Origin: Curvibacter sp. PAE-UM
GTDB lineage: Bacteria; Pseudomonadota; Gammaproteobacteria; Burkholderiales; Burkholderiaceae_C
Direction: 5' to 3'
DNA length: 32,978 nt
NCBI RefSeq assembly: GCF_001432305.1
Contig: NZ_KQ483358.1
Coordinates: forward strand, 1,853,972-1,886,949
Shown here: positions 1 to 32,978 of the stretch, piece after piece
Numbering within the stretch: position 1 is the first letter of the stretch
Layout: every line of letters begins with the position of its first letter
Notes under the pieces: generated by a model
Told to the model about the DNA's origin: nothing
The model's input: only the letters and a program-made list of their open reading frames with translations
Database searches by the model: none
Program-made: the position numbers and the translations under genes

Positions 1-1
1 C

Positions 2-505
2 ATGGGGCTGGACCCGGCCATGCTGAAGCCCGGTTCGGGCTGGGTGCTGGCGGGGGTGCTGCTGGCGCCCTGCTGTTACGCCATCGCCAGCCACTACGCC
101 AAATCGGCCCGCAACGCGCTCCTGCCCTACGCCAATGCCCACGGCAGCATGTGGGCGGCCACGCTGCTGCTCTGGCCGGTGCTACCTTTCGCGGGCCATG
201 CGCCGCTGCCTGAGACGGCCACGCCGGTGCTGGTCTGGGGCGCGGTACTTGGCCTGGGCCTGCTCTGCACGGGCCTGGCCTACCTGATGTACTTCCGCCT
301 GGTCGCGGCGCTGGGCGCAGCCTCGGCGCTCACGGTGACCTTCCTGATCCCCGTCTTCGGCATCCTCTGGGGCCACCTCTTCCTGGGCGAGGCCGTGGGC
401 TGGCAGACGCTGGCCGGCGCGCTGGTGGTGCTCACGGGCACGGCGCTGGTGACGGGCTTCGATCCGCGCACGCTGTGGGCGCGCAAGGCGGTGTCGCATG
501 GATGA
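2..505 (+). CDS. EamA/RhaT-family (DMT) transporter, C-terminal part
   Basis: Carboxy-terminal half of a drug/metabolite-transporter (EamA) permease of the inner membrane. The readable part is 167 residues, whereas the family usually has about 290-300 residues and ten helices in two EamA repeats, so the 5' half lies outside the window. What remains shows the second repeat: hydrophobic segments near residues 15-30, 48-65, 75-95, 100-122 and 132-152, the penultimate one carrying the usual small-residue-rich stretch with PVFGILWG. The substrate cannot be read from sequence. The stop codon overlaps the start of the downstream methyltransferase fusion gene by 8 bp, so the two are probably co-transcribed. 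The family call is fairly firm; the start given is only the first in-frame ATG in the window. Confidence 0.8.
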   Translation: MGLDPAMLKPGSGWVLAGVLLAPCCYAIASHYAKSARNALLPYANAHGSMWAATLLLWPVLPFAGHAPLPETATPVLVWGAVLGLGLLCTGLAYLMYFRLVAALGAASALTVTFLIPVFGILWGHLFLGEAVGWQTLAGALVVLTGTALVTGFDPRTLWARKAVSHG

Positions 506-1346
506 GCTGCCGGTCCCGCCGCAACGCCAGTACGCCGTGGTGGCGCAGGCCATCCGCTACCTGCGTGAGAACGCCTTGCAGCAGCCCTCGCTGGCCGAGC
601 TGGCGCAGGCCGTGCACCTGAGCGAACATCACCTGCAGCGTGTCTTTGCCGCCTGGGCCGGCATCTCGCCCAAGCGTTTCCTGCAATACCTGACCAAGGC
701 CTACGCGCTGCAGGCGCTGCGCGAGGCGCAGGACGTGCTGAGCGTCGCGCAGGCCAGCGGCCTGTCCGGCAGCAGCCGGCTGCACGACCTGATGGTCAGC
801 TGCGAGGCCATGACACCCGGGGAGATCAAAAGCGGCGGCGCCGGCGTGACGCTGGGCTGGGGACAGGCCGACACGCCGTTTGGCACCGCGCTGGCAGGCT
901 GGACGCCACGCGGGCTTTGCTACCTGGCGTTTCTCGACGGTGATACGGCGCTGCGCCACCAGGAACTGCGTGCGGCCTGGCCGGCGGCGCAGCTGGTCTG
1001 CGACGACCGGGAGGCCCAGCACCTGCTGGACCAGGTGTTTCCCGGCACGCCGCAGCCGGGCCGCCTGCACCTGCTGCTGCGCGGCACCAACTTCCAGATC
1101 AAGGTGTGGGAGGCGCTGCTGCGCCTGCCGCCGGGTCGGCGCGTCTCGTACACGCAGCTGGCCGGCCTGGCCGGCACGCCCCGGGCCCAGCGTGCGGTGG
1201 GCAGTGCGCTGGCCGCCAACCCCATTGCGTACCTCATCCCCTGTCACCGCGTGATCCGCGAGAGCGGCGACAGTGGCCAGTACCGCTGGGGCGGTGAGCG
1301 CAAGGCCGCCATGCTGGCCTGGGAGGCGGGAGTCTGTTCGCGCTGA
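498..1346 (+). CDS. AraC-type HTH / methylated-DNA-cysteine S-methyltransferase fusion (Ada-like)
   Basis: A 282-residue two-domain protein of the Ada type. Residues about 10-110 form an AraC-family helix-turn-helix domain (SLAELAQAVHLSEHHLQRVF, then a second HTH). Residues about 120-280 form an O6-alkylguanine-DNA alkyltransferase domain with the IPCHRV active site; Cys249 would accept the alkyl group from O6-methylguanine in a suicide reaction. Asn241-Pro242 and the following residues match the conserved NP..YLIPCHRV context. The N-terminal Ada zinc domain, with the Cys that takes methyl groups from phosphotriesters, is absent, so the methylphosphotriester-triggered activation of E. coli Ada is not expected. 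The start overlaps the upstream transporter gene by 8 bp. Likely role: repair of alkylated DNA coupled to transcriptional control of unknown targets. Confidence 0.92.
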   Translation: MDELPVPPQRQYAVVAQAIRYLRENALQQPSLAELAQAVHLSEHHLQRVFAAWAGISPKRFLQYLTKAYALQALREAQDVLSVAQASGLSGSSRLHDLMVSCEAMTPGEIKSGGAGVTLGWGQADTPFGTALAGWTPRGLCYLAFLDGDTALRHQELRAAWPAAQLVCDDREAQHLLDQVFPGTPQPGRLHLLLRGTNFQIKVWEALLRLPPGRRVSYTQLAGLAGTPRAQRAVGSALAANPIAYLIPCHRVIRESGDSGQYRWGGERKAAMLAWEAGVCSR

Positions 1347-1482
1347 TTCATCCAGTGCGAACAGCGTGATCAGGCCCCTGCAGTACCCGCACGCCGGATC
1401 AGGTTGGTCGCGCGCGTTACTGCATGCGATGCTCGGCTGGGGCATGATCTGGCTCCGTTCCCGTCTCTTTCCATTCCCCCGT

Positions 1483-2574
1483 ATGACCACACTTTTCGAT
1501 CCGCTCCAGCTCGGAGCATTCAGCGTGCCCAACCGTGTCTTCATGGCGCCGCTCACACGCGCGCGCGCCGGCGAGGCCCACCTGCCCAACGCCATGATGG
1601 CCGAGCACTATGCCCAGCGCGCCAGCGCCGGCCTGCTGATTGCCGAGGCCACCATGGCCATGGCGGGCAACTCCGCCTTCTGGAAGGAGCCCGGCATCCA
1701 CTCGCAGGCCCAGGTCGAGGGCTGGCGCCTCGTGACGGACGCCGTGCACGCGGCGGGCGGGCGTATCTTCCTGCAGATCTGGCACGGCGGGCGCGCCTGC
1801 CATCCGGACCTCAATGGTGACGCCCAACCCGTGGCGCCCAGCGCCATCGCCATCACCAGCGACATGGTCTACACGCCCAAGGGCAAGGTGGCCTATGCGG
1901 TGCCGCGTGCGCTGCGCGACGATGAGCTGCCCGGCATCGTGGCCGGTTTCCGCCAGGCGGCAGAGAACGCCAAGGCCGCCGGTTTCGATGGCGTGGAGGT
2001 GCACGGTGCCAACGGCTACCTGCTGGACGCATTCCTGCGCGACGGCTCCAACCAGCGCAGCGGCCCCTACGGTGGTTCGCGCGAGAACCGCGCGCGCCTG
2101 ATGTTCGAGGTGATCGAGGCGGCCTGCAGCGTCTGGGGCAGCGATCGCGTGGGCCTGCGCCTGTCGCCGCTCAACAGTTTCAACAGCATGATCGACAGCG
2201 ACCCCGTGGGCCTGACGACCTGGCTGGCCGGCGAGCTCAACCGCTTCAAGCTGGCCTACCTGCACCTGATGCGCGGCGACTTCAAGGGCCTGCAGAAGGG
2301 GGACCTCATGACACCGGCGCGCGCGGCCTACCGGGGCGTGCTGGTCGGCAATATGGGCTACAGCGGCGAAGAGGCGGCCCAGGCCGTGGCCGCCGGCCAG
2401 CTCGATGCCGTGGCCTTTGGCGTGCCCTTCCTGGCCAACCCGGACCTGCCCGCGCGCCTGCGGGCTGGTGCACCGCTGAACAAGGCGAACCCGGCCACCT
2501 TCTACACCGAAGGTCCGGCCGGTTACACGGACTATCCGTACTGGCAGCCGCAGCCGGCGACGCAGCCGGCCTGA
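1483..2574 (+). CDS. Old Yellow Enzyme-family alkene reductase (NADH:flavin oxidoreductase)
   Basis: A 363-residue FMN-dependent ene-reductase of the NemA/PETN-reductase/xenobiotic-reductase group. It reduces activated C=C bonds, and often nitrate esters or quinones, using NAD(P)H. It shows the TIM-barrel landmarks: NRVFMAPLTRAR near 17-28, HGGR near 101-104 and HGANGYLLDAF at 174-184. His174 and Asn177 are the expected substrate-binding pair, followed by the GPYGGSRENRAR loop near 194-204 that contacts FMN. The reading frame is open further upstream, but ATG at 1483 is chosen because MTTLFDPLQLGAFSVPNR matches the usual family start. No clear Shine-Dalgarno sequence precedes it; the 20 bases upstream are pyrimidine-rich. 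The 136-bp gap before it suggests its own promoter. Physiological substrate unknown. Confidence 0.93.
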   Translation: MTTLFDPLQLGAFSVPNRVFMAPLTRARAGEAHLPNAMMAEHYAQRASAGLLIAEATMAMAGNSAFWKEPGIHSQAQVEGWRLVTDAVHAAGGRIFLQIWHGGRACHPDLNGDAQPVAPSAIAITSDMVYTPKGKVAYAVPRALRDDELPGIVAGFRQAAENAKAAGFDGVEVHGANGYLLDAFLRDGSNQRSGPYGGSRENRARLMFEVIEAACSVWGSDRVGLRLSPLNSFNSMIDSDPVGLTTWLAGELNRFKLAYLHLMRGDFKGLQKGDLMTPARAAYRGVLVGNMGYSGEEAAQAVAAGQLDAVAFGVPFLANPDLPARLRAGAPLNKANPATFYTEGPAGYTDYPYWQPQPATQPA

Positions 2575-2594
2575 GCGCGCGCTGATGCGTGGCG

Positions 2595-2616
2595 CAGGCG
2601 GGTTTCACCCCGCCTG
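2595..2616. terminator. GC-rich hairpin between convergent genes
   Basis: Perfect 8-bp stem CAGGCGGG / CCCGCCTG with a six-base loop, between the stop of the + strand ene-reductase and the stop of the - strand gene ending at 2630. It has no run of T on either side, so it may be a weak bidirectional terminator or an mRNA 3' stabiliser. The position is suggestive; the function is inferred. Confidence 0.4.
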
Positions 2617-2629
2617 GCGTTCACGTGTT

Positions 2630-3073
2630 CTATGACAGCAGGGCGCGGCCGGCCTGCAGGAACTGCGCGGCCTTTTTTTCGTCGATGGTGAGCTTGATGA
2701 ACTTGTGGCAGCGCTCGATGGCGGCCTGCAGTTCGGCCGGGCTCTCGGGCACGTCCTTCAGGCGCTCGATCACCTTGGGGGCCTCGGCGCCCAGCAGTTC
2801 ACGGCTGAGGGCGATCAGCGCATCACGCGGTGACGGCCGCGAGGCCGGGCGGCCGCCGGGCCGCACCGATTCGACGAAGCCTTCGCTGACCAGCCACTCG
2901 ATGTTTTCCTGGGCCAGGGGCAGCTGCGCCGTGCGTTGCAGCAGGTTGGACATGCTGATCGAGCCGTCGGCCATGATGAGCAGGGCGCGCAGTGCCTGCG
3001 GTAGGCCGAAGGAGCGGCTGCGGATCTCTTCGACCCCCTTGTCGGTCTTGACCAGGATCAGTGAGGTGTCCAT
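2630..3073 (-). CDS. Conserved hypothetical protein, soluble, 147 aa
   Basis: I do not recognise a named family. The first 70 residues (LILVKTDKGVEEIRSRSFGL, then ALRALLIMADGSISMSNLL and a WLVSEGFVE strand) have the spacing of a small winged-helix-like module, in which an element for how many bits of state are set is followed by a helix and a terminal strand. A basic linker with Pro and Gly (residues about 72-85) joins this to a helical C-terminal half that ends in a Lys/Ala-rich helix. No signal peptide or membrane segment is visible. The gene starts 13 bp after the stop of the upstream small membrane protein gene, so the two form an operon and may work together. Function unknown. Confidence 0.75.
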   Translation of the reverse strand: MDTSLILVKTDKGVEEIRSRSFGLPQALRALLIMADGSISMSNLLQRTAQLPLAQENIEWLVSEGFVESVRPGGRPASRPSPRDALIALSRELLGAEAPKVIERLKDVPESPAELQAAIERCHKFIKLTIDEKKAAQFLQAGRALLS

Positions 3074-3086
3074 GACGGGGGCTCTC

Positions 3087-3386
3087 TCAGCGTGTCATCT
3101 CTTCGATGATGCGGTAGATCAGCCGCACCGTGATCAGCACGTAGACCGCGCCGAAGAAGAAGATCAGCGCCACCACCAGGCTGATGATTTCGGGGGGCAG
3201 GCTGGTGAAGAAGGGGGTCACGAAATAGCCCAGCGTGAACAGGGTGACCAGCGAGGTCAGGTAACCCCACTGCTTGCCGACCACGCCGCCCGGGATGTTG
3301 CTGCGCAGGCGGTAAACGGTGGTCAGGCACAGCAGCATGACGGCAATGGCGGCGATGTTGATCGCCAGGATCAGGGTGGGGGTCAT
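3087..3386 (-). CDS. Small inner-membrane protein, three predicted helices, 99 aa
   Basis: Unknown function. Three hydrophobic segments are visible (residues about 5-23, 42-62 and 67-90), with short polar links and a charged C-terminal tail. The open frame extends to a TTG six bases upstream, but ATG at 3386 is preferred: it is preceded by AAGGAG with 8 bases of spacing. The gene leads a two-gene - strand operon, with the soluble 147-residue protein gene 13 bp downstream. Pairing of a small membrane protein with a small soluble winged-helix-like protein could mean a membrane-linked regulator, but nothing in the sequence proves that. Confidence 0.78.
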   Translation of the reverse strand: MTPTLILAINIAAIAVMLLCLTTVYRLRSNIPGGVVGKQWGYLTSLVTLFTLGYFVTPFFTSLPPEIISLVVALIFFFGAVYVLITVRLIYRIIEEMTR

Positions 3387-3538
3387 TCTCAACGCTCCTT
3401 GTTAGGCGGGTGGATACCGCAACCATGATACGGGGGGAGGCATGGTCTGAGAACCGGTTCAGTGCCCTCATTAGGGTAAATATGGATGCCCCTGGGGGCG
3501 TAAATGGACCCGGTTGTGTTCGATCTGCGTCAACGGTG

Positions 3539-3625
3539 CCACGTCCGGCCCTGGAGAACGGCGTGCTCACGCTGCCGCTGCCCAGGAAACAGGGCAAGGG
3601 CGGGCAGAAGCTGCGCATCGAGTGA
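3539..3625 (+). pseudogene. Possible 3' remnant of an Hsp20-family small heat-shock gene
   Basis: A + strand frame ending in TGA at 3625 reads ..PALENGVLTLPLPRKQG and then ..KLRIE. This resembles the end of the alpha-crystallin domain of Hsp20 proteins (ENGVLTLTLPK followed by a basic R-I-x-I tail). Nothing upstream in the same frame looks like the rest of an Hsp20 domain, so if real it is a decayed 3' fragment of about 28 codons. The similarity is short and judged by eye. Confidence 0.35.
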
Positions 3626-3654
3626 AAGAAAAACGGGGGGCCGAGGCCCCCGTT
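3626..3654 (-). terminator. Rho-independent terminator of the phytase-like gene
   Basis: Read on the - strand: AACGGGGG, a 7-base loop, CCCCCGTT, then TTTTTCTTT. The stem is a perfect 8 bp followed by a T-rich tract, and it begins 24 bp after the stop of the - strand gene ending at 3678. This is a typical intrinsic terminator. Confidence 0.85.
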
Positions 3655-3677
3655 CTGCGCCGGGTCCGAAGGGACGC

Positions 3678-5039
3678 TCAGCGTGCGTTCAGCAGTTCGG
3701 GCACGTGCAGCAGGATGAACTCGTTGTCATCGTTGCGGCCCAGCTGGCGACCGGAGGAGTAGGGCAGGTTGTTGTCGTTGGCGACGACGATGTGCTCGGC
3801 GTCGACCACGTCCACGTCCTCGATGGTCACGAAGGGGAAGGTGAAGCGGCCGTTCTCGCCGCCCACCTTGGCCAGGCCTTTCGGGTCCTGGATGTCCATC
3901 AGGTCGATGTAGCCGATCTTGCGCATGAAACCGTCCGCATCCACCTCCTTCAGGCTGACCTTGTAGACGCGTTTGAACTTCGCGGGGATGTTCTGGCAGT
4001 CCGGGCGGGCCGGGCCGTTGCAGGCTGTGCGCTCCAGGCCCTCGCCGTTGTCGCGCTCGATGATCAGGCCGGTGTCGGCGTCGATCATGTTGAAGTCGCC
4101 GATGTTGTTGCCCTTGAGCTCCAGCGCGTACTTCCAGGAGCGGCCGGTCCATTCACCCTTGGCCACGTTGAACTCCAGCACGCGCAGGTACTCGCGGCCG
4201 TCCTTGTTCTCCCATTGCTTGTCGGCCTCGTTCCACAGCGGGCCTTCGAGCAGGGGGTAGAGGAACTGGCCGTCTTTCGAGGCGGCCATGCCTTCGTAAC
4301 CGCGCGAGCGGCGCACCGGGGTGCTGAAGGTCCCGGGCGTGGCGGGTGTGCTCACGCTGAAGTGGTCGGGCGAGCGCGCGAGCTTGCCATCGACAAAGGT
4401 GTCGTACACGGCCAGCACCTTGCCCTGGCGGTCGGTCTTGATCAGGTAGGGGCCGAGCTCGTCGCCGAACCAGACGTGGTCGCCGATGAACTGCATGGAC
4501 TCGATGTCGAAGTCGGCGCCGGTCAGGTAGCGCTTGCTCGTGCCTTCGTTGACGATGAGGAAGGGCACCTTCTTCTGCGGGTCGTGCAGGAACACGGTCT
4601 GCAGGCGTTTGACGCTGCCGCTCTTCCAGTCGGGCTTGACGTGGTGGAACATCAGCATGGCGTCGGCCGAGTTGGCCTTGCTTCCGAAACCGTTGTCGGT
4701 CAGCACCCAGTAGCTGCCGTCCTTCATGGCCTTGATGCCCGAGAAACCCTGCACGGGCTGGCCGGTGAAGGGCAGGCTGATGCCGGTGGGCTTGGGCGCG
4801 TCCTTGGCCGAGAGGTAGGAGCTGCCGGCGATCACGCCCAGGCGGTCCTCGCGGCGGCCATTGGGCGTGGTGTACTTGCCCGAGGTCTGCAGGCTGGCCG
4901 GCGCATCCTTGGGCGCCGGGACGAAGGTGGTGGCCGGCAGGGCCGCATGGCCGGCCAGCGTGACGGGGAAGGCGGACTGGGCCTGGGCGGTCGATGCCGT
5001 AGCAAGGAGCAGGAGTGACAGCAGCAGAGGAATGCGCAT
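3678..5039 (-). CDS. Secreted esterase-like/phytase-like beta-propeller protein
   Basis: A 453-residue exported protein of the 'esterase-like activity of phytase' family (phytase-like domain, PF13449 type). Residues 1-20 are a Sec signal peptide with an AQA-Q cleavage context. The mature part has the family hallmarks: GFSGIKAMKDGSYWVLTDNGFG near 98-119, DFDIES, a Y-EGMA segment followed by PLLEGPL, NNIGDFNMID.TGLIIERDNGEG, and FPFVTIEDVDVVD near the C-terminus. The last is the conserved acidic ring suspected of binding Ca. An upstream GTG at 5063 is possible, but ATG at 5039 puts the signal peptide exactly at the N-terminus. Substrate unproven: a phosphoester or carboxyl ester in the periplasm or outside the cell. 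A strong terminator follows, and the gene appears to be transcribed alone. Confidence 0.88.
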   Translation of the reverse strand: MRIPLLLSLLLLATASTAQAQSAFPVTLAGHAALPATTFVPAPKDAPASLQTSGKYTTPNGRREDRLGVIAGSSYLSAKDAPKPTGISLPFTGQPVQGFSGIKAMKDGSYWVLTDNGFGSKANSADAMLMFHHVKPDWKSGSVKRLQTVFLHDPQKKVPFLIVNEGTSKRYLTGADFDIESMQFIGDHVWFGDELGPYLIKTDRQGKVLAVYDTFVDGKLARSPDHFSVSTPATPGTFSTPVRRSRGYEGMAASKDGQFLYPLLEGPLWNEADKQWENKDGREYLRVLEFNVAKGEWTGRSWKYALELKGNNIGDFNMIDADTGLIIERDNGEGLERTACNGPARPDCQNIPAKFKRVYKVSLKEVDADGFMRKIGYIDLMDIQDPKGLAKVGGENGRFTFPFVTIEDVDVVDAEHIVVANDNNLPYSSGRQLGRNDDNEFILLHVPELLNAR

Positions 5040-5110
5040 GATGGGCTTGGGTTGGTTGAACACGCAAGCCGCATGCTAGGCAGCGCATGTGACAACGCCG
5101 TGAACCGCCC

Positions 5111-6313
5111 CTACATCATGGCGTAGCGTTTCTTGGCCTGCACTGCATTGGCGATGTAGCCGCGTGTTTCCTCGTAGGGCAGCTTGTTGCGCAAGGCGGT
5201 GTAGACCGCGTCGGGGCGCATCGCGTTGACGGCGTCCAGCGCCTCGTCCTGGCGGGCCCGTCCGTTCTTGTTGCTGAACGCCCGGTACACATTGCTGGGG
5301 CCGGTGTTGTAGGCGGCAATGGCGCAGTATTCACGCGACACCGGGTCGCGGATCTCGCGCAGCGGGCTATCAAAAAGCAGCACGCCCAGGTAGGCCGTGC
5401 CGAACTCGATGTTGTTCTCGGGGGTGAACAGGAATTCCTTGGTCGGGATCACGTCTTCGCCGCGCGACTTGCGGTAGGCCTCGCGCCCACCGCTGGTGGG
5501 CACGAGCTGCATCAGGCCGTAGGCCGGGGCGCTGGACACCGCGTAGGGGTTGAAGGCGCTCTCGATCCGGATGATGGCGTAGATCAGGCTGCGGCTGACC
5601 CGGGTCTTGTCCGAGTTCTGGCGCACGAAGCTGGCGTATTGCAGCGCGCGTTTGTCGATGGCGGCGTTGACCATGGCCATCTGCACGTAGAACACGGTCT
5701 TGGGCGCGCCGTTGACGTCGATGCTGCGCTGCTGCAGGCGGTTCTCGACCAGGTAGCTCGCGTAACGCTCCACATCCTCGCGCGTCTTGAGGACGACGTT
5801 GTTCTGGTCCACCACCAGGTCCTGCAGATAGGGTCGGCCGTTGAGCGTGATCTCCTTGTCCGAGAACAGGTCCACGGCACCCGGGTCGCCGGGCGTGAGC
5901 AGGGCCACGACGGTCGCGCGGCGCAGCTTGTCGCGCACGGCGTCGTCTTCCAGGTGTTCGATCAGGATGGTGCCGGCGTCGTAATCGACCACGACCCGGT
6001 TCTTGTAGTTCTCCGTGTACTTCACGTAGCGCGTGCGGCTGGGCAGCGTGCCCGATTCGCGCTTGCCCCACTTCTCTCCGCTTTCCTGCTGCAGGTTGCC
6101 CATGAGCTTGTCGTACTCATTCTTGATGCGGCGCAGGTCGGCCAGCGCGAGCTGGGGGTTGTAGGTGTAGGCGTTGACCCGGCTTTGCGCCATGTTGCGC
6201 AGGGCCGCTTCCGGGCTTCTGGCCGTGGCGAGGTTCACCATCTGCTGCGTGCTGCAGGCCGACAGGGTCAGGGCGCCGGCAGCGCCCAGCAGCATGCGTC
6301 TGTTCATGTCCAT
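5111..6313 (-). CDS. mltC: MltC-like membrane-bound lytic murein transglycosylase (lipoprotein)
   Basis: A 400-residue lipoprotein that cleaves the MurNAc-GlcNAc bond of peptidoglycan, forming 1,6-anhydro ends. The lipobox TLSAC places the lipidated Cys at residue 20. Residues about 35-220 match the N-terminal MltC domain (DUF3393 type). Residues about 240-380 are the SLT goose-lysozyme-like domain with IYAIIRIESAFNP (catalytic Glu251), AYGLMQLVPTSGG near 264-276 and AAYNTGPSNVYRAF near 333-346. The length is close to E. coli MltC (about 360) plus a longer N-terminal part. ATG at 6313 is chosen because AAGGGAA precedes it by about 7 bases and it gives the lipoprotein signal; the frame stays open upstream to 6430. 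The symbol is given by family resemblance only. Confidence 0.88.
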   Translation of the reverse strand: MDMNRRMLLGAAGALTLSACSTQQMVNLATARSPEAALRNMAQSRVNAYTYNPQLALADLRRIKNEYDKLMGNLQQESGEKWGKRESGTLPSRTRYVKYTENYKNRVVVDYDAGTILIEHLEDDAVRDKLRRATVVALLTPGDPGAVDLFSDKEITLNGRPYLQDLVVDQNNVVLKTREDVERYASYLVENRLQQRSIDVNGAPKTVFYVQMAMVNAAIDKRALQYASFVRQNSDKTRVSRSLIYAIIRIESAFNPYAVSSAPAYGLMQLVPTSGGREAYRKSRGEDVIPTKEFLFTPENNIEFGTAYLGVLLFDSPLREIRDPVSREYCAIAAYNTGPSNVYRAFSNKNGRARQDEALDAVNAMRPDAVYTALRNKLPYEETRGYIANAVQAKKRYAMM

Positions 6314-6426
6314 GGTCTGTTCCCTTGAAGGGCCCGGGCGCGGCGGTCCCGGGGCATGGGGCCATGGTAGCGAATTCTGCGTGCCTGTCAGGCTGACGGT
6401 CCAGGCTGGTGTTGCACCGGCGCGTA

Positions 6427-6468
6427 ACAAAAAGAAAAAGGGGCCCGGTCAAAACACCGGGCCCCTTT
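6427..6468 (-). terminator. Strong intrinsic terminator of the TctC-type gene
   Basis: On the - strand, AAAGGGGCCCGGT, a 6-base loop, ACCGGGCCCCTTT, then TTCTTTTTG. The 13-bp stem (6437-6449 with 6456-6468) is perfect and is followed by a T tract. It lies 24 bp after the stop of the - strand gene ending at 6492. It is the clearest terminator in the window. Confidence 0.95.
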
Positions 6469-6491
6469 GGTTGCTGGAAGCGTGCAACGTT

Positions 6492-7472
6492 TCAGTCGGC
6501 TTCGATCTTCGAGGCTTTCACCACCTGCGCCCAGCGCGCCAGTTCGGCCTGCGTGAACTGGCCCAGCTGCTGCGGGTTCATGTAGTCGGCCTCGGCGCCC
6601 AGGTCCAGCGCCTTCTGCCTGAAGGCCGGCGTGGCCATGATCTTCGCGATCTCGGTCGTGAGCTTGTCCACCACGGGCTTGGGCGTCTTGGCGGGGGCGA
6701 AGACGGCGAACCAGGAGGTGGCGTCCAGCTTGGGCAGGCCGGCTTCGGCCGTGGTGGGCACATCGGGCAGGCTGGGCAGGCGCGCCTTGCCGGTCACAGC
6801 CAGCGCGCGCAGCTTGCCGCTCTGGATGTGGGGCACGAAGGGCGGGGGGGTGCCGAAGGTCAGGTCCACCTGGCCGCCCAGCAGGTCCTGCAGCGCGGGG
6901 CCCGTGCCCTTGTAGGGGACGTGGACCATCTGGATACCGGCCTGCTGCTCCAGCATGGCGCCCGTGACGTGCTGCAGCGAGCCGTTGCCCGAAGAAGCGT
7001 AGTTGAGCTTGCCCGGGTTGGCCTTGGCGTAGGCGACCAGCTCGGCCAGTGTCTTCACCGGCAGGCTGGCACGCACCACCACGACCTGCGGCGCCGACAG
7101 CACATTGGCCACGGGCTGGAAGTCGCTGGCATCCCACTGCAGCGGGGTCTTGCTCACGGCTGGTGTGATGACGTGGTAACCCGAGTACTGCATCAGCAGG
7201 GTGTGGCCGTCGGCATCGGCGCGCTTGACGATCATGGCGCCGATGGAGCCGTTGGCCCCGCCCTTGTTGTCCACGATCACCGACTGGCCCAGCGCGGTCC
7301 CCAGGGGCTGCGCCAGCATGCGGCCGGCAAAGTCCGTGGTGCCGCCGGTGGCGGTGGGGACCACCAGGGTGATCGGGCGGTTCGGGTAGTTGCCCTGGGC
7401 CAGGGCGCTGAAGGCCGCAGCAGCGGCCAGGGTGGCGAGCGCAAGGCGCAGGCGGTTACGCGGGTTCATCAT
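6492..7472 (-). CDS. Tripartite tricarboxylate transporter receptor (TctC/Bug family)
   Basis: A 326-residue periplasmic solute-binding protein of the Bug family, which is greatly expanded in Burkholderiales. Residues 1-25 are a signal peptide (ALA-QG). The mature protein starts with NYPNRPITLVVPTATGGTTDFAGRML, the Bug signature loop, and keeps QSVIVDNKGGANGSIGA and the PYKG.GPAL..LLGGQVDL.F segment. These receptors bind carboxylates such as citrate, glutarate or aromatic acids for TctAB permeases, or act as sensors. No tctA/tctB gene is in the window, so this is an orphan receptor. AGGAG six bases before the first of two adjacent ATG codons supports the start. It is the third gene of the - strand unit with the lyase and CoA-transferase, 25 bp after the lyase stop, and probably binds the acid they activate. 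Confidence 0.92.
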   Translation of the reverse strand: MMNPRNRLRLALATLAAAAAFSALAQGNYPNRPITLVVPTATGGTTDFAGRMLAQPLGTALGQSVIVDNKGGANGSIGAMIVKRADADGHTLLMQYSGYHVITPAVSKTPLQWDASDFQPVANVLSAPQVVVVRASLPVKTLAELVAYAKANPGKLNYASSGNGSLQHVTGAMLEQQAGIQMVHVPYKGTGPALQDLLGGQVDLTFGTPPPFVPHIQSGKLRALAVTGKARLPSLPDVPTTAEAGLPKLDATSWFAVFAPAKTPKPVVDKLTTEIAKIMATPAFRQKALDLGAEADYMNPQQLGQFTQAELARWAQVVKASKIEAD

Positions 7473-7497
7473 CGAAGTCTCCTGGTGTTGTGGGATG

Positions 7498-8502
7498 TCA
7501 GGGGGAGGGAACAGTATCAGTATCGCGCGCCAGGGCGCGGGTGCGGATGGTCTCGAAATCGGCGGGTACCGGGTGCAGGTCCAGGCGGCGGCCGGCCTTG
7601 GTGATCTGGCTGGGGGTGTCGTGGCCGATCAGGCCCGGCAGGCGGCGCGAGGCAGCGATCAGCCGCTCCAGGTCCACGCCCGTGTCGTAGTCCATGAGTT
7701 GCAGCGCATGCACCACTTCCTCGGTGCAGACATTGCCGGTGGCGCCCGGCGCATAGGGGCAGCCGCCGATGCCGCCCAGCGAGGCGTCGAAGCGGTCGGC
7801 CCCGGCATCGATGCCGGCCAGCACATTGGCCAGGCCCATGCCGCGCGTGTTGTGGAAATGCAGGGTCAGCTCGGTGCCCGGCCAGCGCTGGCGCGCCGCG
7901 TGCGTGAGCAATGCCACCTGGCCGGGGTAGGCCATGCCGGTGGTGTCGCACAGCGTGAGGCCGTGCACGCCCAGGTCGACGAAGCGCTGGGCCCAGGCCA
8001 GCACCGTGGGCTCCGACACATCGCCTTCCATCGGGCAGCCGAAGGCGCAGGACAGCGAGATGTTCACGGACACCTGCTGCGCCCGCGCCAGCTGCACCAC
8101 CTGCGCCAGGGCGGCGAAAGACTGCTCGCGTGTCATGCGCAGGTTGGCCAGGTTGTGGGTCTCGCTGGCCGACATCACCAGGTTGAACTCATCAGCGCGC
8201 GCTTCGATGGCGCGTTCGGCGCCGCGCAGATTGGGCACCAGCGCGCTGTAGACCACACCGTGGCGGCGTTCGATCTCGCGCAGCACGACCTCGGCGTCGC
8301 GCAGCGCGGGGATGGCCGTGGGCGAAGTGAAGGAGGTGACCTCGATCTTGGACAGGCCGGTGGCCGACAGCGCGTTGACCAGGGCGATCTTGTCTTCGGT
8401 GGGCACGAAGACGCATTCGGCCTGCAGGCCGTCGCGCGTACCGACTTCCTGCAGGTGGATACGGCGGCCGGCGCCATGCCAGAGGGAGGAGGTGATGTTC
8501 AT
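7498..8502 (-). CDS. Hydroxymethylglutaryl-CoA lyase-family protein
   Basis: A 334-residue member of the HMG-CoA lyase branch of the pyruvate-carboxyltransferase (TIM-barrel) family. HMG-CoA lyases split (S)-HMG-CoA to acetyl-CoA and acetoacetate with a divalent metal. The active-site parts are present: GTRDGLQ at 21-27 (Arg23, Asp24), metal ligands His215 and His217 in LTLHFHNTRGMGLAN, and the family loop GGIGGCPYAPGATGN at 243-257 with Cys248. It overlaps the upstream CoA-transferase gene by 4 bp (8499-8502), indicating coupling. With a CaiB-type transferase as partner, a different 3-hydroxy-3-methyl acyl-CoA such as a citramalyl-type thioester is also possible. The fold and chemistry are firm; the substrate is not. 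Confidence 0.9.
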   Translation of the reverse strand: MNITSSLWHGAGRRIHLQEVGTRDGLQAECVFVPTEDKIALVNALSATGLSKIEVTSFTSPTAIPALRDAEVVLREIERRHGVVYSALVPNLRGAERAIEARADEFNLVMSASETHNLANLRMTREQSFAALAQVVQLARAQQVSVNISLSCAFGCPMEGDVSEPTVLAWAQRFVDLGVHGLTLCDTTGMAYPGQVALLTHAARQRWPGTELTLHFHNTRGMGLANVLAGIDAGADRFDASLGGIGGCPYAPGATGNVCTEEVVHALQLMDYDTGVDLERLIAASRRLPGLIGHDTPSQITKAGRRLDLHPVPADFETIRTRALARDTDTVPSP

Positions 8503-9713
8503 GCCACGATGCCTTTCTCGCGCAGGGCGCGGATGTTGTCCGGCGACAGGCCCATCTGCTGCAACACGCTGTCGGTGTCGTCGCCCAGGTGGGGCGCGCT
8601 GCTGCGGATGGTGCCGGGCGTGCCCGAAAGCTTGGGCACGATGCCCGGCACGGCGATGTCGTCGCCATCGCGGGTGTGCTGGTTCAGGATCATGTCGCGC
8701 GCGCGGTAGTGCGGGTCCTCAAAAATGTCCTTGGCGGTGTACACGCGCCCGGCCGGCACGCGGGCCTGGCCCAGCGTGTCCAGCACCTCGACGATGCTGC
8801 GCGTCTGCGTCCAGGCACCGATGGCCGCGTCGATCTCGGCCACGCGCTTCACGCGCCCCGCGTTGTCAGCCAGGTCCGGGGCGTTGCCCAGGTCAGGCCG
8901 TCCGATGCTGTCCATCAGACGCTTGAAGATGCTGTCGCCGTTGCCGGCCACCAGCACATAGCCGTCACGGCAGGGGTAGGCGTTGGAGGGGGCGATGCCC
9001 GGCAGCGCGCTGCCCGCGGCCTCGCGCACCGCGCCGAAGGCGCTGTACTCGGGGATCAGGCTTTCCATCACGTTGAACACGGCTTCGTGCAACGCCACGT
9101 CGATCACCTGGCCGGCGCCGCCGTTGACCTTGCGGTGGTACAGGGCCATCAGCACGCCGAGGGTGCCATGCAACGCGGCCAGGGTGTCGCCGATGGACAC
9201 GCCCACACGCACCGGCACGCGGCCCGGCTCGGCGGTGAGGTGGCGCAGGCCGCCCATGGCCTCGCCGATGACGCCGAAGCCCGGCATGTCGCGGTAGGGG
9301 CCGGTCTGGCCGTAGCCGCTGATGCGCAGCATCACCAGGCCGGGGTTGATCTTTTTCAGATCGTCCCAGCCCATGCCCCAGCCCTCCAGCGTGCCGGGGC
9401 GGAAGTTCTCGATCAGCACATCGGCTTCAGCGATCAGCTGGCGCGCGAGGTCCTGCCCCTGCGGGTCACGTAGGTCCAGCGCAATGGAGCGCTTGTTGCG
9501 CGACTGCACCTGCCACCAGACCGAGGTGCCGCTCTTGATCATGCGCCAGTTGCGCAGCGGGTCGCCCGCACCGGGGGCTTCGATCTTGATCACGTCGGCG
9601 CCGAATTCGCCCAGGGTCTTGCCCGCAAACGGCCCGGCGATCAGCTGGCCCATCTCGATGACGCGCACGCCCTGCAGGGCGGCCGGCGTGAGCGCGGGTG
9701 GGGTGGTGGTCAT
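8499..9713 (-). CDS. CaiB/BaiF (family III) CoA-transferase
   Basis: A 404-residue family III CoA-transferase, which moves CoA between carboxylic acids (often from succinyl-CoA) through an aspartyl-CoA thioester. Landmarks: RVIEMGQLIAGPFAGKTLGEFGADVIKIE near 17-45, NKRSIALDL near 73-81, ENFRPGTLEGWG near 102-113 and GYGQTGPYRDMPGF near 133-146. Asp176 in VGVSIGDTLAALHG is the expected nucleophile. The frame extends upstream to 9752, but ATG at 9713 has AAGGAG five bases before it. It is the first gene of the - strand transferase-lyase-receptor unit, opposite a LysR gene. The sequence is reminiscent of the succinate-hydroxymethylglutarate/citramalate CoA-transferase group, which fits the lyase that follows; this substrate guess is inference. 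Confidence 0.92.
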   Translation of the reverse strand: MTTTPPALTPAALQGVRVIEMGQLIAGPFAGKTLGEFGADVIKIEAPGAGDPLRNWRMIKSGTSVWWQVQSRNKRSIALDLRDPQGQDLARQLIAEADVLIENFRPGTLEGWGMGWDDLKKINPGLVMLRISGYGQTGPYRDMPGFGVIGEAMGGLRHLTAEPGRVPVRVGVSIGDTLAALHGTLGVLMALYHRKVNGGAGQVIDVALHEAVFNVMESLIPEYSAFGAVREAAGSALPGIAPSNAYPCRDGYVLVAGNGDSIFKRLMDSIGRPDLGNAPDLADNAGRVKRVAEIDAAIGAWTQTRSIVEVLDTLGQARVPAGRVYTAKDIFEDPHYRARDMILNQHTRDGDDIAVPGIVPKLSGTPGTIRSSAPHLGDDTDSVLQQMGLSPDNIRALREKGIVA

Positions 9714-9781
9714 GGTGTCTCCTTCTCGAAACGAGATGATGAGCAAATGCACTCAGAGGGTAAATCAACGTTTTGCCATGC

Positions 9782-9804
9782 TGCCATCTCAAACGGAGAT
9801 GGCA
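9782..9804. promoter_or_regulatory. Perfect palindrome in the LysR/CoA-transferase divergent promoter region
   Basis: TGCCATCTC-AAACG-GAGATGGCA: two perfect 9-bp arms with a 5-base spacer, 29 bp before the LysR start and 68 bp before the CoA-transferase start. A further half-site TTTTGCCAT lies just upstream (9771-9779), giving three TGCCAT-type half-sites at roughly helical spacing. Divergent placement next to a LysR gene is the classic setting for a LysR activation and autoregulation site. Binding by this regulator is inferred. Confidence 0.7.
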
Positions 9805-9833
9805 AACCGCCGGGCATGGTCTAATCGGGCCCC

Positions 9834-10730
9834 ATGAAGCTCGATCCGGTCTCCCTGCGCCTGTTCGTCGCCGTGATGGAAGAGGGCACCATCGCCGAGG
9901 CCGCCACGCGCGAGCACATCGCCGCCTCGGCCGTGAGCAAGCGCCTGAGCGAGCTGGAGCAGACGCTGCAGACCGAACTCTTCGTGCGCAGCAACAAGGG
10001 CACCGAGCCCACCGCCGCGGCCTTCGCGCTGCTCAACCTGGCGCGCGGTGTGCTTAACGACCTGGACGGCATCCTGGCCCAGATGAGCGAATACGCCAGC
10101 GGCGTGCGCGGCCAGGTGCGGGTCTACGCCAACATCTCGGCCATCACGCAGTTCCTGCCGGCCGAGCTCAAGTCCTTCATGGAGCGTTACCCGCAGGTGC
10201 AGATCCACCTGCAGGAGCGCATCAGCTCGGTGATCGCCAAGGCGGTGGCCGACAACGCCGCCGACATCGGCATCCTCAACGACGGCAGCTACGGCGAGCA
10301 GTTCAGCCTGCTGCCCTACCACGACGACGAGCTGGTGGTGATCGCGCCGGCCGGCCACGCGCTCACGCGGCGCAAGTCGGTGAAGCTGGCGCAGGCGCTG
10401 GACTACGAAATGGTGGGGGCGCACCCCGGCAGCGCCATGATCAACCTGCTGACCAAGGCCGCGGCCGAGCTGGGCCGCCCGCTGCGCCTGCGCATCCAGG
10501 TCAGCAGCTACGACGCTTTGTGCCTGATGGTGGCGGCGGGGCTGGGCATCGGCGTGATGCCGCGCAAGAGTGCCCAGCTGTTCCTGCCCTCGCTCAAGAT
10601 CCGCTGCGTGTCGCTGGACGAGCCCTGGGCGGCGCGCAAGCTGGTGCTGTGCGTGCGCGACCTGGCGGCGCTGTCGCCGGCGGCACGGCTGCTGGTGCAG
10701 CACCTGGCCGCACCAGCAGAAAAGTCCTAA
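9834..10730 (+). CDS. LysR-family transcriptional regulator
   Basis: A 298-residue LysR regulator. Residues about 1-62 form the winged HTH ([19 protein letters not shown], then [23 protein letters not shown]). Residues about 90-295 form the periplasmic-binding-protein-like effector domain ([17 protein letters not shown], then [15 protein letters not shown]). It is transcribed away from the CoA-transferase/lyase/TctC unit across a 120-bp region with a perfect palindrome, so that unit is its likely target and a carboxylate or its CoA ester its likely inducer. The start has only a weak purine stretch before it. The 3' end overlaps the convergent miaA gene by 4 bp. Confidence 0.92.
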
Positions 10731-11692
10731 GCCTCCTGCTGCCAGGCCAGGGCGATCTGCAGCACCTGCTGCAGCGCATCGGGCGCGTCGCAGGCCACCA
10801 CGCGGCGCTGCGGCATGGAACGCAACCAGGTGATCTGGCGCTTAGCCAGCTGGCGCGTGGCGTAGATGCCGCGCTCGCGCAGCTCGCCCATCGGGAAGAC
10901 GCCGTCCAGCGCCTCCCAGGCCTGGCGGTAACCCACACAGCGCATGGACGGCAGCTCGGCGTGCAGGTCGCCGCGCGCGCGCAGGCGCTGCACCTCGTCC
11001 AGCAGGCCGCCGGCCAGCATGGCGTCGAAGCGCAGGGCAATGCGCTCGTGCAGCCAGGCCCGGTCAGCCGGCTCCAAAGAGATCAGCGTGGTGGCCTTCA
11101 TGGCGGCCGAAGGCTGGGCATCGTCTTTGCGTTTGTGGAAGGACGACAGGGGAAGTCCGGAGACGCGGTACACCTCCAGCGCGCGCTGGATGCGCTGCGC
11201 GTCGGCGGGGGCCAGGCGCGCGGCGGTCACCGGGTCCACGCGCATGAGTTCGGCGTGCAGCGCGGGCCAGCCACGGGCTTGCGCTTCGGCTTCGATCTGT
11301 GCGCGCACCTGCGCATCGGCCTTGGGCATGTCGTCGATGCCGTCAAACAGCGCCTTGAAGTAGAGCATGGTGCCGCCCACCAGCAGCGGGTGCCTGCCGC
11401 GTGCGTGGATGGCGTACATGAGCTCCGTGGCGTCGTACACGAACTCGGCCGCGCTGTAGGCCTGCAGCGGGTCGCGGATGTCGATCAGGTGGTGCGGCAC
11501 CGCGGCCAGTTCGGCGGCGCTGGGCTTGGCCGTGCCGATGTCCATGCCGCGGTAGACCAGGGCCGAATCGACACTGATGATCTCCACCGGCAACTTCGCC
11601 GCAATGGCCAGCGCGGCCGCGGTCTTGCCGCTGGCCGTCGGCCCGGCCAAAGCCAGGCAGCGTGGCAGATCAGTGCTCGCTGCTTTTTCCAT
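10727..11692 (-). CDS. miaA: tRNA dimethylallyltransferase
   Basis: A 321-residue MiaA, which transfers the dimethylallyl group to N6 of A37 in tRNAs that read codons starting with U, the first step towards ms2i6A. The P-loop GPTASGKT is at 17-24, followed by [20 protein letters not shown] near 38-57 (substrate-binding Asp42 context) and HHLID near 67-71. The [16 protein letters not shown] segment lies near 166-183, and [13 protein letters not shown] in the C-terminal half. Length is normal. Its start lies 23 bp inside the MFS gene, so the two are co-transcribed, and it converges on the LysR gene with a 4-bp overlap. MiaA commonly lies beside mutL in proteobacteria; here mutL is about 6.9 kb away. 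Confidence 0.96.
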
Positions 11693-12887
11693 GCTTTTGC
11701 ACCAGGGTCCAGGCCGCCAGGGCGATCATCACGCTCCAGAAGCACACGCCGTACATCAGGGGTCGCACGGTGCCATCCATGGCCGTGCCCAGCCAGTGGC
11801 CGACGATGAAGGACGTCACCGCCATCAGGAAACCGTTGAGCGCCGAGGCCGCACCCGCGGCATAGGGAAAGGGGCCGACGGCGCCGCTCTGGCTGCAGGG
11901 CTGGTGCACGCCGTGCGCCAGCATGAAGAGGTAGAAGGGCAGCATGATGGCCCAGCCATTGTGCAGGCCGGTCAGCGCGAAGATGCCCATCAGCGTGCCG
12001 CCCGTGAGCGTGAACCCCGCCGCCAGGGCCACCGAGCGCCGCACGCCCAGGCGCGGCAGCAGGCGCCGGCAGGCCAGCGTGCCCAGGATGTAGGTGAGGG
12101 ACACCGTGGCCATGATGAAGCCGTAAGCCGGCCGCGACAGACCCAGCACGTCGATGAAGACGAAGGACGAGGAGGCCAGCACCGTGAACAGCCCGCCGTA
12201 GGAAGCAGCCGAGAGCGCGGACCAGGCCCAGAAGGTCGGGTGGCGCACGATACCGCGCCAGGTCTGCAGCAGCGTGGCCGGCTGCAGGGCCTGCGGGTTC
12301 TTCTGCTTCACGGTCTCCTCGAAGCGCCAGGCCACCAGGGCCAGCGTGGCCGCGCCGAACACCGAGAGCGCCAGCAGGGCGATGCGCCAGCCGGCCCAGC
12401 CCGAGAGCACGCCGCCCAGCGGCCCGCTGAGGCAGGCGATCACGCCCAGGCCGGTCAGGCCCTTGGACATCATGCGTGCGCCCTCCACGGGCTTGTACAG
12501 GTCGCGCACGATGGCGCGCGCGCACATCACGCCCGCGCCCATGGCCACGCCCTGCAGCACGCGCGCCAGGATCAGCAGTTCCATGGTGGGCGCCAGCGTG
12601 CTGACCACCGAGGCCAGCACATAGGCCCCCAGGCCCCAGAGCAGGATGGGCCGGCGGCCAAAGCGGTCCGACAGCGGGCCCCAGACCAGCTGCGAGATCC
12701 CGAAGGCCAGCAACAGCGCGGTGAGCGTGAGCTGCGCCTGCGGCAGCGTGGCACCGAAGCCCGCAGTCAGCGCGGGCAGGGCAGGCAGGTAGAGGTCGGT
12801 GGTGATCGGCTGCAGCCCCAGCAGCAGGGACAGGAAAAGCACGATCAGGGCGGGGGACATGGCGGTGGCAGGGGCCGGGGCAGACAT
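11670..12887 (-). CDS. Bcr/CflA-type MFS drug-efflux transporter
   Basis: A 405-residue major-facilitator protein with twelve predicted helices. The N-terminal segment [25 protein letters not shown] is typical of the Bcr/CflA branch (12-TM drug:H+ antiporters). Loop 2-3 carries motif [17 protein letters not shown], near 71-86. Motif C-like G.LSG..GPLGG is seen in helix 5. Likely exports small hydrophobic antibiotics or metabolites across the inner membrane; the substrate cannot be read. The start at 12887 has no strong Shine-Dalgarno sequence, and an alternative ATG nine codons later is possible. It overlaps miaA by 23 bp and is divergent from the AT-rich orphan gene. Confidence 0.9.
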
Positions 12888-12918
12888 CCGGTCGAGGGTA
12901 GCAGATCAGTTGACTCAT

Positions 12919-12934
12919 TCCCCCGTTTGGGGGA
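12919..12934. promoter_or_regulatory. Palindrome TCCCCC-GTTT-GGGGGA in divergent intergenic region
   Basis: Perfect 6-bp arms with a GTTT spacer, in the 112-bp gap between the MFS exporter (- strand) and the orphan gene starting at 13000. It could be an operator for either gene or for both; no dedicated regulator gene is adjacent. Confidence 0.4.
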
Positions 12935-12960
12935 TAGGCAAGTTCGAGAGTGGCAGCTAG

Positions 12961-12980
12961 GATGCAGCGAAGCCTGCATC
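12961..12980. promoter_or_regulatory. Hairpin GATGCAG-CGAAGC-CTGCATC before the orphan gene
   Basis: Perfect 7-bp inverted repeat with a 6-base loop, ending 19 bp before the ATG at 13000. It would fall in the 5' leader and could be an operator or an mRNA hairpin. Function not determinable. Confidence 0.4.
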
Positions 12981-12999
12981 ACTTCAGGGATGGATCTGC

Positions 13000-13488
13000 A
13001 TGTCTCGCGTCAAACTAATTGTTCTGATATTACTTGCCATAGCTGCATTGACAGCCGCTGGGTTTTTCCTTTATCCAAGTCCACAAACCACCAGCTTCAC
13101 ATTGCCAGATACGCCGGAGAGACGGTTTCTTGCGGAGGAGCAGGCGAGGTGCGCCGGGATTTTTCACGTATTTCGTGTTACGTTGAAAAAAGGGACTTCT
13201 TACTACGAAGAGTTCAACAAAGAATACACCGATGCCTATGTACGTCACGCGACTGCTGCGGCCAAGTTGCACTTTGATGAAGAAACGTCAACGGCACAGA
13301 TACACCAAGCCTCGCTTGCACTTGGGAAACGGCTCGAGGAGATCGTTGCTCGAAATGATGATGTAAAAAATAAAATAAAAGATGTAAAAACGATCGAGGA
13401 TGCAGAGACGAGTGAGTGCCAAAGAGTCGAATTGAAAACCATTGCATTCGTCGAGCGTGCACTTCAGGCGCACGCGGCTAGACGCTGA
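13000..13488 (+). CDS. AT-rich orphan: membrane-anchored hypothetical protein, 162 aa
   Basis: No family recognised. Residues 1-3 are a short basic end and 5-25 a hydrophobic segment (signal anchor or uncleaved signal), followed by a 135-residue charged, helix-rich domain. That domain contains exactly two cysteines (Cys51 and Cys140), which could form a periplasmic disulfide. A Lys/Asp-rich stretch near 119-136 may be a coiled coil. GC content is far below the neighbours: about 37% over 13321-13380 and 48% over 13201-13260, with the lysine-coding runs AAAAAATAAAATAAAA. A weak AGGGA precedes the ATG. The base use suggests acquisition from another lineage. The product is predicted to sit in the inner membrane facing the periplasm. 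Confidence 0.75.
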   Translation: MSRVKLIVLILLAIAALTAAGFFLYPSPQTTSFTLPDTPERRFLAEEQARCAGIFHVFRVTLKKGTSYYEEFNKEYTDAYVRHATAAAKLHFDEETSTAQIHQASLALGKRLEEIVARNDDVKNKIKDVKTIEDAETSECQRVELKTIAFVERALQAHAARR

Positions 13489-13540
13489 CCAGTAGCTTGA
13501 TGCAAGCCTGTTTTTGAGTCAGCAACCTGGGTTGGATTTG

Positions 13541-14392
13541 TCAGCGCAGCCCGAAGAGCTCGTTGATTGCCACCCTGTACTGCGACTGTCCCACCGAGTT
13601 GGTGTTGTGGTGCGAGCCGCCTTCCACCAGCACGAAGGCCTTGCGGCCCGTGGCGGCATCGAAGAGCTTGCGGCCCAGGTCGGGCGGGATCAGCTTGTCG
13701 TTGGCGCCGTGCACCACCAGCAGGGGCGAGCCGATGTCGGGCACGCGTTTCACGGCCTCGAAGCGCTGGGTGATCAGCGGGCCCACGGGTAGCCAGCCCC
13801 ACTTGAAAGTACTGACCACGTCGGGGATGGAGGTGAAGGTGCCTTCGACCAGGGTGCCGACTTCGTCTTCCACCTGCGCCGCCAGCTCGATGGCGATGGC
13901 GCCGCCCAGGGAGTGGCCGAAGATGTAGCGCGGCCGACCGGGGTATTGCCGGCCCAGCCAGTCCCAGGCGGCGCGCGCGTCCTCGTAGGCCAGGGTTTCC
14001 GAGGGCAGCTCGGGCGTGCTCTTGCCAAAACCGCGGTAGTCCACCGCCAGCACCGAGAAGCCCAGCTCCTGCATGCGGCGCGCGCGGAAGGCCGAGCCCA
14101 CCACGTTGAAACGCGCGCCGTGCAGGTAGAGCAGCACCGGAGCATTGGACTTGCGGGCCAGGTCCGGGTGGGCCAGCCACAGGCCGTGCAGCTTGACCGG
14201 CTGGCCGGTCTCGCGCGAGGTGAAGTTGACCCACACATCCTTCATGCCCTGGGCGGCCTCGTCGCCGCGCCACCAGCTGCGGTCCGAGGGCTGGAAGATC
14301 CAGGTGCGCTGGCGTTCGTCCAGCGTGGCGCAGCCGGTGACCGCTGCAACCACGGACAGCAGGGCCAGAACAAGGAGGAACCAGCGTTTCAT
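13541..14392 (-). CDS. Alpha/beta-hydrolase lipoprotein
   Basis: A 283-residue lipid-anchored alpha/beta hydrolase (FrsA/BEM46-like serine hydrolase). The lipobox VTGC puts the lipidated Cys at residue 21. The catalytic triad can be placed: Ser161 in GHSLGG, Asp232 in HGANDKLIP and His261 or His262 in EGGSHHN. An oxyanion-hole HG motif lies at 91-92, and VDYRGFGKS near 118-125 is the usual strand-turn. Likely an esterase or thioesterase on the outer face of a membrane; substrate unknown. Codons 17-33 are duplicated in degraded form at 16620-16667, immediately after a duplicated mutL 3' end. This implies the gene once followed mutL directly. Confidence 0.88.
   Translation of the reverse strand: MKRWFLLVLALLSVVAAVTGCATLDERQRTWIFQPSDRSWWRGDEAAQGMKDVWVNFTSRETGQPVKLHGLWLAHPDLARKSNAPVLLYLHGARFNVVGSAFRARRMQELGFSVLAVDYRGFGKSTPELPSETLAYEDARAAWDWLGRQYPGRPRYIFGHSLGGAIAIELAAQVEDEVGTLVEGTFTSIPDVVSTFKWGWLPVGPLITQRFEAVKRVPDIGSPLLVVHGANDKLIPPDLGRKLFDAATGRKAFVLVEGGSHHNTNSVGQSQYRVAINELFGLR
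14287..14335. repeat. Direct-repeat copy 1 of the hydrolase 5' segment
   Basis: This 49-bp stretch inside the alpha/beta-hydrolase gene recurs at 16620-16667 with a few substitutions and one missing base. The two copies are in direct orientation and bracket the lipoprotein and rhodanese genes. Confidence 0.85.
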
Positions 14393-14608
14393 GAGGGAGT
14401 GGGAGGCGGTGTGCGCACTCGGAGTTCCATGCAGGATACGGCAAACCGCTTGTCCCCAAGCCTCCTGCGGTCTCGCCAGGCCCGGCCGTGATCGACCGCG
14501 TTACAACTTCAAACCGCCGGCCCGGTGGGCGCCACCTAGAATGTCCCGGCGTTGCCGAGGCGCCGCCGCTGGCAACGATTCATTCAACATCAACAACGAG
14601 GGGGCGAT

Positions 14609-16021
14609 ATGGCGTGGACTGTGTGGCGTGCCGTGGCATGTTCGGGGCTGGTCGTGCTGGCGGGTTGTGCCAGCACCGCGGGCGGGGTGCGGCAGCTGGT
14701 GCTGTCCGATGACGGCTTGTCGGAGATCGAGGCGCCGCGCTCGTGGGAGACGCGGCCCAACTTCTCGGCCAATGCCGACATCCGGCTGGCCGACGCCATG
14801 GGCGACAACTACCTGCTGGTCAACACCTACCTGCCCGAAGACACCCGCGAGATGCCGCTGGACGAGTTCGGCAGCCGCCTGAGCGGCGCGCTGCTGAAGA
14901 AGATGGACCAGGGCCGGATGTCGGCCCCGCGCGCGCTGAAGCTTGGCGAGCGCCCGGCCATCGAGTACGAACTGCGGACGAAGGCCGGTGACGCGGCCAT
15001 CGTCTACCTGAGCACGGTGGTTGAAGGCGCCAGTGCCCGCTACCACCTGATCGCCTGGACCGTCGCTGACGGCGATCTGGCCGGCCTGCGGCAGGTGATG
15101 GCCACCTTCCGTGAATCGGCGGCGCGGCGCGCGGGCGTGGAGCGCGTCCCGCTGGTGTTCGACTGGCCGCAGCGTCTCAAGTCGCAGGCCAGCTTCCAGC
15201 TCAAGTCGAGCAAGCGCGGCGAGCAATACGAAATGCGGGGTGAAAGCCAGATGTCGCTGAAGCCCGCGGGCGAGGACGAGCTGCTGGTCAGCACCCGTGT
15301 CACCAGGCACCAGCTGTCCGGCGCGCTGGGTGGCGGCCAGGACAAGGAGAAGGAAGCGTATCTGCAGAGCGTGGTCAAGGCCACGCTGACCGAGCTGCCG
15401 GACTACGTGGTCAACACCGATGGCGAATTTGTGCGCATCGAAAACCTGCAGGCCTACCATCGCCGCGTGCAGGAAGCCCTGCTCAAGGGCCTGCCGACCG
15501 GAAACCGCGACGCCCATGCCAAGGCGCGCCAGATGGTGCAGAGCATGCTGACCGAGGAGACACTGGCAGTTTCGCTGCAGGGTGAGTGGGACCAGCTGGT
15601 GGGCAACTGGGCCGGCGGCTCCTATGCCCCGGGCCAGACCTACAGCTTCACCGTACCCTACCAGGCGCCTGCGCTGGAGCGGCGCAGCTTTCCCATGCTG
15701 ATGACCCAGCAGTTGGTCGGCCACGTGCCCTGTCACGCCGCCGCCAAGGGCAAGGCCTGTGTGCGCCTGCTGCAGACCACCCGGGTGGCCGGCCCCGAGT
15801 ACACGCAGGCCATGAGTGACTACGTGCGCAAAACCGCGGGCGGCGACGTCCGGGTCACCGAGATGGAAGTGATCTCCACCGTCGAACTGATCGCCGACCC
15901 CAAGACCTTGCTGCCCTATGCGACGAGCAAGAAGGAGACCAAGCGCGTGACGGTCAGCGCTGGCGGCAGCAGCAGGACCAGCGAGGACGTCAAGGAGACG
16001 TCCTCCAGCTACCGTTACTGA
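14609..16021 (+). CDS. Putative lipoprotein with DcrB/PsbP-like N-terminal region
   Basis: A 470-residue lipoprotein of unknown function. The lipobox VLAGC gives a lipidated Cys at residue 20. After it, residues about 45-170 read like the DcrB/PsbP-like fold found in bacterial envelope proteins: NFSANADIRLADAMGDNYLL, then LDEFGSRLSGALLKKM, and later AWTVADGDLAGLRQVMATF. The remaining 300 residues hold a beta-rich part with VPCHAAAKGKACVRLLQT (possible disulfide), and the Ser-rich tail ends in SSSYRY. The frame is open upstream to 14552, but ATG at 14609 gives the lipoprotein signal and has GAGG about 10 bases before it. No partner gene is evident. It belongs to the segment bracketed by hydrolase-fragment repeats. 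The DcrB-like reading is tentative. Confidence 0.78.
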   Translation: MAWTVWRAVACSGLVVLAGCASTAGGVRQLVLSDDGLSEIEAPRSWETRPNFSANADIRLADAMGDNYLLVNTYLPEDTREMPLDEFGSRLSGALLKKMDQGRMSAPRALKLGERPAIEYELRTKAGDAAIVYLSTVVEGASARYHLIAWTVADGDLAGLRQVMATFRESAARRAGVERVPLVFDWPQRLKSQASFQLKSSKRGEQYEMRGESQMSLKPAGEDELLVSTRVTRHQLSGALGGGQDKEKEAYLQSVVKATLTELPDYVVNTDGEFVRIENLQAYHRRVQEALLKGLPTGNRDAHAKARQMVQSMLTEETLAVSLQGEWDQLVGNWAGGSYAPGQTYSFTVPYQAPALERRSFPMLMTQQLVGHVPCHAAAKGKACVRLLQTTRVAGPEYTQAMSDYVRKTAGGDVRVTEMEVISTVELIADPKTLLPYATSKKETKRVTVSAGGSSRTSEDVKETSSSYRY

Positions 16022-16059
16022 GAGGGTGAGCGGCCACGCTCGAAAAACCCTCACCCTCT
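16021..16059 (+). terminator. Long-loop hairpin after the lipoprotein gene
   Basis: AGAGGGTGAG (16021-16030) pairs perfectly with CTCACCCTCT (16050-16059) across a 19-base loop, starting in the stop codon of the lipoprotein gene. There is no T tract, so this is a candidate terminator or 3' stabiliser only. Confidence 0.5.
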
Positions 16060-16072
16060 GAGCCCCGGCGGG

Positions 16073-16092
16073 CATCACCCGTTCGGGTGATG
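16073..16092. promoter_or_regulatory. Palindrome CATCACCCG-TT-CGGGTGATG before the rhodanese gene
   Basis: A perfect palindrome with 9-bp arms and a 2-base centre, 63 bp before the rhodanese ATG. It could be an operator for the rhodanese gene or a second hairpin ending the upstream transcript. Confidence 0.45.
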
Positions 16093-16155
16093 GTGGCCGG
16101 CGCAGGGGCGGGCTAGGATGCCAGGTCTCTGTCCTTCGCGCCTTGCGCTGCTGCC

Positions 16156-16620
16156 ATGAAACACTACACCGATCTGGTTGCCGAATGCCTGGCCGAGGTC
16201 CGTGAAATCATGCCCTGGGACCTGGCCGAGCAGCTGCGCCAGCCCACGCCACCGCTGCTGCTCGACATCCGCGAACCGGCGGAATTTGATGCCGCGCACA
16301 TCACGGGTTCCGTCCACGTGCCGCGCGGTATTCTCGAATCGGCCTGCGACTGGGACTACGACGACACCGTGCCCGAACTGGCCGCCGGGCGCGATCGCGC
16401 GATCGTGCTCATCTGCCGTTCCGGCAACCGCAGCGTGCTGGCCGCGCACACGATGCAGCGCATGGGGTTCAGCAAGGTGGTTTCGCTCAAGACCGGCGTG
16501 CGCGGCTGGAACGACTACGAGCAGCCGCTGGTGGACAGCAGCGGCCAGGCGGTGGACATCGATGCGGCCGATGAACTGCTGACGAACCGCGTGCGGCCGG
16601 AGCAGCGGCGGCCGGGCTGA
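16156..16620 (+). CDS. Single-domain rhodanese-like sulfurtransferase
   Basis: A 154-residue cytoplasmic rhodanese-domain protein. LLLDIREPAEFDAAHITGSVHVPRG near 34-58 is the conserved entry motif, and CRSGNRS at 87-93 is the active-site loop, with Cys87 as the persulfide carrier. VRGWNDYEQPL near 114-124 is the usual C-terminal element. Likely moves sulfane sulfur (thiosulfate or a persulfide donor) to a cyanide-like or protein acceptor. No sulfur-metabolism gene is nearby. The stop codon TGA at 16618-16620 abuts exactly the point where similarity to the hydrolase gene begins, so the 3' end of this gene is one breakpoint of a rearrangement. The C-terminus nonetheless looks complete. Confidence 0.9.
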   Translation: MKHYTDLVAECLAEVREIMPWDLAEQLRQPTPPLLLDIREPAEFDAAHITGSVHVPRGILESACDWDYDDTVPELAAGRDRAIVLICRSGNRSVLAAHTMQRMGFSKVVSLKTGVRGWNDYEQPLVDSSGQAVDIDAADELLTNRVRPEQRRPG

Positions 16621-16667
16621 GGGCTGGAAGATCCAGGTGCGCTGGCGCTCGCCAGCATGGCGCAGCC
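16620..16667 (-). pseudogene. Degraded 5' fragment of the alpha/beta-hydrolase gene
   Basis: 48 bp nearly identical to 14287-14335, the - strand region just after the hydrolase lipobox. A one-base deletion shifts the frame, and similarity fades before a start codon is reached. It lies 32 bp downstream, on the - strand, of the duplicated mutL stop codon. The fragment therefore preserves a mutL-then-hydrolase order. Confidence 0.8.
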
Positions 16668-16699
16668 CATCAGCAGGGCGGCCAGGCGCTATGCTGGGC

Positions 16700-16894
16700 T
16701 CAACGTCCGCGCAGGAACAGCGCGTCCAGGTCCTTCAGCGTGACCTGCCGCCAGGTCGGGCGGCCGTGGTTGCACTGGTCGGAACGTTCGGTCTGCTCCA
16801 TGTCGCGCAGCAGGGCGTTCATCTCTTCCAGGGTTAGGCGGCGCTTGGCGCGCACGGCGCCATGGCAGGCCGTGGTGGTCAGTAATTCGTTGCA
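16700..16894 (-). pseudogene. Second copy of the mutL 3' end
   Basis: 195 bp aligned without gaps to 18571-18765 at a constant offset of 1871 bp; I count about 19-20 differences (near 90% identity). Read on the - strand it ends with the mutL stop codon, and its last 44 codons encode exactly the same residues as intact mutL. The few replacements (Asn to Lys, Lys to Arg, Met to Thr) lie further upstream. Differences in the coding part are mostly synonymous, so this piece diverged while still part of a working mutL, probably in another lineage, and was broken only later. Confidence 0.9.
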
Positions 16895-16930
16895 GCTTCG
16901 GTGAACGGTGCGCCAGGATCCGAAGCTGCA
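16891..16930. repeat. 11-bp perfect inverted repeat at the edge of the mutL duplication
   Basis: TGCAGCTTCGG (16891-16901), an 18-base spacer, then CCGAAGCTGCA (16920-16930). The left arm begins within the last bases of mutL similarity and the right arm ends one base before a -35-like hexamer. It could be an operator for the LamG-Kelch gene or a trace of the recombination event. No matching copy was seen at the other border near 18528-18570. Confidence 0.7.
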
Positions 16931-16959
16931 TTGACGCCCTGCATGCCGAGGAACAGAAT
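16931..16959 (+). promoter_or_regulatory. Sigma70-like promoter of the LamG-Kelch gene
   Basis: TTGACG (16931-16936), a 17-base spacer and CAGAAT (16954-16959), matching the consensus at 5/6 and 4/6 positions. Transcription would begin near 16966, giving a leader of about 70 bases before ATG 17037. Confidence 0.55.
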
Positions 16960-17036
16960 GGCGGCAACTTTCTGACGCCGGGGGCCTCCGGCTTCCCGGT
17001 ATGCCCTGTCTGCCGTGCTCCTACAGGAGGGCTGCC

Positions 17037-18527
17037 ATGTCGCTTGTTGCTTCCCTCGACCACAGTCTGGTCGATATCGGTACGCCGGCCAAGCTGAACT
17101 TCGCCGGCAACATTTCCCTGATGGCGTGGGTGCGCGCGGGCCGTACCGACGGCTTCCGCAACATCATTGCCCATGGCCTAAGTACCTCGCAGGCCGAGGT
17201 CTGGCTGCGCATCTACAACGGCCTCTATCACGTTGGCTCATGGGGCATCGCGCGCCAGGACCACAAGGCCACGGCCGCAGTTCCACCCGAGGACGTCGGC
17301 CGCTGGGTGCATCTATGTGGTACGCATGACGGCAGTGTGTGGCGCCTCTATCGCAACGGTGTGCTGGCCGGCCAGGGGGCAGACCCGGTGGGCGCGCTGC
17401 AAGTGCCCGAGCCCTGGGGTATAGGCGGACGGCCGACAGGTGGCGATCCGCGCTACTTCGAGGGGCTGATCGCCCACGTGTCGGTCTGGAACGTCGCACT
17501 CGATGTGGCCGTGATCGCGGCGTACGCGCGGTACCCGGCGGCGCTGCAGGGCTCGGAAGCCGGGCTGGTGGCCTACTGGCCGATGACCGAGGGCACGGGA
17601 CAGGTGATCGCTGACAAGTGCGCGAATCCGGCCAACGGCACGCTGCGGTCCTGGCGGGACGAGGGCCGCCTGCCGGGCTGGGCGCTTGAGAGCGCCGGCA
17701 CGGGGTACGCTACGGATTCCTACAATCCCTTGCTCGTGCTGAACGGCAAGGCCTGGAAGATCAGAGGCGACGCGTCGGTCGATGCCGTCGTCTCGGCGTC
17801 CCTCACCGACCTGAGCACCTGGACCTCCGAACTGCGCAGTCCGCCCTGGACGCGCCGGGCCTGGGCGAGTTCCATCGTGCACCAGAACGCCATGTACCTG
17901 TTGCCGGGGAGAGGCGTTACCGACATCTGGTCGTCGACCGACGGGGTGAACTGGCGCGTCGTGACCAACTCCGCGCCGTGGGCGCCGCGTGAGGTCGCTG
18001 CGGTGGCCTCCTTCCAGGGCCGACTGTGGGTCATCGGCGGCCAGGCCGGCGCGTCTACGTTCAAGGATGTCTGGTCGTCGGCCGACGGCGTCAGCTGGCG
18101 GCAGGAGGCCACGCCGGGCTGGAGGTATGGCCGCACCGGCGCCGTGGCCTGCGTGTTCGGCGGTCGGCTGTACCTGATCGCGGGCCAAGAGGGCTACAAC
18201 ACGGCCGACGTGTGGTCGACCGACGGGACCAGCTGGCGCCTTGACCAGGAACAGGCTTTTCCCCCGCGTTTCGGCGCGAGCGCCGTGGTGCTCGGCAACC
18301 GCATGTACGTGCTCGGTGGTGTGGTTTCTGATGGGGCGCCGCCCGGTGACATCTACTGCACGGACAACGGCAGCGTGTGGAGCCAGATTGCGACGGCCAG
18401 CCCTTGGGGTGGCCGCAACCAGCAAGGCGGCAGCGTCATCAATGAGCGCATCGTCATCTCTGGCGGGATGACTCGGCCGGGTACACCGCGCGACCTTGAC
18501 GACGTCTGGTCCTACGTGCCGCTCTAG
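17037..18527 (+). CDS. LamG-like plus Kelch/beta-propeller repeat protein
   Basis: A 496-residue protein with two parts. Residues about 1-185 form a laminin-G/concanavalin-like sandwich (FAGNISLMAWVRAG, GRWVHLCGTHDGSVWRLYRNG, FEGLIAHVSVWNVALD, YWPMTEGTGQVI). Residues about 215-495 contain at least four Kelch-type blades, with repeated pairs such as LWVIGGQAG..FKDVWSSADGVSWR, LYLIAGQEG..TADVWSTDGTSWR and MYVLGGVV..DIYCTDNGSVWS. Both parts usually bind carbohydrate or protein. No signal peptide or membrane segment is visible, so it is either cytoplasmic or exported by a leaderless route. ATG 17037 follows AGGAGG by six bases, a very strong ribosome site. The gene sits alone between two copies of the mutL 3' end, in opposite orientation to mutL. 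Function unknown. Confidence 0.85.
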   Translation: MSLVASLDHSLVDIGTPAKLNFAGNISLMAWVRAGRTDGFRNIIAHGLSTSQAEVWLRIYNGLYHVGSWGIARQDHKATAAVPPEDVGRWVHLCGTHDGSVWRLYRNGVLAGQGADPVGALQVPEPWGIGGRPTGGDPRYFEGLIAHVSVWNVALDVAVIAAYARYPAALQGSEAGLVAYWPMTEGTGQVIADKCANPANGTLRSWRDEGRLPGWALESAGTGYATDSYNPLLVLNGKAWKIRGDASVDAVVSASLTDLSTWTSELRSPPWTRRAWASSIVHQNAMYLLPGRGVTDIWSSTDGVNWRVVTNSAPWAPREVAAVASFQGRLWVIGGQAGASTFKDVWSSADGVSWRQEATPGWRYGRTGAVACVFGGRLYLIAGQEGYNTADVWSTDGTSWRLDQEQAFPPRFGASAVVLGNRMYVLGGVVSDGAPPGDIYCTDNGSVWSQIATASPWGGRNQQGGSVINERIVISGGMTRPGTPRDLDDVWSYVPL

Positions 18528-18570
18528 TCGCTCTGGTCGCCTTAGTGCGGCTTGAGTGTGTTGTCGCGCG

Positions 18571-18765
18571 TCAGCGGCCGCGCAAAAACAGCGCGTCCAG
18601 GTCTTTCAGCGTGACCTGCCGCCAGGTCGGGCGGCCGTGGTTGCACTGGTCGGAGCGTTCGGTCTGCTCCATGTCGCGCAGCAGGGCGTTCATCTCTTCC
18701 AGCGTGAGCTTGCGGTTGGCGCGCACGGCGCCGTGGCAGGCCATGGTGCCCAGCAGCTCGTTGCG
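18571..18765. repeat. Direct-repeat copy 2: 3' end of intact mutL
   Basis: The mutL portion matching 16700-16894, in the same orientation. The two copies bracket 1676 bp that carry the LamG-Kelch gene. Confidence 0.9.
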
Positions 18766-20484
18766 GGCGCGCTGGATGACGGTGCTGGCCTCGTGCTGTC
18801 CCAGCTCGGCCAGCACGCTGCGCGCCAGTTCCACCGCATCGCCCTGCGCCAGGGTGGACGGCACGGCGCGCACGGCCAGCGTCCTGGGTGAGAAAGAGGT
18901 GATCTCCAGGCCCAGGGTCTGCAGCGTGGTGGCGTGCGCCTCGGCCGTGGCCACTTCCTGCGGCGTGGCGGCGAAGGTGGCGGGGATCAGCAGGGGCTGG
19001 CTGCTGATGGCCTGCACATCGAGCTGGTTCTTGAGCCGCTCGTAGACGATGCGCTCGTGCGCGGCGTGCATGTCCACCACCACCAGGCCCTGGGCATTCT
19101 CGGCCAGGATGTAGACCCCGTGCAGTTGGGCGACCGCGCGGCCGAGAGGCCACGCGCTCTCCGTGGCTTCGCGGCCCGGGGGCCAGGCCTGCGGGGCGCC
19201 GTCGGCGGGTTGGGGCCTGGCCTCGGACAGCGCCGCCGAGCCGGGTTCGCGCACCGCCCAGGCCGGCGGCGTGGGTGCTGTTGCGGACGCAGGCTGCCAC
19301 AACGCGGCCAGGTCGTGCACTTCATGGCCGCGCGCGGACGTGTCGTTTGCTCCGAAATTGATAGCGGGTTGCGCCCAGGGCGCCGGTGCGATGGGGCGCG
19401 CAATGTCGGCCAGGTGGGCCGGCACCGCAGCACCGCCGTGGACGGCCGCCTGCGCGCGCGGCGCGGCCAGGGCGTTTTCCACGGCGTGGCGCACGGCCTG
19501 GTGCACTTCGCGGCCGTCGCGGAAGCGCACCTCGATCTTGGTGGGGTGCACGTTGACGTCCACGCGCGCCGGGTCGATCTCCACGTAGAGCGCGTAGACC
19601 GGCTGGCGGTGGCCGTGCAGCACGTCTTCGTAGGCGCTGCGCGCGGCGTGCGTGAGCACCTTGTCGCGCACGTAACGGCCGTTGACATAGCAGAACTGGT
19701 GGTCGGCGCGCGAGCGCGCGGCGTCCGGGATGCCGGCGCGGCCCCAGACCCGCACGCCGGGCAGGCGCAGGCTCGTGCCGTAGTCCACCACGATGGATTC
19801 GGTGATGAAGTCCTCGCCCAGCACGTCGGCCAGGCGCTGCTGCAGAGCGTCGGGCCCACTGCACACGCGCCACTGCTCCACCAGCTTGCCTTCGTGCCAG
19901 ATGGCAAAACCCACGTCGGGCCGGGCCAGGGCGTGGCGGCGCACGGACTCGATGCAGTGCGCCAGTTCGGTGGCGTCGGTCTTGAGGAACTTGCGGCGCG
20001 CCGGCGTGCTGAAGAACAGCTCCTTCACCTCCACCGTGGTGCCCGCGCTGCGCGCCACGGGGCGGATCTCGCCGGTGCGGCCGTCCAGCAAAAAGGCGCT
20101 GGACTGCTCGGCCACGCGCGAGAGGATGGCGCAGTCGGCAATCGAATTGATGGCGGCCAGCGCCTCACCGCGAAAGCCCATGGTGCCCACGGATTCGAGA
20201 TCCTGCAGGCTGCCGATCTTGCTGGTGGCGTGGCGTTTCAGGGCAATGGGCAGCTCGTCGCGCGGAATGCCAAAGCCGTTGTCCTCCACCGCGATCAGGC
20301 GCACCCCGCCGGCCAGCAGGCGCACGGTGATCTGGGTGGCGCCGGCGTCCAGCGCGTTGTCCACCAGCTCGCGCACCACCGAGGCGGGGCGCTCCACCAC
20401 CTCGCCAGCGGCGATCTGGCTGATCAGCTCATCCGGCAGTTCACGGATGGGGCGGCGGGGGGCGGGGGAGTGGGGGGCGTTCAC
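18571..20484 (-). CDS. mutL: DNA mismatch repair protein MutL
   Basis: A 637-residue MutL, the ATP-dependent link between MutS and downstream excision in mismatch repair. The GHKL ATPase is intact: ELVDNALDAG at 39-48 (catalytic Glu39, Mg-binding Asn43), EDNGFGI near 67-73, KRHATSKI near 83-90 and TMGFRGEAL near 101-109. The C-terminal domain carries DMHAAHERIVYE from residue 471, matching the endonuclease metal motif DxHAxxExxxxE, as well as ACHGAVRA and CNHGRPT. It is therefore probably a nicking MutL, as expected in bacteria without MutH. The start is GTG with no obvious Shine-Dalgarno sequence; no better start was found. Its last 65 codons are duplicated at 16700-16894. Divergent from the SIR2 gene across 184 bp. 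Confidence 0.97.
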   Translation of the reverse strand: MNAPHSPAPRRPIRELPDELISQIAAGEVVERPASVVRELVDNALDAGATQITVRLLAGGVRLIAVEDNGFGIPRDELPIALKRHATSKIGSLQDLESVGTMGFRGEALAAINSIADCAILSRVAEQSSAFLLDGRTGEIRPVARSAGTTVEVKELFFSTPARRKFLKTDATELAHCIESVRRHALARPDVGFAIWHEGKLVEQWRVCSGPDALQQRLADVLGEDFITESIVVDYGTSLRLPGVRVWGRAGIPDAARSRADHQFCYVNGRYVRDKVLTHAARSAYEDVLHGHRQPVYALYVEIDPARVDVNVHPTKIEVRFRDGREVHQAVRHAVENALAAPRAQAAVHGGAAVPAHLADIARPIAPAPWAQPAINFGANDTSARGHEVHDLAALWQPASATAPTPPAWAVREPGSAALSEARPQPADGAPQAWPPGREATESAWPLGRAVAQLHGVYILAENAQGLVVVDMHAAHERIVYERLKNQLDVQAISSQPLLIPATFAATPQEVATAEAHATTLQTLGLEITSFSPRTLAVRAVPSTLAQGDAVELARSVLAELGQHEASTVIQRARNELLGTMACHGAVRANRKLTLEEMNALLRDMEQTERSDQCNHGRPTWRQVTLKDLDALFLRGR

Positions 20485-20668
20485 CGGGGCATTTTAGGCT
20501 GAGGGGGAGGGGCGGTTGCGGCGGGCGGATTGCGGACACTCGCGCAACTGGCAAGGCCGAAGTCATATGGAAGCGCACCTCAGTGAGTACTTCGGAATGG
20601 CGCGCGGTATGCTCTACTCAGATCGCTACGAATGCGCCGAACTGTAAATGGCCGTTTAAGATTAGAGC

Positions 20669-22189
20669 ATGCCGGAAGCGTCGATTTACATACCAGATCA
20701 GATACTTAAGGACGCTGCGAAGCACGGCGAGCTGGTCGTCTTCGTCGGTGCTGGTGCGTCCAAGCTTTGCGGCAGCCCCGATTGGCGTGGATTCGCAGAT
20801 CAAGTGGTTAATGCACTCGAGAGGGGCGGCGTGCTCGGCTTCTTGGAGGCGGAACAGCTGCGCGGACTTGGCGACTCGCGGCGAACACTCTCAATTGCGA
20901 TGGCGCTTGCCGAGAAGAAGGGCATAGCAATCGATTTCGACAGCATCTTGCACCCGCCCAAGCCTGAGGCGATTGGCTCCGAGCTGTATGAGTTACTTTC
21001 GAACTTGCGGCCTGTCTTCGTTACAACGAACTACGACAAGTGGCTCGACGAAGCTGGCCCGGAAGAGCTCTCGACGGAGGTCAAGGTGGGCGGAGAGGCG
21101 GAGCCGGCGAAGGGGCCAAGCAGAAGACCAAAGTACTACCTGCGTGAGCACTTGTCCCCAGCCCTGCTGGCAGAGAGGGGGGCAGTCATCCATCTCCATG
21201 GCTCCTATGTGGACCCGAGTTCGATGGTGGTCTCGCTGAAGGAGTACATCGAGCACTATGCGGACCCGCGCGTTGACGCATTCCTCAGGGCAATGTTCAA
21301 GAATCATACGGTGTTGTTCGTTGGCTATGGCCTTGCGGAACTGGAGATCCTAGACCACATCATCCGCTCCAACGAGTCTCTGCGAACGGGGAAAGCTGAG
21401 CCGCGACACTTCCTGTTGTATGCCTATCGGTCAACCGAGTCAGTCCAAAAAGGTTTCCTCGAACACTTCTTTCGCGACCAGTGTGGGGTTTGCGTTATTC
21501 CGTACTGCATCGACACGAAGGGCTATCGGGAAGTCGTTGAGGTCTTCAAGGGCTGGAACTCGGAGTTGGATGTACGCGACCCAACCACGTTAGACCTTCA
21601 ATCGCACCTTGATCGGTGTATCGCTTCACCCACTGCAGTCAATCGAGAAGCGGCTCTTCGTCTTGTGAGAAAGTGGCCCGAACTCGCCTCCTACTTTGTC
21701 AATTCCCTGAAGGACGCGGTTTGGTTCGGCGACCTCGACAGTGCTGGCTTCTTCGAAGTGGAACACAGCCCCAAGGTGAAGGTCGTCGAGAGCGAACGTG
21801 GCACCCTGTACCAGGCTGAGGGGTGGCCCGCACTGCGCTATCTTGAGCAGATTGCCGCGTCAGCACAGGGCGACCAGGCTACTCGAATTGCCGGCATTGT
21901 TCGGGCTATTAGTTCGGACGCTCAGCAGCGAGGTTTGGACAATTGGAGGACTTGGTGGTCCCTTGCCACAATCCTGTCGCAGTTGCCGCTTGACGTAATG
22001 ACGGACTTGGACGTTGACATGATTCGCTCTTGGCTGGCGGGCCGGTTCGAGTCAAACATGGTGGGCCAAGAGCTAGGCGAGAAGCTGCTGCCGCGACTCC
22101 TCGATAGTTCAGAGCCGGCGAACTGGCATAGGGCACTGCTGCTGGTTGAAGCATTGACGATGGTGCGGCGCACCGGGGAGTCATCATGA
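20669..22189 (+). CDS. SIR2-domain protein with helical tail, probable anti-phage NADase
   Basis: A 506-residue SIR2-like (SIR2_2 type) protein. The NAD-binding parts are visible: VVFVGAGAS at 23-31, FVTTNYDKW at 117-125 (Asn121), VIHLHGSY at 173-180 (His177, candidate catalytic base) and LFVGYGLAELEILDHII at 216-232. No zinc-finger cysteine pattern of protein deacylases is seen, so NAD cleavage is more likely than deacetylation. Residues about 300-500 are helical and include a WFGDLDSAGFF...WPALRYLEQIA module seen in large HEAT-like bacterial proteins. SIR2 proteins of this layout (DSR1, DSR2) deplete NAD when they sense phage proteins. Ribosome site weak (AGAG). GC is visibly lower than the flanking genes. 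It overlaps the next gene by ATGA, so the two are a coupled pair; the phage-defence role is inferred. Confidence 0.87.
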   Translation: MPEASIYIPDQILKDAAKHGELVVFVGAGASKLCGSPDWRGFADQVVNALERGGVLGFLEAEQLRGLGDSRRTLSIAMALAEKKGIAIDFDSILHPPKPEAIGSELYELLSNLRPVFVTTNYDKWLDEAGPEELSTEVKVGGEAEPAKGPSRRPKYYLREHLSPALLAERGAVIHLHGSYVDPSSMVVSLKEYIEHYADPRVDAFLRAMFKNHTVLFVGYGLAELEILDHIIRSNESLRTGKAEPRHFLLYAYRSTESVQKGFLEHFFRDQCGVCVIPYCIDTKGYREVVEVFKGWNSELDVRDPTTLDLQSHLDRCIASPTAVNREAALRLVRKWPELASYFVNSLKDAVWFGDLDSAGFFEVEHSPKVKVVESERGTLYQAEGWPALRYLEQIAASAQGDQATRIAGIVRAISSDAQQRGLDNWRTWWSLATILSQLPLDVMTDLDVDMIRSWLAGRFESNMVGQELGEKLLPRLLDSSEPANWHRALLLVEALTMVRRTGESS

Positions 22190-24420
22190 GCGACAGAGCT
22201 GGGGTATTGGACAGCTACCATCTGGGCGAAGTGCTGAAGACGTCGGCGAGGAAGCTCGGCGAGCGTTGTGGCGCCTCCGCTGTTGACATGTTGGCTCGCC
22301 GCTTGGCCGAGTACATTGGCTCCGCCGAAGACGACAAGTATTCATACATCTGGCGCTCGGCGATTGAAGACCACGAGCAGGATGCTCACAAAGATGACAC
22401 GCGCGCCAAACTTGTTGATGCCGTCCGTGATGCTGCTCTAGGTGCTACGAGCACCAGCTCTCCCGCGGCTATGGCCGTTGCGGAGTCGCTTCTTCAATCT
22501 CCCTATCCGACGCTTAATCGCGTGGGAATCTATGTGTGTGGCGAGCACTACGGAACCGTCGGAGCAGCCTTTTGGGAATGCGCAAAGGAGAGATGGTTTC
22601 TCGACGTTCATTACTGGCATGAACTCTATTGGCTCATCAACAAGGCCTTCTCCAAATTCTCCGCCTCCCAAAGGGCTCAGTTTTTGCGCTTCGTAGAGCA
22701 ACTCAAAGCGGATTGGGCGGACGAATCACGGCAGGAGGAGTGGGACGAAACCCACAAGCGTGACCTCTTGCATCCGGCGTTCGGGCTGGGCGACACAGAG
22801 GTAGATGAGAAGTACCAAGCCCTGGTGCAACGTTGGGGACCGGTGCGAGACCACCCAGATTTCCATACCTACTCCACCAGCGGGCGGGTCGGAGACCGAA
22901 GCCCCGTAGCATCCGATGCGCTGGTTGGCATGTCTGACGCGGAGTTGGTGGCCTGCCTCAAGGGCTTTGTTCCAGATGCTCGAAGTTGGGATGGCCCGAC
23001 ATACCGAGGACTTGCCTCGTCAATCTCTGCCGCAGTGAGGGCCAGCGATGATGGCTTTGCTCAACGAATCGGCCTCTTCGCTGACTTGGCACGTCCATCC
23101 CAACATGGCCTGCTTCGGGGACTCAAGGAACGGTGGTCTGACGACAAGCGAGACATCAATTGGCCAGCGACGTTGTCGCTTGTACAGGCAATCGTTTCCT
23201 CGCCGGCCTTCAGAGTCGATTTGGCTGCAGACCCGCCGAAAGGGTGGGAGCCTTCCGTGCATTGGGTTGTGAGCGACATTGCCGACCTCTTGAAGAGCGC
23301 ATCAGGAACAGAGCGCCACCTGCCATCGGAGCTCTACAAGTCTGGCCTTCAAGTTCTGCGTCTTGTACTCGACGCCACCCCTACAGAGGCCGGACAGTCG
23401 AACGATGCCGTTTCGCATGCAATCAACTCCCCAAGGGGTCGGGCTCTGGAGTCTTTCATTCATCTCGCGCTGGCAATGCGACGCGAGGAGGTTGCGGCAA
23501 AGTTAGGTTCAGGTGAGACCTGGGTCGCAGTCGGACCGGTGTTTGATGCCGAACTGGCAACCAGCGAGTCCGGGCTGAATGCTGACTTCTCGGCGATGGC
23601 CGGGATGTACTGCGCGAACTTCCACTACATAAACGCAGAGTGGACGGAAGCCAACTTTGACAGGCTCTTCTCGTCCACCAGCGAAGCAGCTTGGAAGTGC
23701 GCGGCGCAAGGCTTCGCGTATCAACACCACCTGTACGACTGGCTATTTGAGCGCCTTGTCACAGGCGGGCACCTGAGGAGGATGGTTTACTCGGAAGGCC
23801 TCCCTGACCAGGTGGCGGAGAGAGCTCTGCAGTTCCTGGGGCTTGCCTATCTTGAAGGCATGGAGAGCCTCGATGGAGGCGGGCTTCTCAGCGAACTCGT
23901 TGCGGAGCTGAGGGTCAAGGATCTATCGCAGTTGTGCTGGTACTTTTGGACACTTCGGGGGAAGGCTGCCTCTTCCGCCCGCACGTCCAAGATACTGACG
24001 TTCTGGATGAAGGTGGCAGAGCAGGTTCGGGCAAACCGAGCCAACGTGCCTGAACTACAGTCGGCCCTCAGCCAGCTGGCGGTCTTCATTCACGAGCTAA
24101 CGCCGGTCGCGTTAGAGGCATTGGTTGAGGCGGCGCCGCACGCGCAGGTTGGGCATCATGGCTACATGCTGGTCGAGAACCTTGCGCGTCTTGCGAACCA
24201 GTATCCAAAAGAGGTGGCCGCCATCTTCCGCGCAGCGATGTCCGGCTTCTTGCCTGACTACCGCAAGGAGGACGTAATTCGATGCGTCAATTGGTTGGCG
24301 GAGGCGGGCGAGGTCGAAGAAGCCGAGCGGATATGCAACGCTTACGCGGACCGGGGCTCGACACTACTAAAGGACACATACGAGGCATTGCGTGCGAGAC
24401 AGCGTGCGCCGAGTAGCTAA
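22186..24420 (+). CDS. Large helical partner of the SIR2 protein, 744 aa, family unassigned
   Basis: Not a family I can name with confidence. The sequence is rich in Leu, Ala, Trp and charged residues, with no P-loop, no nuclease signature, no signal peptide and no membrane segment. It reads as a long alpha-helical (HEAT/TPR-like) solenoid. Notable segments are YSYIWRSAIEDHEQD near residues 51-65, WKCAAQGFAYQHHLYDWLFERLV in the middle and HHGYMLVENLARLANQYPKEVAAIF near the end. The end is reminiscent of the DUF4020-like tails I associate with SIR2 proteins (low confidence). ATG 22186 overlaps the SIR2 stop (ATGA) and has GGGGAG five bases before it, so it is a true separate start under translational coupling. 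Likely the sensor, scaffold or inhibitor half of a two-protein defence system. Combined length with SIR2 is 1250 residues. Confidence 0.82.
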   Translation: MSDRAGVLDSYHLGEVLKTSARKLGERCGASAVDMLARRLAEYIGSAEDDKYSYIWRSAIEDHEQDAHKDDTRAKLVDAVRDAALGATSTSSPAAMAVAESLLQSPYPTLNRVGIYVCGEHYGTVGAAFWECAKERWFLDVHYWHELYWLINKAFSKFSASQRAQFLRFVEQLKADWADESRQEEWDETHKRDLLHPAFGLGDTEVDEKYQALVQRWGPVRDHPDFHTYSTSGRVGDRSPVASDALVGMSDAELVACLKGFVPDARSWDGPTYRGLASSISAAVRASDDGFAQRIGLFADLARPSQHGLLRGLKERWSDDKRDINWPATLSLVQAIVSSPAFRVDLAADPPKGWEPSVHWVVSDIADLLKSASGTERHLPSELYKSGLQVLRLVLDATPTEAGQSNDAVSHAINSPRGRALESFIHLALAMRREEVAAKLGSGETWVAVGPVFDAELATSESGLNADFSAMAGMYCANFHYINAEWTEANFDRLFSSTSEAAWKCAAQGFAYQHHLYDWLFERLVTGGHLRRMVYSEGLPDQVAERALQFLGLAYLEGMESLDGGGLLSELVAELRVKDLSQLCWYFWTLRGKAASSARTSKILTFWMKVAEQVRANRANVPELQSALSQLAVFIHELTPVALEALVEAAPHAQVGHHGYMLVENLARLANQYPKEVAAIFRAAMSGFLPDYRKEDVIRCVNWLAEAGEVEEAERICNAYADRGSTLLKDTYEALRARQRAPSS

Positions 24421-24567
24421 GGGCAGCGAGCTGGGTAGCAAAGGAATTGCGTGGCAGGACTCGTCCGTCTGCTTGCGCCCATCCGAGATCGGTGAGTGTC
24501 GTCTTTGAGTCGAAAACTAGCACCGACCCTGCTCGGAACCCGCGCAGGCGTCAGCCCCCGACCCCGC

Positions 24568-27024
24568 TCAAATATGCCCCAGCGCCCGCAACACCTTCTC
24601 CGGCGTGACCGGCTGTGACCAGCATTCCGCCTTGAGCGGGCGCAGCGCGTCGTTGATGGCATTCACCACCGCGCCCGGCGCGCCGGCCGTGCCGGCTTCG
24701 CCCGCGCCCTTGGCGCCCAGCACCGAGCTGCGCGTGGGCGTCTCCACGTGCGCGACCACGATGTCGGGCATCTCGCCGGCCATGGGCACCAGGTAGTCGG
24801 CCATGCTGCCGTTGGTCATCAGGCCTTCGTCGTCGTACAGGCATTCCTCGAACAGCGCACCGCCGATGCCCTGCACGATGGCGCCGCGGATCTGTTCGTC
24901 CACCAGCTTGGGGTTGATGACGCGGCCGCAGTCTTCCACCGCCCAGTGCTTGAGCAGTTTCACAAAGCCGGTCTCGGTGTCCACCTCCACATAGGAGGCC
25001 TGCACGCCGTTGGTGAAGATGAAGGGGTAGTCACGCTGCGCGTAGTGGCGCGTGACCACCAGTTCCGAGGTGAAACCCGCCGGCAGCGTGTCCGGGCGGT
25101 AGTAGGCCACGCGGCCCAGTTCCTTCAGGTCCAGCAGGGTTGCGCCGCTCACGGCGTCCTTCACCACGCCGGCGCTGACGGTCAGGCCGGTGGCGTCGCG
25201 TTGCAGGATGGCCTCGGCCACTTTCAGGATGTTGCTGCGCAGGGCCAGGCCGGCTTGCAGCACGGCTTCGCCGCCGATGCCGGCGCCGCGCGAAGCCCAG
25301 GTGCCGCCGCCATAGGGCACGGTCTCCGTGTCGCCGGTCACCAGGCGCACCGCGCTCATGGGCACGCCCACGGCGTCGGCCGCGATCTGCGCGAAGATGG
25401 CCTCGGTGCCCTGGCCCTGTTCGCCCACGCTCACCATCACGGCCACGCCGCCGGTGGGCTCCAGCCGGATGGTGGCGCCATCCTGCGAGGAGATGCGCGC
25501 GCCGCCCACGCCGTAGAAGGCGGCGCTGGGGTTGGTCAGTTCGATCAGGGTGGCAAAGCCGATGCCGCGGTAGATGCCCTTGGCGCGCAGCGCGGCCTGT
25601 TCGGCGCGCAGCGCGGGGTAGTCCATCAGCGCCTCGATCTTGCGCAGACAGGCTTCATGCGAGAGCACCTCCAGCTTGATGCCGGATGCGCCGGTGGCCG
25701 GGTAGGCGTGGTCGGGGATGACGTTGCGCTGGCGGAAGGCCAGCGGGTCCATGCCCAGCTTGGCTGCGGCCAGGTCCACCAGGCCTTCGGTCACGGCGCA
25801 GGCAATCGGGTGGCCCACGCCGCGGTATTGGCAGGTGGGCGTTTTGTTGAGGAAGACCACGCTGAGCTTGGCGCGGTAGGCCTTGTGCTTGTAGGGGCCG
25901 CCGGTGAGGTTGACGACCTGGTTGCCCTCGATGCCGCTGGTGCGCGGGAACATGGAGAAGGGGCCGATGCCGGTGACGTCGTCGATCTCGAAGGCCAGGA
26001 TGTCGCCCTGCTTGTTGGCGGCAATCCGGCCCTTGATGCGGTGTTCGCGCGCATGGATGTCGCTGGTGAAAGACTCCAGCCGGTCGGCCACGAACTTCAC
26101 CGGGCGCTTGAGCAGGATGGAGACGGCCACGGTGGCGAAGTCGTCCGGGTAGGCGTGCACCTTGATGCCGAAGGACCCGCCCACGTCCTTGCAGATCACG
26201 CGCACGGCCGATTCAGCCAGGCCGAACTGGCGCGAGTACAGGTCCTGCATCATGTGCGGCGCCTGCTGCGAGTGGTAGACGGTGAGCTGGCCGGCGGCCG
26301 GGTTGTAGTCGGCAATCTGGCAGCGCGGCTCCAGCGTGACGCCGGTGTGGCGGCCGAAGTCGAAGGTGGCCTCGGCCACCACGTCGGCCTGGGCAAAGGC
26401 CTCGTCCACGCCGCCGGTGTCCAGGCTGCGCGCGAAGCACAGGTTGTCGCCGAGCTCGGGGTGGATCACCGGCGTCTCGGGCGCCAGCGCGGTGTTCATG
26501 TCCAGCGCGGCGGGCAGGGCTTCCCATTCCACCTGCACGTACTGCAGCGCGTCCTCGGCCTCGGCGCGGGTCTTGGCCACCACGGCCACCACGGGCTCGC
26601 CCTGCCAGCAGGCGCGGTCGATGGCCATGGGGTATTGCGGTGCCGACTTGATGCCGGCCAGGTGCGTGAGGGTGGCCACCCAGGGCTTGCAGATGGCGGC
26701 CAGGTCCGGGCCGTCGTAGACGCCCAATACGCCGGGCATCATGCGCGCGTAGTCGCGCTCGATGCGCAGGATCTTCATGTGCGCCACCGGCGAGCGCCAG
26801 AACACCACATGGGCCATGCGCGGCAGTTCCAGGTCGTCCACATACTGGCCGCGGCCTTCGGTCAGGCGTTCGATGTTGGGGCGCGGGATGGCCTGGCCGA
26901 TGTGGCGTGCATCCTTGAGCGGGCCGGTGAGCGGCTCGGCCACCGGGGTGTGCGGTGCCTCGGCGCGTGCGGCCTGCGCGTCTTCCAGCGATTTCTTCAG
27001 GGCGCGTGACTCGGGGGCGTTCAT
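24568..27024 (-). CDS. Xanthine dehydrogenase-family molybdopterin-binding large subunit (form II CoxL-like)
   Basis: An 818-residue catalytic subunit of a molybdenum hydroxylase. It carries the molybdopterin cytosine dinucleotide and Mo centre that inserts water-derived oxygen into a substrate C-H bond. Seen: GRGQYVDDL near 58-65, the GGSFGIK loop at 282-288, QYRGVGHPIA at 399-408 and GAKGAGEAG near 771-778 (Glu776, the expected catalytic base). True aerobic CO dehydrogenase (form I) has AYxCSFR with the Cu-binding Cys; here the loop is QYRGVGH, close to the AYRGAGR of form II. CO oxidation is therefore unlikely, and the substrate is probably an aldehyde, purine or N-heterocycle. Last gene of a four-gene - strand operon, overlapping the 2Fe-2S gene by 4 bp, with AGGAG seven bases before its ATG. 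Confidence 0.93.
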   Translation of the reverse strand: MNAPESRALKKSLEDAQAARAEAPHTPVAEPLTGPLKDARHIGQAIPRPNIERLTEGRGQYVDDLELPRMAHVVFWRSPVAHMKILRIERDYARMMPGVLGVYDGPDLAAICKPWVATLTHLAGIKSAPQYPMAIDRACWQGEPVVAVVAKTRAEAEDALQYVQVEWEALPAALDMNTALAPETPVIHPELGDNLCFARSLDTGGVDEAFAQADVVAEATFDFGRHTGVTLEPRCQIADYNPAAGQLTVYHSQQAPHMMQDLYSRQFGLAESAVRVICKDVGGSFGIKVHAYPDDFATVAVSILLKRPVKFVADRLESFTSDIHAREHRIKGRIAANKQGDILAFEIDDVTGIGPFSMFPRTSGIEGNQVVNLTGGPYKHKAYRAKLSVVFLNKTPTCQYRGVGHPIACAVTEGLVDLAAAKLGMDPLAFRQRNVIPDHAYPATGASGIKLEVLSHEACLRKIEALMDYPALRAEQAALRAKGIYRGIGFATLIELTNPSAAFYGVGGARISSQDGATIRLEPTGGVAVMVSVGEQGQGTEAIFAQIAADAVGVPMSAVRLVTGDTETVPYGGGTWASRGAGIGGEAVLQAGLALRSNILKVAEAILQRDATGLTVSAGVVKDAVSGATLLDLKELGRVAYYRPDTLPAGFTSELVVTRHYAQRDYPFIFTNGVQASYVEVDTETGFVKLLKHWAVEDCGRVINPKLVDEQIRGAIVQGIGGALFEECLYDDEGLMTNGSMADYLVPMAGEMPDIVVAHVETPTRSSVLGAKGAGEAGTAGAPGAVVNAINDALRPLKAECWSQPVTPEKVLRALGHI

Positions 27025-27533
27025 GCGGCGGCTCCTACGCGGCGGGTGGCCAGCACTTCACAGACAGCGTCGACGATGGCCTGGTAGCCGGTGCAGCGGC
27101 AGTAGTTGCCGCTCATCCATTCGCGCACTTCCTCGCGGCTGGCGCCGGGCTTGTGTTCGAGCAGCTCACTGGCGGCCATCAGCATGCCCGAGGTGCAGAA
27201 GCCGCACTGCAGGGCGTTGTGGCGGATGAAGGCCTGCTGCAGGTCGCGGATGCTGCCGCGCTCGGTGAGGCCTTCGATGGTTTCCACGCGCCGGCCGTCG
27301 GCCTGCACGGCCAGCACCAGGCAGCCGCGCACCACGGTGTCGTCCAGCCGCACGGTGCAGGCGCCGCACACACCGTGCTCGCAGCCCAGGTGCGAGCCCT
27401 TGAGGCCCAGGCTTTCGCGCAGGAAATCGACCAGGTGCGTGCGGGGCTGCACCGCGTGCTGGCCGCAGTGGCCGTTGACAGTGATGGTGACCGGGCGGGC
27501 GCCCGTGTCGAGTTCGTCGGGAGCTTCGTGCAT
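27021..27533 (-). CDS. 2Fe-2S small subunit of the molybdenum hydroxylase
   Basis: A 170-residue electron-transfer subunit with two 2Fe-2S clusters. The plant-ferredoxin-type cluster is held by GCEHGVCGACTV (Cys51, 56, 59) and Cys71. The second helical cluster is held by QCGFCTSGM (Cys110, 113) and YCRCTGY (Cys145, 147). It passes electrons from the Mo site to FAD. All eight cysteines are present and the length is normal for CoxS/XdhC-type subunits, with a slightly long N-terminus. GAGGA lies eight bases before the ATG. It sits 21 bp after the FAD subunit gene and overlaps the large subunit gene by 4 bp, the usual arrangement for stoichiometric synthesis. Confidence 0.95.
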   Translation of the reverse strand: MHEAPDELDTGARPVTITVNGHCGQHAVQPRTHLVDFLRESLGLKGSHLGCEHGVCGACTVRLDDTVVRGCLVLAVQADGRRVETIEGLTERGSIRDLQQAFIRHNALQCGFCTSGMLMAASELLEHKPGASREEVREWMSGNYCRCTGYQAIVDAVCEVLATRRVGAAA

Positions 27534-27554
27534 CGTGCTTGTCCTCGTCGGCGT

Positions 27555-28427
27555 TCAGGCCTGCAGCGCGGGCTGCTGGGTCAGGGTGTGGAGGGCGCGC
27601 TTGAGCATCACGCCCACCAGGTGCTGCTTGGCCGCAGGGCTGTGGGTCAGGTCGCCCTCGATCTGCAGCTCGGCGCGCAGCGTCTGCAGCGCCTGCGCCA
27701 GCACCGCCTGGCTGAGTCGCTGGCCGTCGAGCACTTGCTCGGTGGCGGTCGAGCGCTGCGGCATGCTGCCGGTGCCCAGCCAGGCCAGGCGCACCTGGCC
27801 CAGCACGCCGTTCTGCAGCTGTGCGCCCGCGGCCAGGCCGACCACGGCGTAGTCGCCATGGCGGCGCGAGAGCTCGTCGAAGACGAAGTGCTGACCGGCG
27901 GCGGCCAGCGGCAGTTCGCAGGCCACGATCATCTCGTTGGGGAGGAGCGTGGTCGTGTACAGGCCGGTGTAGAAATCTTTCGCGGCAATGCGGCGTTCAC
28001 CCGCCACGCTGCGCGCCACCACCACGCCGTCGAGTGCCAGCAGGCAGGCCGGCCACTCGGCGGCCGGGTCGCCATAGGCGATGGAGCCGCAGAAGGTGCC
28101 CAGGTTGCGGATGGCGCGGTGCGCGATGTGGGGCGCGGCCATGGCCAGCAGTGGCGCGTGGCGCGCCACCTCGGCTGACGCTTCGATCTCGCTGTGCGTG
28201 ACCATGGCACCGATGCGCAGCGTGTTGCCGCTGAGCTGCAGGCCGCGCAGCGCGGCCACGCCTTGCAGGTCGATCAGCAGGGCGGGTTCGGACAGGCGCA
28301 TGTTCAGCGTGGCCAGCAGGGTCTGGCCGCCGGCCAGCAGGCGGGCTTCGTCACGGTGGCGGTCGAGCAGGGCCAGCACCTCGGCGAGCTGCCGGGGGCG
28401 GGCGTAGGAAAAGGCGGGGGCTTTCAT
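27555..28427 (-). CDS. FAD-binding middle subunit of the molybdenum hydroxylase
   Basis: A 290-residue CoxM/XdhB-type FAD subunit that receives electrons from the 2Fe-2S clusters and passes them to an acceptor such as quinone or oxygen. The FAD pyrophosphate loop LLAGGQTLLATLNMRL at 30-45 and the second loop RNLGTFCGSIAYGDPAAE at 107-124 are both present. The C-terminal CO_deh_flav_C domain follows from about residue 175 (DELSRRHGDYAVVGLAAGA). GAGGA lies eight bases before the ATG. It is the second gene of the operon, 40 bp after coxG. Confidence 0.94.
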   Translation of the reverse strand: MKAPAFSYARPRQLAEVLALLDRHRDEARLLAGGQTLLATLNMRLSEPALLIDLQGVAALRGLQLSGNTLRIGAMVTHSEIEASAEVARHAPLLAMAAPHIAHRAIRNLGTFCGSIAYGDPAAEWPACLLALDGVVVARSVAGERRIAAKDFYTGLYTTTLLPNEMIVACELPLAAAGQHFVFDELSRRHGDYAVVGLAAGAQLQNGVLGQVRLAWLGTGSMPQRSTATEQVLDGQRLSQAVLAQALQTLRAELQIEGDLTHSPAAKQHLVGVMLKRALHTLTQQPALQA

Positions 28428-28467
28428 GGGCGGGGTCCTCGCAGCAGATGTTTAGCGTGCGTCTTGC

Positions 28468-29103
28468 TCAGCGCAGCCAGTGCGCGCCCATCCACACACC
28501 CAGCGCGGTGGAGGCCACGCCCGCAGCAAACCAGAGCAGGCGCGGTTTTTCCTTCTCGAACCAGCCGCCGGCAGCGACCGGTAGCGCGCCCGGGGCGCCA
28601 GGTGCCACCACCGGCAGACCAGCCACTGGAGCGGCCAGGGCCAGCGGCAGGGCCGGCACGGGGGCGGCGCTGAGCTGGGCCTTGAAGGCCTCGAAGAAAC
28701 GCTCGGACAGCTGGCGCGCGGAGGCGTCGATCAGGCGGCCGCCGATCTGGCCCAGCTTGCCCGCCACCGAGGCCTGCGCGGTGTAGTCCAGGCGCGTACC
28801 TTCGGCCACGGCGGCCAGCGTGATGACCGAACGGCCCTTGGCAAAACCGGCGCTGCCGCCCGAGCCTTCGAAGTTGAGCGTGTAGCCCTGCAGCGGGCGC
28901 ACGTCGGTGATCAGTACCTTGCCGACGAAGTTGGCGCGCACCGGCCCGAGCTTGAGCAGCACGCGCGCGTGCATTTCTTCGGGAGAGATCTGGCGCACTT
29001 CCTCGCAGCCGGGGATGCACAGGCGCAGCACGTCGGGATTGTTCAGGGCCTGCCAGACCTGGTCCGGCGTGGAGGGAATGGTCACGCTGCCTTGTAATTC
29101 CAT
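28468..29103 (-). CDS. coxG: CoxG-like SRPBCC protein with C-terminal membrane tail
   Basis: A 211-residue CoxG-family protein. Residues 1-150 form an SRPBCC/START-like lipid- or quinone-binding fold (SVTIPSTPDQVWQALNNPDVLRLCIPGCE at the N-terminus, YTAQASVAGKLGQIGGRLID near 127-146). A Pro/Ala-rich linker (about 148-180) leads to one transmembrane helix at about 190-208 that ends in WLR. Proteins of this kind tether molybdenum hydroxylases such as CO dehydrogenase to the inner membrane and help electrons reach the quinone pool. Finding it first in the operon implies that this hydroxylase too is membrane-attached and respiratory. The symbol follows the family, not a CO-specific role. Confidence 0.9.
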   Translation of the reverse strand: MELQGSVTIPSTPDQVWQALNNPDVLRLCIPGCEEVRQISPEEMHARVLLKLGPVRANFVGKVLITDVRPLQGYTLNFEGSGGSAGFAKGRSVITLAAVAEGTRLDYTAQASVAGKLGQIGGRLIDASARQLSERFFEAFKAQLSAAPVPALPLALAAPVAGLPVVAPGAPGALPVAAGGWFEKEKPRLLWFAAGVASTALGVWMGAHWLR

Positions 29104-29156
29104 GGGGCTGTCCTGTGTCGTTTCGGTGGCTTGGGGTTTGTCCTGATTCAGGCTTA

Positions 29157-29186
29157 TTGACCAAGCGTTAAATTAACCCGGACTAT
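29157..29186 (+). promoter_or_regulatory. Candidate divergent control region (TTGACC ... GTTAAATTAAC)
   Basis: The 94-bp gap between coxG (- strand) and the TetR gene (+ strand) is AT-rich for this genome. It contains TTGACC (29157-29162), a good -35 match, and the short palindrome GTTAA-A-TTAAC (29167-29177). A -10 match on the + strand is poor (GACTAT, 18-base spacer). A site for the TetR regulator is expected here; the exact operator cannot be fixed by eye. Confidence 0.4.
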
Positions 29187-29197
29187 CAAGCAAGCCC

Positions 29198-29926
29198 GTG
29201 GCCACATCCATCCGTAAAAACCCTGTCAAGCCCCCCGCCGAAGCGGCCGCGCCGCGGCGCCGGCTGTCGCCGGCCGAGCGCGAGCGGCTGATCGTGGAAG
29301 GGGCGGTGCGCTTCTTCTCCGAGCACGGGCTCGACGGCCAGCTGCGCGACCTGGCGCGCGAACTCGACATCACCCACACCTTGCTCTACCACTACTTCCC
29401 GACCAAGCAGGCCCTGATCGAGCGTGTCTACGCCGACCTGTTCGCCGCGCGCTGGGAGCGCGAGTGGGAGGAGCTGCTGGACGACAAGTCACTGGACGTG
29501 GAGACCAAGCTCACGCGCTTCTATACCAAGTACGCCAAGCGCATCCTGGAGCGCGACTGGGTGCGTGTGTTCGTCTTCTCGGGCCTGAGCGACCGCTACA
29601 TCACCGACCGTTATTTCGCCCTGCTGGGCGAGAAGCTGTTTCCGCGCCTGGTGCGCGAGAGCCGGCGCTACCTGGGCCTGCCCAACCGCGCCAAGCCCAC
29701 GCCGCGCGAGATGGAGCTGCTCATGGGCCTGCACGGCAGCATCTTCTACATGGGCATGCGCCGCTGGGTGTATGGCCTGGAAAAACCGGGCAGCAAGTCC
29801 GATCCGTTTGACGAGGTGTTCGTGCACGACCGCGTGCTGGGCTACCTGCAGACCTTGCCCGAAGTCTTTGGCCAGGGCAGCCAACCCCGCGCCAGAAGCC
29901 GGGCCCCCGAGCTCGCACTGGCCTAG
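29198..29926 (+). CDS. TetR/AcrR-family transcriptional regulator
   Basis: A 242-residue TetR regulator. After a basic, Pro/Ala-rich extension (1-24), residues about 25-78 form the DNA-binding domain: RERLIVEGAVRFFSEHGLDGQLRDLARELDITHTLLYHYFPTKQALIERVY region, with the recognition helix at THTLLYHYF. The rest is the helical ligand-binding and dimer domain (FRG motif not recognised). The start appears to be GTG at 29198, with a poor ribosome site and only about 12 bases from the likely promoter, so the transcript may be nearly leaderless. It leads the + strand unit (VOC protein, monooxygenase, receptor) and faces the molybdenum hydroxylase operon, so it probably controls both in response to the substrate. 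Confidence 0.9.
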   Translation: MATSIRKNPVKPPAEAAAPRRRLSPAERERLIVEGAVRFFSEHGLDGQLRDLARELDITHTLLYHYFPTKQALIERVYADLFAARWEREWEELLDDKSLDVETKLTRFYTKYAKRILERDWVRVFVFSGLSDRYITDRYFALLGEKLFPRLVRESRRYLGLPNRAKPTPREMELLMGLHGSIFYMGMRRWVYGLEKPGSKSDPFDEVFVHDRVLGYLQTLPEVFGQGSQPRARSRAPELALA

Positions 29927-29950
29927 ACGCCCTACGAAGGAGAAACCGAG

Positions 29951-30418
29951 ATGGCACTGGCACTGAATCATTTTTCGATCCGCACCACCGACATGGACGC
30001 CACGCGGGTTTTCTACGAGACGGTGCTGGGGCTGACCGTGGGCCCGCGCCCGCCGTTTCCCTTCCCCGGTATCTGGCTCTACAGCGGCGACACCGGCAGC
30101 TGGGCCAACGCGATGGTGCACGTGATCGGCATCGACAAGAACGACCCCGAGGGTCTCAAGCGCTACCTCGGCGACCGCGATGTCTCCTCCCTGCATGGTG
30201 GCGGCGCGGTGGACCATATTGCGCTGTTTGCCCAGGGGCTGGAGACCATGCTCACGCACCTGAAAAAACTTGGCATCGCGTGCCGCGAGCGCACCGTGCC
30301 GCAGATCGGCCTGCACCAGCTCTTCCTGGACGACCCCAGCGGTGTGGTGATCGAGCTCAACTACCCGGCGCAGGAAAAGACCGAGCTGGACGCCAAACAG
30401 GCGAAGGCTGCCGCCTGA
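29951..30418 (+). CDS. VOC-superfamily (glyoxalase-fold) protein
   Basis: A 155-residue single-domain vicinal-oxygen-chelate protein with two beta-alpha-beta-beta-beta units. Candidate metal ligands are His7 (LNHFSIRT), His89 (VDHIALF) and Glu135 (GVVIELNY), the standard positions. Members include glyoxalases, extradiol ring-cleaving dioxygenases, epimerases and binding proteins; this one is short for an extradiol dioxygenase, which usually has two modules. Its place between a TetR gene and a flavin monooxygenase suggests a step in breakdown of a ring compound. AAGGAG lies eight bases before the ATG. Its stop overlaps the next start by one base (TGATG), so the two are coupled. Confidence 0.88.
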   Translation: MALALNHFSIRTTDMDATRVFYETVLGLTVGPRPPFPFPGIWLYSGDTGSWANAMVHVIGIDKNDPEGLKRYLGDRDVSSLHGGGAVDHIALFAQGLETMLTHLKKLGIACRERTVPQIGLHQLFLDDPSGVVIELNYPAQEKTELDAKQAKAAA

Positions 30419-31626
30419 TGGCACGCATCCTCGTCGCCGGTGGTTCGCTGGGTGGCCTGCTGACGGCCAACATGCTGCATCGCGCCGGCCACGACGTGGT
30501 CTTGCTGGAGAAGGCGACCGGTTCGCTGGATGGCCGCGGCGCCGGCATCGTGACGCACCGCCCGCTGGTGACGGCGCTGGCGCGCTGCGGCATCACGTCG
30601 GACGCGCCGCTGGGCGTGGCGATCAACCGCCGGGTCATCCTGGACCGCGAGGGCAACACCGCGGACCAGGCCCATATCCCGCAGGTGCTGACCTCCTGGA
30701 GTCGCCTGTACGCCATCCTGCTGGCGGTGTTTCCGGCCGAGCGCTATGTGCAGGGCGCGGCCGTGAGCCAGGTCCGCCAGAACGGCGACGGCGTCAGTGT
30801 GCAGTGCGAGGACGGCCGCCGCTTCGAGGCCGAGCTGCTGGTGGCGTCCGACGGCATCCGCTCGGCGGTGCGCAGCGCGCTGGCGCCCGAGGTGAAGATC
30901 CAGTACGCCGGCTACGTGGCCTGGCGTGGCGTGTGTGATGAGTCCGTGCTGTCCCGGCGCACGCTGGAGACGGTGTTCGAGACCTTCGGTTTCGGCCTGC
31001 CGCCTGATGAGCAGATCATCGGCTACCCGGTGGCCGGCGCCGGCAACTCGGTGGCGCGCGGCCAGCGTCGTTACAACTTTGTCTGGTACCGCCCGGCCGC
31101 TGACAACGGCGCGCTCCAGGCCCTGATGACCGACGCCGATGGCCAGTACCACCCGCTGGGCCTGCCGCCGCACAAGGTGGACTGGCGCAACGTGGCCGCG
31201 GTGCGGCAGGCGGCGCGCGAGAAGCTGGCGCCGCAATTCGCCGAGATCCTGGAGAAGACGGCGTTGCCCTTCCTGCAGCCGATCTACGACCTGAGCAGCG
31301 AGCGCATCGCCTTCGACCGCATCGCGCTCATGGGTGACGCCGCTTTCGTGGCCCGCCCGCACATCGGCATGGGCGTGACCAAGGCGGCCGAGGACGCCAT
31401 GGCCATGGCCGACAGCATCGCCGCGCACGGCGCCACCCCGCAGGCGCTGCGGGCCTTCGAGCAGCTGCGCCGGCCAGCCGGCCAGGCCGCGGTGCAACGC
31501 GCCCGGCGCCTGGGGGCCTACATGCAGTCGCACGCCCTGCCGGGTGCCACCGCCGATTCGATCGAACGCGACGCGCGCGAGGTGATGATGGAAACCGCCA
31601 TCGACCTCTCGCCCGTCCCCGCATGA
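30418..31626 (+). CDS. FAD-dependent aromatic monooxygenase, 2,6-dihydroxypyridine 3-hydroxylase-like
   Basis: A 402-residue class A flavoprotein monooxygenase. The N-terminal Rossmann motif is GGSLGGLLTANML at 8-20, followed by the DG motif VASDGIRSAVR at 142-152 and the GD motif IALMGDAAFVARPH at 302-315. The segment YAGYVAWRGV (163-172) and the PH after the GD motif recall 2,6-dihydroxypyridine 3-hydroxylase of nicotine degradation rather than p-hydroxybenzoate hydroxylase; this is from memory of the family. It would use NAD(P)H and O2 to hydroxylate an electron-rich ring. Start taken at 30418 from the TGATG overlap with the VOC gene; the frame is open back to 30280, but that part overlaps the VOC gene. 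With the molybdenum hydroxylase it suggests two successive ring hydroxylations. Confidence 0.9.
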   Translation: MARILVAGGSLGGLLTANMLHRAGHDVVLLEKATGSLDGRGAGIVTHRPLVTALARCGITSDAPLGVAINRRVILDREGNTADQAHIPQVLTSWSRLYAILLAVFPAERYVQGAAVSQVRQNGDGVSVQCEDGRRFEAELLVASDGIRSAVRSALAPEVKIQYAGYVAWRGVCDESVLSRRTLETVFETFGFGLPPDEQIIGYPVAGAGNSVARGQRRYNFVWYRPAADNGALQALMTDADGQYHPLGLPPHKVDWRNVAAVRQAAREKLAPQFAEILEKTALPFLQPIYDLSSERIAFDRIALMGDAAFVARPHIGMGVTKAAEDAMAMADSIAAHGATPQALRAFEQLRRPAGQAAVQRARRLGAYMQSHALPGATADSIERDAREVMMETAIDLSPVPA

Positions 31627-31696
31627 CAACGCGAACCTGGAACGAACCAGGCACCTTGTGACCCTTCCATTCAACTGAAAACAACCGGAGACAAAC

Positions 31697-32944
31697 ATGA
31701 CTGAGAAGCTAGCCCCCAGGAATCCAGGTCGTCGTTCCCTCATCGTCGGAGGCGCAGCCGTTGCCGTGGCTCCGGCCTGGATGGGTGTGGCGCGTGCGCA
31801 ATCCACGCCGATCAAGATCGGTTTTCCGGTGCCCCTGACCGGTGCCTTCTCCGCCGAGGCGCAGGACCAGGTGCGCGCGGCCGAGATCGCCATCAAGGAC
31901 TTCAACGACGCCGGCGGCTACAAGGGCCGCAAGGCCGAGCTGCTGGTGCGCGACGACAAGCTCAACCCGGGCGAGGCTGCCACCCGCACGCTGGAGCTGA
32001 TCGAGAAGGACAAGGTGGACTTCGTGGTGGGCTCGCTGTCGGCGGCCACCCAGCTCTCCATCAACGCGGTCTGCCGCGACCGCAAGGTGCTGTTCAACTC
32101 CATCAGCCAGTCTGATGCCATCAACGAGGCCAAGGACTGGAGCCTGTACACCTTCCACGAGGCGCTCAACCCGCACCTCACCGCCGGCGCCGTGGCGCGC
32201 TACGCGTTTCCGAAGTTCGGCAAGAAGGTGGTCTACCTGACGGCCGACTACGCCTACGGCCACGAGATGGTGCGCGGCTTCCAGCGCGCCGGGCAGTCCC
32301 TGGGCGTGCAGACCCTGGCCGACATCCGCCACCCGATCGGCGCGGCCGACTACTCGGCCTTCCTGCCGCGCATCCAGTCGCTCAAGCCCGACATCCTGGT
32401 GCTGTGCAACTTCGGCCGCGACCTGGTGAACTCCGCCAAGCAGGCCACCGACTTCGGCATCAAGGCCAACACCAAGATCATCGCCCCGGTGCTGCTGTAC
32501 ACGGCGCGCCAGGCCGGCGGCGCCGACGCCTTCGAGGGCGTGCTGGGCGGCACCTCCTACTACTGGGGCATGGAAGACAAGATCCCGGCGGCCAAGGCCT
32601 TCAACGACAAGTTCCGCAAGGCCCATGGCGGCGCCGTACCCTCGGACTACGGCGCGCTGGGTTATGCCGGCGTGCGCAGCGTGCTGCAGGCCGTGCTCAA
32701 CGCCAACTCGACCGAGTCCATGAAGGTCAGCATCGCGCTGCGCCAGCTGCGCTACAACTGGTACAAGGGCGAGCAGTTCTACCGCAAGTGCGACCACCAG
32801 TCGGTGCAGTCGGTGGTGATCGTCGAGTCGAAGTCGAAAAACATGAAGGACAAGTACGACGTCTTCAATGTGCTGTCGATCGAGAACGCCGACGAGAAGA
32901 ACCTGCGCAGCTGCGACGAACTGGGTCACAAGGTCTCGACCTGA
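31697..32944 (+). CDS. Branched-chain amino acid-type ABC transporter substrate-binding protein
   Basis: A 415-residue periplasmic receptor of the LivJ/LivK type (Peripla_BP_6). The signal has a twin-arginine character: GRRSLIVGG at 11-19, then a hydrophobic stretch and ARA-Q cleavage near residue 34, so Tat export is likely. The mature protein starts IKIGFPVPLTGAFSAEAQDQVRAAE and shows two lobes, with VDFVVGSLSAATQLSINAVC near 108-127 and VVYLTADYAYGHEMVRGF near 170-187. Such receptors near catabolic genes often bind aromatic or heterocyclic acids, not amino acids. The transporter's permease and ATPase genes would lie beyond the window end. GGAG lies six bases before the ATG. It starts 70 bp after the monooxygenase gene, probably in the same unit. 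Confidence 0.93.
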   Translation: MTEKLAPRNPGRRSLIVGGAAVAVAPAWMGVARAQSTPIKIGFPVPLTGAFSAEAQDQVRAAEIAIKDFNDAGGYKGRKAELLVRDDKLNPGEAATRTLELIEKDKVDFVVGSLSAATQLSINAVCRDRKVLFNSISQSDAINEAKDWSLYTFHEALNPHLTAGAVARYAFPKFGKKVVYLTADYAYGHEMVRGFQRAGQSLGVQTLADIRHPIGAADYSAFLPRIQSLKPDILVLCNFGRDLVNSAKQATDFGIKANTKIIAPVLLYTARQAGGADAFEGVLGGTSYYWGMEDKIPAAKAFNDKFRKAHGGAVPSDYGALGYAGVRSVLQAVLNANSTESMKVSIALRQLRYNWYKGEQFYRKCDHQSVQSVVIVESKSKNMKDKYDVFNVLSIENADEKNLRSCDELGHKVST

Positions 32945-32965
32945 TCCACGGCGCTTCGTCCCCCT

Positions 32966-32978
32966 CCCCCCCCCCCCC
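32966..32978. other. Terminal run of 13 C
   Basis: The sequence ends CCCCCT followed by 13 C. A homopolymer exactly at the end, just after a stop codon, looks like an assembly or contig-edge artefact rather than a biological feature. Confidence 0.7.

Follow-up and report, generated by a model that had tools for sequence, protein, structure and literature searches.

The window analysed here, a stretch of 32,978 nucleotides from Curvibacter sp. PAE-UM, carries two overlapping genes on the forward strand, both starting with ATG and encoding proteins of 506 and 744 residues, in an inserted stretch that holds little besides the pair (Table 1). We found that the GC content is approximately 0.57-0.60 over the pair in 1-kb windows, compared to 0.69-0.72 in the adjacent windows and 0.64-0.72 in most of the windows outside. 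The overlap between the two genes is common to seven loci that are cut at the same place, and in all seven the start of gene 2 is preceded by Shine-Dalgarno-like purine-rich words (at least 4 bases, spacing 4-9), which are weakest in loci L079 and L082. A programmed frameshift joining the two chains was ruled out, as none of the seven has an in-phase slippery heptamer within the final 21 codons of gene 1. Additionally, no promoter or terminator was listed in a scan of positions 20450-24650, and no inverted repeats of at least 16 nt were found in 20300-24800.

Table 1. Features of the two-gene locus, in positions of the window
Feature	Position	Strand	Basis or remark
Inserted stretch, flanked by mutL and a coxL-like gene	20502..24541		Flank similarity breaks
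Gene 1: NADase-like SIR2 domain (residues 1 to ~300), then the opening ~200 residues of the helical region of Dsr1 type	20669..22189	+	Pfam, PADLOC, AF2
Asn121 codon (TTNYD), predicted NAD-site residue	21029..21031	+	Invariant in 31/31 loci compared; TTN aligns with DSR2
His177 codon (HLHG)	21197..21199	+	Invariant in 31/31 loci compared; aligns to DSR2 His171
Helical segment of gene 1; part of the second gene in relatives cut near residue 305	21581..22186	+	PADLOC match reaches position 474
GGGGAG, Shine-Dalgarno-like	22175..22180	+	5 nt upstream of the gene 2 start
ATGA, where the stop codon of gene 1 overlaps the start codon of gene 2	22186..22189	+	4 nt in 6/7 loci with the same cut, 8 nt in 1/7
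Gene 2: predicted sensor, the C-terminal helical protein of Dsr1 type	22186..24420	+	PADLOC match; all-helical model

Upon examining the first protein, we find the motifs GAGAS, TTNYD, HLHG and VGYG in its translation and a match to Pfam SIR2_2 above the family cut-off (E = 1.6e-18). Its AF2 model (mean pLDDT 84) has a SIR2 fold that matches KomC, ThsA and DSR2, and the position aligned to His177 is His in wild-type DSR2 and Ala in the DSR2 H171A chain 8wyb. The helical segment that follows resembles residues ~10-190 of the second protein in two relatives (L030 and L029). The model of gene 2 is helical throughout, with a mean pLDDT of 88. An earlier note, made from the letters alone, had reported the SIR2 motifs, the ATGA overlap, the GC shift and the helical nature of gene 2, and each of these observations holds. 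It had also described gene 2 as belonging to no assigned family; a Pfam scan indeed returned no family for it, but gene 2 matches the PADLOC Dsr1 model PDLC04166 (E = 1.1e-86), and that description has to be given up. A sequence search of gene 2 against the PDB gave no useful match, DSR2 chains included, and the best 50 of 979 Foldseek matches are helical-repeat proteins of generic type, importins among them (best E = 2.7e-4), with no DSR2 in their number; on these matches a homology of gene 2 to the DSR2 sensor was dropped, although a weak fold match may lie among the remainder.

Next, we compared the pair with named defence systems. Both proteins match consecutive stretches of PDLC04166, a model of length 1227, with gene 1 aligned to model positions 12-474 (E = 1.3e-76) and gene 2 to positions 501-1223, so that the relationship to DSR1 suspected in the earlier note is supported, and these E-values together with the two-gene arrangement in seven loci rule out chance. 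Profile searches against defence models, which the note had proposed, were thus successful with PADLOC Dsr1 for both genes, but they failed at the cut-off of the NCBIfam Dsr1 equivalog NF041818, and for gene 2 with HerA and any other model than Dsr1. The two proteins score 15.4 bits and 54.6 bits against NF041818, whose cut-off is 1400, whereas canonical Dsr1 proteins reach 1537 and 2010 bits in the same class (L162 and L164) and 2089 and 1966 bits in the same family (L165 and L168). Fused members on the window's side of the tree also lie under the cut-off, at 58 bits (L070) and 64 bits (L084). On the strength of scores so far under the equivalog cut-off, the pair is, by sequence, a distant two-chain Dsr1-like subfamily. 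As in DSR1, an N-terminal SIR2 with catalytic Asn and His precedes a long helical region of Dsr1 type, the total length is similar, and the chains span PDLC04166 nearly end to end; the differences are that DSR1 is a single polypeptide, termed a single-gene system in PMC10973363, and that it scores at least 1400 bits.

Other SIR2 systems resemble the pair in fewer respects. The catalytic His and Asn positions of gene 1 agree with those of DSR2, which PMC10981675 describes as a tetramer with the domain order SIR2, middle and C-terminal sensor, its NADase being switched on when a phage tail tube protein binds the C-terminal domain; gene 2, however, lacks the sequence and fold matches to DSR2 noted above. 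SIR2-HerA (Nezha) is likewise a two-gene SIR2 defence, for which NAD depletion is reported in V. cholerae (PMC11559045), but its partner is a HerA ATPase, in contrast to the helical repeat protein of the window; gene 2 has no HerA match, and the pair is flanked by mutL and by a gene of xanthine dehydrogenase type. Kongming KomC and Thoeris ThsA are SIR2 NADases of multi-gene defence systems and are near gene 1 in both sequence and fold, whereas the partner in the window is a helical protein matched by Dsr1 models alone in the PADLOC scan. Thoeris combines a SIR2-SLOG protein, ThsA, with a TIR partner, ThsB. In the window, ThsA models match gene 1 within its SIR2 part alone, and Pfam shows neither TIR nor SLOG.

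When the relatives were arranged in a tree, the SIR2 side comprised 32 rows, of which 23 are cut elsewhere, seven like the window and two (L070 and L084) are fused. The 23 consist of a SIR2 protein of ~300 residues, cut near residue 305, and a helical protein of ~940 residues, while the seven loci with the window's cut, near residue 500, form one clade with a support of 100/100. Both genes are under purifying selection where this is measurable, namely in three pairs with the window, with dN/dS of gene 1 and gene 2 being 0.135 and 0.123 against L079, 0.150 and 0.157 against L082, and 0.103 and 0.106 against L080, where dS is already 1.4-1.5; against L081, L083 and L087 dS is saturated. Given seven same-cut loci in one clade and this selection on both genes, the two-gene split is genuine and conserved. 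The clean division into effector and sensor that the earlier note had read into it did not survive: the cut in the window falls within the helical region and does not separate effector and sensor domains, and with ~200 helical residues left on gene 1 and relatives cut at ~305 or not at all, it marks no functional border. The natural fusions indicate that the chains are compatible in cis. Furthermore, distances between SIR2 parts and between C-terminal lobes are correlated across 31 loci (Mantel r = 0.86, equalled by 0 of 2000 permutations), as mere linkage would also predict.

Upon examining the genomic site, we observed that similarity of the flanks to genomes G010 and G014 stops at 20501 and restarts at 24542 (G014) or 24566-24568 (G004 and G025). 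Of 13 relatives, 3 have nothing at the site between mutL and the coxL-like gene, so that the two genes are adjacent there, and in G014 the site carries ORFs matching the PADLOC candidates PDC-S06, PDC-S73 and PDC-S57. A homologue on a Vibrio plasmid adjoins a HerA and SIR2 pair. At E 1e-10, 126 neighbouring ORFs matched 357 PADLOC models and 126 control ORFs matched 33, a comparison made in models, of which many are redundant restriction-modification ones, rather than in ORFs, with control genomes taken from the window's own class only. The defence-like context expected in the earlier note is therefore supported. Among 399 genomes of the family, 2 have strong matches to both halves; among 26 genomes of the genus there are also 2, with differing cuts. 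Among 72,556 plasmid records, a relative of gene 2 was found in one; gene 1 matched 117 records, with at least 80% coverage only in the plasmid that has the gene 2 relative. No phage-borne copy was found in 50,697 phage records (tblastn with gene 2), and pattern-limited scans of IMG/VR confirmed none.

Taken together, we consider it likely, with a probability of about two in three, that the product of this locus is a Dsr1-like defence complex made of two chains. Chain 1, with SIR2 and the N-terminal helical lobe, and chain 2, the C-terminal helical lobe, would be co-produced via the overlapping genes and, by analogy with DSR2, would assemble into the equivalent of a single DSR protomer, with protomers probably oligomerising via SIR2. 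As in DSR2, the C-terminal lobe may detect a phage protein and the SIR2 NADase may be allosterically activated in response, and infection would be halted through loss of NAD+. The best explanation is that the activation logic is no different from that of a single-chain Dsr-type NADase.

The strongest competitor, which we hold to be a substantial possibility short of an even chance, is neutral gene fission, in which the pair works exactly as single-chain Dsr1 and the break is functionally meaningless. The cut varies by group (~305 or ~500), fused forms exist, and in predicted models the window's cut falls between helices, with a low-confidence gene 1 tail and a moderately confident gene 2 start, all of which would suit such a history; two-chain forms nevertheless make up 30 of the 32 SIR2-side rows and have been kept over long divergence, suggesting that the two-chain state may be older or favoured. 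The tree is unrooted and does not distinguish fission from fusion. Neutral fission and the two-chain complex differ in degree only.

The activation suggested in the earlier note, in which gene 2 as a separate sensor keeps the SIR2 subunit inactive and frees it on binding a phage protein, as in a toxin-antitoxin pair, appears unlikely. Separate chains could dissociate and the gene overlap suggests a controlled stoichiometry, but the fused proteins found on the SIR2 side are unable to free SIR2, the SIR2 chain keeps ~200 helical residues at the window's cut, and DSR2 is a tetramer whose NADase is turned on by tail tube protein binding at its C-terminal domain. Fused and split forms within one family would fit a constitutive complex better than SIR2 release. 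A sirtuin of housekeeping or metabolic function, with a helical adaptor and no role in defence, is more improbable still: the window neighbours scanned belong to the ordinary chromosomal repertoire (mutL, genes of xanthine dehydrogenase type and a LamG/Kelch protein), but the distribution is patchy, the GC content low and the site empty in some relatives, contexts elsewhere are rich in defence genes, and the SIR2 fold of gene 1 is nearest to defence NADases. That a single Dsr1-like gene was split by a frameshift or sequencing error is scarcely credible, for although both ORFs together align to one Dsr1 model nearly gap-free, the idea is contradicted by the junction overlap conserved in seven loci of one clade, the Shine-Dalgarno-like words in all of them and a dN/dS of 0.10-0.16 for both genes in the three computable pairs.

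Beyond the two-chain complex itself, we observe that on the opposite side of the tree the same helical scaffold often carries an N-terminal domain in place of SIR2, for which no Pfam family reached the cut-off in ten proteins and no convincing PDB match was found. We tentatively propose, at somewhat less than even odds, that the helical scaffold of Dsr1 type began as a chain of its own and acts as a portable sensor platform paired with exchangeable effectors, SIR2 on one side of the tree and frequently, on the other, an undescribed all-helical domain in which His-Arg-His-Asp is invariant. In that case the single-chain DSR1 would derive from a fusion, and the position of the chain break would have shifted between two or more sites: in the window's clade it would have moved onto the SIR2 chain, and a second shift would apparently have taken place in a Parcubacteria-type locus that has the other domain.

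Dsr-type SIR2 NADase defence is already known, and what appears to be new here is the two-chain variant; no earlier description of a two-gene DSR1-like system was found in the literature searched, which does not by itself establish its absence from print. Two-chain systems may be missed or mislabelled by tools built around a single Dsr1 chain. The proteins on the opposite side of the tree, which share the sensor scaffold, hint at an effector that has so far gone unrecognised. Finally, if most relatives in the window's branch are two-chain complexes, sensor and NADase could be purified separately, mixed and exchanged, which would make the activation of SIR2 by a DSR sensor directly testable.

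We find that the SIR2-encoding gene 1 and the helical gene 2 form a conserved two-chain Dsr1-like system. The SIR2 identity of gene 1, which the earlier note had read from motifs, is supported by a Pfam SIR2_2 match (E 1.6e-18). Gene 2 had been described as of unassigned family, and the Pfam scan indeed returned none for it, but this description does not hold, as it matches positions 501-1223 of the 1227-position PADLOC Dsr1 model PDLC04166 (E 1.1e-86); gene 1 matches positions 12-474 (E 1.3e-76), and across the junction the two are almost collinear, as consecutive parts of one model. With the NCBIfam Dsr1 equivalog model, gene 1 and gene 2 score 15.4 and 54.6 bits, the fused relatives L070 and L084 58 and 64 bits, the divergent single-chain Dsr1 L170 302 bits and the canonical single-chain Dsr1 proteins (L162, L164, L165, L168) 1537-2089 bits. 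Because the scores of the pair lie far under the cut-off of 1400, it is by sequence a member of a distant Dsr1-like subfamily and not a Dsr1 equivalog. An excerpt of PMC10973363 terms DSR1 a single-gene system, whereas the pair consists of two overlapping genes; an excerpt of PMC10952713, citing Garb 2022, has phage inhibition by DSR1 occurring without cell death. No earlier description of a two-gene DSR1-like system was found in the literature searched, which took in few subscription papers.

The two-ORF layout, the ATGA overlap and the GC shift of the earlier note were all reproduced, with windowed GC at ~0.57-0.60 over the pair, 0.69-0.72 directly adjacent and mostly 0.64-0.72 outside. The pair is single-copy in its genome. 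The window has another low-GC stretch (GC ~0.57-0.58, at about 12500-14000); an alpha/beta hydrolase ORF is located at 13541-14392.

Coordinates of the gene pair and of other features described in the text
Feature	Sequence	Position	Length	Basis
Gene 1	window	20669-22189	506 aa	ORF call
Gene 2	window	22186-24420	744 aa	ORF call
Second low-GC stretch	window	~12500-14000		windowed GC
Alpha/beta hydrolase ORF	window	13541-14392
mutL direct repeat, copies 1 and 2	window	16700-16893; 18571-18764	194 nt
LamG/Kelch-domain gene	window	17001-18527
Flank similarity stops	window	20501
Flank similarity restarts	window	24542 to 24568
mutL-coxL intergenic site	L150	1981-7560
Homologous pair and neighbours	L029	1-3263
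Non-SIR2 domain with split scaffold	L093	5700-9181
Non-SIR2 N-terminal domain, in cis or in trans	L091, L092, L096, L097, L099, L101, L103-L109, L112, L114, L115, L118

Scanning genome contigs with alignment A1 and two peptide patterns gave 60 loci, and more relatives may exist; with the window, G018 (L030), a Vibrio coralliilyticus plasmid (L029) and G620 (L058) added, the total was 64. The tree holds 59 of these, excluding L074 (broken), L086 (truncated), L095 and L111 (partial) and L079 (a duplicate of L058). Unrooted, it sets off 32 rows with a branch support of 100/100, all with SIR2. Using local profile and ORF calls for the architectures, 23 of the 32 have a two-gene form with the cut near residue 305 (SIR2 ~300 aa, helical ~940 aa), although among these L071 is cut by a contig end, the L062 ORF lacks the first ~60 SIR2 residues, the second gene of L078 is broken and longest-ORF calls lengthen gene 1 in L061, L078 and L085. 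Seven rows have the window-type cut and two are fused (L070, 1228 aa; L084, 1242 aa). The window-type cut forms a single clade (100/100) with named members in Comamonadaceae, Alcaligenaceae and Oxalobacteraceae, and G018, of the same genus as the window, carries the residue-305-type cut. Two Nitrosomonas genomes and one Rhodospirillales MAG carry the helical gene in broken or truncated form (L074, L078, L086).

The window-type cut is real. Its seven loci overlap by 4 nt (six) or 8 nt (one), all have SD-like words upstream of gene 2 (weak in L079 and L082), and none has an in-phase slippery heptamer. Comparing the window with L079, L080 and L082, dN/dS lies between 0.103 and 0.150 in gene 1 and between 0.106 and 0.157 in gene 2, with L081, L083 and L087 omitted since dS was not computable there. 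In L080, the position homologous to the gene 1 start codon of the pair is no start codon. For the 25 other two-gene loci, longest-ORF calls give an overlap of 4 or 8 nt in 17 cases and of 1-44 nt in the remaining eight.

The other side of the tree comprises 27 rows of far relatives. A domain without SIR2 motifs is fused N-terminally to the helical scaffold in ten and encoded adjoining it in seven; SIR2-like genes occur in trans in seven (five by profile match, L110 and L113 by motif reading only), and one row was placed in none of these classes. The two remaining rows, the near-identical L093 and L094, of which the latter runs off its contig end, look cut inside the helical part after the non-SIR2 domain. 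In L093, of Parcubacteria type, one gene encodes this domain together with the first helical stretch and a second gene the remainder, a chain break resembling the window's. The non-SIR2 domain, itself helical, is also present in Nitrosopumilaceae archaea (L107, L108). It occupies the place of SIR2 in Dsr1, because PDLC04166 matches begin at ~291-295 in L092, L107 and L118 (545 in L099), ending at 1082-1219. His71, Arg74, His189 and Asp229, plus Met1, are invariant in its 17-row alignment (with L093, without L105 and L094). Ten proteins scanned gave no Pfam family at cut-off for it, and a PDB search no convincing match; by position, it is a putative effector.

mutL flanks the pair on one side and a coxL-like gene of xanthine dehydrogenase type on the other. 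Among 13 relatives, these two are adjacent in three (L157, L159, L160; 58-67 nt between match ends), 1.2 kb apart in L158 and ~5.6 kb apart in L150, and eight lack the second gene of the two in the stretch examined. The limits of flank similarity indicate that the insert carries little beyond the pair. In L150 (G014, a near relative), the site holds a different, lower-GC defence-candidate set, with ORFs matching PADLOC candidates PDC-S06, PDC-S73 and PDC-S57, suggesting that it is a small defence hotspot. A set of 126 ORFs neighbouring 27 of the 32 SIR2-side loci matches 357 PADLOC models (E 1e-10), versus 33 for 126 control ORFs taken from 18 arbitrarily chosen stretches in 18 genomes. Both figures count models, among which redundant restriction-modification ones are numerous, and not distinct ORFs, and the control covers the window's class only, whereas the SIR2-side loci span many phyla. 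The homologues on the Vibrio plasmid lie next to a SLATT-domain gene and a HerA-SIR2 gene pair, which puts a second SIR2 system directly alongside them. The last ~65 codons of mutL are duplicated in the window as a direct repeat (90% identical) flanking a LamG/Kelch-domain gene, an arrangement that would fit insertion of this gene at the 3' end of mutL.

Both halves are strongly matched in two of 26 genus genomes (window, G018), two of 399 in the family sample (window, G620) and, among 370 in the class sample, the window's genome only. At E 0.001 the counts are 3/26, 29/399 and 17/370, the weaker matches being mostly other SIR2 or canonical Dsr1 proteins. Gene 2 relatives were found in one of 72,556 plasmid records and none of 50,697 phage records, and none was confirmed in two scans of IMG/VR.

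Upon examining the catalytic site, Asn121 and His177 were kept in all 31 loci compared (the 32 SIR2-side loci minus L078), and His177, the second His of HLHG, aligns with His171 of DSR2, a position that is Ala in the H171A chain 8wyb. Searching the PDB with a profile built from relatives of gene 1 yields chains of DSR2, KomC, ThsA and FAM118B, and the predicted structure of gene 1 (AF2, mean pLDDT 84) matches KomC, ThsA and DSR2. In the alignments listed, rmsd is 4-6 against SIR2-only chains versus ~17-21 against full-length DSR2, which lends no support to a likeness outside SIR2. Gene 2 is predicted to be all-helical (AF2, 29 sequences, mean pLDDT 88). The best 50 of its 979 Foldseek matches (E up to 10; best 2.7e-4) do not include DSR2 and consist of helical-repeat proteins of a generic kind, importins for example; they thus lend no support to a sensor fold common to gene 2 and DSR2.

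Excerpts of PMC10981675 describe DSR2 as a tetramer with central SIR2 domains, having SIR2, middle and C-terminal sensor domains and being activated when tail tube protein binds the last. By analogy, chain 1 would be the NADase with a first helical lobe, which from position only we would guess to be the counterpart of the middle domain, and chain 2 would be the sensing lobe, the two joined as a constitutive complex. Release of SIR2 by its partner, as the earlier note proposed, is possible but fits poorly with the fused relatives and with the shifting cut. The pair is most likely a phage-triggered NADase. Its interest lies in how widespread the two-chain form is, in the moving cut and in the exchanged N-terminal domain.
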